Shown here: positions 1 through 64,000 of the stretch, in pieces
Numbering within the stretch: position 1 is the stretch's first letter
Layout: each line of letters opens with the position of its first letter
NCBI GenBank assembly: GCA_015689735.1
Contig: WVSP01000003.1
Span: 372,001 to 436,000, forward strand
From: Rhodobacterales bacterium LSUCC0031
GTDB taxonomy: Bacteria; Pseudomonadota; Alphaproteobacteria; Rhodobacterales; Rhodobacteraceae
DNA: 64,000 bases
Reading direction: 5' to 3'
The notes under the pieces: model-generated
Database searches by the model: none
Seen by the model: the letters and a program-made list of their open reading frames with translations, nothing else
What the model was told of the DNA's origin: nothing
Position numbers and translations under genes: made by a program

Positions 1-632
1 TCGTCCTTGGTCACCAGGTGATCGGAAATCGTCAGCACCGCCAGCGCGCGCACCCCATAGCGGGCGGCCAGCGTATAAAGCTCGGCCGCCTCCATCTCGA
101 CGGCAAGCACGCCATGGCGCATCAGTTGCGCACTCAGATCATCGCGCTCGTCATAAAATACATCCGAGGAATAAATGCCCCCCACATGGGTCGGCACCCC
201 CCGCACCATGGCCGCGCGATAAGCCGCCGCCAATAGCTGGTAATCAGCGCAAGGGGCAAAATTCAATTCCCGGAAAATCCCGCGCGACGGTGTCGAAAGC
301 GACGAACACCCCATCGCCAAAACAATATCGCGCAATTTCACCCGCTCTTGCATCGCACCCGCCGACCCAATGCGGATGAGCGTCTTGGCCCCGTAATCGC
401 GGATCAATTCATTGGCGTAGATGGCCAAGCTGGGCATGCCCATGCCCGAACCGTGGATGGTGACGCGGTGACCGCGCCACGTTCCAGTATAGCCCAACAT
501 GCCCCTGACCCGATTAATGCAAACAGGATCGGCGAGAAATGTCTGGGCCGCCCATTCGGCGCGCAGCGGATCGCCCGGCATCAGAACCGTTTCGGCGATC
601 TCGCCAGGCTTTGCGCCGATATGGACGGTCAT
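1..632 (-). CDS. deoD: purine-nucleoside phosphorylase, DeoD type (3' end cut by window edge)
   Basis: Phosphorolysis of purine (deoxy)nucleosides to free base and (deoxy)ribose-1-phosphate in cytosolic purine salvage. The reading frame starts at ATG 632 and runs off the left edge after about 210 residues; the family is usually about 235 residues, so only the last couple of dozen are missing. Visible family features are the phosphate-binding [10 protein letters not shown] near residue 20, RIGSAGAM in the middle, [13 protein letters not shown] late in the protein and TISDHLVT just before the edge. These match the hexameric bacterial DeoD branch rather than the trimeric PunA branch. It begins 4 nt after the stop of the H-NS-like gene on the same strand, so the two are probably co-transcribed. 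Confidence 0.9.
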
Positions 633-636
633 TTGA

Positions 637-954
637 TCAGATCGCCATGGTCTCGAGCGATTTGCCCGCGCCAAGCGCGTCCTTGATCCATGCAGGCTGA
701 CGGCCACGTCCCGACCAAGTCTGCGACGGATCGGCCGGGTTGGCATATTTGGCAACGCCCTTTGACGCGGGCTTGCCGGCAACCTTGCCGCTCATCAATT
801 CCTCGAGCGTAAACCCATGCTCTTTCGCAGTTGCGCGCACCGCGGCAAGCGCATCGGCCCGCTTCTTCTTTTCATAGCCCTTAATCGCAGCTTCGACTTC
901 TTTATGATACGCCTGAAGCTCTGCAAGGCTCATGTTATCGATCGACTTTGTCAT
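637..954 (-). CDS. H-NS family histone-like regulator (HvrA/Spb-like)
   Basis: Small nucleoid-associated DNA-binding protein of about 105 residues. The N-terminal half is a charged helical oligomerisation region ([26 protein letters not shown]). The C-terminal end has the alphaproteobacterial H-NS core [20 protein letters not shown], whose GRGRQP stretch acts as an AT-hook-like minor-groove reader in this family. The ATG at 954 is chosen because GAAAGG lies about 9 nt upstream; an in-frame ATG at 972 is possible but has no comparable ribosome site. In Rhodobacter relatives (HvrA, Spb) such proteins tune photosynthesis or other AT-rich promoters; the target here is unknown. deoD follows 4 nt downstream. 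Confidence 0.88.
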
Positions 955-1052
955 ATTGTGACCTTTCGCCATAATTACACTGTGCAAGATATGGCGCATC
1001 GATTTTTAGAACGCAAGCGGGCTGTCATTAAAGGCAGGCAGATTTTATTACC

Positions 1053-3020
1053 TTATTGCGCCGCGTATTCCTTTGGTTCTGCCAAGGCAATAATGTCCAA
1101 CATTATGGTATTCAATTCGAAATCTTTGGGTGTATAAACCCGTGAAACGCCAAAAGATTTCAGCTTTTCAGCGTCTTCATCGGGAATGATCCCACCAACC
1201 ATGACCGGCACATCGCCCAATCCGGCAGCACGCAATCGGGTCATCACATCGGCAATCAGCGGCACATGGCTACCAGACAAAATCGATAGTCCGATGACAT
1301 GGGCGCCCTGCGCTTGGGCCGCGGCCACGATCTCGTCAGGGGTGAGGCGTATGCCCTCATAGATGATGTCCATCCCGCAATCGCGGGCGCGAAAGGCGAT
1401 CTGTTCGGCACCGTTGGAATGGCCATCAAGGCCAGGCTTGCCCACAAGGAAAGACAAACGCCGCCCCAAGCGGTCGCTTACAGCATCGACGGCGGCCCGG
1501 ATATCATCCAGCCCCTCAGTCTTGTTTGAAACGGATTTCGACACACCTGTCGGCCCGCGGTATTCCCCGTGAACCGCGCGCATCACCCCTGCCCATTCGC
1601 CGGTCGTGACCCCAGCCTTGGCCGCAAGGATCGAGGCTGGCATGATGTTTTCCCCTGCCATAGCAGCACTGCGCAGGGCATCGAGTGCCGCCTTGACCGC
1701 GTCGGCGTCGCGGCTTGCGCGCCATGCGTGCAACCGGGCAATCTGGTCGGCCTCGACAGCCGGGTCAACGACCATGATCCCCCCATCCGCACCCAAAAGC
1801 GGCGAAGGCTCGCTGGCGGTATATTTGTTCACACCAACCACGACCGTTTCGCCGCGCTCGATCCGATTGACGCGGTCGGCATTGGCCTCGACCAAGCGCG
1901 CTTTCATGTAATCAATCGCGGCAATCGCGCCGCCCATCGTCTCGAGATTTGCCAATTCGGCACGCGCACCGGCCTTCAGTTCGGCGACCTTTGCATCGAT
2001 TGCGGGGTTCCCGTCAAATAGGTCGTCATACTCCAACAGGTCGGTTTCATAGGCCATGATCTGTTGCATCCGCATGGACCATTGCTGATCCCATGGCCGT
2101 GGCAAGCCCAAGGCCTCGTTCCAAGCGGGCAATTGTACCGCACGGGCGCGTGCCTTTTTCGATAAGGTCACGGCCAGCATCTCGATCAGGATGCGATAGA
2201 CGTTGTTTTCAGGCTGCTGTTCGGTCAGGCCAAGGGAATTGACCTGCACCCCATAGCGGAAACGACGGTATTTCGGATCACTGACGCCATAGCGGGCTTC
2301 GCAAATCTCGTCCCAAAGATCAACAAATGCGCGCATCTTGCACATTTCAGTGACGAAACGGATGCCGGCATTGACGAAAAACGAAATCCGGCCAACCAGC
2401 ACGGGAAAATCCTCGGCCGGAACGCGCGGGCGCAAAGCATCCAGAACTGAAATCGCGGTCGCCAGCGCAAAGGCCAATTCCTGTTCAGGCGTGGCACCGG
2501 CCTCTTGCAAGTGGTAGGAACACACATTCATCGGGTTCCATTTCGGAACATTGGTGTAGCAATATTCCGCTATATCCGCGATCATGGCGAGGCTGGGCTT
2601 TGGCGGGCAAATATAGGTCCCGCGGCTGAGATACTCCTTGATCAAATCGTTTTGCACCGTGCCTTGCAATTGCAAGATATCGGCACCCTGCTGTTCAGCC
2701 ACGGCAATATAGAGCGCCAACAGCCAAGGTGCCGTGGCATTGATCGTCATCGAGGTATTCATCTGTTCAAGCGGGATCTGATCGAACAATGTCGCCATAT
2801 CGCCCAAATGGCAGATCGGCACACCGACCTTGCCCACCTCACCCCGCGCCAACACATGATCGCTGTCATATCCCGTTTGGGTCGGCAAATCGAAAGCCAC
2901 GGAAAGCCCTGTTTGCCCTTTGGCGAGATTGCCCCGGTAAAGCGCATTCGATGCCTTGGCCGTGGAATGGCCAGCATAGGTCCGAATAAGCCAAGGATGA
3001 TCGCGATGTGGGGCTGTCAT
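1053..3020 (-). CDS. ecm: ethylmalonyl-CoA mutase (MeaA), adenosylcobalamin-dependent
   Basis: Converts (2R)-ethylmalonyl-CoA to (2S)-methylsuccinyl-CoA, a committed step of the ethylmalonyl-CoA pathway for acetyl-CoA assimilation. At 655 residues it has the fused layout of this family: an N-terminal mutase barrel beginning with a TYAGHSTAKASN-type segment, and a C-terminal B12 domain with D-G-H-S-N-G at about residues 532-537, where His534 is the lower cobalt ligand. The internal segment VGVNKYTASEPSPLL links the two halves. Its length and the single-chain arrangement separate it from methylmalonyl-CoA mutase large subunits. It is transcribed away from the transporter operon at 3190. An imperfect direct repeat lies in the shared upstream region. 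Confidence 0.93.
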   Translation of the reverse strand: MTAPHRDHPWLIRTYAGHSTAKASNALYRGNLAKGQTGLSVAFDLPTQTGYDSDHVLARGEVGKVGVPICHLGDMATLFDQIPLEQMNTSMTINATAPWLLALYIAVAEQQGADILQLQGTVQNDLIKEYLSRGTYICPPKPSLAMIADIAEYCYTNVPKWNPMNVCSYHLQEAGATPEQELAFALATAISVLDALRPRVPAEDFPVLVGRISFFVNAGIRFVTEMCKMRAFVDLWDEICEARYGVSDPKYRRFRYGVQVNSLGLTEQQPENNVYRILIEMLAVTLSKKARARAVQLPAWNEALGLPRPWDQQWSMRMQQIMAYETDLLEYDDLFDGNPAIDAKVAELKAGARAELANLETMGGAIAAIDYMKARLVEANADRVNRIERGETVVVGVNKYTASEPSPLLGADGGIMVVDPAVEADQIARLHAWRASRDADAVKAALDALRSAAMAGENIMPASILAAKAGVTTGEWAGVMRAVHGEYRGPTGVSKSVSNKTEGLDDIRAAVDAVSDRLGRRLSFLVGKPGLDGHSNGAEQIAFRARDCGMDIIYEGIRLTPDEIVAAAQAQGAHVIGLSILSGSHVPLIADVMTRLRAAGLGDVPVMVGGIIPDEDAEKLKSFGVSRVYTPKDFELNTIMLDIIALAEPKEYAAQ

Positions 3021-3055
3021 GAGCGGCTCCTGTCGAGCGGACGGAAATAAGATTA

Positions 3056-3109
3056 CGCTGCAATGCGTATAATGAGAATATTATGACCTTGTCAATTCGC
3101 TGCAATGCG
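3056..3109. promoter_or_regulatory. 12-bp direct repeat in the ecm / transporter divergent promoter region
   Basis: CGCTGCAATGCG occurs exactly at 3056-3067 and again at 3098-3109, a 42-bp (about four helical turns) spacing. Between them lies the AT-rich stretch TAATGAGAATATTA, itself an inverted repeat of TAAT/ATTA. The arrangement resembles a tandem operator around a promoter. Further toward the transporter gene, 3134-3153 forms a 7-bp hairpin (AGGCGAG/CTCGCCT). The regulator is not identifiable from the window. Confidence 0.4.
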
Positions 3110-3189
3110 GCAAAACCGGCTGCGGCAGGTGACAGGCGAGGCATAACTCGCCTCTGGCCCAGCTGCACGCGGCGCGTTAGCCTTGCGCC

Positions 3190-4131
3190 ATGCTGCGCTA
3201 CATCCTCACCCGCGCCTTTTCCCTGGGCCTCAGCCTGATCATGGCGAGCGTGGTGATTTTTGCGCTGATCGAGGTCATCCCCGGCGATCCGGCCAGCTAC
3301 ATGATGGGGCTGAACGCAACGCCCGAAAACCTTGCTGCGCTGCGGGCCGAGCTTGGGCTCGATGCGCCCCCGCTTGCGCGCTACCTCGGATGGGTCGGTG
3401 GCATGCTGACCGGCGACTTCGGCATTTCCTACACCTACCGCGTGCCGGTCGCCGATCTTGTGGCTGATCGGATCTGGGTCTCTTTGCCCTTGGCGATCTA
3501 CGCGTTGACGCTGTCCACACTGATCGCGTTTCCCATCGGTATCATCGCCGCATCGCGCCGCGGCACATGGGCCGATCATGGGGTCATGGGGGCGACACAG
3601 CTGGGCGTCGCGGTGCCGAATTTCTGGTTTGCGATGCTGTTGGTGCTGATCTTCGCGGTCAATCTGCGCTGGTTTTCGGCAGGCGGGTTTCCCGGCTGGT
3701 CCGACCCGGCTGCCGCTCTCAAGGCGCTGACCCTTCCGGCCATTGCGCTGGCCTTGCCGCAATCGGCCATCCTTGCGCGGGTCATGCGTTCGGCGCTTCT
3801 CGACACGCTCGACCAAGATTATATCCGCACCGCGCGCGCCAAGGGCCTCTCGCGCGCGCAAACCATCCGCCGCCATGCGCTGCGCAATGCATTGATCCCG
3901 GTGCTCACGATCATTGGCCTGCAATTTTCGTTCTTGATTGCAGGGGCGATCATCATCGAGAACGTGTTCTTCCTGCCCGGTCTTGGGCGGTTGATCTTTC
4001 AAGGCATCACCCAGCGCGACCTGATCGTGGTGGAATCGGTGACCATGGTGTTGGTGTTCGGGGTGATCGTCGTGACGTTTCTGGTCGATCTGGCCTACGC
4101 GCTCATCGACCCAAGGCTGCGCCGCCGATGA
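3190..4131 (+). CDS. ABC transporter permease, DppB/OppB type
   Basis: Inner-membrane permease of a peptide/nickel-type ABC importer, 313 residues. The start MLRYILTRAFSLGLSLIMASVVIFALIEVIPGDPA is the standard first membrane segment followed by the conserved PGDP motif. About six hydrophobic segments follow. The cytoplasmic coupling loop RTARAKGLSRAQTIRRHALRNALIPV lies near residues 213-238 and contacts the ATPase. The protein ends LIDPRLRRR, as DppB proteins do. Its stop overlaps the start of the second permease by 4 nt (ATGA). No periplasmic substrate-binding protein gene accompanies it, so the substrate cannot be inferred from a receptor. Confidence 0.9.
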   Translation: MLRYILTRAFSLGLSLIMASVVIFALIEVIPGDPASYMMGLNATPENLAALRAELGLDAPPLARYLGWVGGMLTGDFGISYTYRVPVADLVADRIWVSLPLAIYALTLSTLIAFPIGIIAASRRGTWADHGVMGATQLGVAVPNFWFAMLLVLIFAVNLRWFSAGGFPGWSDPAAALKALTLPAIALALPQSAILARVMRSALLDTLDQDYIRTARAKGLSRAQTIRRHALRNALIPVLTIIGLQFSFLIAGAIIIENVFFLPGLGRLIFQGITQRDLIVVESVTMVLVFGVIVVTFLVDLAYALIDPRLRRR

Positions 4132-4952
4132 ACCGCATGTCGCCATCCCTTTTCATCGGCGCCGCCCTTTCGGGGATATTCGTGACTGCGGCCCTGATCT
4201 CGCTTGTCTGGGTGCCGCACGCAGTCGATGGGGTCGCCATCGCAGCGCGCCTGCAAGCGCCTTCGGCCACGTATCTCTTGGGTACCGATCAGCTTGGGCG
4301 CGATCTTTTGTCGATGCTGATGGTGGGCGCGCAAACCTCTATCGCGGTTGCAGTCGTTGCTGTGGGGATCGGCGTCGCCCTTGGGGTGCCGCTTGGCCTT
4401 GCTGCGGCTGCCAATCGGGGCGGTATTCTCGATGACGTCATCATGCGGGCCAACGACCTGATCTTTGCCTTTCCCAGCCTTGTCATCGCGATCTTGATTA
4501 CCGCGCGCTACGGCCCATCGGCCAGCAACGCAATCATCGCTATCGGCATCTTCAACATTCCCGTGTTTGCCCGCGTGGCGCGCGGCGCGGCACTGCCTTT
4601 ATGGACGCTTGATTATATCTTGGCCGCGCGTACGGCAGGGAAGGGCAAGACCCGCATCAGTGCCGAACATATCCTGCCCAATATCACCAACCTCTTGATC
4701 GTTCAGGCCACGATCCAGTTTTCACTAGGCATCTTGGCGGAAGCCGCGCTGAGTTATGTGGGCCTTGGCGCACAACCTCCCACCCCCAGCTGGGGCCGCA
4801 TGCTCGCCGAGGCACAGACGATGATCTACACCCATCCGATGCTGGCCGTGCTGCCGGGATTGGCCATCGTGCTGATGGTCTTGGGTCTGAACCTGATGGG
4901 CGACGGGCTGCGCGATCTCCTCGATCCAAGATTGCGCCGGGGGCGGGTATGA
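4128..4952 (+). CDS. ABC transporter permease, DppC/OppC type
   Basis: Partner permease of 274 residues. The ATG at 4128 overlaps the preceding stop as ATGA; a longer open frame upstream is only the shadow of the first permease. The sequence LGTDQLGRDLLSMLMVGAQTSIAVA is the diagnostic DppC N-terminal motif (LGTDxxGRD). The coupling loop LDYILAARTAGKGKTRISAEHILPN lies near residues 161-186, and ALSYVGLGAQPPTPSWGRML near the C-terminus is also typical. The N-terminus has one membrane anchor and a short periplasmic stretch. It forms the transmembrane pore with the first permease and is followed by the ATPase with another ATGA overlap. Confidence 0.9.
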   Translation: MNRMSPSLFIGAALSGIFVTAALISLVWVPHAVDGVAIAARLQAPSATYLLGTDQLGRDLLSMLMVGAQTSIAVAVVAVGIGVALGVPLGLAAAANRGGILDDVIMRANDLIFAFPSLVIAILITARYGPSASNAIIAIGIFNIPVFARVARGAALPLWTLDYILAARTAGKGKTRISAEHILPNITNLLIVQATIQFSLGILAEAALSYVGLGAQPPTPSWGRMLAEAQTMIYTHPMLAVLPGLAIVLMVLGLNLMGDGLRDLLDPRLRRGRV

Positions 4953-6526
4953 TCGCGCTCGACCACCTCTCGCTCAACATCCATGGCACCCCGATCTTGC
5001 GCGATGTCTCGCTTGAGATCACACAAGGGCAGATCACCGGGCTGGTGGGTGAAAGCGGCTCGGGAAAATCGATGACCGCGCTGGCCATGATGGGGTTGTT
5101 GCCACATGGGGCCAAGCCACGCGGGCGCTTCATGCTCGATGGGTCCGATCTTTTGCGCCTGACCGAGGCCGAGCTTTGCCAAATCCGGGGCAATCGGATC
5201 AGCATGATATTTCAAGAACCGATGACCGCGCTGAACCCGGTGCAAACAATCGGCGACCAGGTTGCCGAGACCTTGATCATCCACGGCAAGGCAAGCCGGG
5301 CCGAGGCACGCCGCATCGCGCGCGACCGTTTGGACCGGGTGGGCCTCACGCAGATCGCGTATGACCGCTACCCGCACGAGCTATCGGGCGGCCAGCGCCA
5401 GCGCGCCTGTATCGCAGCAGCGATTGCGCTGAACCCAACGCTCTTGATCGCCGACGAGCCGACCACGGCGCTTGATGTCACGACCCAGGCCCAGATCCTC
5501 GACCTGCTGAAATCATTGGTCACACAAGAGGGCATGTCGCTGTTGCTGATCACCCATGACCTCGCCGTTGTGGCGGCAATGGCTGACCGGGTCGGTGTGA
5601 TGCAAAATGGCGAGATCGTCGAGATGGGTCCGACACGGGCGGTGTTGCGCGAACGCCGCCATCCCTATACGGACGCCCTCCTCGCTGCCTCATCGCATTG
5701 GCCGAACCGCAGGCCGCAACCCGTGACTGCGCCGCTTTTGCGCGTTGACCGCGTCACGCGCTGCTATGCCGGCCCGCGCAAGGGCCTACGCCGCGGGCCA
5801 GAGATCACAGCGGTCAAGGATGTGAGCTTTACCTTGCACAAGGGCGAAAGCCTTGGGTTGGTCGGGGAAAGCGGTTGTGGCAAATCCACCCTGACACGCG
5901 CGATCCTTGGCCTCGACAAGGTGCAAGGGGGCGATATCACCTTGTTCGGCCAATCCATCGTCCCAAACATGCCCGCAGCCCTGAGGGCCGGCATTCAAGT
6001 CGTGTTCCAAGACCCCTATGGCAGCTTCAACCCGCGCTGGCAGGTCGAACGGATCGTGGCCGAACCCTTTCACCTCTTGCCCGATGCCCCCCAAGGTCAC
6101 GCGCGCCGCGAGCGCGTGGCCGCAGCGCTGAGCGCCGTGCGGCTTTCGCCTGATGACCTGACAAAATACCCGCATGAGTTTTCGGGCGGCCAGCGCCAGC
6201 GCATCGCGATTGCGCGCGCCTTGATCACGCGACCCAAGATCCTTGTGCTGGACGAGGCGGTCTCAGCCCTCGATGTCTCGGTGCGTGCGCGCATCCTCGA
6301 TCTTCTTGCAGAATTACAGGCAGAACTTGGACTTTCATATCTCTTCATCTCCCATGATTTGACAGTGGTGCGCGCGATCACTGACCGCGTTTTGGTGATG
6401 CAGGCAGGCCAGATCGTCGAGGAAGGGCCAACCGCGACTGTCTTCGATGCCCCAAGCCACCCCTATACTCGCCAACTCATCGCCGCCGCCCCGCGGCTTC
6501 CCGATCTTGAAAGGCTTCCGACATGA
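4949..6526 (+). CDS. fused double ABC ATPase (DppD-DppF-like)
   Basis: Cytoplasmic energiser of the importer, 525 residues with two complete nucleotide-binding domains in one chain. Domain 1 has the Walker A GESGSGKS at about residues 34-41, signature LSGGQRQR near 145 and Walker B LLIADEP near 166. Domain 2 has GESGCGKST near 307, signature FSGGQRQR near 410 and Walker B ILVLDEA near 431. Both carry the switch-histidine motif (ITHDL, ISHDL). Each half ends with the HPYT oligopeptide-transporter tail (RHPYTDALL, SHPYTRQLI). The fusion means both ATPase sites are made at equal stoichiometry. It overlaps the aldehyde dehydrogenase start by 4 nt. Confidence 0.92.
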   Translation: MIALDHLSLNIHGTPILRDVSLEITQGQITGLVGESGSGKSMTALAMMGLLPHGAKPRGRFMLDGSDLLRLTEAELCQIRGNRISMIFQEPMTALNPVQTIGDQVAETLIIHGKASRAEARRIARDRLDRVGLTQIAYDRYPHELSGGQRQRACIAAAIALNPTLLIADEPTTALDVTTQAQILDLLKSLVTQEGMSLLLITHDLAVVAAMADRVGVMQNGEIVEMGPTRAVLRERRHPYTDALLAASSHWPNRRPQPVTAPLLRVDRVTRCYAGPRKGLRRGPEITAVKDVSFTLHKGESLGLVGESGCGKSTLTRAILGLDKVQGGDITLFGQSIVPNMPAALRAGIQVVFQDPYGSFNPRWQVERIVAEPFHLLPDAPQGHARRERVAAALSAVRLSPDDLTKYPHEFSGGQRQRIAIARALITRPKILVLDEAVSALDVSVRARILDLLAELQAELGLSYLFISHDLTVVRAITDRVLVMQAGQIVEEGPTATVFDAPSHPYTRQLIAAAPRLPDLERLPT

Positions 6527-7968
6527 CAGCTTGGTTCGACCCCTCCTTGGTGTTCATCGGCGGCGCATGGCGCCAGCCTGCCAGCGGCGACACCTTGCCC
6601 GTGATCGACCCTTCGACAGGGGCAGAGATTGCCCGCATCGCGCGCGGCACAGCCGCCGATATCGACGCAGCCGTCGCCGCGGCCACGGCCGCCATGGCGG
6701 GCGAATGGGGCGCGATGCCCGCCTTTGAGCGGGGGCGCATCTTGGCGCGGCTTTGCACATTGATCCTCGATCACGCCGATGCCCTCACCGCGATGGAGGC
6801 CGCCGATGTCGGAAAGCCGCTCGCCCAAGCGCGCAACGATGTGATCGCCATGGCGCGCTATTGCGAGTTTTACGCCGGTGCCGCCGACAAGCTGATGGGC
6901 GAGACGATCCCGTTTCAAAGCGGCTTTACCGTCTATACCTTGCGCGAACCCCATGGGGTGACGGGCCATATCGTGCCGTGGAACTACCCCATGCAGATCA
7001 TCGGCCGTTCGGTCGGCGCAGCCCTTGCAGCGGGCAATGCCTGTGTCCTGAAACCGGCCGAGGAGGCGTGCTTGACCGCGCTTGCCTTTGCTGATTTGGC
7101 GCGCCAAGCGGGTCTGCCAGCGGGTGCCTTAAACGTCGTGCCGGGCTTGGGTGCCGAAGCGGGTGCCGCGCTGACCGCCCATCCGGGCATCCGCCATATC
7201 TCGTTCACCGGGTCGGTCGCCACGGGCCGCAAGGTTCAGGCTGCGGCGGCGGAAAATGTCGTCCCGGTCACGCTGGAATTGGGCGGCAAATCCCCGCAAC
7301 TGGTCTTTGCAGATGCCGATCTGGATGCTGCACTTCCCTTTCTGGTGAATGCGGGTGTCCAGAATGCGGGGCAAACTTGCTCGGCCTCATCGCGTATCCT
7401 TGTGGAACGGTCGATCTATGCAGAGGTCTGCAAAAGGATGGCCGCCGCCTATCGCGATCTGAGCGTTGGCCCTGCCACCGCCGATCTGCGGGTGGGGCCG
7501 CTGATCTCAGCCCGGCAAAAAGGCATTGTTGAACGCTATCTCGCCATGGCCGACCCCGCCCATATCATCGCACGCGGGCAATTGGCCCCCGATCTGCCGC
7601 AGGGCGGCCATTACATCGCGCCTGCGCTGATCGCAGGTCCCGGCCCTGACCATGTTCTTGCACAAGAAGAGATTTTCGGCCCGGTCCAGATCATCCTTCC
7701 CTTTGCAGACGAGGCGGACGCGATCCGCATTGCCAATGGCACGCCCTATGGGCTGGTCGCATCCATTTGGTCGCGCGATGGGGGGCGGCAAATGCGACTG
7801 GCCAAGCAGTTGCGCGCCGGACAGGTATTCTTGAACAATTACGGCGCAGCAGGGGGTGTCGAGTTGCCATTTGGCGGTACAGGCTCTTCAGGCCATGGCC
7901 GCGAAAAAGGGTTCGAGGCGCTCTATGCAATGACGAGCTTGAAAACTGTGGCCGCCCTTCATGGATGA
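6523..7968 (+). CDS. NAD(P)-dependent aldehyde dehydrogenase
   Basis: Oxidises an aldehyde to the acid; 481 residues, the usual length. The catalytic Glu252 sits in VTLELGGKSPQ and the nucleophile Cys286 in QNAGQTCSASSR. The NAD-binding segments FTGSVATGRKV and VPWNYPMQ are present, and the EEIFGPV motif follows near residue 385. Sequence style resembles betaine-aldehyde, 4-guanidinobutyraldehyde and gamma-aminobutyraldehyde dehydrogenases, but the exact substrate cannot be read from it. The ATGA overlap with the transporter ATPase shows that uptake and oxidation are co-produced. A 72-nt gap follows before the next gene. Confidence 0.88.
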   Translation: MTAWFDPSLVFIGGAWRQPASGDTLPVIDPSTGAEIARIARGTAADIDAAVAAATAAMAGEWGAMPAFERGRILARLCTLILDHADALTAMEAADVGKPLAQARNDVIAMARYCEFYAGAADKLMGETIPFQSGFTVYTLREPHGVTGHIVPWNYPMQIIGRSVGAALAAGNACVLKPAEEACLTALAFADLARQAGLPAGALNVVPGLGAEAGAALTAHPGIRHISFTGSVATGRKVQAAAAENVVPVTLELGGKSPQLVFADADLDAALPFLVNAGVQNAGQTCSASSRILVERSIYAEVCKRMAAAYRDLSVGPATADLRVGPLISARQKGIVERYLAMADPAHIIARGQLAPDLPQGGHYIAPALIAGPGPDHVLAQEEIFGPVQIILPFADEADAIRIANGTPYGLVASIWSRDGGRQMRLAKQLRAGQVFLNNYGAAGGVELPFGGTGSSGHGREKGFEALYAMTSLKTVAALHG

Positions 7969-8040
7969 GCCGCGCGTGGGTTGGGCATGGACGGCTTGCC
8001 TCCCGCCCGTTAGGCTCTCCCCGACCCATGCGGCGGAGCG

Positions 8041-8583
8041 ATGATGAAGCTTGGCAAATTCCCCACCTTTTTCATGTTGATGGCGTTTGCAGCCTGCGCT
8101 GCGGCGATCTTTGGCGCGCTGCACAATCAACTGAGCTACACCGTTGGCCCCGATTACTTTCACAGCTTGAAATTCGCCCAATTCGCAATCCCACCCGAGA
8201 TGCCGCCACGGCTTGGCGCAGCCTTGGTCGGGGCGCAAGCAAGCTGGTGGATGGGCGCGGCTGTCGCTGGTCCGGCCTTTATCTATGGGCTGTTCTCGGT
8301 GCCGAACGCACAAAGTTATCTGGCCGCCGGGCTTGGTGCGATCGGGCTTGTGATCGTGTTGGCGACAATGGCCGCTCTCACTGGGCTGATCGGCGGGCTG
8401 GTGGCCGATAACACGGGCTTGCTGGACGGGGTGTTGCGCATTCCGCAGGGCGTGGATCAGTCCGATTTCCTGCGCGCAGGCTTTATGCACGAGGCGGCCT
8501 ATATCGCCGGTGCGCTTGGGGGGCTGTTGGCCTTTTGGCCGATCCGACGGGCGCGCGGGCTCGACCTGCGCCGGGCAGGCTAA
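8041..8583 (+). CDS. small integral membrane protein of unknown function
   Basis: An uncharacterised protein of 180 residues with about four hydrophobic segments: near the N-terminus (FFMLMAFAACAAAIFGAL), near residues 80-95, near 100-125 and near 155-170. The conserved-looking part is ALHNQLSYTVGPDYFHSLKF, followed by RLGAALVGAQASWWMG, which I associate with a widespread proteobacterial hypothetical family without assigned function. Tandem ATGs at 8041 and 8044 follow GGAG at 8034; the second has the better spacing, so the true start may be 3 nt later. It lies within the catabolic operon and ends 4 nt before the thioesterase gene. Confidence 0.72.
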   Translation: MMKLGKFPTFFMLMAFAACAAAIFGALHNQLSYTVGPDYFHSLKFAQFAIPPEMPPRLGAALVGAQASWWMGAAVAGPAFIYGLFSVPNAQSYLAAGLGAIGLVIVLATMAALTGLIGGLVADNTGLLDGVLRIPQGVDQSDFLRAGFMHEAAYIAGALGGLLAFWPIRRARGLDLRRAG

Positions 8584-8587
8584 GACG

Positions 8588-9010
8588 ATGGAGACGCTCC
8601 GCCGCCCCGTGGCCCCACGCGATTGTGATATCCTTGGTCATATGAATGTCGCGGCCTACATCGACGCGGTCTCGGACGCGATGTTCGCGGTGCAAACGGC
8701 CATCGGCCTTGACCGCGCAGCACTTGCAGCAACGCAACGATCCTTCGTCGCCGCAAGGATCGAGGCAGATTACCGCGCCGAGATGCTGGCAGGCGATGTC
8801 TTCACCCTCGAGAGCAGGATTTTGCACATCGGCACGAAATCGGCCCGATTTGCCCATCGCATGATCCGCATAGGCGATGGGGCAACCGTTTTCGCGGCTC
8901 AGAATGTTTCGGTCTTTTTCGATTTGGCCGCACGGCGCGCCGTGGCGATCCCCGATGATCTGCGCCATGCCTTGGAGCGACTGAAAGAGGAAGATCCAGA
9001 TGAGACTTGA
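8588..9010 (+). CDS. acyl-CoA thioesterase, hot-dog fold (4HBT-like)
   Basis: Predicted hydrolase of an acyl-CoA thioester, 140 residues, the size of a single hot-dog domain. The N-terminal RDCDILGHMNVAAYID matches the 4-hydroxybenzoyl-CoA thioesterase-type motif D-x-x-G-H-x-N, with Asp14 as the candidate catalytic acid. ATG 8588 is preferred over upstream in-frame starts that would lie within the preceding gene. The end overlaps the SDR gene by 11 nt. In this operon it could release a carboxylic acid from a CoA ester or recycle CoA; which acyl group is unknown. Confidence 0.82.
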   Translation: METLRRPVAPRDCDILGHMNVAAYIDAVSDAMFAVQTAIGLDRAALAATQRSFVAARIEADYRAEMLAGDVFTLESRILHIGTKSARFAHRMIRIGDGATVFAAQNVSVFFDLAARRAVAIPDDLRHALERLKEEDPDET

Positions 9011-9740
9011 GGGAAAGACCGCCATCGTCACCGGCGCGGGGTCAGGCTTTGGCGCAGGAATAGCGCGCATTTTCGCCCGCGAAGGCGCGCGCGTGATGGT
9101 CGCCGATATCAACGCCGCTGCCGCCCAGTCCATCGCGGATGAGATCGGCGGCATCACCTGCACGGTCGATGTCGCCAATGGCGCATCGGTCGCCGCCATG
9201 GCAGGGGCGGCGCGCAATGCATGGGGCCGGATCGATATCTTGGTGAACAACGCCGGCATCACCCATCTGCCGAAAGCCATGGAGGATGTGACCGAGGAGG
9301 AGTTCGACCGCGTCCTCGCGGTCAATGCCAAATCCGTGTACCTGACCGCGCGCGAGATCGTGCCGGGCATGAAGGCCATGGGCAAAGGAGCGATCCTCAA
9401 CATCGCCTCGACCGCTGGGCTGTCACCGCGGCCGCGCCTTAACTGGTACAATGCGTCCAAGGGCTGGATGATCACCGCGACCAAGACCATGGCGGTCGAG
9501 CTTGCCCCCGCAGGTGTGCGCGTCAACGCGCTTTGCCCTGTTGCGGGCGAAACCCCGTTGCTGGCCAGTTTCATGGGCGAAGACACGCCCGAGATGCGGG
9601 CCAAGTTCCTCTCGACCATTCCGCTGGGCCGCTTTTCCACTCCACAGGACATGGGCGAAGCGGCGGCCTTCCTGTGCTCGGATGCCGCCGCGATGATCAC
9701 CGGGGTCGCGATGGAGGTGGATGGGGGCCGCTGCATATGA
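9000..9740 (+). CDS. short-chain dehydrogenase/reductase (SDR, classical type)
   Basis: NAD(P)-dependent alcohol or ketone oxidoreductase, 246 residues. The Rossmann glycine motif TGAGSGFG lies at residues 11-18, the NNAG motif near 83-86, the catalytic serine in NIASTAG, and the catalytic pair Tyr150/Lys154 in YNASK. An Asp in MVADINAA after the second strand suggests NAD rather than NADP. The C-terminus MEVDGGRCI is typical of 3-oxoacyl-ACP-reductase or glucose-dehydrogenase-like SDRs. It overlaps both the thioesterase (11 nt) and the following small gene (ATGA), so it is part of one translationally coupled unit. Confidence 0.88.
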   Translation: MRLEGKTAIVTGAGSGFGAGIARIFAREGARVMVADINAAAAQSIADEIGGITCTVDVANGASVAAMAGAARNAWGRIDILVNNAGITHLPKAMEDVTEEEFDRVLAVNAKSVYLTAREIVPGMKAMGKGAILNIASTAGLSPRPRLNWYNASKGWMITATKTMAVELAPAGVRVNALCPVAGETPLLASFMGEDTPEMRAKFLSTIPLGRFSTPQDMGEAAAFLCSDAAAMITGVAMEVDGGRCI

Positions 9741-10087
9741 CGGGCTACACCCGCCATGACCTGCCCTGCGATATCGTGGTTCATGCGGGCAATTTCGCGG
9801 GCCAGCCCGAGGCGTTCGCGCATCTGCTCCTTCATTGCCCAGAGCTAGATCTGGGCAATGTCGAGGTGATCCGCGACCGCCCCGCAACACGGCTGCGCGC
9901 GCGCTTCGATCCCGACACCGCCGATGAAATCGCACAGGCGGGTGGGCCGTGGAATACGCTGATCTTGATCCTGCCCGCCGCCTATCCGGGGCTTGACTGC
10001 CCATTGGCCGACAGCCCCGGCTTGCCGCGCCTTGGGCTTTGGCGTGGGCGCATTCCCCATCTTGTCGCCGAAAGACCCCGATCATGA
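9737..10087 (+). CDS. conserved-looking small protein of unknown function
   Basis: A 116-residue protein I do not recognise. It has no signal peptide, membrane segment or cysteine pair. The middle is polar (RDRPATRLRARFDPDTADEIAQAGG) and is followed by one hydrophobic stretch, WNTLILILPAAYPGLD. It is held between the SDR and the P1 hydrolase by ATGA overlaps on both sides, which is strong evidence that it is translated. Its place suggests an accessory role in the same pathway, for example a small stabilising partner, but nothing in the sequence proves this. Confidence 0.65.
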   Translation: MTGYTRHDLPCDIVVHAGNFAGQPEAFAHLLLHCPELDLGNVEVIRDRPATRLRARFDPDTADEIAQAGGPWNTLILILPAAYPGLDCPLADSPGLPRLGLWRGRIPHLVAERPRS

Positions 10088-11073
10088 TCCGCCCCGGCCC
10101 TCGCAACCTGATTACCGATGTCGCCAGCCTGCGCGTCGGCCATGCGCAAGATGCAGGGATCAAGACCGGCACGACGGTGCTGGTAGGTGACAGGCCCTTT
10201 GTCGCCGCCGTGCATGTCATGGGTGGCGCCCCCGGTACGCGGGAAACCGATCTTCTGGCCCCTGACAAGACCGTGCAGGAGGCCGACGCCTTTGTGCTGT
10301 CGGGCGGCTCGGCCTTTGGGCTTGATGCAGCCTCGGGTGTGGCCGATGCCTTGCGCCTGCAAGGGCGCGGTTTCTTGGTCGGGGATCAGACCGTGCCGAT
10401 CGTGCCAGGCGCGATCTTGTTCGACCTGCTCAATGGCGGCGACAAGACCTGGTCCGAGAATCCCTATAAGCGCCTCGGGGCAACCGCGCTGGCAAACGCC
10501 GGCGCGCACTTCGCGCTCGGCACAGCGGGGGCGGGCGCAGGTGCGCTCGTCGCTGACCTCAAGGGCGGGCTTGGGTCGGCCTCCGCCATGTGGGAAGGCT
10601 ACACCGTCGGCGCGCTGGTCGCAGTCAATGCGCTCGGGCGCGTGACCATGGGCGATAGCCGGCATTTCTGGGCCGCACCCTACGAGATGGCGGGCGAGTT
10701 TGGCGCGCTTGGCCCCGCCCCCGCCTTTGACCCCGGCGCGGTACCGCCGATCAAGGGGGGCGAGGGCCGCAATACCACCATCGCCATTGTCGCCACCGAC
10801 GCTGCCCTGACGCAGGCGCAGGCCACCCGCATGGCGATTGCCGCCCATGACGGCATGGCGCGCGCGATCTGGCCCAGCCATACGCCGATGGATGGCGATC
10901 TGGTCTTTGCCGCCGCGACCGGCGCGCGTGATATGGCCGACCCCATCCAGACACCGCTGATGCTGGGCCATCTGGCGGCCCTGTGCCTTGCGCGGGCGAT
11001 TGCCCGGGGGGTTCACGCCGCCACACCGGCACCCGGCGATGTCAAACCCACATGGCAGGCGCGCTTTGGCTAG
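10084..11073 (+). CDS. P1-family (DmpA/NylC-like) N-terminal-nucleophile amide hydrolase
   Basis: Predicted self-cleaving amidase or aminopeptidase of 329 residues. The family is made as a precursor and cuts itself before a Ser/Thr that becomes the catalytic N-terminus. The candidate site is Asn230-Thr231 in GEGRNTTIAIVATDA, the Asn-Thr form known from nylon-oligomer hydrolase NylC rather than the Gly-Ser form of DmpA. Asp270 and Asp272 (PMDGDLVFAAATG) sit 39 and 41 residues beyond the nucleophile, as in NylC. Lys160 (DLKGGLGSAS) and Asn182 are further candidate active-site residues. The N-terminus GPRNLITDVASLRVGHA and SGGSAFGLDAASGV are family hallmarks. Last gene of the operon, followed by a terminator. 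Confidence 0.88.
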   Translation: MIRPGPRNLITDVASLRVGHAQDAGIKTGTTVLVGDRPFVAAVHVMGGAPGTRETDLLAPDKTVQEADAFVLSGGSAFGLDAASGVADALRLQGRGFLVGDQTVPIVPGAILFDLLNGGDKTWSENPYKRLGATALANAGAHFALGTAGAGAGALVADLKGGLGSASAMWEGYTVGALVAVNALGRVTMGDSRHFWAAPYEMAGEFGALGPAPAFDPGAVPPIKGGEGRNTTIAIVATDAALTQAQATRMAIAAHDGMARAIWPSHTPMDGDLVFAAATGARDMADPIQTPLMLGHLAALCLARAIARGVHAATPAPGDVKPTWQARFG

Positions 11074-11074
11074 A

Positions 11075-11107
11075 CAAAAAAACCCCGGACAGGCGTCCGG
11101 GGTTTTT
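11075..11107. terminator. bidirectional rho-independent terminator
   Basis: The stem AAAACCCCGGAC (11079-11090) pairs with GTCCGGGGTTTT (11095-11106) around the loop AGGC, with an A tract before and a T tract after. It lies between the convergent catabolic operon (plus) and the ATP synthase F0 operon (minus), and can serve both. Confidence 0.9.
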
Positions 11108-11129
11108 CGCTATTCCTGCTGCGCGCGGT

Positions 11130-11702
11130 TCAGTGCAAGCGGCGCTCGACCTCGCCGATCGCGGTATCGATCAGCTTGTTGGCATCCGCTGCGGCCATTT
11201 CCTTGGCAATTGCGTCTGCGGCGGCGGCGATGGCCACCTCGACTGCGCGATCGCGCACCGTGCGCAATGCCTTTTCTTCCGCGCTTTGGATCTGGTCCTC
11301 AGCACCCTTGATCCGCCGTGCAATCGACCGCTCAAGGGCGGCGCGGGCCTCGGCGGCGGCGGCCTCGGCATCGGCCTTGGCTTGGGCGATGATCCGCTCG
11401 GCCTGATCGGCAACTTCACGGCTCTGACGCTCATAATTGGCCAAAATCGACTGGGCCTCTTCACGCAGCGCGCGGGCCTCGTCAAGCTCCGCCTTGATCC
11501 CCTCGGCACGCTTGTCGAGCATGCCCATCAGCATCGACGGCACGTTGAAGTAGAACAAGATCGCAAGGAACAGCAAGAAGCCGATCAGAACCACGAAATC
11601 GCTATTGCCAAGCGAGGGGTTCAACAGGCCCTTGGGCTTGCCTTCGGCCGCCAAGGCCATGGCAGGTGCGGCGCTCATCAAAATGGCGAGAAGATGTTTC
11701 AT
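11130..11702 (-). CDS. atpF: ATP synthase F0 subunit b
   Basis: Peripheral stalk subunit linking F0 to F1, 190 residues. A possible cleavable or short N-terminal stretch (MKHLLAILMSAAPAMALAA) precedes one membrane helix, FVVLIGFLLFLAILFYF, near residues 36-52. A long, charged, alanine-rich amphipathic helix follows (RAEGIKAELDEARALREEAQSILANYERQ and onward) that dimerises with b'. It is the last gene of the F0 operon atpI-B-E-F2-F, 4 nt after b'. The separate b and b' genes are typical of photosynthetic alphaproteobacteria and their relatives. Confidence 0.95.
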   Translation of the reverse strand: MKHLLAILMSAAPAMALAAEGKPKGLLNPSLGNSDFVVLIGFLLFLAILFYFNVPSMLMGMLDKRAEGIKAELDEARALREEAQSILANYERQSREVADQAERIIAQAKADAEAAAAEARAALERSIARRIKGAEDQIQSAEEKALRTVRDRAVEVAIAAAADAIAKEMAAADANKLIDTAIGEVERRLH

Positions 11703-11706
11703 CGTC

Positions 11707-12231
11707 TTACCCCTTGACCCGTGCGGCGACAGCGGCGCTCAACACCTTGGCATCAACCTTTTGACCGGGGGCCACGGCGGCAACGATGTCGCCCGCGACA
11801 TCGGCCGCGACCTCTTCGATGCTGCGCACGGCACCGGCGCGGATTTCGGCGATGCGGGCTTCGCTTTCGGCGGCCTTGGCCGAAATCTCGTCATCTGCGC
11901 GCGCGATCGCTTTGTCGAGGTCGGCCTGGATCGCCGCCCGCGTTTCGTCGGCGATTTTCGCAGCTTCGCTGCGGGCATCTGCCAACGCCTTGTTATAGGC
12001 CGCTTCCGCTTCGACGGCGCGCTGCTTAAGTTCTTCGGCGGCGGCCAGATCATTGGTCAGCGCGCCTTGGCGTTCAGCCAAGACCGCCGCGATGCGGGGC
12101 AACGCGATCCGGCTCAGGATGAAGTAGATCGCGACCAGCGCGATCACCAGCCAGAAAATCTGGTTGGGAAAGCTGGAAGGGTCGAGTTGCGGCATGCCGC
12201 CGCTTGCGCCCTGTGTGGCTGTATCGGCCAT
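11707..12231 (-). CDS. atpG: ATP synthase F0 subunit b'
   Basis: Second, diverged copy of subunit b, forming a b/b' heterodimer in the peripheral stalk; 174 residues. After a Pro/Gly/Ser-rich start ([24 protein letters not shown]) comes a single membrane helix, [15 protein letters not shown], then [18 protein letters not shown], the characteristic b' start of the cytoplasmic helix, and a long alanine-rich coil. Gene symbols for b' vary (atpG, atpX, atpF2); the assignment to b' rests on its position before atpF and on the Pro-rich start. It is separated from atpE by about 95 nt. Confidence 0.93.
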
Positions 12232-12327
12232 GTGCGTTCTCCTGGTGCCGGTCTTTCACCGGCGTTCCGTGCCGCCTTTGCGGAAGCGGAACGCCGGGCG
12301 TAAGGATCGTAGCTTGGCGTGCGGAGA

Positions 12328-12564
12328 TTAGGCCGCGAACATCAACAGAAGCGCGGTCAGGAAGGCGAAGATGCCAAGCGCTTCGGCGAATGCGATGCCG
12401 ATAAAGAGGGTCGCGGTCTGGCTGGCCGCGGCCGAGGGGTTGCGCAGCGCGCCGGCGAGGAAGTTACCTGCCACGTTGCCCACGCCGAGTGCGGCAACGC
12501 CTGCACCCAGACCTGCAATGCCTGCACCGATGAACTGACCCAGTTGTGCGATATCGCCTTCCAT
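12328..12564 (-). CDS. atpE: ATP synthase F0 subunit c
   Basis: Proteolipid of the proton-driven rotor ring, 78 residues forming a two-helix hairpin. The glycine-rich first helix ([19 protein letters not shown]) lies at about residues 13-31, the polar loop is Arg41-Asn42-Pro43, and the second helix carries the proton-binding Glu61 ([13 protein letters not shown]). The pattern around Glu61 is that of a proton-translocating, not sodium-binding, ring because the extra sodium-ligand residues in helix 1 are absent. It follows atpB after 56 nt. Confidence 0.97.
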
Positions 12565-12620
12565 TGGTGTATCTCCTTACGTTGGAAGTTCGAGAAAAGG
12601 AGGGGCTTTGCCGCCCCGCC

Positions 12621-13472
12621 TCAGTGATGGGGATGAAGCGCGTCTTTCAGATAGACGCAGGTAAGAATGGTGAAGACATAGGCCTGAATGGCCGACACCA
12701 GCACCTCGAGGCCGTAGATCGCAACCACGCCGAACACCGGCACGATGCCGCCCAAGCCCATCGCGCCCGCAAAGCCCGCAAAGACCTTGAGAACCGCGTG
12801 ACCGGCCATCATCGCGCCAGCAAGACGCACGGAATGGCTCACGGGGCGCACGAAGTAGGAAATCAATTCGATCACGGCAAGCACGGGGCGCAGCACCAAG
12901 GGCGCCGATGAGACCCAGAACAAGCTCAGGAACGCGGTGCCATTTTTGACAAAGCCCAGCACCGTGACCGAAATGAACACGGTCAGCGCCAAGACCACCG
13001 TCACCGCGAAATGCGATGTGGTGGTGAATGACGACGGGATCAGGCCAAGGAAATTGGCCGACAGGATGAACAGAAAGGCCGTGAAGATGAAGGGGAAATA
13101 GGGCAGCGCGTCTTTGCCTGCCACATCCTCGACCATCTTGCGTACAAAACCGTAAGCCAGCTCCGCCATCGACTGCCCGCGCGATGGGATGACTGCGCGC
13201 CCGCGCGTTCCCATCACCATCAGTGCGAAAATCGACAAGATCGACATGCCCAGCCAAAAGGTCACGTTGGTCGGCGTGTACCAAGCAATGGTGTCGCCCC
13301 CAAACAGCGGCTTGACCTTGAATTGGTCCATCGGCGCGATCGCGAGCTTCCCGTAGCCATCGGCATAGGCCAAGCCAAACAAAACCGCCGCAAGCGCGAT
13401 CAAGACATAGGCGATGACACGCCCATTGCCCTTGGATTGTGTCCCGGTGGTGTTGGTGCTTTCGCTCGCCAC
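12621..13472 (-). CDS. atpB: ATP synthase F0 subunit a
   Basis: Stator half-channel subunit of 283 residues with five to six membrane helices. The essential arginine lies in the segment [16 protein letters not shown] at about residue 216, where it faces the c-ring glutamate. [19 protein letters not shown] is the usual helix-3 region. The N-terminus is a short polar tail ([11 protein letters not shown]). The start lies 4 nt after the end of atpI on the same strand. Confidence 0.96.
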
Positions 13473-13476
13473 GACC

Positions 13477-13833
13477 TTAATCCTTCTCGTTCGCTTCGGC
13501 CGCGTCCGCGGCCTTTGACTGTGTCTCGGCCTTTTCTTCGGCCTTTCGCTGAAGCTCGCGCGCTGACCGGATCATGGTCTTCACACCCGCGACGAACCCC
13601 AAAAGCATGAACAAGACCATCAACCAAGGGCCAGTGCCCAAGAGCCAGTCCAGCCCGTATCCCATTCCAAAACCGATGCCCATGCCGGCCACCAGTTCGA
13701 TCACCATCCGCCACGCCAGATGCGCCTGCGAATAATGCTCCTCCACATGTGGTTTGGGTGCTTGCGCCTGTTTGGCGGCGGCGATCCGCGCTTCGAGCGC
13801 TCTTAAACGCGCATCTTCGCTCGGTTCGGCCAT
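13477..13833 (-). CDS. atpI: AtpI-type assembly factor / F0F1 subunit I
   Basis: Small membrane protein of 118 residues that leads the F0 operon and helps c-ring assembly in homologues. The start is taken at ATG 13833 ([21 protein letters not shown]) because the upstream extension is basic and unlike the family. Two membrane helices follow, [24 protein letters not shown] and [17 protein letters not shown], with the G-x-G-x3-G-rich AtpI motif in the first. A charged tail ([21 protein letters not shown]) closes it. The AT-rich 230-nt region upstream, shared with the divergent ArsR gene, must hold the operon promoter. Confidence 0.9.
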
Positions 13834-14016
13834 GGCACACACCCCCCGTTCGGAAGTTGCGCGGAAACTATGCTGCCCACAGCCCAGAGTCAACGCGCGC
13901 TGCATCGCAGAAAAATTGCCGCAAGAAATTGATTTTAAACATGATTACCAGCCTGCGACAAATCGGTATCCATCACGCGACACCGCAAAAGCCGGCGAGG
14001 CGCGGAATTGTCATAT

Positions 14017-14032
14017 TCAACCGATCGGTTGA
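14017..14032. promoter_or_regulatory. perfect 16-bp palindrome, likely ArsR operator
   Basis: TCAACCGATCGGTTGA is a perfect palindrome ending 31 nt before the ArsR gene start. Its last bases form the first part of TTGACG, a fair -35 element. With a 17-nt spacer the -10 would be at 14052 and the transcript would begin at or next to the start codon. ArsR repressors bind such CAACC-N-GGTTG type palindromes, so autoregulation is likely. Confidence 0.6.
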
Positions 14033-14063
14033 CGATCTTGCCTGCGCTGGTCTAGCACGGTGC

Positions 14064-14417
14064 ATGGCCACCTCGCTCGACATCGTCTTTGCTGCCCTTG
14101 CCGACCCCACCCGTCGCGAGATCCTGCACATGCTTCTCGAGGATGACATGGCGGTGACCGATGTAGCCGAACCCTTCGCCATGTCCTTGGCCGCGATCTC
14201 CAAGCATCTGGCCATTCTCGCCGCGGCGGGGCTGATCAGCCAAGAAAAGCGCGGCCGGGTGAAATGGTGCAAGCTCGAACCCGACGCACTCAGCGCAGCC
14301 TCCGTCTGGATGCAATCCTTCGGCCAATTCGAGCCTATCAACCTTGACGCTTTCGAAGCATTCTTGACACAGGAATTAGGCACGGCGGATGCACCGGCCT
14401 CAATCCTTGAGCAATAA
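14064..14417 (+). CDS. ArsR/SmtB-family transcriptional regulator
   Basis: Winged-helix repressor of 117 residues. DIVFAALADPTRREILHMLL at the N-terminus is the hallmark opening of the family, and AISKHLAILAAAGLISQEKRGRVKWCKL contains the recognition helix and wing. It has no CxC metal-binding pair; its single Cys (KWCKL) makes metal sensing unlikely, and it resembles the SdpR-like branch that often controls SRPBCC proteins. ATG 14064 is preferred over far upstream in-frame starts, which cross the operator. Its 3' end overlaps the convergent EamA transporter gene by 18 nt. No target gene follows on the same strand. Confidence 0.88.
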   Translation: MATSLDIVFAALADPTRREILHMLLEDDMAVTDVAEPFAMSLAAISKHLAILAAAGLISQEKRGRVKWCKLEPDALSAASVWMQSFGQFEPINLDAFEAFLTQELGTADAPASILEQ

Positions 14418-15323
14418 TACTAGCGCCAGCATTGTCAGCCCAACGCCACCCAAGACCATGGGCGACGGCACCGGCTGGCCCAGCGCCAATTCCCAGATCA
14501 ACACCCAACTCGGCGTCAGATAGGTATAGGCCATCACCTTGGAACTTGGCAGCCGCATGGATGCGAACTGCACCAAGAAGACCGTCATCGAAGAGGCCGC
14601 AATCGCGGTATAGACCAGCGTGACCCAGACCAAGGGGCGCAACGCCCCCCAATCGGTCCCCACAATATCGTGCCAGCCATAAATCCCGATGATCACGGCG
14701 CTGAAACTCAGCGTCCAGAAGGTGAAGACAAGGATCGGCTCCCCTCGGTTGAGGCGGCGCACCATCGGCGTGTAAGCGGCATGCGCGATGCAGCCCCAAA
14801 AAAAGATCGCCTCGCCCTGCCCGATCTCGAACGCCAAGAGCGCCGCAAAATCGGCCCGGAAAATCACCCAAAGCGCGCCCGCAGCACCCAAGGCAAGCGC
14901 CACCAAGATCCGTGTGCCAAATAACTGGCGCAGCAAGATGTAACCGAAAATCCCGCTCATCACCGGGGTCAGCGTGAAGACCGCCGCCGCCGATACCGGG
15001 GGCGCAGTCTTCAGCCCTTCGAACATGGTGACGAAATAGATCGCAAAAAGCAGACCCAAGACCCCATAGCGCCAAGGGGCGGTCAGCGCGGCTGTTGTCG
15101 TGGCGATCCCGCCGCCGCGCGCCCAGATCACCGCGCCCACCACCGCCGCCGAAAGGGCAAAGCGCACGGCATTCAGCGCGGCTGGCGCAATCTCATTGGC
15201 AACCTGCCCACCCAGCGAAAACGACCCCGCAACAAGCGCCGAAAAGGCAAGCATCGCCAGATGTCCTTGCCGCGGCCCCTGCCCAAGGTCGGCCAAAGCA
15301 TTCACGCGGGGCTTACCCCCCAT
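14400..15323 (-). CDS. EamA/DMT-superfamily transporter (RhaT-like)
   Basis: Inner-membrane drug/metabolite transporter of 307 residues with about ten hydrophobic segments in two EamA repeats, for example LLFAIYFVTMFEGLKTAPPVSAAAVFTLTPVMSGIFGY and ASSMTVFLVQFASMRLPSSKVMAYTYLTPSWVLIWE. The Pro-containing second motif near the end of each repeat is typical. The ATG at 15323 overlaps the end of the LysR gene by 22 nt on the same strand, so both are one operon and LysR may control the export. The substrate is not evident. Confidence 0.85.
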   Translation of the reverse strand: MGGKPRVNALADLGQGPRQGHLAMLAFSALVAGSFSLGGQVANEIAPAALNAVRFALSAAVVGAVIWARGGGIATTTAALTAPWRYGVLGLLFAIYFVTMFEGLKTAPPVSAAAVFTLTPVMSGIFGYILLRQLFGTRILVALALGAAGALWVIFRADFAALLAFEIGQGEAIFFWGCIAHAAYTPMVRRLNRGEPILVFTFWTLSFSAVIIGIYGWHDIVGTDWGALRPLVWVTLVYTAIAASSMTVFLVQFASMRLPSSKVMAYTYLTPSWVLIWELALGQPVPSPMVLGGVGLTMLALVLLLKD

Positions 15324-16186
15324 TGCCTCACCTGCGCCTTGAGAAAGCGCAAAAAGCTTTGCACCTTGGCCGTGCGGTGCAAATCCATATGCGTCACCAA
15401 CCAGATCGGCGCGCCCCATGCGTCAAGCGGCGGCATCATCTCGACCAGATCGGGCTGATCCTCCAGCGCCCAACCCGCGACAAAGCCAATGCCGATCCCT
15501 TGGGCGATGGCCAGTTTCGCCGCTTGGGTCGAACTGACCCTCAAGGCGATGGCGGCCTCAGGCACCGCCGCGTTCAACCAGCGATGAAAGGGCGCGCGGT
15601 TATGATCACCCGTCACCCCGATAAAGCGATGCGCCCCAAGATTGCCGAGATCAAGCGGCCCATGCGCCGCCACATATCCGCGCGCGGCAACAAGCTTGGG
15701 CATTTGGGTGAAAAAAGGCTGCACGACATTATCGGGCTGTTCGGGCAAAGTGCCGGCGCGAATGGCCACATGCGCCTCGCCATATTCCAGCCGAAACAGC
15801 CGATGATCCGAGATCAGTTGCACCCGCAATTCGGGATGTAGCGCCATGAATTGCGCGATTGCCGGAACCAAAAGCACGGCAAGCTCATCGACCGAGGTGA
15901 CGATCAGATCACCCGTCACCTCGTCGCCACGCCCACGGATGCGGCTGGCCAGTTGCGCGAATTGATCATCGGTCTGGGCCGCGATCTTCAAAAGATCCTG
16001 ACCGGCTTCGGTGGCGGTATAGCCGCGCGCATGCCGCTGAAACAGCTTGGCCCCCAAGCGCGCCTCAAGCGCGTCGATATGGCGAATGACGGTCGCGTGA
16101 TGCACCCCCAGCACCTCCGCCGCACCCGACACGGTGCCAAGGCGCGCGACTTGATAAGCCGTGCGGATTTCGTCCCAATTATCCAT
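15302..16186 (-). CDS. LysR-family transcriptional regulator
   Basis: DNA-binding regulator of 294 residues. The N-terminal winged helix (WDEIRTAYQVARLGTVSGAAEVLGVHHATVIRHIDALEARLGAKLFQRH) occupies residues 3-60; a His pair in the recognition helix replaces the more usual Ser-Ser. The effector domain follows (LIVTSVDELAVLLVPAIAQFMALHPELRVQL). ATG 16186 is chosen because it places the helix at the usual distance; a start 18 nt upstream is possible. It overlaps the EamA transporter gene and is divergent from the DoxX gene, so either may be its target. Confidence 0.88.
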   Translation of the reverse strand: MDNWDEIRTAYQVARLGTVSGAAEVLGVHHATVIRHIDALEARLGAKLFQRHARGYTATEAGQDLLKIAAQTDDQFAQLASRIRGRGDEVTGDLIVTSVDELAVLLVPAIAQFMALHPELRVQLISDHRLFRLEYGEAHVAIRAGTLPEQPDNVVQPFFTQMPKLVAARGYVAAHGPLDLGNLGAHRFIGVTGDHNRAPFHRWLNAAVPEAAIALRVSSTQAAKLAIAQGIGIGFVAGWALEDQPDLVEMMPPLDAWGAPIWLVTHMDLHRTAKVQSFLRFLKAQVRQWGVSPA

Positions 16187-16425
16187 GTCGGCCCTATCCG
16201 CCAAAGCGACGTCTGTCTGTCACTCTCGCTTCTCGTCCGCGCGAACGCAAGAGGATGCGCAGTGCGCGCGCAAAACACCGAACTTTGTGCGCAGACGCGC
16301 AGACGCCCCTGCCAGTATCACCATTTATGCCGCTCGGCGGATTGGCTAGCCTTGGGTGATCGGCGGGCCAAACCGGGCCGTAAGCACTCGCAAAACCACG
16401 CACTCGCACATCAAGGAACATCACG

Positions 16426-16788
16426 ATGGAACGTATGAAAACCTATGCGCTATTCGGCATCAAAGCGTTGCTGAGCGCCGCATTCCTCGCGGCAGGCGGG
16501 GCCAAGCTCTACGGGGTCGCAATGATGGTCGGCACCTTCGATATGATCGGGGTCGGCCAATGGTTTCGCTACCTCACCGGCGTAATCGAAGTGGGTGCCG
16601 CGATCCTGCTTTGGGTGCCGGGGTTGCGCGCGCTTGCGGCGGGCGCGCTTGTGGTCACGATGATCGGTGCGATCATCGCGCATCTGGCCATTCTCGGCCC
16701 CTCATCCGTGCCTGCCGCCATCCTCGGCGCGCTGGCCGCGCTTATCCTTTACGCCCATCGGCAAGAGATCGCGCGCCCCCGCGCCTGA
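16426..16788 (+). CDS. DoxX-family membrane protein
   Basis: A 120-residue protein with four hydrophobic segments. ALLSAAFLAAGGAKLYG is the family's first helix with its conserved GGAKL motif, and QWFRYLTGVIEVGAAILLWVPG is the second-helix motif (G-x-x-E-x-x-G). It belongs to the DoxX-like group, linked in some bacteria to thiol or redox stress, but most members have no proven role. The 239-nt divergent region toward the LysR gene suggests LysR control. Confidence 0.82.
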   Translation: MERMKTYALFGIKALLSAAFLAAGGAKLYGVAMMVGTFDMIGVGQWFRYLTGVIEVGAAILLWVPGLRALAAGALVVTMIGAIIAHLAILGPSSVPAAILGALAALILYAHRQEIARPRA

Positions 16789-16833
16789 GCCTCCCTGCCC
16801 CTTCGCCTGACGGGGCGGGCGTGATAGGCTTGC

Positions 16834-17367
16834 ATGATGCGTCTTGTGATTGTCACGCTTGCATGTCTGCTCGGCGCCGCCCCACAGGTCAGGGCGATGA
16901 GCTGCACCTTGGATTTCGCCTTTAACGTGACACAAGGGGCCGGAACGATCCGCCCCGGCACGCACATGACAGGCAGCGCGCGGTTTACCACCACCGGGCA
17001 AAGCCTTGCGGCGGGGGGCGGGTCGCTTGCCCATATCGCCACAGGCGAGATGCGGGTCGGCCCCGACATCCGCGGCCAGGTCTGGGCCATCATCACCACA
17101 TCCGGCAATCCCGTCGCCGATCTCTTGGCCGTGCATGCCCGCGACGTCACCGGCATGACCTTCGCGGGCCTTGCCTATCGCGGGCCGATGACGCTCAACC
17201 TTTACGGCCGTCCCGGCACCCTGCCCGCCCCGATCATCCCCACCGACCCCGCGCTTTGGGCCGCGATGGACCTACGCCGCAGCTTTGCACTGCATGCCTA
17301 TGGCTATGACCGGCTCGCGGGCGCGATCACGACGCTATCGGTCACCTGCGATGCCCCCCATGATTGA
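16834..17367 (+). CDS. predicted exported protein of unknown function
   Basis: A 177-residue protein that begins with a signal peptide (MMRLVIVTLACLLGAAPQVRA, cleavage probably after ARA-M or similar near residue 21). The mature part is rich in beta-type, Thr/Gly-containing segments, and has two cysteines, one near its start (MSCTLDF) and one near its end (VTCDAPHD), that could form a disulfide. I do not recognise a family. It follows the DoxX gene by 45 nt on the same strand. The 228 nt that follow before ffh hold no further gene. Confidence 0.7.
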   Translation: MMRLVIVTLACLLGAAPQVRAMSCTLDFAFNVTQGAGTIRPGTHMTGSARFTTTGQSLAAGGGSLAHIATGEMRVGPDIRGQVWAIITTSGNPVADLLAVHARDVTGMTFAGLAYRGPMTLNLYGRPGTLPAPIIPTDPALWAAMDLRRSFALHAYGYDRLAGAITTLSVTCDAPHD

Positions 17368-17595
17368 CTCTGCCCGCAAAAGCCCCTATCGACCCGCGCA
17401 ATAGCCGGAAAGCACCAGCTTCCCGGTCCCGTGCAGTGTCATGGGATCGCCCCCCGTCAGCGAGGTTTCGCCCACGGGGGCAATGCCCGTTTGCGGGCTT
17501 GCCCTCGAAACTTCCACCGCAACGGATAATGGTGCATTCCGGCCTCGCCCCCACATCACGGGGGCATCTCGGATCGTCAAAGGGGGCCAGCGCCC

Positions 17596-19098
17596 ATGTT
17601 TGAAAACCTCTCGCAACGCCTGTCCGGCGTCTTCGACCGCCTCACCAAGCAAGGTGCGCTGTCCGAGGATGATGTCCGCACGGCCATGCGCGAGGTCCGC
17701 GTGGCCCTCTTGGAGGCTGACGTCTCGCTCGAGGTGGCCCGCCAGTTCATCAAGGCGGTCGAGAAAAAGGCCACCGGTGCCGCCGTCACCAAATCCATCA
17801 CCCCCGGCCAGCAGGTCATCAAGATCGTCCATGACGAGCTTGTCCATGTGCTGACCGGCGATGCCGACCCCGGCCGCCTGAAAATCGACAACCCACCCGC
17901 GCCGATCCTGATGGTGGGCCTTCAGGGGTCGGGGAAAACCACCACCACCGCCAAACTTGCCAAGCGCCTGAAAGAGCGCGAGGGCAAGCGCGTGCTGATG
18001 GCCTCCCTCGACACCAACCGCCCCGCCGCGATGGAGCAATTGGCCATTTTGGGGCTCCAGATCGGGGTCGATACGCTCCCCATCGTCAAGGGCGAAGACC
18101 CGGTGACGATCGCCAAGCGCGCCAAGACGCAAGCCAGCCTTGGCGGCTATGATGTCTATCTGCTCGACACCGCGGGGCGGCTCCATATCGACGCCGAGCT
18201 TATCGCACAGGCCGCCGCCGTCCGCGATGTGGCCCAACCCCGCGAAACGCTGCTGGTGGTCGATGGTCTGACCGGCCAGGACGCGGTCAATGTCGCCCAG
18301 GAATTCGACGACAAGATCGGTGTGACGGGCGTTGTCCTGACCCGAATGGATGGCGACGGGCGCGGTGGTGCGGCGCTCTCGATGCGCGCGATCACCGGCA
18401 AGCCGATCCGCTTCGTCGGCTTGGGCGAAAAGACCGACGCGCTGGAAACCTTCGAGCCCTCCCGCATCGCAGGCCGCATCCTTGGCATGGGCGACATCGT
18501 GGCGCTGGTCGAACGCGCGCAAGAAACGCTCGAGGCCGAACAGGCCGAGCGCATGATGAAGCGCTTCCAGAAGGGTCAGTTCAACATGAACGACCTCAAG
18601 GGCCAGCTGGAACAGATGCTCAAGATGGGCGGCATGCAGGGCATGATGTCGATGATGCCCGGCATGGCCAAGATGCAAAAGCAACTCGACGATGCGGGCA
18701 TGGATGACAGCGTGATCCGTCGCCAGATCGCGCTGATCAACTCCATGACCAAGAAAGAACGCGCCAATCCAGACCTGATGCAGGCCAGCCGCAAGAAGCG
18801 CGTGGCCGCAGGTGCGGGGCAGGATGTGAGCGACCTCAACAAGCTGCTCAAGATGCACCGCCAGATGGCCGATGCGATGAAGAAGCTGGGCAAGATGGGC
18901 AAAACGGGCCTCTTGCGCGGCGGCCTTGGCGCCTTGATGGGCAAGGGCGCGCCCAGCGCGCTCAAGGGGATGGACCCCGCAGGCCTTGACCCCAAGGCGA
19001 TGGAAGAGGCCGCGCGCAAGATGGGCATGGGCGGCCTGCCCGGTCCGGGCGGCGGCATGCTGCCCCCGGGCCTTGGCGGGTTTGGGAAGAAGAAATGA
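17596..19098 (+). CDS. ffh: signal recognition particle protein Ffh (SRP54)
   Basis: GTPase that binds signal sequences together with 4.5S RNA and docks with FtsY; 500 residues. The N domain is followed by the G domain with P-loop GLQGSGKTTTTAKLA from residue 108, DTAGRLHID (G3) and TRMDGDGRGGAAL (G4). The methionine-rich M domain (MMKRFQKGQFNMNDLKGQLEQMLKMGG and onward) includes the RNA-binding segment with S-M-T-x-x-E-R and RRKR-like basic residues. An alphaproteobacterial Gly/Met/Pro-rich tail ends in GGFGKKK. It leads the translation operon and overlaps the first acetyltransferase by 4 nt. Confidence 0.97.
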   Translation: MFENLSQRLSGVFDRLTKQGALSEDDVRTAMREVRVALLEADVSLEVARQFIKAVEKKATGAAVTKSITPGQQVIKIVHDELVHVLTGDADPGRLKIDNPPAPILMVGLQGSGKTTTTAKLAKRLKEREGKRVLMASLDTNRPAAMEQLAILGLQIGVDTLPIVKGEDPVTIAKRAKTQASLGGYDVYLLDTAGRLHIDAELIAQAAAVRDVAQPRETLLVVDGLTGQDAVNVAQEFDDKIGVTGVVLTRMDGDGRGGAALSMRAITGKPIRFVGLGEKTDALETFEPSRIAGRILGMGDIVALVERAQETLEAEQAERMMKRFQKGQFNMNDLKGQLEQMLKMGGMQGMMSMMPGMAKMQKQLDDAGMDDSVIRRQIALINSMTKKERANPDLMQASRKKRVAAGAGQDVSDLNKLLKMHRQMADAMKKLGKMGKTGLLRGGLGALMGKGAPSALKGMDPAGLDPKAMEEAARKMGMGGLPGPGGGMLPPGLGGFGKKK

Positions 19099-19487
19099 CC
19101 GCAGCCCTGCCCGATACGTTGCGCAGTGAACGGCTGGTGCTGCGCTGCCCCACCCTCGCCGATCTGGAGGCCTACGTGGCCTATTACACCCGGCCGCGCA
19201 CCGGCGGCGTCGGCGGACCGAAACCCCGCCACATCGTCGTGGAGCGCTTTGCTGCGATGGCGGGCCAGTGGGCGCTCCGCGGCTACGGGCGCTACGCGAC
19301 GGAGGCGGCGCGCGCCGTGCTCGACGCATGGCGTGGCCCCGAACTGATCGCGCAGATCGTGCCGGACAACGCAGCTTCGCTGCGCATTGCCGAAAAGCTG
19401 GGTTTCATGGTCGATCCCGAGGCCGCGAAACCCGCCCATTTCTCTTGGGATGTTCTGACGCTGCGTCGGTCGCGGGTGCCGGCATGA
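19095..19487 (+). CDS. GNAT acetyltransferase remnant with internal in-frame deletion
   Basis: Only 130 residues, against 169-183 for its three neighbours. The N-terminal strand-helix (LRSERLVLRCPTLADLEAYVAYY) and the C-terminal part (ELIAQIVPDNAASLRIAEKLGFM) are intact. However, GQWALRGYGRY runs straight into ATEAARAVLDA. The neighbours have about 40 residues at that point, carrying the central beta strands and the start of the acetyl-CoA loop (R-x-x-GYA). The frame is kept, so a protein may be made, but catalysis is doubtful. Short GGCTACG/GCTACG similarity at the join could have mediated the deletion. It overlaps ffh and the next gene by 4 nt each. Confidence 0.78.
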   Translation: MTAALPDTLRSERLVLRCPTLADLEAYVAYYTRPRTGGVGGPKPRHIVVERFAAMAGQWALRGYGRYATEAARAVLDAWRGPELIAQIVPDNAASLRIAEKLGFMVDPEAAKPAHFSWDVLTLRRSRVPA

Positions 19488-19993
19488 CCATGGCCCCCAC
19501 CCTCACGACCGCACGGCTGACGCTGCGGCCCATGCGCGCTGGCGATTTCCCCGCCTATGCCGCGCTGATGGCAAGCCCGCGCGCGACCCATATGGGCGGG
19601 CCATATGATACCGCCGCCGCTTGGGGCCTGTTTTGCCATGATGCAGGCTGCTGGGCGCTGTTTGGCCATGGCGCGCTGATGATGGACCTGCGCGGCACAG
19701 GCGATACCATCGGACAGGTCGGCCTGAACGCAGGTCCGCTTTTCCCCGAAACGGAACTCGGCTGGATGGTCTATGATGGCCATGAGGGTCAGGGCTACGC
19801 CACCGAAGGGGCTGCCGCCCTGCGCGATTGGGCCTTTGCGACGCTGCCCATCGACACCCTCGTCAGCTACACCGATCCTGCGAACACCGCCTCCAAAGCC
19901 GTCGCGCTGCGGCTGGGCGCTATCCCCGATGACACCGCCCCACGCCAAGACCCCGAAGATTGCGTCTTCCGCCATCACCGGAGGGCCGCATGA
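19484..19993 (+). CDS. GNAT-family N-acetyltransferase (RimJ/RimL-like)
   Basis: Acetyl-CoA-dependent transferase of 169 residues. LTTARLTLRPMRAGDFPAYAALM is the RimJ-type start, ELGWMVYDGHEGQGYATEGAAALRDWAF holds the acetyl-CoA pyrophosphate loop (G-Q-G-Y-A), and SYTDPANTASKAVALRLGA is the C-terminal motif B. The ATG overlaps the preceding stop. Members of this group acetylate protein N-termini or small amines; the substrate is not visible. It is the second of four tandem paralogues. Confidence 0.86.
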   Translation: MTMAPTLTTARLTLRPMRAGDFPAYAALMASPRATHMGGPYDTAAAWGLFCHDAGCWALFGHGALMMDLRGTGDTIGQVGLNAGPLFPETELGWMVYDGHEGQGYATEGAAALRDWAFATLPIDTLVSYTDPANTASKAVALRLGAIPDDTAPRQDPEDCVFRHHRRAA

Positions 19994-20081
19994 TGCACTT
20001 GCCTTTCCGCAACCAACCCACAGGTTTTTCCACAGGAAAAGCCCCGATCACTTGCCCTATTGCGGCTGCATGGAGCCGTGC

Positions 20082-20633
20082 ATGCTGACCCCGCATCTGG
20101 CTGATACGCCGGTTCTCGAAACCGAGCGCCTGACCCTGCGCGCCCCGCAAGCCGGGGATTTCGAGGCCATCGCTCCCTTCATCACCTCCGACCGCGCCCG
20201 CTTTGTCGGCGGCGGTGCCGACAAGGGGATCGGCGTGGCATGGCGCATCCTCGCGATCTTCGCGGGCCATTGGCAGCTGCGCGGCACAGGCGTCTTCATC
20301 ATGGCCGAGCGCACCACGGGCCGCCCCATTGGCTCGGTCGGGCCGTGGTATCCCGGCGACTGGCCGGAGCAAGAGCTTGGCTGGTCGGTCTGGTCGTCCG
20401 CCGATGAAGGCAAAGGCTATGCCTATGAGGCGATCATGCGCCTGCGCCGCCATGTCTATGCCGATCTCGGCTGGTCCACCGCCGTGAGCTACATCGATGC
20501 GCGCAACACCCGCTCGCTTGCCTTGGCGCAGCGGCTTGGCTGCGCCCGCGACATGGACGCGCCCCGCCCCAACCCGGTTGAGCCGATTGAAGTCTGGCGC
20601 CACCCCGCGCCCTCCGAGGTCTTGGCCGCATGA
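20082..20633 (+). CDS. GNAT-family N-acetyltransferase (RimJ/RimL-like)
   Basis: Third paralogue of the array, 183 residues. ATG 20082 is preferred over ATG 20070 because GGAG at 20072 lies 6 nt before it. LETERLTLRAPQAGDFEAIAPFI opens the fold; ELGWSVWSSADEGKGYAYEAIMRLRRH carries the acetyl-CoA loop, and SYIDARNTRSLALAQRLGC the closing motif. It overlaps the next acetyltransferase by 4 nt. There is an 88-nt gap from the previous gene, so its translation is not coupled to it. Confidence 0.85.
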   Translation: MLTPHLADTPVLETERLTLRAPQAGDFEAIAPFITSDRARFVGGGADKGIGVAWRILAIFAGHWQLRGTGVFIMAERTTGRPIGSVGPWYPGDWPEQELGWSVWSSADEGKGYAYEAIMRLRRHVYADLGWSTAVSYIDARNTRSLALAQRLGCARDMDAPRPNPVEPIEVWRHPAPSEVLAA

Positions 20634-21154
20634 CCACGATCCCAACCCTCACGACCGCGCGCCTGACCTTGCGCGCACCGCGCCTGTCGGATTTTGACGC
20701 TTATGCCGAATTCCGCGCCTCCGACCGTGCGCGCTTCGTCGGCGGCCCCAACACCGCGATCGAGGCTTGGGGCCAGTTCATCGGCCTGCCCGGCCAATGG
20801 GCGATCCGCGGCTATGGTCGCTGGATCGCGGCCGACCGCGCCACGGATGCGCCCTTGGGCGTCGTGGGCCTGCTTTACCCCGTCGGCTGGCCCGAACCGG
20901 AAATCGCCTGGTCGATGTTTGAAACCGGCGAAGGGCGTGGGCTGGCCCATGAGGCGGCCTTGGCCGCGCGCGACTACGCCTATACAACCGCCGGTTGGAA
21001 CACCGCGATCAGCTTGATCGACCCGGCCAATACCCGCTCGGTCGCGCTGGCCGAACGTCTCGGTTGCCGCCCCGAGACTGATTACCAGCACGCGATTTTC
21101 GGCGCGATGCAGATCTGGCGCCACCCCGCCCAGGCAGAGGGCCGTGCCGCATGA
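20630..21154 (+). CDS. GNAT-family N-acetyltransferase (RimJ/RimL-like)
   Basis: Fourth paralogue, 174 residues. The sequence LTTARLTLRAPRLSDFDAYAEFRASDRARFVGG is close to both neighbours, indicating local duplication. EIAWSMFETGEGRGLAHEAALAARDYA is the acetyl-CoA loop region with GRGLA in place of the usual GxGYA, and SLIDPANTRSVALAERLGC the C-terminal motif. Its stop overlaps (ATGA) the start of a possible 31-residue micro-ORF that leads into the chorismate mutase gene. Confidence 0.85.
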   Translation: MTTIPTLTTARLTLRAPRLSDFDAYAEFRASDRARFVGGPNTAIEAWGQFIGLPGQWAIRGYGRWIAADRATDAPLGVVGLLYPVGWPEPEIAWSMFETGEGRGLAHEAALAARDYAYTTAGWNTAISLIDPANTRSVALAERLGCRPETDYQHAIFGAMQIWRHPAQAEGRAA

Positions 21155-21246
21155 CCCGGTTTCGCCCCATGCCCGCGTATGTACGCCCTGTGTACGGGCT
21201 GTGTACGCCTTGTGACACCTCCGCAACCGACAGGATGCAGCCATGA
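21151..21246 (+). CDS. possible 31-residue micro-ORF coupled on both sides
   Basis: An ATG at 21151 overlaps the preceding GNAT stop (ATGA) and its own TGA overlaps the chorismate mutase ATG (ATGA), so it would carry ribosomes across the 88-nt gap. The product would read MTRFRPMPAYVRPVYGLCTP and 11 more residues. Part of it is encoded by three 11-bp direct repeats. There is no clear separate ribosome site. This may be a real leader or coupling peptide or a coincidence; no family is recognised. Confidence 0.3.
   Translation: MTRFRPMPAYVRPVYGLCTPCDTSATDRMQP
21180..21212 (+). repeat. three tandem 11-bp repeats, unit TGTACGSSYTG
   Basis: TGTACGCCCTG (21180-21190), TGTACGGGCTG (21191-21201) and TGTACGCCTTG (21202-21212) lie head to tail directly in front of the chorismate mutase gene, followed by TGACACC. 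The 11-bp period matches about one helical turn, so a protein could contact the same DNA face three times; they could equally be simple slippage products. Confidence 0.6.
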
Positions 21247-21548
21247 CCGACGCCATCACCCGCGCCGCTGAACTGCTCAAAGGCCATCGCGAAAGCATCG
21301 ACCGGCTTGACGCGATCTTGGTTTATACGCTGGGCGAACGCTTCAAACACACGCAAGCCGTGGGCCGCCTCAAGGCCGAACACGACCTGCCCCCCTCCGA
21401 TCCCACGCGCGAGGCAGCCCAGATCGCGCGCCTCGAAGATCTTGCGAAACGGGCCGATCTCGACCCGGAATTCGCCAAGAAATTCCTGAAGTTCATCATT
21501 CAGGAAGTCATCCGTCACCACGAACAACATCAGGAAAACGGGGCATAA
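21243..21548 (+). CDS. chorismate mutase, AroQ class
   Basis: Rearranges chorismate to prephenate for Phe/Tyr synthesis; 101 residues, the all-helical monofunctional form. [48 protein letters not shown] shows the AroQ pattern: an acidic/Arg residue in helix 1 ([10 protein letters not shown]), Lys/Arg in the [10 protein letters not shown] segment, and the R-E/xxQ pair before helix 2. It is the usual gene between ffh and rpsP in this group of bacteria. GTG or other starts are not needed: ATG 21243 fits. Confidence 0.88.
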
Positions 21549-21580
21549 TCCGCCCCTCGCCATCCAAAGGAGACTATAGC

Positions 21581-21982
21581 ATGGCAATGAAAATCCGTCT
21601 GGCCCGCGGCGGCTCGAAAAAGCGCCCCTTCTACGCAATCGTGGCCGCCGACAGCCGCATGCCCCGCGACGGCCGCTTCATCGAAAAGCTCGGCACCTAC
21701 AACCCGCTTCTGGCCAAGGACAGCGAAGACCGCATCCGCATGGATGTGGAGCGCGTGAAGCATTGGCTGGCCCAAGGCGCCCAGCCCACCGACCGCGTCG
21801 CCCGCTTCCTCGAAGCCGCCGGCGTTGTCGCGAAAACGCAGCGCAACAACCCCAAGAAAGCCGAACCCGGCAAACAAGCCAAGGAGCGCGCCGCCGAAAA
21901 GGCCGCCAAAGCCGCCGCCGCCGCCGAGGCAGCCGCCGCCCCGGCCGAGGCTGACGCGATCGAGCAACCCGCAACCGAGTGA
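21581..21982 (+). CDS. rpsP: 30S ribosomal protein S16
   Basis: Primary assembly protein of the small ribosomal subunit, 133 residues. The conserved core [42 protein letters not shown] fills the first third. The core normally ends near residue 85; an additional Lys/Ala/Glu-rich tail of about 45 residues ([31 protein letters not shown]) is the disordered extension common in alphaproteobacteria. AAAGGAG lies ahead of the ATG. It sits 32 nt after the chorismate mutase stop in the translation operon. Confidence 0.97.
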
Positions 21983-22033
21983 TCGGCATGTCCATGCAAT
22001 CCCATGCATGCCCCAAAACCCGCGGATCCGGTC

Positions 22034-22540
22034 ATGGTTGACCGGGTCTGCATCGGTGCGATCGCGGGTGCCTTTGGCGTACGGGGCGAGGTGCGGCTGA
22101 AAAGCTTCTGCGCCGAGGCCGCCGATATCGCTGCCTATGGCCCGCTCACGACCGAGGATGGGGCGCGCAGTTACGAGATTACGCTAACGCGCCCCGTAAC
22201 CTCGGGCTATGCGGCGCGGCTATCGGGCGTCACCAGCAAGGAAGCTGCCGATGCCCTGCGCGGGGTTCGCTTATTTGCACCGCGCAGCGCCTTGCCACAC
22301 TTGCCCGATGACGAATTCTACCATGCCGACCTGCTCGGCCTGACCGCCCAAGACACGGGCGGCGCTCCCTTGGGCAAGGTCGCGGCTGTGCTCAATCATG
22401 GCGCGGGCGACATCCTTGAGTTGCGCGGTGCGCCACTCAAGGGGGCGGTCCTTGTCCCCTTCACAAGCGCAATCGTGCCGACCGTCGATCTGGCCGCGGG
22501 TCGCATCGTCATCGACCCGCCCGAGGGGCTATTTGACTGA
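22034..22540 (+). CDS. rimM: 16S rRNA processing factor RimM
   Basis: Assists maturation of the 30S head around S19; about 168 residues. [21 protein letters not shown] is the diagnostic N-terminal beta-barrel motif. The C-terminal PRC-barrel contains [15 protein letters not shown] and [27 protein letters not shown] place the start at ATG 22034 because this gives the usual short run before the motif; ATG 22004 adds ten residues and is also possible. A dispersed hairpin repeat lies between it and trmD. Confidence 0.93.
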
Positions 22541-22546
22541 CGCACG

Positions 22547-22605
22547 CTTCTTCGTTTCATAAATATCCCGGGGGAGGCGCCAAGGGCGCCGGGGGCAGAG
22601 CCCCC
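22547..22605 (-). repeat. dispersed intergenic hairpin repeat, copy 1
   Basis: On the plus strand it begins CTTCTTCGTTTCATAAATAT, continues with CCCGGGGGAG and ends in two inverted repeats, GGCGCC-AAG-GGCGCC and GGGGGC-AGA-GCCCCC. The same layout recurs at 31321-31380 and, more diverged and in the opposite orientation, at 25336-25386. Here it sits between rimM and trmD within an operon; the minus-strand reading (hairpin, then GGATATTT-TGAAACGAAGAAG) is taken as its forward direction. Confidence 0.8.
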
Positions 22606-22645
22606 ATCTTTCCCGCCCGAACCAGCCAGCGCCAAGGTGCATGAC

Positions 22646-23455
22646 ATGACGGACACACCTTCAAAATCCCATGGTCGGCTGGCCATTTCCGCGAGCCTCA
22701 CACCGCGCGACCTCTTGAGCGAAACACCCCGCCTCAAGGGGGCTTGGTGCGCCAAAGTCGTGACGCTGTTTCCCGAATTGTTTCCCGGCGCGCTTGGCGC
22801 GTCACTGACCGGCAAGGCACTTCAACACGGACTTTGGGCGCTCGAGACGATCGATCTGCGCAGCTTTGGAACCGGCAAACACCGCCAAGTTGACGACACG
22901 CCCGCCGGTGGCGGTGCGGGGCTGGTGATGAAACCCGATGTCGTAGCCCGCGCGCTCTCCATGGCCGAAATCGGCACGCCCACCGATCCCGCGCGTTGGC
23001 CGCGCATCTACCTGTCGCCGCGCGGCAAGCCCTTCACGCAAGCCGATGCGGCGCGCTTTGCGCAAGCCGAAGGAATGACGCTCCTGTGCGGCCGCTTCGA
23101 GGGGGTGGACCAACGCGTGATCGAGGCCCAAGGCCTCGAAGAGGTCAGCCTTGGCGATTTCGTCCTGACCGGCGGCGAGATCGCGGCTCATGCGCTGCTG
23201 GACGCCACCGTTCGGCTGATCCCCGGTGTTTTGGGCAATGCCGCCTCGACCGAAGAGGAAAGCTTTTCGGATGGGCTGCTTGAACATCCCCAATATACCC
23301 AACCCCGCGACTGGAAGGGACGCACCATTCCTGATGTGCTGTTGTCGGGCAACCATGGCGAGATCGCCCGTTGGCGCCGCGCGCAAGCAGAAGCACTTAC
23401 CGCCGCCCGTCGCCCCGATCTTTGGGCCGCCTATCTTGCACGTAAAGATGGCTGA
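22646..23455 (+). CDS. trmD: tRNA (guanine-37-N1)-methyltransferase TrmD
   Basis: Methylates G37 next to the anticodon, preventing +1 frameshifting; SPOUT-class enzyme of about 269 residues. WCAKVVTLFPELFPGALGASLTGKALQHGLW starts the conserved domain after an N-terminal extension of about 30 residues. The SAM-knot includes YLSPRGKPFTQADAARFA, LLCGRFEGVDQRVIE and FVLTGGEIAAHALLDATVRLIPGVLG, the hallmark active-site loops. ATG 22646 has AAGG about 9 nt upstream; an in-frame GTG 9 nt earlier is an alternative start. Confidence 0.96.
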   Translation: MTDTPSKSHGRLAISASLTPRDLLSETPRLKGAWCAKVVTLFPELFPGALGASLTGKALQHGLWALETIDLRSFGTGKHRQVDDTPAGGGAGLVMKPDVVARALSMAEIGTPTDPARWPRIYLSPRGKPFTQADAARFAQAEGMTLLCGRFEGVDQRVIEAQGLEEVSLGDFVLTGGEIAAHALLDATVRLIPGVLGNAASTEEESFSDGLLEHPQYTQPRDWKGRTIPDVLLSGNHGEIARWRRAQAEALTAARRPDLWAAYLARKDG

Positions 23456-23717
23456 GCCTGCAAAATCAGCTTGATCCACGCACGCACCCGGCCTATACGC
23501 GCCAAGACCCGCGGGGGGTGACCCCGACGGGTTTCCGTTTTCGTGCATGCTTCGGCACGAGCTTTCGACGGACTTACACATAAGCAACGGCCAGACGACC
23601 TCTGACGGGCGCCCCGCACCAGCGGAAATTAGCGAACCCGATTGAAGATCAGAGCTCTCGGCGCAAGGCCATGACATCTCCGCGGGCAAACCGTGGGCAA
23701 GCATAGGAGTGGATCAG
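23456..23717 (+). other. 262-nt gap before rplS, probable leader region
   Basis: No gene is seen here. A 6-bp hairpin TCGTGC/GCACGA with loop at 23541-23560 and several G/C-rich palindromic stretches suggest a structured mRNA leader for the rplS-rpmE pair, possibly with its own promoter. I cannot match it to a known ribosomal leader family. Confidence 0.35.
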
Positions 23718-24101
23718 ATGAACCTGATCGCACAGATCGAGGCGGAACAAATCGCCGCCCTCGGGAAGACCATTCCCGATTTCAAAGCCGGCGACACGAT
23801 CCGCGTCGGCTACAAGGTGACCGAAGGCACACGTTCGCGGGTGCAGAACTACGAGGGCGTCTGCATCAGCCGCCGCAACGGTTCTGGCATCGCCGCCTCG
23901 TTCACCGTGCGTAAAATTTCCTTCGGCGAAGGTGTGGAGCGCGTGTTCCCGCTGCACTCGACCAATATCGAATCGATCGAAGTGGTCCGTCGCGGCAAGG
24001 TGCGTCGCGCCAAGCTCTACTACCTGCGCGCGCGCCGCGGCAAATCGGCCCGTATCGCTGAGGACAACACCTACAAGCCGCAAGCCGGCGCCGACCAATA
24101 A
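23718..24101 (+). CDS. rplS: 50S ribosomal protein L19
   Basis: Large-subunit protein at the 30S/50S interface, 127 residues. [37 protein letters not shown] and [36 protein letters not shown] are the family core. ATG 23718 is chosen since AGGAG at 23705-23709 lies 8 nt upstream; a GTG 9 nt earlier overlaps that site. It is followed after 11 nt by rpmE. Confidence 0.97.
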
Positions 24102-24112
24102 GGAGCCGCGTG

Positions 24113-24334
24113 ATGAAAAAGGATATTCACCCCGACTATCACGTCATCAACGTCAAGATGACCAATGGCGACATGGTGCAGATGCGCTCGACCTGGGGCA
24201 AGGAAGGCGACACCATGTCGCTCGACATCGACCCGACGGTTCACCCGGCATGGACCGGCGGTGGCCAGCGCTTGATGGATACCGGCGGCCGCGTGTCGAA
24301 GTTCAAGAAGAAATACGAAGGTCTGGGTTTCTGA
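24113..24334 (+). CDS. rpmE: 50S ribosomal protein L31
   Basis: Large-subunit protein of 73 residues forming a flexible bridge to the small subunit. [20 protein letters not shown] and [31 protein letters not shown] are the family core. The zinc-binding cysteines of the C+ form are absent, which is normal for alphaproteobacterial L31. AGGAG at 24101-24105 is 7 nt before ATG 24113. It is the last gene before a terminator. Confidence 0.96.
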
Positions 24335-24357
24335 TCCCAGCCGCAAGTCGATCGGAG

Positions 24358-24382
24358 AACGCCGCCCTTGGGCGGCGTTTTT
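24358..24382 (+). terminator. rho-independent terminator of the ffh-rpmE operon
   Basis: AACGCCGCCC (24358-24367) pairs with GGGCGGCGTT around a TTG loop and is followed by a run of T. It lies 24 nt after the rpmE stop on the plus strand. Confidence 0.92.
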
Positions 24383-24493
24383 CTTTCGCAATTGCGGCTT
24401 AACCTTTTCATGCATTTGCCATATCATCTGCGACATCTTGAGGGCTTTGGTTCAAACCCACATAGATGTTGCGTAGTGTCGTGGGGGCTTGCT

Positions 24494-25303
24494 GTGGCGC
24501 ATATTATCGTTTTGGGCAATGAAAAGGGCGGGTCGGGCAAATCCACTACCGCGATGCATGTGGCAACTGCGCTCGCGCGGATGGGCCATCGCGTGGGTGG
24601 CCTCGATCTCGATCTGCGCCAGCGCAGTTTTGCACGGTATATCGAGAACCGCCGCGCATCGTCCGAGGCGCAACACCTCGATATCGCCGCGCCTGAGCTA
24701 TTGGAATTGCCCGAGATCGACCCGTCGCAACTTGGCGAAGGTGAGAACAGTCTCGACAAGCGACTTGCGGCTGCTGTTGCAACGTTAGAAGCGCGATGCG
24801 ATTTCATCGTGATCGATTGTCCCGGCAGCCATACACGGCTCAGCCAAGTCGCCCATAGCCTTGCCGATACATTGATTACCCCGATGAATGACAGCTTCGT
24901 TGATTTCGACCTCTTGGGCCGGATCGACACCGATGGCACGACGATCAAGGGACCAAGCGTTTATTCCGAAATGGTCTGGCATGCCCGCCAATTGCGCGCC
25001 AAAGCAGGATTGACGCCGATGGATTGGGTTGTCGTGCGCAACCGTCTGGGCGCGCAGGAGATGCACAATAAGCGCAAGGTCGGTCGTGCGCTTGAAAGCC
25101 TCTCGGAGCGTATCGGCTTTCGCGTTGCACCCGGCTTTTCAGAGCGGGTGATTTTTCGTGAGCTTTTCCCAAGCGGCATGACGCTACTGGATTTGCGCGA
25201 ATTGGGGGTTGATCGGCTCAACATCTCGAACCTTGCCGCCCGCAATGAGCTACGCGACCTGATGCGCGCGTTGAACCTTCCTGGTGTCAGTATCGATTTC
25301 TGA
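24494..25303 (+). CDS. mipZ: MipZ-like ParA-family cell-division ATPase
   Basis: Positions the FtsZ ring by forming a polar gradient on DNA through ParB; 269 residues. The deviant Walker A motif LGNEKGGSGKSTTAMHVATAL starts at residue 7, and GLDLDLRQRSFARYIENR is the MipZ switch I region with its DLRQR signature, which distinguishes it from ParA and MinD. DFIVIDCPGSHTRLSQVAHSLADTLITPMNDSFVDFDLLG is Walker B and following. The start is a GTG at 24494 with GGGGG about 7 nt before; an in-frame ATG far upstream is within the terminator region and is rejected. Confidence 0.9.
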   Translation: MAHIIVLGNEKGGSGKSTTAMHVATALARMGHRVGGLDLDLRQRSFARYIENRRASSEAQHLDIAAPELLELPEIDPSQLGEGENSLDKRLAAAVATLEARCDFIVIDCPGSHTRLSQVAHSLADTLITPMNDSFVDFDLLGRIDTDGTTIKGPSVYSEMVWHARQLRAKAGLTPMDWVVVRNRLGAQEMHNKRKVGRALESLSERIGFRVAPGFSERVIFRELFPSGMTLLDLRELGVDRLNISNLAARNELRDLMRALNLPGVSIDF

Positions 25304-25335
25304 GGGGCAATACCGCCCGCCACCTGCCTGAGCGA

Positions 25336-25386
25336 CGGGAGGCTTTGCCCCCCGAACCCCCCAGAGTATTTGCAAAGCAAAGAGGA
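25336..25386 (+). repeat. dispersed intergenic hairpin repeat, diverged copy 3
   Basis: CGGGAGGCTTTGCCCCCCGA followed by ACCCCCCAGAGTATTTGCAA and AGCAAAGAGG has the same order of parts as the minus-strand reading of the copies at 22547 and 31321 (G-rich/C-rich hairpin, C run, G-TATTT, AAA-C-AAGAGG), with substitutions throughout. It fills the gap between the convergent mipZ and cydB genes. Confidence 0.6.
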
Positions 25387-25403
25387 AAGGCCGTCTGACG
25401 CCT

Positions 25404-26414
25404 TTAATCATAGCGCAGTTCGGTCGCCTTGCCGCGAAAGATCGTGTAGGCCAAGACCGAGTAGCCCGCGATGACCGGCACCACCACACAGGCGCCGACG
25501 AAGATGATGAAAAGGCTTTCAGGCGCCGAGGCGGCGGCGTAGATCGTCAGGCGCTCTGGTACGACATAGGGGTAAAAGCTATAGGCCATGCCGAGATAGG
25601 CCAGCGCGAAGAGCGCCGTCGCCACGGCGAAAGGCTGCCATGAGCGGCGATCATCGGCAAAGGGCATGACGCGCAGCATCCGCCACAGCCACATGATCAA
25701 CAGCCCCGACACGATCGGCAAAGGCGCAAGGTAGAGCACCTGCGGAAAGCTCAGCCATTTTTCGAAAAGCCGGGTCGAGACAAGTGGCGTGGCCAACGAC
25801 ACAGCGCCGATGCCAAGGATCACACCCCAAAGGCTTTCACGGCCCCAGCGTAGCGCCTTGGATTGCAGCGCACCCTCGGATTTGTGGATCAACCATGCAG
25901 CTCCGATGAAGCTATAGCCGACCGCCAAGAATACTGCAGTCAGCGCGGCAAAGGCATAGGTGGCCCATGTCTGTTCCAACCCCATGACATAAAGCCCCAG
26001 CATGAAGCCCTGCGCCAGCGCCGTCATGACAGAGCCCACAAAGAACAAGCGGTTCCAAAGCCGCTTGTGGCGATCGCGCGCCTTGGCGCGGAACTCGAAG
26101 GCCACGCCACGCAGGATCAGGCCGACCAGCATGACGAAGACGGGTAGGTAAAGGGCCGTCAAGATCATCCCATGTGCCTGTGGAAAGGCCACAAGCAAAA
26201 TCCCGACAGCCAAAACCAGCCAAGTTTCATTCGCATCCCAGAAGGGGCCGATCGCGCCGATCATCTTGTCTTGCTCTGCCTGCGTGGCCAGCGGAAACAA
26301 GATGCCCACGCCTAGATCAAAACCGTCGAGAACGACATAGACAAGGATGGAAAAACCCATGAGCGAGGCAAAGGCCCAAGGCAGCCAATCGGCGGGATTC
26401 GCGAAATCGGGCAT
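25404..26414 (-). CDS. cydB: cytochrome bd-type quinol oxidase subunit II (CydB/CioB)
   Basis: Membrane subunit of the bd-type terminal oxidase, about 336 residues with eight to nine helices. ILVYVVLDGFDLGVGILFPLA and GPFWDANETWLVLAVGILLVAFPQAHG are the conserved first and second helices, including the DGFDLG and WD-NETWLV motifs. ATG 26414 has GGAG about 9 nt upstream; GTG 26423 overlaps the cydA stop and is an alternative, translationally coupled start. No cydX-like small gene follows. It is the third gene of the regulator-cydA-cydB operon. Confidence 0.93.
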   Translation of the reverse strand: MPDFANPADWLPWAFASLMGFSILVYVVLDGFDLGVGILFPLATQAEQDKMIGAIGPFWDANETWLVLAVGILLVAFPQAHGMILTALYLPVFVMLVGLILRGVAFEFRAKARDRHKRLWNRLFFVGSVMTALAQGFMLGLYVMGLEQTWATYAFAALTAVFLAVGYSFIGAAWLIHKSEGALQSKALRWGRESLWGVILGIGAVSLATPLVSTRLFEKWLSFPQVLYLAPLPIVSGLLIMWLWRMLRVMPFADDRRSWQPFAVATALFALAYLGMAYSFYPYVVPERLTIYAAASAPESLFIIFVGACVVVPVIAGYSVLAYTIFRGKATELRYD

Positions 26415-26419
26415 TGGGA

Positions 26420-27856
26420 TCACTCCGCCGGGCTGAGGGCCAAAACACCGGCCTTGCCGGAGTGGCTCATATCGATGGCGCGCGCATCATCGCCTTTTGC
26501 CGCCTTGCGCGCGAGATAGGCGATGACGCCGATATAGGCGAACAAGAGTGCGGCGTAGATCGCGAGATAAGTGATCAGCGTGCCGAGAACCATCGGCGCT
26601 GGCACATCGGCCACTGCCATCTCGGTCGTCATGACACCTTGCACCAACCATGGTTGGCGGCCGATTTCGGTCGTGTACCAGCCCGCGAGCGTGGCAACCC
26701 ACCCTGAGAACGCCATCGGCACCAGCGCCCAAAGGATCGGTTTGGGCAGCCCCTCAACCGCGAGCCAGTGGCCGGTGACCTTCCCCTCATGCCGCGCACG
26801 GCGCAGCCACATGAACCAGATCGCAGCCCAACTCAGCACGAGCATCGCAAGGCCCGTGCCGACCATCACGCGAAAAGACCAGAAGACCGGGGCGACGGGC
26901 GGGTGCAGCACCGTGCCATCTTCGGCCACGAAATCGTTCAGCCCCTTGAGGACGCCATCCCACTTATGGGTCAGGATGAAGGAGGCAAGACCGGGGATTT
27001 CCACCGCCATATGGTTCGTGCGTGCCGCCTCATCGGGGATGCCGAACAAGACCAGCGGCGCACCGGCCTGTGTTTCCCACAAGCCCTCCATCGCCGCGAC
27101 CTTGGCGGGTTGGTATTCCTTCGTGTTGAGCCCGTGCAGATCACCCATGAAAATCTGAACTGGGATCAGGATTGCGCCGATTGACACACCCACCTTGAGC
27201 ATCGCCCGCACCGCGCGCGAGCGATCACCGATGAGCCAGCGAAAGGCCGACACGCCGGCAATCAGGAAGCCGACGGTCAGGAAACTGGCCAGCATCATAT
27301 GCGCGAAACGATAGGGCATGGATGGATTGAAGATGATCGCCCACCAATCCGTCGCATAGGCCACGCCATCGATCATCTCGAAGCCCTGCGGCGTGTGCAT
27401 CCATGAATTGAGCACGATGATCCAGAAGGCCGACATGCTGGTGCCGAAGGCGACCAGGAATGTCGCCAGCATATGCAGCCACCCCGGTACGCGGCTAAAA
27501 CCGAACAGCATGATCCCGATAAACACAGCCTCGAGGAAAAAGGCGGTCAAGACCTCATAGGCCAATAGTGGCCCCGCGATATTGCCCACCGTTTCCATGA
27601 AGCCCGGCCAATTGGTGCCGAACTGGAACGACATGGTGATGCCGGATACCACGCCCATGGCAAAGGACAGGGCGAAGATCTTTACCCAGAACCGATAGGC
27701 AGCCATCCATTTGTCATCTTGGGTCTGCCAATAGCGGACACGAAAGAAGAACAGGACCCAGCCCAAGGCAATGGTGATCGTGGGAAAAAGGATGTGGAAC
27801 GAGATATTGGCCGCGAACTGGATGCGGCTGAGGATCAAGGTGTCGAGCGCTTCCAT
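26420..27856 (-). CDS. cydA: cytochrome bd-type quinol oxidase subunit I (CydA/CioA)
   Basis: Haem-bearing subunit that oxidises quinol and reduces oxygen to water; 478 residues. Haem ligands are visible as His21 (ISFHILFP), a His/Met pair further on, and the Glu residues in LLAYEVLTAFFLEAVFIG. GRQPW marks the end of the quinol loop. The protein is short and lacks the long Q-loop insertion of Escherichia coli CydA, as in the cyanide-insensitive CioA branch. GGGAGGG precedes ATG 27856, 11 nt downstream of the regulator stop. CioAB-type oxidases support respiration under low oxygen, cyanide or redox stress. Confidence 0.94.
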   Translation of the reverse strand: MEALDTLILSRIQFAANISFHILFPTITIALGWVLFFFRVRYWQTQDDKWMAAYRFWVKIFALSFAMGVVSGITMSFQFGTNWPGFMETVGNIAGPLLAYEVLTAFFLEAVFIGIMLFGFSRVPGWLHMLATFLVAFGTSMSAFWIIVLNSWMHTPQGFEMIDGVAYATDWWAIIFNPSMPYRFAHMMLASFLTVGFLIAGVSAFRWLIGDRSRAVRAMLKVGVSIGAILIPVQIFMGDLHGLNTKEYQPAKVAAMEGLWETQAGAPLVLFGIPDEAARTNHMAVEIPGLASFILTHKWDGVLKGLNDFVAEDGTVLHPPVAPVFWSFRVMVGTGLAMLVLSWAAIWFMWLRRARHEGKVTGHWLAVEGLPKPILWALVPMAFSGWVATLAGWYTTEIGRQPWLVQGVMTTEMAVADVPAPMVLGTLITYLAIYAALLFAYIGVIAYLARKAAKGDDARAIDMSHSGKAGVLALSPAE

Positions 27857-27867
27857 GTTTCCCTCCC

Positions 27868-28419
27868 CTATTTGCGTTTCGTGAGCACCGGGAACATCCC
27901 CCCGGTCTTGTCGATCAGCCCGGCGATTCGGCTGCCCAGCGTCATCAGCTTGACCAGACGCTCGGTCTCGAGCTTTTCCATCTCGGCGTAAAAGCCGGTC
28001 ATCATCTCGATCAGCTCGCGCAATTCGGCGACCCGCGCCTCGGCGTAGTCATCACCGGCTGGCCCCTGCATCTCCAACTCGCGTAGCTTTGTCAGCGTTG
28101 GGTCGATCTCGCGCTTTTTGCGTTCGGATACCAACGTCCGTACGATCTCCCAAAGATCATCGGGGGTCGTGAAGTAATCGCGCCTGTCGCCCGGCACATG
28201 CTTGAGCCGAACAAGGTTCCAACTTTGCAGCTCCTTCAGGCCCATGGAGGTATTCGAGCGGCTGATCGCCAGCGCATCGGTGATGGTTTCGGCATTGAGC
28301 GGCTCTGACGAAATGAACAAGAGCGCATAAATCTGCCCGACCGTGCGATTGATACCCCAGCGGCTTCCCATTTCACCGAAATGCAGAACAAACTCTTGCT
28401 GGAGGGGCGTCAACGCCAT
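27868..28419 (-). CDS. GbsR/MarR-like transcriptional regulator of the oxidase operon
   Basis: DNA-binding protein of 183 residues. LTPLQQEFVLHFGEMGSRWGINRTVGQIYALLFISSEPLNAETITDALAISRSNTSMGLKELQSWNLVRLKHVPGDRRDYF is a winged helix of the GbsR type, followed by a coiled, charged dimerisation tail (ERKKREIDPTLTKLRELEMQ and onward). ATG 28419 is preferred since GGGA lies about 10 nt upstream; ATG 28434 is also in frame. It is the first gene of an operon with cydAB and has a perfect 20-bp palindrome immediately upstream, pointing to autoregulation and control of the oxidase. The inducer is not evident. Confidence 0.83.
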   Translation of the reverse strand: MALTPLQQEFVLHFGEMGSRWGINRTVGQIYALLFISSEPLNAETITDALAISRSNTSMGLKELQSWNLVRLKHVPGDRRDYFTTPDDLWEIVRTLVSERKKREIDPTLTKLRELEMQGPAGDDYAEARVAELRELIEMMTGFYAEMEKLETERLVKLMTLGSRIAGLIDKTGGMFPVLTKRK

Positions 28420-28443
28420 GTTTGCAAATCCCATTCGATAGTC

Positions 28444-28463
28444 ATTTCAGAAATTTCTGAAAT
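28444..28463. promoter_or_regulatory. perfect 20-bp palindrome, probable regulator operator
   Basis: ATTTCAGAAATTTCTGAAAT reads the same on both strands. It ends 10-25 nt before the possible start codons of the GbsR/MarR-like gene. Its size, symmetry and position fit a dimeric winged-helix repressor that blocks its own operon, which includes cydAB. Confidence 0.7.
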
Positions 28464-28524
28464 GTAAGTAAACGCATTTCTTGTCATGGCAACGACGGCA
28501 AGCTGCGACAGAATGGCCATCTTG

Positions 28525-28559
28525 GGCAAAAAAACCCCGCGCCGGTCAGACGCGGGGTT
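28525..28559 (-). terminator. strong rho-independent terminator without an assigned gene
   Basis: On the minus strand AACCCCGCG pairs with CGCGGGGTT around the loop TCTGACCGG, followed by seven T. No minus-strand gene ends just upstream; the nearest, rpsA, already has its own terminator about 150 nt earlier. It may end a small RNA or act as a safety stop in front of the regulator. Confidence 0.75.
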
Positions 28560-28703
28560 GAGGGTATCAGCGGCTACTCGCCGGGGACGATTGGGGGACA
28601 AGCCCGCTGCGCAGTCAGGCTGCGCGCAGCATGTGACACCAAGATGTCAGACATCATGCTCAGTCGGTTTATCCACAGAAAAACGGGGCGACGCCCTTTT
28701 CAT

Positions 28704-28736
28704 GAAAAAAGGCCCCGCCAAGTGCGGGGCCTTTTC
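28704..28736 (-). terminator. rho-independent terminator of rpsA
   Basis: On the minus strand GGCCCCGC pairs with GCGGGGCC around ACTTG and is followed by six T. It starts 28 nt after the rpsA stop. Confidence 0.9.
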
Positions 28737-28763
28737 CTTGTCCATGGACCAAAGCCAGGCCGA

Positions 28764-30443
28764 TCACTCGTCGCGCTTGAGCGCAGCACCCAAGATATCG
28801 CCCAGCGATGCGCCCGAATCAGACGAGCCATACTGTTCAACGGCTTCTTTCTCTTCGGCGATCTCACGCGCTTTGATCGACAGGCCCAGACGACGGGTCT
28901 TGGGGTCGATATTGGTCACGCGCACATCGATCTTGTCACCGATCTGGAAGCGCTCGGGGCGCTGCTCGGCACGGTCACGGCTCAGGTCAGAGCGGCGGAT
29001 GAAGGATTTCATACCTTCGTATTCCACCTCGACGCCACCATCTTCGATTGCCGTGACAGCGACGGTGATGATCGAACCACGCTTCACGCCACCGATCGCT
29101 TCGGCGAAGGGGTCACCTTCGACACCCTTGATCGAAAGCGAGATCCGCTCTTTCTCGGTATCGACTTCGGTGACGACGGCCTTGACCATGTCGCCCTTGC
29201 GGTAGTCGTTGATCACATCCTCGCCGCGCCCTTCCCATGTCAGGTCGGACAGGTGGACCATGCCATCGATATCGCCGGGCAGGCCGATGAACAGACCGAA
29301 CTCGGTGATGTTCTTGACCTCACCCTCGACGGGCGTGCCGACGGGGTGGGTTTCTTCGAACACTTCCCATGGGTTGCGCATGGTTTGCTTGAGGCCGAGC
29401 GAGACACGGCGCTTGGCGCTGTCGATCTCGAGCACCATGACCTCGACCTCTTGGCTGGTCGAGACGATCTTGCCGGGATGCACGTTCTTCTTGGTCCAGG
29501 ACATTTCCGAGACATGGACCAGACCTTCGACACCGGGTTCCAGCTCCACGAAGGCGCCGTAATCGGTGATGTTGGTGACGCGGCCAGTATGGACCGACTC
29601 GAGCGGATAGGCCTTTTCGACCGCATCCCAAGGATCGTCTTGCAGCTGCTTCATGCCAAGGCTGATGCGATGCGTGTCCTTGTTGACCTTGATCACCTGA
29701 ACCTTGACGGTTTCTCCGATGGTCAGCACCTCCTTGGGGTCGTTGACGCGACGCCAGGCCATGTCGGTGACGTGCAGAAGGCCATCAACACCGCCCAGAT
29801 CGACGAAGGCGCCGTATTCGGTGATGTTCTTGACCACACCATCGACGATATCGCCTTCGTTCAGCTTGCCGATCACCTCGGCGCGCTGTTCGGCGCGGCT
29901 TTCCTCAAGGATTGCGCGGCGCGAAACGACGATATTGCCACGGCGGCGATCCATCTTGAGGATCTGGAAGGGCTGCTTGAGACCCATGAGCGGGCCTGCA
30001 TCGCGCACAGGGCGCACATCGACCTGAGAGCCAGGCAAGAAGGCCACGGCACCGCCCAAGTCGACGGTAAAGCCGCCCTTAACCCGGCCAAAGATTGCGC
30101 CATCAACACGCTCTTCGGCGGCATAGGCTTTTTCAAGACGATCCCAAGCGGCTTCGCGACGTGCCATTTCACGGCTGATCACAGCTTCGCCGCGTGCATT
30201 CTCGACGTTGCGCAAGAAGACCTCGACCTCGTCGCCCACGGCGATTTCAGGAGGTTCCCCGGGATTTGCGAATTCTTTCAGATCGATCCGGCCTTCCATC
30301 TTGTAGCCGACATCGATGATGGCCTGGCCCGCTTCGATCGCGATGACCTTGCCACGCACAACACTGCCCTCTGCGGGGGTGTCAATTTCGAAGCTTTCGT
30401 TCAGGAGGGCTTCGAATTCCTCCATCGTGGTTTTAGCGCACAT
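28764..30443 (-). CDS. rpsA: 30S ribosomal protein S1
   Basis: Binds mRNA upstream of start codons and delivers it to the small subunit; 559 residues. The start CAKTTMEEFEALLNESFEI is typical of Rhodobacterales S1. Six S1-type OB domains can be followed by their repeated G-x(F/Y)-G-A-F-V-D-L-x(8)LVHVSD motifs, for example ITEYGAFVDLGGVDGLLHVTDM and ITDYGAFVELEPGVEGLVHVSEM. The C-terminal tail is Glu/Ser-rich. It lies 232 nt downstream of cmk on the same strand, the usual cmk-rpsA neighbourhood. Confidence 0.97.
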   Translation of the reverse strand: MCAKTTMEEFEALLNESFEIDTPAEGSVVRGKVIAIEAGQAIIDVGYKMEGRIDLKEFANPGEPPEIAVGDEVEVFLRNVENARGEAVISREMARREAAWDRLEKAYAAEERVDGAIFGRVKGGFTVDLGGAVAFLPGSQVDVRPVRDAGPLMGLKQPFQILKMDRRRGNIVVSRRAILEESRAEQRAEVIGKLNEGDIVDGVVKNITEYGAFVDLGGVDGLLHVTDMAWRRVNDPKEVLTIGETVKVQVIKVNKDTHRISLGMKQLQDDPWDAVEKAYPLESVHTGRVTNITDYGAFVELEPGVEGLVHVSEMSWTKKNVHPGKIVSTSQEVEVMVLEIDSAKRRVSLGLKQTMRNPWEVFEETHPVGTPVEGEVKNITEFGLFIGLPGDIDGMVHLSDLTWEGRGEDVINDYRKGDMVKAVVTEVDTEKERISLSIKGVEGDPFAEAIGGVKRGSIITVAVTAIEDGGVEVEYEGMKSFIRRSDLSRDRAEQRPERFQIGDKIDVRVTNIDPKTRRLGLSIKAREIAEEKEAVEQYGSSDSGASLGDILGAALKRDE

Positions 30444-30675
30444 GCGGTTTCAGTTTCCTTTTCGGTGCTTTTCTGGCCGCGCGGTTGTCTCCGCCGGTCT
30501 TGGAGTGATCGTTGGTCTGGCGACCTGGAAAACAAAGAGGGCCGGTTACCCGACCCTGCCCGATCTCATGTTTTCCAGCGTTGACCGCCATGTTGACAAG
30601 CGGCCCTATACTCGCCACGCGCCCTTGGCGCAAGTCCCTGTGGCCCATGGCGTCATGGCCTTGGGGATATGCCAC

Positions 30676-31320
30676 TCAGCGACGCGTAGCCACCACCCTG
30701 ATCGCCGCAGCGACGGCCTCATCGACGGCCATGGCGCTGGTATCCAGTAACACGGCATCATCGGCGGCAGCCATCGGCGCAGCCGCGCGCCCGCCATCGC
30801 GGGCATCGCGCGCGCGCACATCGGCCAGCACGGTGTCATAGTCGGTGTCAAAGCCGCCCGCGCGCAATTCCTTTAAGCGTCTTTCGGCGCGCACCTCGGG
30901 GCTGGCGGTTACAAACAGCTTCACCTCCGCATCGGGGCAAATCACCGTGCCGATATCGCGCCCGTCAAGCACCGCTCCCCCTGTTCGCCGTGCGAATGCG
31001 CGCTGGAAATCGACAAGCGCCGCGCGCACAGCGGGGATCACCGCCACCTTGCTCGCGGCCTCGGCAATTGCGGCGCTGCGCAAGCTGCCGGGATCGGCAA
31101 GATCGGATGGCGAAAGGGCTTGCGCCGCGACGACGGGATCAATCCCTGCAAGCACTTGCCGCCCCACCGCACGATACAAAAGCCCGGTGTCGAGATGCGC
31201 AAAGCCGAAATGGGCTGCAACCGCACGGCTGATCGTGCCTTTGCCTGCCGCCGCTGGCCCGTCTATGGCAACCGTAAAGCCGTCTTGTACAATCTCGGAC
31301 ACCGAACCCCGCCCCACCAT
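30676..31320 (-). CDS. cmk: cytidylate kinase
   Basis: Phosphorylates CMP/dCMP to the diphosphate; about 214 residues. The P-loop is [19 protein letters not shown] near residues 17-30, [13 protein letters not shown] is the CMP-binding segment, and [31 protein letters not shown] contains the Asp-Gly-Arg-Asp motif and lid arginines. ATG 31320 directly follows the repeat element at 31321, whose GAAGAAG end may serve as ribosome site; a GTG at 31302 is a possible shorter start. aroA lies upstream on the same strand. Confidence 0.95.
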
Positions 31321-31380
31321 CTTCTTCGTTTCACAAATATCCCGGGGGAGTCCCGGAACGGGACGGGGGCAGCGCCCCCA
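31321..31380 (-). repeat. dispersed intergenic hairpin repeat, copy 2
   Basis: Plus-strand CTTCTTCGTTTCACAAATAT, then CCCGGGGGAG, then TCCCG-GAA-CGGGA and GGGGGC-AGC-GCCCCC. The first 30 nt match copy 1 (22547) except for one base, while the inner hairpin differs in sequence but keeps its pairing. It lies between aroA and cmk and touches the cmk start codon, so its GAAGAAG (minus strand) may help translation. Confidence 0.8.
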
Positions 31381-31398
31381 CCCTGTCGAGGCGCTGTC

Positions 31399-32742
31399 TT
31401 ATCGCACGAGCATCGCACCAAGGCGGCGCATCAGCGGCTCGAAGATCGGGAAGGATGTCGCGATCGGCCCCGCATCATCGACAGTGATCGGCTGGCCCGA
31501 TGCCATCCCGGCACAAAGAAACGACATCGCGATCCGGTGATCGAGATGGGTGGCGACCGTCACGCCCCCCGGCACGGCACCTGCCCCCCGGCCATGTACG
31601 ATCCACCAATCCGGCCCATCCTCGACCGTGACGCCGGCCGCGCGCAGACCATCGGCCATCGCCGCGATGCGGTCGCTTTCCTTGACCCGCAATTCCTTGA
31701 CCCCGCGCATCACGGTCTGGCCGGTCGCATTAGCGGCAACCACCGACAGGATCGGGTACTCATCGATCATGCTGGCCGCGCGTTCGGGCGGCACCTCGAC
31801 ACCGCGCATGTCGGGCGAATAGCGCGCGCGCAAATCGGCGACCGGCTCGCCACCTTCCTCGCGCAGGTTCTCATAGGTCAGATCGGCCCCCATCTCGCGT
31901 AGCGTCTCGAAGAGCCCCGCGCGGGTGGGGTTCAGCCCGATATTCGGCACCAGCACATCCGAGCCTTCGACGATCAACGCCGCGCAGACCGGGAAGGCCG
32001 CGGAGCTGGGATCGCGCGGCACGACAATGGTCTGGGGTTTCAACTCGGGCTGGCCGGTCAGGGTGATGACCCGGCCCTCCGGCGTGATCTCGGTCGTGAT
32101 CTCGGCGCCAAAACCCGCCAGCATCCGCTCGGTATGATCGCGCGTGGCCTCGGCCTCGATCACCACGGTCTGGCCGGGCGCGTTGAGCCCCGCCAAAAGC
32201 ACCGCGGATTTCACCTGCGCCGATGGCACGGGCGTGGCGTAGCGGACCGGCAAGGGGTTCGCCGCCCCGGTGATCGTCATCGGCAACCGCCCGCCCTTGC
32301 GCCCGACAGCGCTGGCCCCGAAAAGCGCCAAGGGGTCGGTCACCCGCGCCATCGGCCGCGAACGCAAGGACGCATCGCCGGTAAAGGTCGCACTGATCGG
32401 CGTCGTGGCCATCGTTCCCATGATCAGGCGCACGCCGGTGCCGGAATTGCCGCAATCGATCACATCCTCGGGTTCGGAAAAACCGCCCACCCCCACCCCA
32501 TGCACATGCCAAACGCCATCATCATCACGGCTGACCTCGGCCCCGAAAGCGCGCATCGCACGGGCCGTATCGAGCACGTCTTGCCCTTCGAGCAGACCGG
32601 TGATCACCGTCTCGCCCACTGACATCGCGCCAAGGATCAGGGAGCGATGCGAGATCGACTTGTCACCTGGCACATCGGCCACACCCGTCAGGGCGCCGCC
32701 CCGCTGCGCGGTCATCGGAACGGGTTCACCATGGCCCGACAT
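31399..32742 (-). CDS. aroA: 3-phosphoshikimate 1-carboxyvinyltransferase (EPSP synthase)
   Basis: Sixth step of the shikimate pathway; 447 residues. [43 protein letters not shown] is the N-terminal signature with the Lys that binds both substrates. [14 protein letters not shown] and [16 protein letters not shown] are further substrate-binding loops, and [17 protein letters not shown] is the second PROSITE motif. Wording such as [10 protein letters not shown] is typical of the class II (glyphosate-insensitive) branch found in alphaproteobacteria. ATG 32742 has AAGGAG 8 nt upstream. cmk and rpsA follow. Confidence 0.96.
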
Positions 32743-32887
32743 GCTGCTCACTCCTTGCTGTCTGTCCTGCGCGTGATAGCCAAGCGGCGGAGGGGCGTAA
32801 ACTCCCCCTGAGCAATGTGACGGTCGCGCCGCCCGCGGCACATGCGTAGCGCATCCTTTGATTTTCTCTCAACACAAGGGGCGGTGC

Positions 32888-32902
32888 TTAACCAATTCTT
32901 AA
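32888..32902 (+). promoter_or_regulatory. CtrA-type binding site TTAA-N7-TTAA
   Basis: TTAACCAATTCTTAACC at 32888-32904 matches the CtrA consensus TTAA-N7-TTAAC exactly. It lies about 93 nt before the TTG start proposed for the Hint protein, a plausible promoter position. If the longer ATG-initiated form were real the box would lie inside the gene. Confidence 0.6.
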
Positions 32903-32994
32903 CCAAGCCTCTCCAAATTCAAGGCGCGCAAGGCGTCCGGGGTGGGGCGTGGGCCAAGGCGCCAGTCACTGTTTGCGAGTATGCGAGGCGCAAT

Positions 32995-33966
32995 TTGGCC
33001 GATTTCAGCTACAACAGGCTTGTTCTTTTGCAGGGCAGCGTCGGCTCCAGCATCTCCGGACCGAACTTCCAATGGACCCAAAAACTTGACTGGACAAACG
33101 CGGGCATCGTGACCGATGCGGCCGGTGCGGGGTCAGGTGCATTGACCACGGATGACAGTTTTTCCGGCGGCAACGCGGGATTCCCGAATATCACGGGCGG
33201 GGTCTATACCGGCCTTTATATTCCGATCAGCTTCGAAGGGACGACGTACAACCTCGGTGTATTCACGACCAACCATAGCACCTTCAACTATTGCATCCCC
33301 TATGACACCACCCTTCTACCGTTCAATTTGTTTTCTTTGTTTCCAACATCAGGAAATGGGTCGACATCGGTACATGCGCCGAACCTTTCCAATGCCGCCA
33401 ATTGCTTCCTGACCGGCACGCGCATCGCCACGCCGGATGGTCCGCGCGCCATCGAAACGATGAAGCCCGATGAACATGTTCTAACCGCCGATGGTCGCGC
33501 GATCCCGGTCGTCTGGGTTTGGCGGCAGGCGGTCGTGCCGCTTTTCGGCCTGACCGAGGCCCTGACCCCGATCCTGATCGCCGCCGGGGCCATTGGGCCG
33601 GGGCGGCCCGCGCGTGATCTGGTCGTCACCGCCGATCACGCCCTCGCGCTCGAGGGCGTCTTGATCAATGCGGGCGCCTTGGTCAATGGCATGACAATCC
33701 GGCCCCTGCCCGCTGCACAGATGCCCCAGCGGCTCGTCTATTGGCACCTCGAGACCCATTCGCACGAGATCTTGCTGGCCGAGGATTGCCCGACCGAAAG
33801 CTACATCCCCTATGCGTCGCGCAGCGTTTTCGACAATCATGACGCCTATCTCGCCCGGCATGGCCGCGACCGCCCGATCGCTGAAATGCCGCTGCCACGC
33901 ATCAGCGCCGCGCGCATGGTGCCGCCGATCCTGCGCAACCGGCTCTCGCAGCGTTGCATGGCCTGA
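32995..33966 (+). CDS. Hint-domain (hedgehog/intein fold) protein
   Basis: About 323 residues if begun at TTG 32995 (GAGG 6 nt upstream), with ADFSYNRLVLLQGSVGSSISGPNFQW as N-terminus, the style of such Rhodobacterales proteins. An ATG at 32842 would add 51 residues of unlikely composition. An N-terminal domain of about 136 residues, rich in Gly/Thr/Asn, precedes the Hint core. That core starts at Cys137 (NCFLTGTRIATPDGPRAIETM) and has the block-B motif T-A-D-H with His215. By analogy with hedgehog, the Asn-Cys bond could undergo N-S shift and cleavage or ligation. Secretion route and target are unknown; a CtrA box lies upstream. Confidence 0.82.
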   Translation: MADFSYNRLVLLQGSVGSSISGPNFQWTQKLDWTNAGIVTDAAGAGSGALTTDDSFSGGNAGFPNITGGVYTGLYIPISFEGTTYNLGVFTTNHSTFNYCIPYDTTLLPFNLFSLFPTSGNGSTSVHAPNLSNAANCFLTGTRIATPDGPRAIETMKPDEHVLTADGRAIPVVWVWRQAVVPLFGLTEALTPILIAAGAIGPGRPARDLVVTADHALALEGVLINAGALVNGMTIRPLPAAQMPQRLVYWHLETHSHEILLAEDCPTESYIPYASRSVFDNHDAYLARHGRDRPIAEMPLPRISAARMVPPILRNRLSQRCMA

Positions 33967-34065
33967 TTGGGGCTTTACAAAAGCGCGATCCTGCCCTATC
34001 CGCGCAGCCTTCAACCGGGGCCCGACACCCTTGGAGGCGGCCCCTCTATTTGATGGAGAATAGCA

Positions 34066-34677
34066 ATGGCTGGTGAGATTCCAGATCTTATCGCCGAGGC
34101 ACGCACGGGGACAGGCAAGGGGGCCGCCCGTCAAGCACGCCGCAATGGCATGGTGCCCGGTATCGTCTATGGCGGCGGCGCTGATCCGCTCGCGATCCAG
34201 ATCCCCTTCAACGAACTGCTCAAGCGCCTGAAAAAAGGCCGCTTCTTGTCGACGCTTTTCAACCTCAAGGTCGAAGGCCATGACGATGTGCGCGTGATCT
34301 GCCGCGGCGTTCAGCGTGATGTGATCAAGGATCTGCCGACCCATGTCGATTTGATGCGCCTGCGCCGTACCTCGCGCGTGGCGCTTTACATCCCGGTCGA
34401 ATTCATCAACCACGAGAAATCCCCGGGCCTCAAGCGTGGCGGGGTGTTGACCGTTGTGCGCGCAGAAGTCGAACTGGTGGTGACCGCGGGTGATATTCCC
34501 GATCACATCACCGTCGATCTGGAAGGTCGCAACATCGGCGACGTGCTGCACATTTCGGATGTGGTCCTGCCCGAAGGCGTCAAGCCCACAATCGACCGCG
34601 ACTTCGTGATCGCCAATGTCTCGGCCCCTTCGGGTCTCGTCAGTGCCGATGCGGCCGAAGCCGAAGCGAACGCCTGA
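34066..34677 (+). CDS. rplY: 50S ribosomal protein L25 / Ctc-type
   Basis: 5S rRNA-binding protein of the long Ctc (TL5) type, 203 residues with an N-terminal L25 domain and a C-terminal beta domain. [33 protein letters not shown] is the family N-terminus, and [46 protein letters not shown] the C-terminal domain. GGAGAATAGCA leads to ATG 34066. It has its own terminator downstream. Confidence 0.96.
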
Positions 34678-34701
34678 TCGCAACATATATATCGCGATGA
34701 C

Positions 34702-34731
34702 CGACGCCGTCCCCTTGGGGGCGGCGTTTTT
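34702..34731 (+). terminator. rho-independent terminator of rplY
   Basis: ACGCCGTCCCC pairs with GGGGGCGGCGT around TT and runs into five T. It lies between rplY and the convergent FkbM gene. Confidence 0.88.
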
Positions 34732-34734
34732 CAT

Positions 34735-35421
34735 TCAGGCTTCGGGCTCTTCGGTTGCCCCCCACACCTTGCGAAAGCCCAGCACCTTGCCGCGCGATGT
34801 GATCGGGTCATAGGTCATGCCCATCTCCGACATCGCATCCACGATCTTCTTGATCACGCGCGGCTGGTATTTCTTGGGATGCAGTTCCAATACGCAAAAC
34901 CGCAACGGGCAGGGCCAAGCGCGGTTGAACATATCGGCCTCTGCACCTTCGACATCCATCAAGACCACATGGGGCCGATGTTCTCGCAATAGCGCATAAA
35001 CTGACACCTGCGGCACTTGCACGGCCCGGCCACGCCCTTGCAGGCTTGAGGCGGGAAAGCTGTCGGACACAGCGAAATCAGTGGTGGGATCTTCCGTGGA
35101 AATACCCGTTACCGCTGCGTGGCGCAGCTGCGCGGTCGCGACACCATTGCGCTTCAGATTTTCAGCGATGACCGGCAAAAGCGCAGGGTTTGCTTCGACC
35201 GCCAACACATTTTCAGGATCGGTGCGTTGGGCGCATAGCGCAGTAACATAACCGATCCCCGCTCCAAGTTCGAGAACACGAAACCCCGGGCGCACGCTGC
35301 GGATGGCGGCATTGGCTTCGTCTTCTTCATAGGTGCCTTCGGCAAGTTTTTGCACGATGTCTGGCGTCGCCAGCCCGTCAGGAAGACCAATATCAATGCC
35401 TTTCAGGCGAAACTCATACAC
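34735..35421 (-). CDS. FkbM-family SAM-dependent methyltransferase
   Basis: 228 residues. VRPGFRVLELGAGIGYVTALCAQ is the SAM-binding motif I, VLAVEANPALLPVIAENLKRNG motif II, and PHVVLMDVEGAEADMFNRA the FkbM-type D-x-E-G-x-E motif. Members O-methylate sugars, glycolipids or small metabolites; nothing nearby tells which. It stands alone, convergent with rplY and divergent from pth, with no partner glycosyltransferase. Confidence 0.85.
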   Translation of the reverse strand: MYEFRLKGIDIGLPDGLATPDIVQKLAEGTYEEDEANAAIRSVRPGFRVLELGAGIGYVTALCAQRTDPENVLAVEANPALLPVIAENLKRNGVATAQLRHAAVTGISTEDPTTDFAVSDSFPASSLQGRGRAVQVPQVSVYALLREHRPHVVLMDVEGAEADMFNRAWPCPLRFCVLELHPKKYQPRVIKKIVDAMSEMGMTYDPITSRGKVLGFRKVWGATEEPEA

Positions 35422-35580
35422 GGCGATGCAACCCTTGGAACACGAAAACCTTTAGCGATCATGCCCAAGCATTGGGTGTAATACCATGCCAATTTCCGGG
35501 CAGGCGGGCAAGCTTGGTGCTTGGCAAAGGCCCCGTGGGCTGGCATCACCCGCAGGGATCAACCAACGGGGCTTAATGCC

Positions 35581-36282
35581 ATGCTGCTTTGGGTGGGATT
35601 GGGCAATCCCGGCGCGAAATACGCCGCCAACCGGCACAATATCGGCTGGATGGCGCTCGACCGTATCGCCGCCGATCACAGCTTTGGCCCCTGGCGCACC
35701 AAGTTTCAGGGCAGCATGTGCGAAGGGAATCTGGGTGGCGAGAAGGTCATTTTGCTCAAGCCCGAGACCTTCATGAACTTGTCCGGGCAATCCGTGGGCG
35801 AGGCGTCTCGCTTTTTCAAACTGGCACCTGCCGATATCACGGTATTCCATGACGAGTTGGACCTTGCACCCGGCAAGGTGCGGATAAAAACCGGCGGCGG
35901 GCATGCAGGCCATAATGGGTTGCGCTCAATTCATGCCCATATCGGCGAAGCATATAACCGTGTGCGCCTTGGGATCGGGCATCCCGGCCACAAGGACCGG
36001 GTCGCGGCTTATGTGCTGTCGGATTTCGCCAAGGCCGAGCAAGACTGGCTTGACGCCGTGATGCGTGGCATCGCGGATGGTGCGCCTGATCTTGCACGCG
36101 GCGATACGGCGCGATTCCTCAATGCAGTGGCCCTGCGCACGACGCCGCCACGCGCAAAAAGCGCCGTAGATCATCAGGCGGTACAAAAGCCCACGACAGA
36201 CCAATCCACCGACGATCATGCCGCCACGCCGCAACCCGAGGTACGCACCAGCTTGCAACGGCTGATGGACAAGTTCCGCTAG
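35581..36282 (+). CDS. pth: peptidyl-tRNA hydrolase
   Basis: Frees tRNA from prematurely dropped peptidyl-tRNA; 233 residues. [23 protein letters not shown] holds the catalytic His19; [15 protein letters not shown] and [31 protein letters not shown] are the other signature loops. Beyond the usual core of about 190 residues there is a polar, Thr/Asp-rich tail ending in LMDKFR, as in many alphaproteobacterial forms. ATG 35581 is preferred because it gives the standard N-terminus. In this group pth often follows rplY, as here, although the FkbM gene has come between them. Confidence 0.96.
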
Positions 36283-36355
36283 GTCAGCGCCCTATCCCCT
36301 TGTCCCAGATCCGCACCGCGTGATTTCGTAGCGAAAAAGGGGAGGGCCGTGACAG

Positions 36356-37537
36356 ATGCGCCGACTCGCAAATGTAGTGCTGCGCGTGGTCTTGGCCTTG
36401 GCCGTGCTTACCGCCGCCGCTGGTATCTGGAAGCGCGAAGAGATCAAGCGATTGATGGCGGTCAACAGCTTGTTCGATCAAGACCGGATCGTCGCCAATT
36501 TCAGCCAGATGGATCGCGCCTTTCTGACCGTGCCGGTGCTGCGCGGCACCGGGCCGATCAGCACTCTGCCGCTGGCGGAGCCGATGTCCTTACCGCCCGA
36601 GGTCGGGGCATGGATTGACGCGCGCGCTGTGACCGCACTTGTCGTGCTGCACCAAGGCGCCGTGGTGCATGAAAGCTATCATCTCGGCACCCAAGACACA
36701 GATCACCGAATTTCGTGGTCGGTGGCAAAAAGTTTCCTGTCTGCGCTACTGGGAACCTTGGTGGCCGATGGCACGCTTCCCGATCTTGACGCGCCGGTGA
36801 CGCGCTATGCGCCCGAACTCGTCGGGTCGGCCTATGAGGGGACTTCGATCCGCAACGTGCTGCAAATGACCTCGGGCGTTGCCTTTGACGAGGATTATCT
36901 CGACCCCAAATCCGACATCAACCGCATGGGCCGGGTCATTGCCTTGGGCGGCACACTTGATGGCTTTACCGCAGCTCTTAAAGCGCGCGCGGCTGCACCG
37001 GGGGCGGCTTGGCAGTATGTCTCGATCGATACCCATGTGATCGGTATGGTGATCCGGGGGGCAACCGGGCGGGATATCGCGGGGCTATTGTCCGAACGGA
37101 TCATCGCGCCATTGGGGCTCGAGGCAGAACCCTACTACCTGACCGATGGTGATGGGGTGGCCTTTGTCTTGGGCGGGTTGAACCTGACGACGCGCGACTA
37201 TGCCCGCTTTGGTCAGATGATTGCCCAAGATGGTGTCTGGCAAGGCCAGCGCATCCTGCCCGAAGGTTGGGTCGCGCAGTCAACGCAGCCATCGGCCCCG
37301 ACCGAACCGGGCAGGATCGGCTATGGCTACCAATGGTGGGTGCCAGTCGGCGCGGAACCGGGACAGTTCATGGCGCGCGGCATTTATGGCCAGTATCTTT
37401 ACATCGACCAAACCCGCAATGTGGTGATCGCCACCAATGGCGCTGATCGCGGTTTTCGCGAAGATGGGGTCGATGACGGGAATGTCGCGATTTTCCGCCA
37501 GATTGCCCAAAGCCTTGCGCTACAACCGCAGGGGTGA
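36356..37537 (+). CDS. beta-lactamase-like serine hydrolase (class C/AmpH family), membrane-anchored
   Basis: 393 residues with an uncleaved or cleaved N-terminal membrane segment (VVLRVVLALAVLTAAAGIW). The penicillin-binding fold is marked by the S-x-x-K motif in RISWSVAKSFLSALLG near residues 122-125, the Tyr motif in WQYVSIDTHVIGMVI, and the third motif in ARGIYGQYLYID in place of KTG. Such proteins act as esterases, D-aminopeptidases or EstB-type hydrolases rather than true beta-lactamases. It follows pth on the same strand after about 70 nt. Confidence 0.84.
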   Translation: MRRLANVVLRVVLALAVLTAAAGIWKREEIKRLMAVNSLFDQDRIVANFSQMDRAFLTVPVLRGTGPISTLPLAEPMSLPPEVGAWIDARAVTALVVLHQGAVVHESYHLGTQDTDHRISWSVAKSFLSALLGTLVADGTLPDLDAPVTRYAPELVGSAYEGTSIRNVLQMTSGVAFDEDYLDPKSDINRMGRVIALGGTLDGFTAALKARAAAPGAAWQYVSIDTHVIGMVIRGATGRDIAGLLSERIIAPLGLEAEPYYLTDGDGVAFVLGGLNLTTRDYARFGQMIAQDGVWQGQRILPEGWVAQSTQPSAPTEPGRIGYGYQWWVPVGAEPGQFMARGIYGQYLYIDQTRNVVIATNGADRGFREDGVDDGNVAIFRQIAQSLALQPQG

Positions 37538-37631
37538 GTTTGCACGATCACCTATCGCCCAGGGTTGTGAACATTGCCAAATATCCGGGGCCTGCTAGCC
37601 TGCGCGGGCCAAGCAGCGAAAGGATGGCGTG

Positions 37632-38006
37632 ATGGGGTTTACGATGGACAAATCGGTCAATGTGCTCGGCCAACCGCTGCGCAGCTGCTCGCAAGACCCG
37701 GTCACTGGCTTTTTTCGCAATGGCACGTGCGACACCTGCGCCGAGGATCGCGGAAGTCACACGGTGTGCGCCGTCATGACCGCCGAGTTTCTGGCCTATT
37801 CGAAATATGTGGGCAACGATCTATCCACCCCGCGCCCCGAGTATCAGTTTGCCGGCCTCAAGCCCGGCGATCACTGGTGCCTGTGCGCCAGCCGCTTCTT
37901 GCAAGCCCATGACGAAGGGGTCGCCCCGCGCGTGAACCTTGCAGCGACGCATGAACGCGCCCTCGATATCGTGCCGCTCGAGGTGCTGGAGGCCAACGCC
38001 CTTTAG
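37632..38006 (+). CDS. DUF2237 family protein
   Basis: 124 residues, nearly a full-length match to the cysteine-rich DUF2237 pattern: NVLGQPLRSCSQDPVTGFFRNGTCDTCAEDRGSHTVCAVMTAEFLAYSKYVGNDLSTPRPEYQFAGLKPGDHWCLCASRF. Six conserved-looking cysteines (CS, GTCDTC, TVCA, WCLC) could bind a metal, but no function is established. ATG 37632 is preferred to a GTG 3 nt before. It is convergent with trpB. Confidence 0.88.
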   Translation: MGFTMDKSVNVLGQPLRSCSQDPVTGFFRNGTCDTCAEDRGSHTVCAVMTAEFLAYSKYVGNDLSTPRPEYQFAGLKPGDHWCLCASRFLQAHDEGVAPRVNLAATHERALDIVPLEVLEANAL

Positions 38007-38059
38007 GCTGTGATAAAGAAGGCGCAGGATACAACCGCGTAGCATGTTCCGGGGCGGCT

Positions 38060-39289
38060 TTACGCCCCGGTCATGTCCCAACCCAAGGCGCGGGCAACGG
38101 TGAAGATGTCTTTGTCGCCGCGGCCGCACATATTCATGCAGATGATGTGGTCGCGCGGCAACTGGGGCGCGATCTTGGTCACATGGGCCAAGGCATGGCT
38201 AGGCTCGAGCGCGGGAATGATGCCCTCGGTCTCGCAAGACAGCTGGAAGGCCGCGAGCGCCTCGGTATCGGTGATCGAGACATATTGCGCGCGGCCGATA
38301 TCATGCAGCCATGCATGTTCCGGCCCGATGCCTGGATAGTCGAGACCAGCCGAGATCGAATGTCCTTCGAGGATCTGGCCGTCTTCATCTTGCAGAAGAT
38401 ATGTGCGGTTGCCATGCAAGACACCAGGGCGACCGCCGGTGAGCGAGGCACAATGCTCCATCCGATCATCGACCCCCTTGCCGCCCGCCTCGACCCCGAT
38501 GATTGCGACCTCCTTATCGTCGAGGAATGGGTAGAAAAGCCCCATGGCGTTCGAGCCGCCACCGATGGCGGCGATGATCGTATCGGGCAGGCGCCCTTCG
38601 GCCTCCATCATCTGTTCGCGGGTTTCCTTGCCGATGATGGATTGGAAATCGCGCACCATCGCCGGGTAGGGATGGGGACCCGCGACCGTGCCGATGCAAT
38701 AAAAGGTGTCGCGCACATTGGTGACCCAATCGCGCAGCGCGTCGTTCATCGCATCCTTGAGCGTGCCACGCCCGGATGTAACGGGGATCACGTCGGCGCC
38801 CAAGAGCTTCATCCGGAACACGTTGGGGGCTTGGCGCTGCACGTCATGGGCGCCCATATAGACCACGCATTTCAAACCGAATTTCGCACAGACGGTCGCC
38901 GTGGCCACCCCGTGCTGGCCCGCGCCTGTTTCCGCGATGATGCGGGTCTTGCCCATGCGGCGGGCAAGGATGATCTGGCCCAACACATTGTTGATCTTAT
39001 GCGCGCCGGTATGGTTCAGCTCGTCACGCTTGAAGTAAATCTTGGCCCCACCAAGGCGTTCAGTCAGACGTTCGGCAAAATATAGCGGGCTGGGACGACC
39101 GACATAGTGCTTCCACAAGAACTCCATCTCGTCCCAAAAGCTTTGGTCCGTCTTGGCATGCTCGTACTGACGCTCAAGCTCAAGGATCAGGGGCATCAAG
39201 GTCTCGGAGACGAAGCGCCCACCGAAATCGCCGAAGCGGCCCTTTTCGTCAGGGCCGGTCATAAAGCTGTTGAGAATGTCATCGGGCAT
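38060..39289 (-). CDS. trpB: tryptophan synthase beta chain
   Basis: Condenses indole with serine using PLP; 409 residues. The Schiff-base lysine is Lys98 in [12 protein letters not shown], and the PLP-phosphate loop is GGGSNAMG. The start [27 protein letters not shown] is standard and has GGGAGG about 5 nt before ATG 39289. It is the last gene of ihfB-lapA-trpF-trpB. A hairpin CCGGGGCG/CGCCCCGG spans its stop codon (38049-38070) but no T tract follows. Confidence 0.97.
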
Positions 39290-39366
39290 GGTCGCCTCCC
39301 CTTGGTCGGAGAGAGGGGTAGCGCGGCGATGGGCGCGGGGCAAGGGCAAGGCCGCGCGAATATGGG

Positions 39367-40011
39367 CTACGTGTCGCGCAGCGCGCCAGCGAAATCACCC
39401 ATCCGGGCGGCATCCTTGATCCCCGGTGCCGTCTCAACCCCCGACGAGACATCGACCTGACGCGCGCCCGTCAGGCGCACCGCCTCGGCGACATTATCAG
39501 GTGTCAGTCCACCCGCCAGCATCCAAGGCCGTGTCCAGTATTTGCGCCCAGCCAAAAGCCGCCAGTCAAATGCCAACCCATTTCCACCGGGAAGAGCAGC
39601 GTCCTTTGGCGGCTTCGCGTCGATGAGCAATTGATCCGCCACGCCCTGATAGTCGTCGATCTGCGCAAGATCATCAGCATCGGCAATGCCCAGTGCCTTC
39701 ATCACCGGGAGACCGAAACGCCCGCGCAGCCCGGCCACGCGCGCGGGGCTTTCATGGCCATGCAGCTGCAAGATATCGATCGGCACCGCATCCAAGAGCG
39801 CGCTCAGTGCCGTATCATCGGCATCGACGGTCAGGGCAACCTTGGCCACACCGGGCGGCACGGCAATTGCCAAGGCCCGCGCTTGATCAAGCGTGACATG
39901 GCGGGGCGATTTGGGAAAAAAGACGAAACCCACATAACGCGCTTGGGCCGCCACCGCGGCGTCGATGTCCTGCGGCCGGGTCAAACCGCAGAATTTGATC
40001 GCTATCGTCAT
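39367..40011 (-). CDS. trpF: phosphoribosylanthranilate isomerase
   Basis: Third step of tryptophan biosynthesis, a TIM barrel of 214 residues. [16 protein letters not shown] contains the catalytic Cys8, VALTVDADD the catalytic Asp, and LQLHGHESP the following strand. [38 protein letters not shown] is the phosphate-binding end. It lies 3 nt after lapA and about 80 nt before trpB. Confidence 0.96.
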
Positions 40012-40014
40012 GGT

Positions 40015-40386
40015 TCAGCGCGCCGGACCTGATCCGTCAACCAAGGCAAGGATCTCGTCCTTGGGGTCATTGCCGGTGCCGCCCTTCAAGCTCGTGACCT
40101 CGCGCGCGAGCGATTGTGCCGCGCGCTTATGGGTCCGCGCGTCGGCCCGGTAACGATGTTCGCGCAGCCATTCCCAGACAAAGCCGACCAAGATACCCAC
40201 CATCACGGCACCCAGGATGACCACGAAAAGCGGCAAGCCAATAGCGTATTGGATACCGAACCAGCCAACGAGCGTCTCGGGGATCATCTCGACCACCACG
40301 GTTTCGCGGTTGGCCAACGCCATCAAGACCAGTGCGATCGCGACAAAGAAAAGAAAGAGATACTTTACGCTTCGCAAAATGGTCAT
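40015..40386 (-). CDS. LapA-domain inner-membrane protein
   Basis: 123 residues with two membrane helices, KYLFLFFVAIALVLMALANRE and GLPLFVVILGAVMVGILVGFVWEW, then a charged cytoplasmic tail. The G-x(3)-G-rich second helix followed by W-x-R-E-x-R-Y-R is the LapA (lipopolysaccharide assembly A, YciS-like) pattern. In enterobacteria LapA works with LapB in control of LpxC; no lapB is next to it here. It sits between ihfB and trpF. Confidence 0.85.
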   Translation of the reverse strand: MTILRSVKYLFLFFVAIALVLMALANRETVVVEMIPETLVGWFGIQYAIGLPLFVVILGAVMVGILVGFVWEWLREHRYRADARTHKRAAQSLAREVTSLKGGTGNDPKDEILALVDGSGPAR

Positions 40387-40409
40387 GGGGCGATTACTCC
40401 GAGTTAGGG

Positions 40410-40694
40410 TCAGGCGTCTCCGTTCAAGCGATCGCGTAGCAGCTTGCCCGCCTTGAAGAAAGGCACATGCTTTTGTTCGACCGCGACGCTTTCGCCGGTG
40501 CGCGGATTACGGCCCGTACGCGCATCGCGCTTTTTGACCGAGAAGGCACCAAAGCCGCGCAATTCAACCCGATTGCCGCTGGCCATCGCCTCGATGATCT
40601 CTTCGAAGATCGCGTTGACGATCCGTTCGACGTCACGCTGGTAGAGATGCGGGTTTTCTTCTGAAATCTTCTGAATCAGTTCCGAGCGTATCAT
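40410..40694 (-). CDS. ihfB: integration host factor subunit beta
   Basis: DNA-bending nucleoid protein, 94 residues. [33 protein letters not shown] is the helical dimerisation half. [44 protein letters not shown] is the beta arm with the Pro of R-N-P-R-T-G that intercalates in DNA. The Arg- and Glu-rich wording fits IhfB rather than HU. First gene of ihfB-lapA-trpF-trpB. The 222 nt upstream to the FAD oxidase show no other gene. Confidence 0.95.
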
Positions 40695-40916
40695 CGTGGC
40701 GTCCCTCCCAGGCGATCACACAGCCGCCGCACTATAGGACCATTATTTTCGCCTGAATACTGCCAAGCCTCGGAAAGAGTGGCGAATTCGCGCCACGGGG
40801 TGGGTGGAAAGCGTCATTTTCGCGCGGCTTGGCCCCGATCGCGTTCATAGGCCAGGCCCAAGCGCGCGCCGCTGACCCCAAGCAAAGGTAAGCGATTCGC
40901 GATCATTGCCACGCGC

Positions 40917-42188
40917 TCAAAGGCTGCGGAGCAGTTGTTGAGCGGCAAACCCCAGCGCATAGACCCGCCGCATTAATGGTGCGCGCGTCACCGGGGCAAC
41001 GGCGGTCATTGGCAAAGGCAGCTCGGCCGGATCATGCCCGGTCAAAAGCCCCGCGATGGCTTGACCAAAGATCGTGCCGGTAGTGATCCCCCGCCCATTA
41101 TAGCCGATCGGGGTATAAAGCCCCTCGGCCAACGCATGGATGCGTGGCAAGTGGTCAGGCGTCATGGCAATCTGGCCATCCCAAGCTTGGGTGAAACGGA
41201 CCGGTCCCAGATTGGGAAACATTCTTGCGAGTTCACGCTGCGCCCAGCGTTGCGATAGACCCCGCGTCACATCGCCATGGACACGGCCCATCGAGCCGAT
41301 GATCAACCGGCCCTCGGCATCGCGACGGATCGAACGCATGACAGGTGCGGTGTCCCAGACACCTTGTCCTTCCGGCAAGATCCCGGCAACCCGTGCGCCC
41401 AGTGGCTCCGTGGCGAGTTGGAAATACCAGATCGGTGTAAAGCTGCGCGCCAGCCCCGGCCAAAGCCTGTCGGTATAGGCATTGGTCGCCAAGACCACGG
41501 CGCGGGCGGCGATCGGCCCGGTATCGGTCGTCACGCGCCAGCCGCCGCCGACCTGTTCGAGCGCCCGAACCCTCACGCCTGTGGTGATCCCTGCACCAGC
41601 TGCGCGGGCAGCGCGCGCCAATCCGCGCACATAGCCCATCGGGTTCACCGTACCGGCCCGGTGATCGAGCAGCCCGCCCAGATAGCGGCGACTGCCCAGT
41701 TTTTGGGCCATCGCATCAGCATCGAGCAGATCGACCGCCTCGCCCATGGCGCACCAGTCGCGCCAGCGCGCCTCAAGATCGCGCAGGCCCGATGGCGCAT
41801 GGGCGGCGTGGATCGTGCCGGTGCGCGTCACCTCGCAGCGGATCTGGTGCCGCTCAATCAGGTCGAAGACCATCGCCGGACCATCGGCAAAGCGGCGCAG
41901 GAAACGGGGGCCATAATCCGGCCCGAGGGTCGCGCGCACTCCAGAGGGCGGCATCCAGACCCCGGCATTGACCAGCCCGACATTGCGCCCCGACCCTCCA
42001 TGGCCGATCTCATGGGCTTCGATCACATGGGCTGACAGCCCCGCCTCGGCCGCATGCAGGGCGGTTGATAGCCCGGTGTAACCGCCGCCCACGATCGCCA
42101 GATCGACCCGATCAGGCAAAGCGTCGCCCTTTGGCTGGGTTTCGGTAGCTGACCGATCCCAAAGCGAAATCGCATCCTCTTGGCCCAT
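40917..42188 (-). CDS. FAD-dependent amino-acid/amine oxidase (DAO/PuuB-like)
   Basis: 423 residues. The FAD Rossmann motif is VDLAIVGGGYTGLSTALHAAEAGLSAHVIEA near residues 27-57, followed by GHGGSGRNVGLVNAGVW, typical of gamma-glutamylputrescine-oxidoreductase/glycine-oxidase relatives. GLYTPIGYNGRGITTGTIFGQAIAGLL is the C-terminal FAD-binding stretch. ATG 42188 is chosen because AAGGGGG lies about 6 nt upstream; the longer open frame to 42368 has no support. The substrate amine is not evident. It stands alone. Confidence 0.87.
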   Translation of the reverse strand: MGQEDAISLWDRSATETQPKGDALPDRVDLAIVGGGYTGLSTALHAAEAGLSAHVIEAHEIGHGGSGRNVGLVNAGVWMPPSGVRATLGPDYGPRFLRRFADGPAMVFDLIERHQIRCEVTRTGTIHAAHAPSGLRDLEARWRDWCAMGEAVDLLDADAMAQKLGSRRYLGGLLDHRAGTVNPMGYVRGLARAARAAGAGITTGVRVRALEQVGGGWRVTTDTGPIAARAVVLATNAYTDRLWPGLARSFTPIWYFQLATEPLGARVAGILPEGQGVWDTAPVMRSIRRDAEGRLIIGSMGRVHGDVTRGLSQRWAQRELARMFPNLGPVRFTQAWDGQIAMTPDHLPRIHALAEGLYTPIGYNGRGITTGTIFGQAIAGLLTGHDPAELPLPMTAVAPVTRAPLMRRVYALGFAAQQLLRSL

Positions 42189-42678
42189 CGCCACCCCCTT
42201 GGCCGATCCTGTCATGGTGATGGCGAGGGGCAGGAGCCAAGTCAATCGGGCGCGATACGTGCAACCTTCAAGAGGGATGGAGGCCCCTCCCCCTGTCTCG
42301 CGTTGACATGCAGCACAGGCCGAGCGGTGGCCCAAGTTCGGCCAAGCGACCGGCACGAACCCAATCATTTATGTCGTCGCCCACTCGCTGATCCAACGAC
42401 TCCCCGGCAATGCGTCAAGCAAGCTTTGGGAATATGCCAACGCGATGACGCGCCCTACAGCGCCTGAGACCCCAAATAGACCTGTCCCGCTCACGCAATC
42501 GGGTGGGGGTCGTGAAATGCAAATCTGACCGAAATGAAGGGGGCGGCAAGAGATTTGAACGGAGCGCACGACCCCAAATTTCGGACAATCGATTATACCA
42601 GAAAAAGCAAACGTTAGTTTGGCGTTTCCCAGTTAAGGAGCGCACAGCAAATTTAGATCTCTGAGTAGGTTTAGATAT
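42189..42678. other. 490-nt non-coding stretch beside tRNA-Arg with nested hairpin
   Basis: No convincing gene. A nested hairpin lies at 42506-42575: outer 9-bp arms GGGGTCGTG/CACGACCCC and inner 7-bp arms CAAATCT/AGATTTG. The 10-bp direct repeat GACCCCAAAT occurs at 42468-42477 and 42570-42579 on either side of it. On the minus strand a perfect extended -10 element (TGGTATAAT, 42592-42600) would start a transcript about 10 nt before the hairpin, although no good -35 is seen. This could encode a small structured RNA or mark an old insertion. Confidence 0.4.
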
Positions 42679-42755
42679 TGGCGACCCCTGAAGGAATCGA
42701 ACCCTCAACCTGCTGATTAGAAGTCAGCTGCTCTATCCAGTTGAGCTAAGGGGTC
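42679..42755 (-). tRNA. tRNA-Arg (anticodon TCT)
   Basis: The minus strand folds as a cloverleaf of 77 nt with encoded CCA. The acceptor GACCCCT pairs with AGGGGTC, followed by G and CCA. The D arm is GCTC/GAGC and the anticodon arm GCTGA-CTTCTAA-TCAGC has the anticodon TCT. The T arm is GAGGG-TTCGATT-CCTTC. It decodes the rare AGA codon. The nearest plus-side gene is an acetyltransferase on the same strand upstream. Confidence 0.95.
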
Positions 42756-42798
42756 GCTTTGGTCATTGGATAGCCTAGCTGCGCCGCTCGGTCCACGC

Positions 42799-43269
42799 TC
42801 AAAGCGTGCGGGTCATGAAGATGCTCATCGGGTCGTCCTTGTAGTCGCCAAAAGGCGGGCAGGTGACAAAACCCGCCCGGCTGTAAAGGCGGCGCGCGGC
42901 GGCCGAAGCGGGGAGGCTGCCGGTTTCCAAGGAGATATGCAGCACACCTGCCCGACGGGCATGATCGAGGATGAGACCAAGGATATGCGCTCCTGCGCCC
43001 TGCCCTTGCAGCGCTTGGGTGACATGCATGGATTTCACCTCAGCCGCGCGCGGACCGATCAGCTTGTAGCCGCCCATCGCGACCACAGGCCCGGCCGCGC
43101 CCAAACGGCCTGCAAACATCACAGCACCGATGGCCGCCAACGCCGCGCCGTCTTGATGATGATTGCTTTCGCCGGGGTAATGCGCCGCACTATGGGCGGC
43201 GTGATCCGCGATTAAGGGGGCGAGCGCCGGATCATCGGCGGCAATCAAGCCATAGCTGAGGGCGTTCAC
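42799..43269 (-). CDS. GNAT-family N-acetyltransferase
   Basis: 156 residues, not closely related to the tandem paralogues near ffh. AEVKSMHVTQALQGQGAGAHILGLILDHARRAGVLHISLETG is motif A with the acetyl-CoA loop Q-G-Q-G-A-G; ASAAARRLYSRAGFVTCPPFGDY is the C-terminal motif B. This wording is typical of the PhnO/YjhQ-like small-molecule acetyltransferases. It ends 43 nt before the tRNA on the same strand and may share its transcript. Confidence 0.84.
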   Translation of the reverse strand: MNALSYGLIAADDPALAPLIADHAAHSAAHYPGESNHHQDGAALAAIGAVMFAGRLGAAGPVVAMGGYKLIGPRAAEVKSMHVTQALQGQGAGAHILGLILDHARRAGVLHISLETGSLPASAAARRLYSRAGFVTCPPFGDYKDDPMSIFMTRTL

Positions 43270-43521
43270 CGTGACAGGCTCCTCTCCTGCGGTCTGGCCG
43301 CGCGACGTGACACTCTCAAGTGAAATGGCGATTTCTTGTCAAGCCTTTCACTTCACGGGTTGGCGCTGGCGGGCAAACCCGGTAACCCGCGCGTGAACCA
43401 TGGACCCAGGCTTCGGCCCGGGTGGCTCTTCCGGCCGCCGATCCGCCGGACCACAGCAGGCGAATATGCCTGCGCATGCCGCGGCGGCAGCGATCCTCGG
43501 GCCTGCGGACAGGACAGCTTC

Positions 43522-45012
43522 ATGATCTCGATTGCGACCTATCGCGCCCAATGGCTGGGCAATATCCGTGGCGACCTGTTGTCGGGGCTGGTCGTCGCCT
43601 TGGCGCTGATCCCCGAGGCGATCGCCTTTTCCATCATCGCGGGCGTCGATCCCAAGGTCGGGCTTTACGCAAGCTTTTCCATCGCGGTGATCACGGCCAT
43701 CGCGGGCGGACGGCCGGGGATGATCTCGGCAGCGACAGCGGCGACGGCGGTCTTGATGGTGACCTTGGTGCGCGATCACGGGCTGCAATATCTGTTGGCG
43801 GCGACTGTTCTGGCGGGGCTTTTGCAGATCGCGATGGGGGTGTTGAAGCTGGGCTTTGTCATGCGCTTCGTGTCGAAATCGGTGATGACGGGTTTCGTCA
43901 ATGCGCTCGCCATCTTGATCTTCATGGCGCAGCTGCCCGAATTGGATCCGCGCAATGTCGGCTGGATGACCTATGCGATGGTGGCGGCGGGGCTTGCCAT
44001 CATCTACCTGTTTCCGCTGATCACAAAGGCGATCCCCGCGCCCTTGGTCACCATCATCACCTTGTCGGCGGTCAGCATGGCCTTGGGCCTCGATGTGCGT
44101 ACGGTGGGCGATATGGGTGCGTTGCCCGATACGCTGCCGGTGTTCCTGATCCCCGATATCCCGCTGACTTTCGAGACGCTGGCGATCATCTTTCCCTATT
44201 CCCTCGCCGTTTCGGTGGTTGGCCTGCTTGAAAGCCTGATGACCCAGAACATCGTGGACGAGCTGACCGACACCCCGTCAAACCGCAACCAGGAATGCAT
44301 CGGCCAGGGACTGGCCAATACAGCCACGGGGTTCATCGGCGGCATGGCGGGCTGCGCGATGATCGGGCAATCGATGATCAACGTGAAGTCTGGCGGGCGG
44401 GGGCGCTTATCGTGTTTTGCGGCGGGTGTGTTCTTGCTGATCTTGGTGGTGGGCTTGGGCGATCTGGTCTCGATGATCCCGATGCCGGCCTTGGTGGCGG
44501 TGATGATCATGGTCTCGATCGGCACATTCTCTTGGGCGTCTATCGGCAACCTGGCGACCCATCCCCGGTCTTCCTCGATCGTGATGCTGGCAACCGTGGC
44601 GACCGTGATCTGGACCCACAACCTTGCCATCGGCGTATTGATCGGGGTCTTGCTGTCGGGGATTTTCTTTGCCGGAAAGATTGCCCAACTCTTTGGCGTC
44701 ACCACCACGATCAGTGCCGACGGCCGGGTGCGCCGCTATACCTTTACGGGCCAGATCTTTTTCGGCTCGGTCGAAGATTTCATGGCTGCGTTCGATTTCC
44801 GCGATGTGCCTGAGCAGGTGATCATCGACGTCAGCGCCGCCCATATCTGGGATATCAGCGCAGTGCAGGCCCTCGACCTCGCAATCATGAAGTTTCGCCG
44901 CATGGGCGCGCGGGTCTTGGTCGAGGGGATGAATGCAGCAACCGAGACCTTGGTGGACAAGCTGGCCTTGCATGACAAACCCGCTGCCATGAACAAGATC
45001 TTGGATCACTAA
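43522..45012 (+). CDS. SulP-family anion transporter with STAS domain
   Basis: 496 residues with about eleven hydrophobic segments. [36 protein letters not shown] is the SulP signature region in the first helices. A C-terminal STAS domain follows ([51 protein letters not shown]), where the D-I-S-A motif replaces the D-S-S of anti-sigma antagonists. Substrates in the family are sulfate, bicarbonate or other anions; sequence alone does not decide. ATG 43522 has AGGA about 7 nt upstream; the 186-nt longer frame is not supported. Confidence 0.9.
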
Positions 45013-45019
45013 ACGGCGT

Positions 45020-45331
45020 TCAGTGGGTCCAGGCACCCTTGCGGTCGGTGGCAAAATTCTCGCCATAGCCACGGGCGCGAATATTCGGCTTGCGTGTCTT
45101 GGGTTGGAGGACCAGCGCATCGATGCCGTGAGCCTTGGCGTAATCTTGCGCGGCTTCCAGCGTGTCAAAACGCAGATGCACCTGGCTGTTCATGTCCGAA
45201 GACGAGGTCCAGCCCATCAACGGATCGACATCGCGTGCCGATTGCGGCGCGAATTCAAGCACCCAATGCTGCGTCTTTGCCATACCCGATGACATCGCCG
45301 TCTTGGCCGGTTTGTAAATGCGCGCGCGCAT
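45020..45331 (-). CDS. NDUFS4-like (ETC complex I subunit) protein
   Basis: 103 residues matching the ETC complex I subunit family, the bacterial counterpart of mitochondrial accessory subunit NDUFS4: [60 protein letters not shown] and a C-terminal [11 protein letters not shown]. In alphaproteobacteria it decorates the NuoEFG region of NADH dehydrogenase, yet it is typically encoded away from nuo, as here. ATG 45331 gives the standard N-terminus. It is convergent with the SulP gene. Confidence 0.93.
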
Positions 45332-45715
45332 ATGCCCAACTTTCCGTAGCTTGATTTGCGCCCTATATGAAAAAGCTCGCTCCGGTTGTCCACACCCAAG
45401 CTGTCGCGGGGGGGAAGATGACGGTGCAAAATGCGTGCTTGCGGGCAAAGCCGAAGAGAGTTGCCGACCAACCCCGAGGGAGCGAGGGGTGGGTGGGTGG
45501 TTCGGGGCCAGTCGGCAACCGCTTCTGCTGCTTGCCTGACAAACTTACGATAAAAATGCTCATCTCGCAACGAAAGATTCCCGCTAAAGTTGTAAAAATG
45601 CAAGGGAATTTCGAAAGGGTTTGTTAACCAAGCCAAACCACATCTTGACGCCCCGCCAAGGGTTGAAGAGGGCGACTTTCAGGTCAATCTCTGCCGGGCC
45701 ATGGAGACCCACGCG
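45332..45715. other. 384-nt divergent region between the NDUFS4-like gene and uvrB
   Basis: Holds the long hairpin with a G-rich loop described separately and an AT-rich stretch at about 45540-45640. No GAAC/GTTC-N7 SOS box could be found by eye upstream of uvrB. Possible reading frames here have no family features and I do not count them as genes. Confidence 0.5.
45460..45519 (+). promoter_or_regulatory. long stem-loop with G-quadruplex-type loop upstream of uvrB
   Basis: GTTGCCGAC (45460-45468) pairs perfectly with GTCGGCAAC (45511-45519), and inside CCCCGA can pair with TCGGGG (45502-45507). The enclosed strand GGGGTGGGTGGGTGG plus the later GGGG (45486-45507) fits the G3-N1-7 quadruplex rule. 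The two folds would compete for the same G run. No T tract follows, so it is not a simple terminator. Confidence 0.55.
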
Positions 45716-47904
<2,189 letters not shown>

Positions 47905-47908
<4 letters not shown>

Positions 47909-48507
47909 CCCCCGGCACCACCCGGAACCACCGTCAACCCCAACCCCATCCAGTTCTGCATGCCCCCGCGATAATAGCTGATGTTCTCGGCTGGAAAGCC
48001 CGCCTCGATCATGCGGCGCGCCGCTGTGGGCGACTGGCCGCACCACGGGCCGTTGCAGAACAAGACGACCTTGGCCACGCCCTCCCCCTCGCAGATGAAC
48101 CCGTCAAAATCAGGCGCACAGCCCAACTCGCCCAAGCGGTCAGCAGCTTCGGTATAGGGAACGGAGATCGCGCCGGGGATCGTGCCAGCCTCGAATTCGG
48201 GACGGATGCGACCATCGATCACCACCGTGCCGGGGTCTTGCAGCGCGGCGATCACCTCCAACTCGCCAACGGGCGTAACGCCGGGCGCGGGGATCATCGG
48301 CTGGATGCAGAAATTCGGGCAAGGCCGCGAGGTAAGCAGCCAATCCCCCTCCAGCCGCGCGGTATTGTCTTGATTGCGCGTAATTTCAACCATGCCCGAC
48401 GCCGTCGGCACACTGGCGGCCATCATATCGGGTGTCAGCCCGACGGGATCGGCGTTGGCCGAAAGGGGAAGGGCGATTAGGCCCAATGCAAATGCCAGAT
48501 ATTTCAT
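47905..48507 (-). CDS. exported rhodanese-like protein
   Basis: 200 residues with a signal peptide ([19 protein letters not shown]). The rhodanese domain has [25 protein letters not shown] and the active loop [13 protein letters not shown], where the first Cys is the sulfur-carrying candidate. [18 protein letters not shown] is the closing helix. An additional Cys pair (CPNFC) precedes the domain. GGAGG is 5 nt before ATG 48507. It resembles periplasmic rhodaneses of the PQQ-CXXCW-type but lacks a clear C-x-x-C-W motif; sulfur transfer is only inferred. Confidence 0.85.
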
Positions 48508-48615
48508 CACAACCTCCCAACGTGTCGAGTCGAGGGTCGTGCAGCATGCGCAAACAGTCAACCTGTGGTTGGTTGCTGCCTTGCCGATCCGACAATTCGT
48601 GCCAAATTGTTCGCC

Positions 48616-49047
48616 ATGCTGCGCATGATCCTGCCGATCCTGATTGTCGTTGCCCCCCTGCCCGCCCCGGCATGGGAGGTTGGACGCATGGGTACGATCT
48701 GCACGCTCAGCGATGCTTCGGGCGATATCGTCTTGACCCATGATCCAAGCGGCCCGGTCTATACCATTACCGTCCGCCGCGACGATGCTTGGCCTGCCGT
48801 GGCGGTCTTCGGGATCACCTTTCTTGGGCAAGACAGCCTGACCATCACCACCGACCGCCACATGCGCGCGCCCGACGGGTTGTCGATCACGGTCACCGAT
48901 CGCGGCTTCGGCAATCTGCTGGCGGGCATGCGCGGCAATGACAGCGCGACGATTTTTGCCGGGCCGGTCAGCAAGACAATCTCGCTGGCCGGGGCCGGCC
49001 CGGCGGTCGACGCCTTTGAAGACTGTGCGCCTTTGCCCTTGTCCTAG
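48616..49047 (+). CDS. predicted exported protein of unknown function
   Basis: 143 residues with a signal peptide (MLRMILPILIVVAPLPAPAW). The mature part has one Cys near each end (GTICTLS, FEDCAPLP), a possible disulfide, and alternating hydrophobic/Thr-rich strands (VYTITVRRDDAW, SLTITTDRHM). No family recognised; the short size, paired terminal cysteines and strand-rich style recall the exported protein at 16834. It is divergent from the rhodanese gene and overlaps trmB by 4 nt at the 3' end. Confidence 0.68.
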   Translation: MLRMILPILIVVAPLPAPAWEVGRMGTICTLSDASGDIVLTHDPSGPVYTITVRRDDAWPAVAVFGITFLGQDSLTITTDRHMRAPDGLSITVTDRGFGNLLAGMRGNDSATIFAGPVSKTISLAGAGPAVDAFEDCAPLPLS

Positions 49048-49778
49048 CCAGCGCGGCGGAAGGTCAGGTAATGCGGCACACGCCCCTCGCGCAGCGCCTT
49101 TTGCTCGTAGCGAGTGGAGATCCAGTCCTCCCACGGGCGGTGAATATCGCCGTCCTCGGCCCGTACCCGCTCAAAGCCGTTTTTCGGCACGTGGACCAAC
49201 GTTTGGCGGACATAGTCGGGAATATCGGTGGCCACGCGAAAGATCGCGCCGGGTTTCAGCACGCGGGCCAGCGGCTCCAGATGCTCCGGCGTCACGAAGC
49301 GGCGGCGATGATGGCGCGCCTTGGGCCACGGATCGGGATAAAGCAGAAAGGCCCGCGCGATCGAGGCGGGCGGCAGCACATCGAACATATCGCGCACATC
49401 ACCGGGATAGACGCGCAGATTGTCCACACCCGCGCGCCGGATCTTGCCCAACAGCATCGCCACGCCATTGATATAGGGCTCGCAACCGATGATGCCGATA
49501 TGGGGGTTCAGGCTGGCCTGATGGACCATATGCTCGCCGCCGCCAAAGCCGATCTCAAGCCATGTCTCGCGCTCATCGAAAAGCGCAGCCAGATCGAGGG
49601 GGGTGCGGTCGGGGTTCTCTTCCCAATCCACAGCACCGGGGCTGAGCGCATCGAGATCTTCTTGAAGATAGACCTCTTGGCTGTCGCGCAGATGCTTGCC
49701 ACGGCGGCGGCCATAGAAATTGCGCGGCGGGCGGTCGGGGTGGTGGATCTTGGGCAAATCACATCCTCGGACGGTCAC
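49044..49778 (-). CDS. trmB: tRNA (guanine-46-N7)-methyltransferase TrmB
   Basis: Methylates G46 in the variable loop of tRNA; 244 residues. RPPRNFYGRRRGKHLRDSQ is the N-terminal basic region, LEIGFGGGEHMVHQA the SAM-binding motif I, and FLLYPDPWPKARHHRRRFV the signature motif with the PDPWPK-x-x-H-x-x-R-R sequence. It lies 3' of metK and lnt on the same strand, but the M50 protease gene is between them on the opposite strand. Confidence 0.95.
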   Translation of the reverse strand: MTVRGCDLPKIHHPDRPPRNFYGRRRGKHLRDSQEVYLQEDLDALSPGAVDWEENPDRTPLDLAALFDERETWLEIGFGGGEHMVHQASLNPHIGIIGCEPYINGVAMLLGKIRRAGVDNLRVYPGDVRDMFDVLPPASIARAFLLYPDPWPKARHHRRRFVTPEHLEPLARVLKPGAIFRVATDIPDYVRQTLVHVPKNGFERVRAEDGDIHRPWEDWISTRYEQKALREGRVPHYLTFRRAG

Positions 49779-49885
49779 AGCGCCGGGGTCTAGACGGTCG
49801 CGGCGCAGGCCTCAATCCCCCCTGCCCCTTCAATGCATCCCAAGAATGATTATCTATGTTCATCATAGTGACGGGAGGTCACCCC

Positions 49886-51076
49886 ATGTTTGGGCCATCC
49901 ATAAAGCTCTTTGACCTGCTTGGCTTTCCCATCCGCATTGATGCAAGCTGGTTCGTGATCGCGGCGCTCATCGTCTGGAGCTTGTCCTCGGGCTATTTCC
50001 CGCAAGCGTTGCCGGGTATGAGGCCGATGACCTATCTCGCGTTATCCATGGCAGCGATGATCGGTCTTTTTGGCAGTTTGATCTTGCATGAATTGGCCCA
50101 TTCTCTTGTCGCGCGGCGCTACGGGCTGAGGATCGGCGGGATCACGCTGTTCTTGTTCGGCGGGGTTGCCGAGCTTAGCGAAGAGCCAAAAAGCGCAGCT
50201 TCGGAATTCTGGATCGCGATTGCTGGCCCGGCAATGAGCGCGACGCTTGCGCTTGCCTTTGGCTTGGGCGCGGCCACCTTGCCGGAGCTTGGGACGCTTG
50301 CGGTGCTCTTGGGCTATCTGGCGGCTGTGAACCTGATGCTCGCTGTCTTCAACATGTTGCCCGCCTTTCCACTCGATGGTGGGCGGGTTTTGCGCGCATG
50401 GCTGTGGCAACGCGCCGGCGATCTGCAAGAGGCGACCCGCAAGGCCAGCGGCACGGGTGTCATCCTCGCCGCTGCACTGATGGGTTTGGGGTTTGTTTCG
50501 GCCATGTCAGGCGGCGGGATTGGCGGGTTCTGGCTGATCTTGATTGGCTTTTTCGTGCTGACCGCCAGCCGCAGCGCCTATCAACAGTTGGTGCTCCGCG
50601 ACAGCCTGCGCGGGCGGCGTGTGGGCGATCTGATGACGCCCAACCCGCAGACGGCCAGCCCCGAGATGCGCTTGGCGACGCTTGTGGATCAGATCATGCT
50701 CGCCCATGCCGTCAGCTTTGTACCGGTCGTGTCGGATGGCCAAATCCTCGGCCAGATCGATACGCGTCTGGTCAGGTCCGTGCCGCGCGCAACATGGCAG
50801 GATCGCGATGTCGGCAGCGTCATGGCACCGATCGATCCGAATAGCTTGATCTCGCCCCAGATGACGGCACAAGACGCGCTAGAGCGGCTTACCAAGGGGC
50901 CTGCGCGCAAGCTGATCGTGGTGGATCGCGGGGTGGTGTGTGGGGTGCTCAGCCTGCGTGACCTGTTGGGCCATATCGCCGTGGTGCAGGCCTTGGGCGG
51001 GGGCCTTGGCACCGTGCAAGCGGGCAAGGCCATGGCCCTGCCCGCTCATAAATCGATCCTCAGACCGCAGCCCTAA
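49886..51076 (+). CDS. site-2-type membrane metalloprotease (M50) with CBS domains
   Basis: 396 residues. The zinc site H68-E-L-A-H72 lies in the second membrane helix, and the third ligand is the Asp of [17 protein letters not shown] near residue 163. About six hydrophobic segments are followed by two CBS domains (roughly residues 245-370: [21 protein letters not shown] and [19 protein letters not shown]). This is the Rip3/SpoIVFB-like branch where CBS domains bind adenine nucleotides and gate proteolysis. ATG 49886 has GGGAGG 7 nt upstream. The end overlaps metK by 17 nt. The substrate, probably an anti-sigma or membrane regulator, is not visible. Confidence 0.9.
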
Positions 51077-52241
51077 GGGCCTCGACCAGATCGGTGCGTT
51101 CCCAGCTAAAGCCACCATCGGCCTCAGGCGCACGACCGAAATGGCCATAGGCTGAGGTGCGGGCATAGATCGGCTTGTTCAGCCCCAGATGGGTGCGGAT
51201 GCCGCGCGGGGTCAAGCTCATCACCTTGCGGATCGCTGCCTCGATCTGGGCGGCGTCCACTTCTCCCGTGCCATGCGTGTCGGCATAGATCGACAAGGGC
51301 TCGGCCACGCCGATGGCGTAGCTGAGCTGAATGGTACAGCGCCGGGCAAGGCCCGAAGCGACCACGTTCTTGGCCAGATAGCGCGCGGCATAAGCGGCGG
51401 AACGGTCCACCTTGGTCGGGTCTTTCCCCGAAAACGCGCCGCCACCATGGGGTGCTGCCCCACCATAGGTATCGACGATGATCTTGCGGCCCGTGAGGCC
51501 AGCATCGCCATCGGGACCACCGATGACAAATTTACCCGTCGGGTTCACCCACCATTGGGTCTTTTCGCTGATCCAGCCCGAAGGCAGCACGTCGCGGATA
51601 TAGGGCTCGACGACGGCGCGCACATCGTCCGAGGTCATGGCCTCATCGAGATGTTGGGTGGACAACACGATTGAGGCGACCTCGACCGGCTTGCCGCCTT
51701 CGTAGCGCAGCGTGAGCTGGCTCTTGGCATCGGGGCCGAGTGTCGGTTCCTGACCCGATTTGCGCACCTCGGCCAGACGGCGCAGGATGGCATGGGCATA
51801 CTGGATCGGGGCGGGCATAAGCTCTGGCGTCTCATCCACGGCATAGCCGAACATGATCCCTTGGTCGCCCGCGCCCTCGTCCTTGTTCTCCGCGGCGTTC
51901 ACGCCTTGCGCGATATGGGCCGATTGCTCGTGCAAAAGGTTCGTCACCTCGACGGTCGCGTGGTGGAACTTGTCCTGCTCATAGCCGATATCGCGGATGC
52001 AGGCGCGCGCGATCTCGTCGATGCGGCCCATATACTCGGCAAGTTTCGCTTGATCCGACAGGCCGACCTCACCGCCAATCACGACGCGGTTGGTGGTGGC
52101 AAAAGTCTCGCAGGCGACGCGCGCCTCGGGCTCTTGTGCCAAAAACGCGTCAAGCACAGCGTCAGAAATGCGGTCGCAGACCTTATCGGGGTGGCCCTCC
52201 GAAACGGATTCGGAGGTGAACAGGTAATTATCTCGGGCCAT
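51060..52241 (-). CDS. metK: S-adenosylmethionine synthetase
   Basis: Makes SAM from methionine and ATP; 393 residues. [29 protein letters not shown] is the ATP-binding N-terminus and [29 protein letters not shown] the second signature. MARDNYLF at 52241 is taken as start; open-frame extensions to 52259 and 52298 would translate the riboswitch and are rejected. Expression is predicted to be controlled by the SAM/SAH-type riboswitch immediately upstream: SAM binding hides the ribosome site. The convergent M50 gene overlaps its 3' end by 17 nt. Confidence 0.97.
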
Positions 52242-52249
52242 TGTGTGAA

Positions 52250-52294
52250 AGTGCTCCATTGTAAAGGATCCCCACGCCAGGAAGCCGTTGTGGG
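52250..52294 (-). ncRNA. SAM/SAH-type riboswitch upstream of metK
   Basis: On the minus strand CCCACAACGGCTTCCTGGC then GTGGGG, ATCCTTTACAATGGAGCA, gives the compact H-type pseudoknot known upstream of metK in Rhodobacterales. Stem 1 is CCCAC/GTGGG. The hairpin-loop segment GCTTCC can pair with GGAGC (52253-52257). That GGAG also serves as the Shine-Dalgarno of metK, so ligand-stabilised pairing would block translation. Confidence 0.88.
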
Positions 52295-52315
52295 TCATCG
52301 GTCGGCATTAAGCCG

Positions 52316-53863
52316 TCATGGGCCGGGGCGCAATGCCTGCCGCCGTCGCGCATGGACCAAAAGCCCCGCTGTTGCCAAAAGGACGATCAAGATGATCGGG
52401 GCATCGCCCGTCTTGGCGTAAAGCGTCGGCGGCATGGCCACAGGCAAAGGCGCATCCAGCGCACCGGCTGTGTTCAAGGGTAACATGGCCACGATCCCGC
52501 CCCGCGCATCGATGACGGCTGACACGCCGGTATTAGCGGCGCGCAAAAGCGGCAAGCCCTGCTCGGCGGCGCGCAGCCGGGCAAGGGCCAAATGCTGATA
52601 TGGCCCTGAGAAACGCCCGAACCAAGCATCATTTGTCACCTGCACCATCCAATCGCCGCGTGGGGTCCGGGCCAGATCGCGGGCAAAGATCGCCTCGTAA
52701 CAGACCATCGCAAAGGCCTGACCCAGGCTGTCGCCCAGCGCGATCAGTTCGGGGCCGGGGCCAGGGCGATAGCCACCATCCAAGCGTTCGGCCAAACCGC
52801 GCAGCCCCAACGCCTCGGCCACCATGCCGCCTGGCATGTATTCGCCAAAGGGGACAAGGCGGTGTTTGTCGTAAACGCTGAGGATCTCGCCGTTGCGATC
52901 CAACAAGGCCAAGCTGTTGCGCGGCAGAAAGCCCGCAAAGCGTTGCGCGCCGATGAGCGTCATTGCACCTCGGGCTGCGGCGGCAATCCGGGCGCGTTCG
53001 CTTGCAGAGTTGTCCAACAACACCGGCAAAGAGGTTTCCGGCCAAATCACAAGGTCAGGCAGCCGCGCGCTGGCTTGGGCAGTCAAGCTCAGGCCGCGCT
53101 GGAAAAAGACCGGGATCATATCGGCCCGCCACTTCAAGTGCTGTGGGGCGTTGGGCTGCACCAACCGAATGACCGGCGCATCGGGCGTAGGCGGCGGCGG
53201 CGGTAGCACCGTCGCGTCAAGGCGGATCGCCACAACCAAAAGGACAGACAGGACAGCCATCGCGGCAAGGGGGCGCGCCGTTCCGAAATAGGCCATGCCG
53301 CCTGCGATCGCCAAAACGACTAAGGTCAACCCATGCGCACCTGCGACGCCTGCCAAGGGCAAGAGTGGGCCGCCGATCAGCACATGGCCCGGATGCGCCC
53401 AAGGAAAACCCGTGAAGACGACCGCGCGTGCCGTCTCGGCCAGCAGCAACAAGCCCACCAATCCGGCGATGCGGGCGCCTTTCGACGCTTGGGGCAAGAG
53501 CCGCAGGGCAAGATAGGCAGCAAGCCACCAAAACAGCGCCAAACCACCCGCCATCGCCGCCAAGGCAAACGGCGCCATCCATCCGGTCGTGGCTGCATCA
53601 ACCAAGAAAGGTTCAACAAGCCAGTTCAGCGCAACGGCGAAATAGGACGTCCCGCCAAGCCAGAATAATCCCGCCCCAAGGCGCGGGCTGCGCGCGGCTG
53701 CCCCCAAATGCAACAGCATCGCGAAGGCGATCAGTGCGATGATCCACAGATCGAAGGGCGCATGACCAATCGCCGCCGCCATCCCGGCGAGTGCCGCCAA
53801 GATCTTTGGCCATATCGGCGACGCCCCGCCGTCAGGGACCGCCGCCGTCATCGATGTGTTCAC
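52316..53863 (-). CDS. lnt: apolipoprotein N-acyltransferase
   Basis: Adds the third acyl chain to outer-membrane lipoproteins; 515 residues. Several N-terminal membrane helices are followed by the periplasmic nitrilase-like domain with the catalytic Glu in VIWPETSLPVLL, Lys in YDKHRLVPFGEYMP and Cys in MVCYEAIFAR. A last membrane helix precedes HARRRQALRPG. It overlaps corC by 4 nt upstream and ends 22 nt before the metK riboswitch. Confidence 0.96.
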   Translation of the reverse strand: MNTSMTAAVPDGGASPIWPKILAALAGMAAAIGHAPFDLWIIALIAFAMLLHLGAAARSPRLGAGLFWLGGTSYFAVALNWLVEPFLVDAATTGWMAPFALAAMAGGLALFWWLAAYLALRLLPQASKGARIAGLVGLLLLAETARAVVFTGFPWAHPGHVLIGGPLLPLAGVAGAHGLTLVVLAIAGGMAYFGTARPLAAMAVLSVLLVVAIRLDATVLPPPPPTPDAPVIRLVQPNAPQHLKWRADMIPVFFQRGLSLTAQASARLPDLVIWPETSLPVLLDNSASERARIAAAARGAMTLIGAQRFAGFLPRNSLALLDRNGEILSVYDKHRLVPFGEYMPGGMVAEALGLRGLAERLDGGYRPGPGPELIALGDSLGQAFAMVCYEAIFARDLARTPRGDWMVQVTNDAWFGRFSGPYQHLALARLRAAEQGLPLLRAANTGVSAVIDARGGIVAMLPLNTAGALDAPLPVAMPPTLYAKTGDAPIILIVLLATAGLLVHARRRQALRPGP

Positions 53864-54759
53864 TCGGCCGCCGCCTTGGGCAGACGCACCCGCAATCGTT
53901 TGATCCTGCGCGGATCGGCATCGATCACCTCGAACTCCACACCGGAGGGGTGCGGCACCACCTCGCCACGCGCAGGCACGCGGCCGGACAAAAGGAACAC
54001 CAGACCGCCCAGCGTATCGACCTCTTCCTCATCGTCGACCTCGGAGAGTGCGACGCCGATCTCGGCCTCGAAATCCTCAAGCGGCGCCCGCGCCAAGGCA
54101 AGCCAAGCGCCCGATGCCTCGCGCGTCCAAGGCTGCGCCTCCTCGACGTCGTGCTCGTCCTCGATCTCGCCGATGACCTGTTCGATCAAGTCTTCAATGG
54201 TCAAAAGTCCTTCGACCCCGCCATATTCGTCGATCACCAGCGCCATATGCGTTCGCTCGGTCTGCATCTTGGCCAAGAGAACACCGATTGGCATCGAAGG
54301 CGGCACGAACAAGAGCGGCCTGAGCATGGTACGCAGCGAAAAGCCTGCCTGCTTGCCGTTAAAGCCATGCCGCAACGCCACATCCTTGAGATGGACCAGC
54401 CCCAAGGGGCTGTCGAGCGTGCCTTCATAGACCGGCAGGCGCGTCATGCCGCTGTCGCGGAACACCTTGACCAGCGCCGGCAGATCATCCTCGCACGAGA
54501 CCGAGACGATCTCGGCGCGGGGGATCATCACATCTTCGACGCGCATGCGGCGCAGGTTCGACATGCCGAATTGCGGCACCGCCGTTCCATTCGCGCCACC
54601 CGTTGCAGGGTGATGATCGATGTGGGGTATATCGGTTGCTGGCTCTTCGCCGGCACCGAAAAGTCTTGCGAAAAAACCCGGCCTTTGCGGCTGCGGGTCT
54701 TCATCCTCTCCCTGCGCGCGATGCGCCGCAGAAGACGAGGGATCAGGGTTTGAGCTCAT
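53860..54759 (-). CDS. CorC/HlyC-type CBS-pair transporter-associated protein
   Basis: 299 residues without membrane segments. Two CBS domains (RVEDVMIPRAEIVSVSCEDDLPALVKVFRDSGMTRLPVYEGTLD and PPSMPIGVLLAKMQTERTHMALVIDEYGGVEGLLTIEDLIEQVIGEI) are followed by the CorC_HlyC/TerC-associated C-terminal domain (ARAPLEDFEAEIGVALSEVDDEEEVDTLGGLVFLLSGRVPARGEVV). Homologues affect magnesium/cobalt efflux and membrane stress. ATG 54759 has AAGGAG just upstream. It sits between ybeY and lnt, as in many proteobacteria. Confidence 0.92.
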   Translation of the reverse strand: MSSNPDPSSSAAHRAQGEDEDPQPQRPGFFARLFGAGEEPATDIPHIDHHPATGGANGTAVPQFGMSNLRRMRVEDVMIPRAEIVSVSCEDDLPALVKVFRDSGMTRLPVYEGTLDSPLGLVHLKDVALRHGFNGKQAGFSLRTMLRPLLFVPPSMPIGVLLAKMQTERTHMALVIDEYGGVEGLLTIEDLIEQVIGEIEDEHDVEEAQPWTREASGAWLALARAPLEDFEAEIGVALSEVDDEEEVDTLGGLVFLLSGRVPARGEVVPHPSGVEFEVIDADPRRIKRLRVRLPKAAAE

Positions 54760-54801
54760 GGCTCCTTTCCAGACTGCACGCGCCCTGCATGGCACGCAGC
54801 C

Positions 54802-55299
54802 TCAATATGGGTCAGCAATGCCCAGTCTGGCAAGGATCGCTGTCTCCAAACTTTCCATTCGGTCTGCATCAGCATCATGAATGTGATCAAAACCCAACAG
54901 ATGCAGCAATCCATGCACCAAAAGGTGACTTAAATGATGATCGAGCGGTTTGCCCGCATCGGCTGCTTCGCGGGTAACAACACCAAAAGTGATCGCGATG
55001 TCGCCAAGTGCGAGCGGCGGCCCCGACATGTCAGGCGCAGGGAGTGTGGGCATATCCCCCGCCCGCGCTGGGGCGCGGTCATCTGCCGGCCACGACAAGA
55101 CATTGGTCGGGGTCGCCTTGCCGCGAAATTCACTGTTGAGCGCGGCGATCCGGTCATCATCACAGGCCAGAAGCGAAACACTGAAACACGCAGCAGGCAA
55201 ATCCAGTGCGGTGAATGTGGCGCGAAAGGCGGCACTGGCCAGCGCGTCAAGGCCGGTCGCTTCCCATGCGGGGTCTTCGATGAGAATGTCGATCTCCAT
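54802..55299 (-). CDS. ybeY: endoribonuclease YbeY, rRNA maturation factor
   Basis: Single-strand RNase for 16S rRNA 3' maturation and ribosome quality control; 165 residues. The zinc motif H-G-x-L-H-L-x-G-x-D-H appears as LVHGLLHLLGFDHIHDADADRME near residues 130-150. LNSEFRGKATPTNVLSWPAD is the conserved upstream motif (N-x-x-F-R-x-K-x-x-P-T-N-V-L-S-F/W). Its usual direct upstream neighbour phoH is separated from it here by a flavin oxidase gene. Confidence 0.95.
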   Translation of the reverse strand: MEIDILIEDPAWEATGLDALASAAFRATFTALDLPAACFSVSLLACDDDRIAALNSEFRGKATPTNVLSWPADDRAPARAGDMPTLPAPDMSGPPLALGDIAITFGVVTREAADAGKPLDHHLSHLLVHGLLHLLGFDHIHDADADRMESLETAILARLGIADPY

Positions 55300-55349
55300 G
55301 CAGCATGCCCATGCACCGGCCCGCGCGCCTGGTCAACTGCCCTTGTACT

Positions 55350-56633
55350 CTACATCGCTGCATCCATCGCCTCGGCCGCCACCAACCCCGAGATCCAAGC
55401 ACCGCCTAATGTCGTGGCAAATGGGCCGGGTGCGGCCTCGCCTGTGAAAAAAAGCCGGTCATCAACTGGGGTGACATAGTCTTGCCGCGCGGTCGCGGCA
55501 CCGGGCTGCAACAGCGCCCATGTGCCGCCGCTGAACGGGTCGGCGCGCCAATCATGGGCATCGGTCGCAATGGCGCGCAAGCCGGTGTGGTGATGCAAAA
55601 CCGCTTGCGCAGCATCGGCCAAGGCGGCCTGCCCCGCGTGGGCCAAGGCACGCCCATGCGCCCCTGCGAAAATCACCGAGGCGACGGCCGCGCGCGGATC
55701 AAGGTGCAGCAACGCACCTTGATCCGCCAAGAGCGCTGCTGGATCAACGGCGAATTCTGGCCCGCTTTGTAACATGCTGGGCAGGCGCAACCCCACCTTG
55801 ACAAAATTGGCTGGCCCTAAGGCAGCAAAGGCCGCCAAGTGGCGGTCGGGCAACCGGGGTGTCACGGCAAGCGTACCTTGCGACAAGAGCATGGGCGGGA
55901 TCGTGACCAACACGGCGCGGGCCGAAAGCTGGCCGAAATCGCCCGATACCACCAGGTGATCTGCCGCACGCATATCGATGGCACTGACCCGATGGGCCAG
56001 ATGGATGGGCAAGCCTTGGGCCAATGCCCCAAGTAAGCCACCCGGCCCATCCGCAACCAAGGCATCACGCCCGCTTTCCATCATTGCGGCATCGGTCAGC
56101 GAAATCTGCGCCGGGTCGCCCCCGATCGACATGGCCGACAAGATCAGCGCCGCATCGGTCCAAGGATTGCCCGTCAGCAAGGCATCAAGGCGCGTATCTG
56201 CTACGGCGCGCGCTGCCATGGTGTCGATCCGGCCATCGAGGGCTTCGAAGCCTGCAAACAGCGCCGCGGCAGCGTCGGTGCCGCCGCTGACCTGCATGTT
56301 CTCGAAATCACTCCAGATGAGGGCGCGGCGCTGCTCGCGCGCCAAGGCCCAAAGCGGGTTGTCGCGGCCATTGTGCAGCCATTGAGCACCGCGATCCCAT
56401 GGCAGGCCAAGGCCCTCGACAGATGTCCATGCACGCCCGCCGACCCGGTCACGCGCCTCGCATATGGCGACATCATAGCCCCAACCAACCAGCGCACGCC
56501 CCGCGGCAATACCTGCGGCCCCTGCCCCGATGATGATGCAGTCACGATCAACGGGGCCACTTGCCCCTAGCCGGATCGGTGCGGCCAGCGCCGCCGAAGC
56601 CCCCAGCGACAAAACACGCCGCCGCCCAAGCAT
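55350..56633 (-). CDS. Tat-exported flavin amine oxidase
   Basis: 427 residues. MLGRRRVLSLGASAALAAP is a short twin-arginine-type signal. The FAD motif is DCIIIGAGAAGIAAGRALVGWGYDVAICEARDRVGGRAWT, and the C-terminal FAD site is LFFTGEAAPGPFATTLGGAWISGLVAAE. This places it in the flavin amine oxidase (MAO/PAO, RenD-like) group; polyamines or amino acids are possible substrates. It is inserted between phoH (8 nt upstream) and ybeY (50 nt downstream), an unusual guest in this RNA-maturation cluster. Confidence 0.86.
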   Translation of the reverse strand: MLGRRRVLSLGASAALAAPIRLGASGPVDRDCIIIGAGAAGIAAGRALVGWGYDVAICEARDRVGGRAWTSVEGLGLPWDRGAQWLHNGRDNPLWALAREQRRALIWSDFENMQVSGGTDAAAALFAGFEALDGRIDTMAARAVADTRLDALLTGNPWTDAALILSAMSIGGDPAQISLTDAAMMESGRDALVADGPGGLLGALAQGLPIHLAHRVSAIDMRAADHLVVSGDFGQLSARAVLVTIPPMLLSQGTLAVTPRLPDRHLAAFAALGPANFVKVGLRLPSMLQSGPEFAVDPAALLADQGALLHLDPRAAVASVIFAGAHGRALAHAGQAALADAAQAVLHHHTGLRAIATDAHDWRADPFSGGTWALLQPGAATARQDYVTPVDDRLFFTGEAAPGPFATTLGGAWISGLVAAEAMDAAM

Positions 56634-56641
56634 GGTGAAAA

Positions 56642-57712
56642 CTACCCCGTTTGACCCCCTGCATCGGCGTCATAGGCTTCGATGATCTTGGCGACCATCG
56701 GATGCCTGACAACATCCTTGGAGGTAAAATAGTTAAAGCTGATGCCCTTGACCTTGCCCAGAATGCGCTCGGCCTCGGCCAATCCACTCGGCACGCCGCG
56801 CGGCAGGTCCACTTGGCTACGGTCGCCGGTGATGACCATGCGCGAACCCTGGCCCAAACGGGTCAAGAACATCTTCATCTGCATGGCGGTGGCATTTTGC
56901 GCCTCGTCCAGCACGACATAGGCATTCGACAAGGTCCGCCCGCGCATGAAGGCCAAGGGCGCGATCTCGATCGTCTTTTCCTCCATCAGCTTTTGCAGCT
57001 GCTTGCCGGGCAGGAAATCATTCAGCGCATCATAAAGTGGCTGCATGTAAGGATCGACCTTTTCCTTCATATCGCCGGGAAGGAACCCCAAACGCTCACC
57101 TGCCTCGACCGCGGGGCGGCTGAGGATGATCTTGTCAACCTGACCGCCGATCAACTGGTTCACACCGACCGCAACCGCGAGATAGGTTTTGCCCGTGCCT
57201 GCCGGACCGATGCCAAAGGCCAGTTCATGGGCAAAAAGGTTGCGCACATAGTCTTGCTGCGCGGCGGTGCGCGGTTCGACGGTTTTCTTGCGGGTGCCGA
57301 TCTCGAGTGCGCCACGCTGGAACATCTCAATCTGATCGCCTGCGCGCGCGCCCGTCCCCTCGTCCGAGCCGCCAAGCCTGATTGCCGCGTCGATATCGCC
57401 GGGTTCGACCCCACGCCCAGCCTCGAGCCTCGCGTAGAGCTTTCTCAACACCTCTGCGGCGCGTTCGCGGGCATCACCCAAAACCGCAAGCCGATTGCCA
57501 CGATGCAGAACATGCACCGAAAGCAAATGCTCGATCTGGGCAAGGTTGCGGTCAAACTCGCCGCAAAGCTCGATCAATAAGCGGTTGTCGGGAAACTCGA
57601 GCGAAAGCTCGACCGGGGTGCCATCGGTAGGGGCTGCCAGAGGGGTAATCGCCAAATTGCGCTCCGGTTTGGGGTGGGGCCTGGCCTGAGTGTGGCAATG
57701 CACCGGCGACAA
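56642..57712 (-). CDS. PhoH-family ATPase
   Basis: 356 residues. The P-loop is FGIGPAGTGKTYLAVAVG, and LSRPAVEAGERLGFLPGDMKEKVDPYMQPLYDAL the family signature. AYVVLDEAQNATAMQMKMFLTRLG is Walker B. An N-terminal KH-like region (ELCGEFDRNLAQIEHLLSVHVLHRGNRLAVLG) suggests RNA binding. It is commonly encoded with ybeY and is thought to act in RNA metabolism. The first 25-30 residues differ from relatives, so the true start may be further in. Confidence 0.92.
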   Translation of the reverse strand: MSPVHCHTQARPHPKPERNLAITPLAAPTDGTPVELSLEFPDNRLLIELCGEFDRNLAQIEHLLSVHVLHRGNRLAVLGDARERAAEVLRKLYARLEAGRGVEPGDIDAAIRLGGSDEGTGARAGDQIEMFQRGALEIGTRKKTVEPRTAAQQDYVRNLFAHELAFGIGPAGTGKTYLAVAVGVNQLIGGQVDKIILSRPAVEAGERLGFLPGDMKEKVDPYMQPLYDALNDFLPGKQLQKLMEEKTIEIAPLAFMRGRTLSNAYVVLDEAQNATAMQMKMFLTRLGQGSRMVITGDRSQVDLPRGVPSGLAEAERILGKVKGISFNYFTSKDVVRHPMVAKIIEAYDADAGGQTG

Positions 57713-57771
57713 CGCAACAGCTTGTGGTCGGTGTCATGAAAGTTTCTTTATCGGGTAGGAATTGACGCAAT

Positions 57772-57803
57772 AAAAACGGGCATCCTCCGGCAGAGGATGC
57801 CCG
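57772..57803 (-). terminator. rho-independent terminator after the lipoprotein gene
   Basis: On the minus strand CGGGCATCCTC pairs with GAGGATGCCCG around TGCCG and is followed by five T. It lies 25 nt after the stop of the gene at 57828 and separates this gene pair from phoH. Confidence 0.92.
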
Positions 57804-57827
57804 CAATCTGTATCGAATCCAAAGTTA

Positions 57828-58193
57828 TCAGTTGGCAGAGCGTGGCACGCGGTCGCGAAAGTCACTGCGCCCCGAGCCTGAGTTAATATCGCCGATGATC
57901 GAATTTGGCGGGGCAACCGCAGTACAGACGGGCAAGCCGGATACGGGATCGCGGCGGCGCGACCAATACCCCTCGAGGCCGTCATCGATCATCCAGATAT
58001 GGCAGCCGTCGGGATCGATGTAGATCCCTGCCTCCAAGCGGCTGAGGTTGCCGGCGTCGCGGCCAAAATCCTCTCCGATGGCGCGCACGGGTGCGCTGTT
58101 TTTTACACCCGTCGTTCCCTCAAAGCTTTCGACGCAGCCTGAGACGAGAACGGCACACCCAAGCAAGGCCGAGGTTTTCAGAACTGTTTTCAT
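57828..58193 (-). CDS. lipoprotein with IDPDGC...PVC module
   Basis: 121 residues. The signal peptide ends in a lipobox, LVSGC, near residue 20, so it is lipid-anchored. The mature part contains GIYIDPDGCHIWMIDDGLEGYWSRRRDPVSGLPVC, where two Cys are separated by 25 residues. The same pattern, with the same spacing, occurs in the OmpA-like protein encoded just upstream. ATG 58193 has GAGG close upstream; GTG 58202 is possible. Probably an envelope protein; no known family name. Confidence 0.75.
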   Translation of the reverse strand: MKTVLKTSALLGCAVLVSGCVESFEGTTGVKNSAPVRAIGEDFGRDAGNLSRLEAGIYIDPDGCHIWMIDDGLEGYWSRRRDPVSGLPVCTAVAPPNSIIGDINSGSGRSDFRDRVPRSAN

Positions 58194-58205
58194 GATCCTC
58201 ACCCC

Positions 58206-58778
58206 TTACCGGTAACAGACGATTTCAACACGGCGGTTTTGTTGCATATTTGAAGCGCTATCGTTTGGCGCGACAGGGCGGCGTTCACCATAGCCGATCT
58301 CGCGGGCGACACGCGCACCGGCACCGCGCGCGACATTGGCCACCGATGCGGCCCGCCGCTGGCTGAGGCTCATATTGTATTCATCCGAGGCCCGGCTATC
58401 GGTGTGGCCGTAGATGGCATAGGCAAAGGCCCCGGCGCTGCGAAAGAACTGCTCCAGCTGCGCGCGCCCTGCTGCGGTCAACCTTGCGCTATCGGTGTGA
58501 AACAGAACGTCGCTATTGGCGACAGCACAGGTATTGACCGAAAGACACACTGGCATGCCGTCTTTGGGGTTCACCCGCCCTTCCATGTAGCCTTCGACAC
58601 CGCCATCGGCGACCCAATGCATGCAGCCATCCGGATCAATCCAAATACCTGGCTGCACACTCCCGGTGATGGTCACTGATCCTTGCGCCTGCGCCGATTG
58701 CGGCACCAGCCACAGCGCGGTGGCAACGATTGCCGCGCTGCCAAGCAGCCGCGCGGCCATGCCGGACAATCCTGTCAT
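58206..58778 (-). CDS. OmpA-family peptidoglycan-associated protein with IDPDGC...PVC module
   Basis: 190 residues with a signal peptide (LLGSAAIVATALWLVPQSAQA). A short Cys module, GIWIDPDGCMHWVADGGVEGYMEGRVNPKDGMPVC, follows, and then a C-terminal OmpA/MotB domain. That domain has VLFHTDSARLTAAGRAQLEQF, YGHTDSRASDEYNMSLSQRRAASV and GYGERRPVAPNDSASNMQQNRRVEI, including the peptidoglycan-binding Asp and Arg. ATG 58778 is preferred because the longer frame adds an unlikely basic stretch. The lipoprotein gene with the same module follows 12 nt downstream, so both are probably made together. Confidence 0.82.
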   Translation of the reverse strand: MTGLSGMAARLLGSAAIVATALWLVPQSAQAQGSVTITGSVQPGIWIDPDGCMHWVADGGVEGYMEGRVNPKDGMPVCLSVNTCAVANSDVLFHTDSARLTAAGRAQLEQFFRSAGAFAYAIYGHTDSRASDEYNMSLSQRRAASVANVARGAGARVAREIGYGERRPVAPNDSASNMQQNRRVEIVCYR

Positions 58779-59015
58779 TACGTCACGTCCCCCAGTTGTT
58801 TTCGCGTCAACCGGCGCACGCCATGAACGATCACGCCTTACGCCAAAAGACACATATATTCACGAAAGATATCATCTGAACGCTTTAAGGGAAGCGAATT
58901 CTTGCGGCAAACGTCGCAGATTTGGAAACAATGCCGTGCCAAAGCCCCGCATATGGTGGCGCAGGCAGCATTAGTCGCCCATGGGCGTGACAAATATGAA
59001 GATGGTGAAGCCCGC

Positions 59016-60347
59016 TTATGATTGCGCGCGCAATCGTCCAGTCAGGGAGTTGGTTTGGCTGGCGATGATTTCGACCGGGACGATCTGCCCCAGCAAATCC
59101 GCAGGTCCCGCACAATGGACAGCATGCAGATATTCGGATTTTCCGCTGATCTGACCATCAATCCGTCCCGGCTTCTCGAACAAGACATTGACCAAACGGC
59201 CCACCATGCCCTCTTGGGTTGCGCGTTGCTGGGCGGTGATCAAGGCCTGCAACCGCTGAAGCCGCTCATCGGCAACGGACGGGTCAACGCCTGCACGCTC
59301 GGCGGCGGGGGTGCCGGGGCGGGCGGAATATTTGAACGAATAGGCCGCACCATAGCCCACCGCTGCGACCAGATCGAGGGTGGCCTGAAAATCTTCCTCA
59401 GTCTCACCGGGAAAGCCCACGATGAAATCACCCGACAAGACCAGATCGGGGCGCGCCGCGCGGATGCGTTCGATCAAGCGGATATACCCCTCCGCTGTGT
59501 GTTTGCGGTTCATCGCCTTGAGGATGCGATCCGAGCCCGACTGCACCGGCAAATGCAAATAGGGCATCAGCTTGTCGCAATCGCCATGGGCGGCGATCAG
59601 GTCATCTTCCATGTCATTGGGGTGCGAGGTGGTGTAACGGATGCGGTCAAGCCCGTCGATGCAGGCCATCTCGCGCACAAGCCGCGCAAACCCCCATTCA
59701 CCACCCTCGGGGCCTACACCGTGATAGGCATTGACGTTCTGCCCCAAGAGGGTGACCTCGCGCACCCCGCGCGCGACCAGATCGCGCGCCTCGCCCAACA
59801 GGCGGTCAGCAGGGCGGCTGACCTCGGCACCGCGTGTGTAAGGGACCACGCAAAAGGAGCAAAACTTGTCGCAGCCTTCCTGCACGGTCAGAAAGGCGCT
59901 TGGACCGCGCGTTGGGCGACGATCCTTGGGGAGCAGGGTGAATTTGTCTTCTTCAGGGAAATCGGTATCGAGAACACGCTCGCCGCGATCCACAGCCTGC
60001 ATCATCGCAGGTAGGCGGTGATAGGTCTGTGGCCCGACGACCAAATCGACCATGGGTTGGCGGCGCAAGATCTCTTCGCCTTCGGCCTGTGCCACGCAAC
60101 CGGCCACCGCGATCTTGAGGCCGGGCTTGACGTCGTGCAACGGCTTGAGACGCCCCAGATCGGAATACATCTTTTCCGCCGCTTTTTCACGGATATGGCA
60201 AGTGTTGAACAAGATCATGTCGGCGGCTTCGGCGGTATCGACCTGCTCATAGCCTTGCCCGCCCAGCGCCTCGGCCATGCGTTCGCTGTCATAGACGTTC
60301 ATCTGACAGCCAAAGGTCTTGACGTAGAGCTTTTTCGCCTCGGTCAT
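59016..60347 (-). CDS. miaB: tRNA-2-methylthio-N6-isopentenyladenosine synthase MiaB
   Basis: Radical-SAM methylthiotransferase for A37 of tRNAs reading UNN codons; 443 residues. The UPF0004 cluster cysteines are in [15 protein letters not shown] and AGCVAQAEG. The radical SAM motif is [16 protein letters not shown] near residue 160, and a C-terminal TRAM domain ([25 protein letters not shown]) binds tRNA. It opens the miaB-phoH-ybeY-corC-lnt-metK neighbourhood, but a 237-nt gap and the two envelope genes separate it from phoH. Confidence 0.96.
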
Positions 60348-60503
60348 CGCGTTGCCCGGCCCCGACTGATAAGGAAAGCGTGAACCTGGCGTTTACACGG
60401 CTAGCGGACTTGCATCAACCGATCGCATGATTGAAATCCTCTCCACGACACGACACAGTACGCGCCAAGCCAAACCCATTAGGATATCGGCCGGAAAGCA
60501 GCC

Positions 60504-61376
60504 ATGAATTTCGACAATCTCGACCAATTCAGCGCCGTGGCGTCAGGCAGTTTCGGCAAAGGCCCTGCGGCGATGCTGATTGCCGAGGACAATGTCGAGG
60601 TCGCCTCGAGCATCGGGCATCTGCGGTCATTGGGGTTTCGGCAACTGTTCGTATTGGCAGCACCCGATCTCGAGGTGGCGCCGCTTGCGGATGACATCAA
60701 GCTTCAGCAGCATGTGATCCGCGCGCCCACCCGCGCACCGGGCATCACCCAGACCGCCATGAACACCTTGATCGACAAGATGCCCGGCGAATGGCTGCAT
60801 TACTGCTACAATGGTGAATACCTGTTCTACCCGTTTTGCGAAGATCGCAGCGTCGGCGAAATGGTGAACTGGGTGATGGAGGAACGCCGCAGCGCGATCA
60901 TGACATATGTGATCGATCTTTATGCTGCTGATTTGCGCACCCATTCCAATGCTGTCTCGCTTGATGGGGCGATGCTGGATGCCTCGGGCTATTATGCCGA
61001 AGGGCGCAGTGACAGCAACGGTCATGCCAAGGATCGACAGTTGAATTTCTACGGCGGGTTACGGTGGCGATTTGAAGAGCATGTCGCCAAGCCCAAGCGA
61101 AAGATCGACCGTATCGCCTTGTTTCAGGCAAGGCCCGGTTTGCGGCTGAACGAGGATCACACCCTTAGCGATGAAGAGATGAACACCTTTGCCTGCCCAT
61201 GGCACAATTCGCTGACGGCGACGCTTTGTTCGTTTCGGGTGGCCAAGGCGCTGCGGACCAACCCGGGGTCACGTCACGATATCCATGATTTCCGCTGGCA
61301 CAATTCAACACAGTTCCATTGGTCATCGCTGCAACTGATGGAGCTTGGGCTGATGGAACCTGGCCAATGGTTCTAA
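60504..61376 (+). CDS. glycosyltransferase-like protein (GT2-type)
   Basis: 290 residues without membrane segments. The organisation, with MNTLIDKMPGEWLHYCYNGEYLFYPFCEDRSVGEMVNWVMEERRSAIMTYVIDLYAADL in the first half, resembles the glycosyltransferase family 2-like proteins of Rhodobacterales (Pfam Glyco_tranf_2_4 style). The DxD metal site is not obvious; E-x-L-F in NGEYLFYPFCED may replace it. WHNSTQFHWSSLQLMELGLME closes the protein. The stop is 1 nt before the GTG of the MFS gene. Substrate unknown; confidence in the family is moderate. Confidence 0.6.
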   Translation: MNFDNLDQFSAVASGSFGKGPAAMLIAEDNVEVASSIGHLRSLGFRQLFVLAAPDLEVAPLADDIKLQQHVIRAPTRAPGITQTAMNTLIDKMPGEWLHYCYNGEYLFYPFCEDRSVGEMVNWVMEERRSAIMTYVIDLYAADLRTHSNAVSLDGAMLDASGYYAEGRSDSNGHAKDRQLNFYGGLRWRFEEHVAKPKRKIDRIALFQARPGLRLNEDHTLSDEEMNTFACPWHNSLTATLCSFRVAKALRTNPGSRHDIHDFRWHNSTQFHWSSLQLMELGLMEPGQWF

Positions 61377-61377
61377 C

Positions 61378-62577
61378 GTGCTGAGCGCCCCGCCCGGGGT
61401 CTGGCGCGATCCCGCGATCTTGTCCTTCATGGTAGCCGAAACCGTGATCTGGGCTGCGATCTTCTACAGCTTCCCGGCGCTGGTCTTGCAATGGCAAGCC
61501 GAGTTTGGCTGGTCGGCAACGCAGGCCATGGGCGCATTCTCGGTCGCGCTCGCGGTGCAAGGTGTTGCGGCCCCATGGGTGGGCCGCTTGATCGACAGAG
61601 GTGGTGCGCCCTTGGGCATGCCCTTGGGCGCGATGGGTGGTTTGATCGGTCTGGTCGCGCTGACCCAGATCACCACGCTATGGCAATTCTACGCCGTCTG
61701 GACATGGCTGGGGCTGATGATGGGCTTCACGCTTTATGATGCGGCCTTTTCGGTCGTGACGCGCGCCCGCGGCCCTTCTGCGCGCGCAGGTATCACTGCG
61801 ATCACGTTGGCGGCAGGCTTTGCCTCCACGCTGGCCTATCCCTTGACCGCTGCGATGATCGGGGTCGGCGGCTGGCGTGGGGCCGTTTGGGTTCTGGCCG
61901 CGCTGGTCCTCGCGCTGGTGCTGCCGCTTTTGTGGATCGGGGCCAAGCGGCTCGAGGGCGAGGCCCGCACCCGCATGTCAGAGCAGACCCAGAAAGCGGC
62001 AGCCGCGCGGCAACGCATCACAGGCAAACCGGGCTTTTGGCCATTAGCGGGGGGATTTGCGCTCACAGCGCTTGGATCGGCCATTTTACTGGCGCATCTG
62101 CTGCCCCTCATGGCAGCCCTTGGTGTGCCGCCAGCGCTGGCGATCCTCGCCGCGTCAACCATCGGCCCGGCCCAAGTCGCCGCGCGTGTCTTGTTGATGC
62201 TTGCCGGCGCGCGCGTATCGGCATGGCAGGTTTCGCTGGGATCATTCATCCTTTTGAGTTTTGCGGCCGTGACAATTGGCGCGGCGGCGGCACTGCCCAT
62301 GCTGGCATTGGTCTTTGCCCTTGCCCAAGGGATGGGCAATGGCGTGATCTCGATCCTGCGTCCCGTCGTCACCCGCGAGGTGATGGGCGAAGCCGGTTTT
62401 GGTGAAAGTGCAGGCGCCGTGGCGCGGCTATCGCTCTTTGCCTTTGCCATCGCGCCGGGATTGGGCGCGGTGCTGGCCGATATCGCGGGCTATGGCGCCG
62501 TGATCGGGCTGTGCGTGATCGCGCCACTTCTGGGTGCGGCCCTGTTGCGCCGCCTGACGCCGGGGGGTGAGGCATGA
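61378..62577 (+). CDS. MFS transporter
   Basis: 399 residues with about twelve hydrophobic segments. The usual MFS loop 2-3 motif is present in the form GRLIDRGGAPLGMPLGAMGG. The start is GTG 61378, 1 nt after the previous stop, which implies translational coupling; no ATG with a better context is seen before the first helix (SFMVAETVIWAAIFYSFPALVLQW). Substrate not evident. It overlaps the next small gene by 4 nt. Confidence 0.88.
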   Translation: MLSAPPGVWRDPAILSFMVAETVIWAAIFYSFPALVLQWQAEFGWSATQAMGAFSVALAVQGVAAPWVGRLIDRGGAPLGMPLGAMGGLIGLVALTQITTLWQFYAVWTWLGLMMGFTLYDAAFSVVTRARGPSARAGITAITLAAGFASTLAYPLTAAMIGVGGWRGAVWVLAALVLALVLPLLWIGAKRLEGEARTRMSEQTQKAAAARQRITGKPGFWPLAGGFALTALGSAILLAHLLPLMAALGVPPALAILAASTIGPAQVAARVLLMLAGARVSAWQVSLGSFILLSFAAVTIGAAAALPMLALVFALAQGMGNGVISILRPVVTREVMGEAGFGESAGAVARLSLFAFAIAPGLGAVLADIAGYGAVIGLCVIAPLLGAALLRRLTPGGEA

Positions 62578-62783
62578 TCAGTTGGCTGCTCATCATCACG
62601 GCTTTGGGTGGCGGGGGCCTCATCGGCCATATTGCCTTTGGCCCCGAGGGGGGCCTCGCGCTTGGGCTGACCGCAGCACTGGCCGCCACCTTTTTTCGCC
62701 GGCTCTTGCGCCGCCTGCTCTTGATCACGCTTTTGCTTGGTGGTGCCGCCATCTGGATCGGGCTTGTCCCGCAGCCCATCTGA
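62574..62783 (+). CDS. small membrane protein of unknown function
   Basis: 69 residues with three short hydrophobic stretches (ISWLLIITALGGGGLIGHIAF, GLALGLTAALAATFF, LLLITLLLGGAAIWIGLV) separated by an RRLLRR loop. Its ATG overlaps the MFS stop (ATGA). No family recognised; it could be an accessory subunit of the transporter. Confidence 0.6.
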   Translation: MISWLLIITALGGGGLIGHIAFGPEGGLALGLTAALAATFFRRLLRRLLLITLLLGGAAIWIGLVPQPI

Positions 62784-62800
62784 CATCATCGCTCAAGCCA

Positions 62801-62826
62801 AAGGGCGACCCAAGCGGATCGCCCTT
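62801..62826. terminator. stem-loop between the small membrane protein gene and hsp20
   Basis: AAGGGCGA (62801-62808) pairs with TCGCCCTT (62819-62826). It lies between two convergent genes; the T tract is short (three T) on either strand, so it is a moderate terminator. Confidence 0.6.
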
Positions 62827-62846
62827 CATTCTTCCATCAAACGAGG

Positions 62847-63302
62847 TCAGGCCGTTTGCGCCTCGATCACCTTGGACGTGGCGCGGGAGATCGCGATCTG
62901 ACGCGGCTTCAACGCCTCAGGCACCTCGCGCAGAAGGTCGATATGCAGCATGCCGTTTTCATGGGTCGCGCCGGTCACACGCACATGATCGGCAAGCTGA
63001 AAGCGTTTTTCAAAGGCGCGCGTCGCGATCCCACGATGCAGATAGACGCGTTCACCCGTTTCGGTCGCCTTGCGGGCGGCGACGACCAATTCTTGCTCTC
63101 GCTGCTCGACGCTCAGTTCATCCTCGGCAAATCCGGCCACCGCGATCGAAATGCGATACGCGCCATCATTGGTCTTTTCGATATTGTAGGGGGGGTAGGT
63201 GCTGGCGGCGCTGTCTTGGGTCAGCACGCGATCAAGCAAATCAGCCATGCGGTCAAAGCCGACTGTGGCACGATAAAGCGGGGTCAGATCATAATTTCGC
63301 AT
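62847..63302 (-). CDS. small heat-shock protein, Hsp20/IbpA family
   Basis: ATP-independent holdase chaperone of 151 residues. MRNYDLTPLYRATVGFDRMADLLDRV is the IbpA-like N-terminus. The alpha-crystallin domain spans about residues 38-128 (PYNIEKTNDGAYRISIAVAGFAEDELSVEQREQELVVAARK and GMLHIDLLREVPEALKPRQIAI with the I-x-I/L-type tail). The 5' leader shows a ROSE-like thermometer that hides the ribosome site, and a sigma-32-type promoter lies further upstream, so production is expected to be heat-induced at two levels. Confidence 0.94.
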   Translation of the reverse strand: MRNYDLTPLYRATVGFDRMADLLDRVLTQDSAASTYPPYNIEKTNDGAYRISIAVAGFAEDELSVEQREQELVVAARKATETGERVYLHRGIATRAFEKRFQLADHVRVTGATHENGMLHIDLLREVPEALKPRQIAISRATSKVIEAQTA

Positions 63303-63402
63303 GTGTCATCCTCCGTTGAGCGACAACTGAAAAGGCGGACTGCCCGATCTTGGCGCAGTCCTTGGGTTCACGAGATGGCCCGACACGGCGGCACCATCCT
63401 GC
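63303..63402 (-). promoter_or_regulatory. ROSE-like RNA thermometer in the hsp20 leader
   Basis: On the minus strand the leader ends TTGTCGCTCAACGGAGGATG then ACACA and the ATG. TCGCT matches the conserved U-Y-G-C-U of ROSE elements and can pair with the Shine-Dalgarno GGAGGAT (63308-63314) across a 4-nt loop, closed by TGTC/GACA. Upstream a 7-bp hairpin, GGACTGC/GCAGTCC (63337-63361), gives the usual second stem. The leader is about 100 nt long. Confidence 0.7.
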
Positions 63403-63408
63403 CTGTCG

Positions 63409-63437
63409 AGGTAGGAACACGAAAATCCGCTTTCAAG
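63409..63437 (-). promoter_or_regulatory. sigma-32 (RpoH)-type promoter of hsp20
   Basis: On the minus strand CTTGAA (63432-63437) is followed by a 17-nt spacer and CTACCT (63409-63414), close to the alphaproteobacterial heat-shock consensus CTTGAA-N17-CYTATNT. The transcript would start near 63402 and give a leader of about 100 nt. Confidence 0.65.
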
Positions 63438-63443
63438 CCCCAT

Positions 63444-64000
63444 TCACGGTCGAATGAAACGTGCGCCCAAACTGCCACGCCCGCCATCGCCGACAACCTG
63501 GCGCCTCACCGTCGGGCTATTGTCCGACTGGTCCATCGCGGCCAACAAGCTCGGCAGGACTGCATCGACATCGACCGCAAAGGCGGTTTTCTGGTGGTCG
63601 AATTCGCCCATCGCAGAGACCACGGCCACGATTTCCAAACCCGAAGGCGTTTCACGCAGTATCGGCGCACCCGATGCCCCAGCGACAACATCGCAGGTCA
63701 GCGCGATGACGCCCCCTTCACGATCGATGATCTCGCAATCCTCTTGGAGCGAGGCATGATCGGCGCGATCCCGCCCATAGGAAATGATGGTGACCACATC
63801 GCGCACTCGCCCCCTTGGGCCAGTGCGCATCGGCACCACGACCGCTGATACGATCGGCTGATCAAGTTCGAGAAGGGCAATATCGCGTGACATCGACACG
63901 ACACTCGGCGGATCATCGCTGTCGTGATAATCGCTTGGGATGATTGACCGCTTGACCCCACGCGACGCCGCTGCCTGACCTTGGCGCAGCCCGGCGGCAA
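63444..64000 (-). CDS. trypsin-like serine protease (5' end cut by window edge)
   Basis: About 185 residues are visible, from the right edge to the stop at 63444; the N-terminus with the signal peptide and catalytic His lies outside. The catalytic Asp is in SRDIALLELDQPI and the catalytic Ser in CDVVAGASGAPILRE, where the usual GDSGGP is changed to GASGAP. Before the Asp there is a Ser/Asp-rich stretch (SIIPSDYHDSDDPPSV). Rhodobacterales have several exported S1-type proteases of this kind. Short internal starts, such as the GTG at 63899, are not the true start, because the frame is open to the edge and the missing part is needed for the fold. Confidence 0.78.
   Translation of the reverse strand, partial: AAGLRQGQAAASRGVKRSIIPSDYHDSDDPPSVVSMSRDIALLELDQPIVSAVVVPMRTGPRGRVRDVVTIISYGRDRADHASLQEDCEIIDREGGVIALTCDVVAGASGAPILRETPSGLEIVAVVSAMGEFDHQKTAFAVDVDAVLPSLLAAMDQSDNSPTVRRQVVGDGGRGSLGARFIRP

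Follow-up and report, generated by a model that had tools for sequence, protein, structure and literature searches.

The 5' leader of an hsp20 gene in the window (the whole 64,000-nucleotide stretch of DNA analysed here) is very likely a ROSE-like RNA thermometer behind an RpoH-type promoter, one that would be opened by heat. The leader, positions 63303-63402 on the minus strand, is about 100 nt long and can form three hairpins, the last of which spans the Shine-Dalgarno (SD) sequence (Table 1). Comparison with the sequences of relatives establishes that the three hairpins are conserved and covary, that they are placed before hsp20, and that the promoter recurs. An earlier note on this DNA had proposed heat control of hsp20 at two levels; the comparison supports both the RpoH-type promoter and the ROSE-like leader that it named, but the functional part of the proposal stands as an expectation. 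The coordinates that it assigned to the whole region, 63303-63437, are correct. As a kind, a ROSE-like leader of hsp20 is not new: the ROSE class is long known, and a heat-shock promoter upstream of the leader is the usual arrangement for such genes. In Pseudomonas putida, ibpA is already known to combine sigma-32 transcription with a ROSE-like leader (PMC3669281), and RpoH dependence is mentioned together with ROSE in Sinorhizobium meliloti (PMC3989490). New here are a model more sensitive than that of Rfam, the short leader of a paralogue, and the conserved residues of IbpA self-repression.

Table 1 Features of the hsp20 locus in the window.
Feature	Position	Strand	Basis
-35 element CTTGAA of the RpoH-type promoter	63432..63437	-	Sequence, recurrence in relatives
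-10 element CTACCT, 17-nt spacer from the -35 element	63409..63414	-	Sequence, recurrence
Hairpin I, GAUGG/CCAUC, YGCC...GGG core common to relatives	63374..63398	-	Rfam and R2 alignments, covariation
Hairpin II, GGACUGC/GCAGUCC	63337..63361	-	R2 alignment, folding, covariation
Hairpin III, presumed thermosensor, GUUGUC[G]CUC AACG GAGGAUGAC	63305..63327	-	Alignment, folding, pairs kept in relatives
UCGCU, U(U/C)GCU anti-SD motif	63319..63323	-	Sequence
SD GGAGG, within hairpin III	63310..63314	-	Sequence, folding
hsp20, controlled gene, IbpA-like small heat-shock protein of 151 aa	62847..63302	-	Pfam and NCBIfam

The product of hsp20 contains an HSP20 domain (Pfam E 8.3e-17) and, among NCBIfam models, is closest to IbpA (159.3 bits, under the cut-off of 212). 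The AUG start codon is at 63300-63302 (minus strand), and the transcript is expected to start at about 63401-63403, which gives the leader its length of about 100 nt. The alphaproteobacterial heat-shock promoter CTTGAA-N17-CTACCT that the earlier note had read is present at 63409-63437 (minus strand). It combines CTTGAA, a spacer within 16-18 nt, a C-rich -10 element and a fixed distance from the gene, agreeing with what we take to be the RpoH consensus. The genome also contains rpoH, with four matches to the RpoH model of NCBIfam, the top one at 367.3 bits, over the cut-off, and the second at 273.8 bits. In relatives, CCCACA is a frequent -10 element, taken with a spacer of 16 bases. Upstream regions were scanned for CTTGAA-N16-18-CYYA with a score of at least 8.5, 105-150 bases 5' of the start codon. 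With this scoring scheme, which is our own and was drawn up after inspection of the very same sequences, an RpoH-type site is present in 75 of 80 upstream regions, compared with 7.7% of shuffles. The 80 regions are those of the window and of 79 of the best 80 of 481 relatives, the remaining one (L083) not having enough upstream sequence. When the window's own upstream region is shuffled 2000 times, the score of its promoter is reached once. From the motif and its conservation, we infer that RpoH transcribes hsp20 from this promoter. Adjoining hsp20 is a gene for an MFS transporter (61378-62577, plus strand), whose nearest NCBIfam model is ArsK (173 bits, cut-off 400); the ORF on the other side of the MFS gene (60504-61376) has no Pfam or NCBIfam match.

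At the 3' end of the leader, UCGCU, CAAC and GGAGGAU (63308-63314, minus strand) follow one another before the AUG, exactly as the earlier note described. Hairpin III comprises nine pairs and one bulged G. A UYGCU is found 5' of the SD in all 81 leaders compared (the window and the best 80 of 481 relatives). The bare motif UYGCU-N2-12-GGAGGAU occurs seven times in the 2.98-Mb genome and is therefore not decisive by itself; on account of these seven matches, we rejected it as proof of a thermometer. The decisive feature is the motif in combination with two upstream stems and the hsp20 start. Where the earlier note had seen one further stem upstream, two are supported (hairpins I and II). The leader is thus a 5' UTR directly before hsp20, in which UYGCU pairs imperfectly with the SD in the 3'-proximal hairpin, and it has three stem-loops, each with double changes, where ROSE-like leaders have two to four.

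To compare leaders, we took the orthologous hsp20 loci of the best 80 of 481 relatives, many of them Rhodobacteraceae, with Roseicyclus among the nearest. Alignment A1 consists of 60 more distant leaders; the window and its 20 nearest relatives are left out. In A1, 82.5% of the pair cells of the three-hairpin structure form (89.2% in helix III), 16 of the 23 pairs show changes in both partners, and such double changes occur in all three hairpins. None of 500 shuffles reaches the covariation score, and pairing falls to 38-57% when the partners are slid by one to three columns. RNAalifold on A1 returns hairpin III only (model R1). Hairpins I and II were named by us from the column statistics of A1 itself, so the covariation test on A1 is not fully independent. 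Within the window's own group, hairpin III is nearly invariant, and hairpins I and II covary in an alignment that was fitted to the model. The conserved leader might alternatively be a DNA site for a repressor and not an RNA element, as the ROSE sequence was at first taken to be (PMC4166951). We find this barely credible, because the double changes preserve RNA pairs and the lengths between hairpins vary among the A1 leaders, both of which fit an RNA.

Detection of held-out leaders is a cleaner test than covariation within A1. Model R2 was built from A1, and so the window was unseen in training. In a search of the window's own genome, R2 scores the leader at 49.8 bits (E 7.8e-10), with some extra sequence signal from the roughly ten coding bases past the start codon that the model includes; the next match has an E-value of 0.0955. 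The 20 left-out nearest relatives score 42.5-66.1 bits. A sequence-only model gives the window leader 34.9 bits, indicating that the base pairs add about 15 bits.

The earlier note had also proposed a search with the ROSE covariance model, whose outcome is divided. Among 4227 Rfam families, only ROSE (RF00435) comes near the leader, at 22.8 bits (E 0.53 over 801 bases). The match is on the right strand, runs from end to end of the model (1-94 of 94), and ends just inside the hsp20 coding start; it is also the top-scoring ROSE match genome-wide (E 0.465). The leader shares with RF00435 the order of stem-loops, a UYGCU that faces the SD with a bulged G, and the place directly before hsp20. However, its score is about half of the gathering cut-off of 45 bits, which places it outside the Rfam family as curated and makes it a member only of a wider ROSE-like class. 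The same holds for nearly all of its family: a search of 149 family genomes, among them its own, gives a ROSE match at E≤0.5 in 36, and in one of them the match exceeds the cut-off. We fetched 30 of these 36 matches, 29 of which stop 6-7 nt into the coding sequence of the orthologous hsp20; the thirtieth, the one over the cut-off, precedes a different HSP20 gene. Genome-wide searches thus hit the same gene start too often for this to be chance. An all-Rfam scan at E≤1 of 20 loci, 18 of them family orthologue loci, gives a ROSE-type match in one leader only (locus L062; ROSE_2, 26.9 bits, cut-off 65). The weaker matches in the window's own genome, both to ROSE (L002, L003) and to R2 (L118-L121), have no hsp20 gene adjoining and look like chance matches. 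Elsewhere in the window, three other RNAs score over their Rfam cut-offs, namely a SAM-SAH riboswitch (52252-52299, minus strand), a sul1 RNA (43399-43455, plus strand), and an ffh RNA (17436-17488, plus strand).

At E≤0.01, R2 matches 184 of 198 family genomes, a count that overlaps the training sources (at most 60 of the 198), which match by construction. Five of the 14 family genomes that have no match at this threshold carry a close hsp20 orthologue (61-70% identity), and four of these five score with R2 in a search restricted to the locus (19.7-51 bits). The fifth (L225), whose start codon was not located by the script, gives no R2 match in the locus-only search. Of the other nine, two have no protein match and seven have matches of at most 51% identity only. 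As judged from sequence, these results indicate that ROSE-like control of hsp20 is close to universal in the family. In the class (Alphaproteobacteria), R2 matches 102 of 289 genomes, at least four of them from the family, compared with 18 of 289 for the Rfam ROSE model at the same nominal E-value, one of these over the cut-off, the E-values of the two models being not strictly comparable. Annotation based on Rfam therefore probably misses most ROSE-like leaders of alphaproteobacterial hsp20, and a broader ROSE seed in Rfam would catch leaders that are now missed.

Of the R2 hits in genomes other than that of the window, we fetched 59; the family search supplied 30 and the class search 29 (three of the latter again from the family). 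All 59 precede hsp20, with the start located by pattern in 56 and by reading in three, and a protein profile matches hsp20 at every locus. Downstream of hsp20 in Salipiger bermudensis lies a Ruegeria cis2 sRNA (RF02645, 106.2 bits; L085 2528-2677). The earlier note expected a clear case here to extend the range of ROSE. This does not hold, as more than 40 ROSE candidates had been predicted in alpha- and gamma-proteobacteria (PMC3669281, PMC4166951), and a 2011 paper reports ROSE-like motifs upstream of ibpA and hspD in Nautella sp. R11, of the Roseobacter clade (PMC3230580). In the open-licence literature, we found no larger ROSE study in this family, which is weak evidence of absence.

Folding energies tell less. 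In free folding, the leader is no more stable than its shuffles (z -0.70), and free folding alone does not give the three hairpins. At 37 °C, the predicted energy is -27.8 kcal/mol for the three-hairpin fold and -40.3 kcal/mol for a competing fold of the leader, a gap of 12.5 kcal/mol; in the competing fold, too, the SD is mostly paired. Predicted opening of the SD in 80 leaders (the window and 79 relatives) is not below that of 28 other starts in the window, which were picked by a simple rule and left uncurated (one-sided p 0.26-0.53). We rejected thermodynamic melting as proof of the thermometer, since the leader behaves like these 28 control starts and its best predicted fold is not the ROSE fold. 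Standard folding energy rules handle non-canonical pairs poorly, so the folding result is weak evidence either way. ROSE helices contain such pairs (PMC3669281, PMC4166951).

These unremarkable results for single-sequence folding and SD opening, together with the low Rfam score, would suit an ordinary structured 5' UTR, in which UCGCU pairs with the SD only incidentally, owing to a conserved start context, and RpoH alone exerts the heat control. Such a UTR does not account for the covarying pairs across the 60 relatives, for an anti-SD UYGCU retained in every leader of the window and the best 80 of 481 relatives, or for the R2 matches throughout the family (some of them training sources) and the placement of every fetched hit before hsp20. 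We consider it very unlikely.

With a ROSE-like thermometer as the preferred reading, the control of hsp20 may be pictured as follows. Heat would raise active RpoH, and hsp20 would be transcribed from the CTTGAA-N17-CTACCT promoter. At low temperature, hairpin III would pair UCGCU and its neighbours with the SD and keep translation low, the single bulged G keeping the helix weak. On warming, hairpin III would open and ribosomes would bind, as ROSE thermometers do; hairpins I and II would presumably remain folded and guide hairpin III. Melting, control of translation and RpoH dependence are thus all predicted for hsp20.

The protein itself suggests a further possibility. In E. coli, IbpA acts through the 5' UTR of its own mRNA to repress translation. 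Arg93 is essential for this self-repression, which also requires an aromatic residue at position 34 and positively charged ones at 97 and 98; according to the authors, Arg93 and Tyr34 are well conserved in alpha-proteobacteria (PMC10474464). The window's Hsp20 and its orthologues from the best 80 of 481 relatives, 81 proteins in all, invariably carry Arg93 and Tyr34 (E. coli numbering) and R or K at both 97 and 98. E. coli IbpB, which lacks self-repression, has an aromatic residue at 34 (Phe) but differs at 93 (Gln), 97 (Leu), and 98 (Ser). The hsp20 paralogue of the window's own genome keeps Tyr34, Arg93, and Arg97 and has Ser at 98. The leader could accordingly be mainly a target of self-repression, with free Hsp20 binding its own 5' UTR and blocking translation until heat-damaged proteins titrate it away; melting of hairpin III would then be less important, and self-repression may also act alongside a thermometer. 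Besides the residues, hairpins I and II are more conserved than masking of the SD seems to require. On the other hand, the residues might be retained for chaperone function, the proteins tested are, in the available text of the paper, gamma-proteobacterial (PMC10474464), and a UYGCU facing the SD suits temperature control. We regard this alternative as possible, if somewhat doubtful. The conserved residues make aggregation sensing through the same leader directly testable.

A reading that joins both layers appears unlikely to us. In it, the leader would be a three-input device comprising the RpoH promoter, the ROSE thermometer, and a putative binding site for the encoded Hsp20. The conserved upstream hairpins would form the recognition site, namely hairpin I throughout and, in many relatives and E. 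coli ibpA but not in the window, a hairpin II that has a bulged G and whose 3' arm resembles an SD. The latter corresponds to the motif CYGUCC...GGARGG of the middle hairpin of E. coli ibpA, which occurs in 36 of the 60 A1 leaders and in none of 4050 shuffles of the 81 leaders, and is absent from the leaders of the window and its 20 nearest relatives. Among 21 leaders parsed from the class search, the motif is found in one (L172), which belongs to the same family, and it is weakened as a class-wide feature. If the three-input reading were true, alphaproteobacteria would have a self-repression feedback like that of E. coli IbpA, and the 5'-proximal ROSE hairpins, whose function is said to be incompletely understood (PMC3669281), would gain a role.

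R2, for which only this family supplied training sequences, also picks up the ibpA and ibpB leaders of E. coli, at 20.3 and 17.2 bits in a 4-kb stretch, with the ibpA leader at 3924-4001 of that stretch (L239). However, these scores are low and are aided by a similar coding start, and the window's group is without the middle-hairpin motif. The short thermometers of Pseudomonas ibpA likewise combine sigma-32 with a UYGCU/SD hairpin, but they have two hairpins, unlike the three of the window leader (PMC3669281). Their short form resembles instead the leader of the second hsp20 of the genome, which lies outside the window (L006/L192); this leader is short as well, and in it UCGCU precedes AAGGAU. 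This paralogue is present in 56 of 61 genomes, and UYGCU stands 5' of the SD in all 30 fetched family loci, the genome's own copy included (L192-L221). R2 gives its leader 8.7 bits, under an unrelated match of 9.1 bits in the same locus, so the ROSE-like call rests on motif and recurrence, which suggest a second, shorter ROSE-like leader. Nautella sp. R11, of the same bacterial group, likewise has two leaders per genome before the same type of gene; however, the account of them in the available text of the paper is a single sentence, without alignment, model or test (PMC3230580). For the third hsp20 of the genome (L004), the best R2 score is 5.3 bits, which is not credible. Many paralogue leaders contain an upstream YGCC...GGGGCC stem, with a CCATAT-like stretch still further up.
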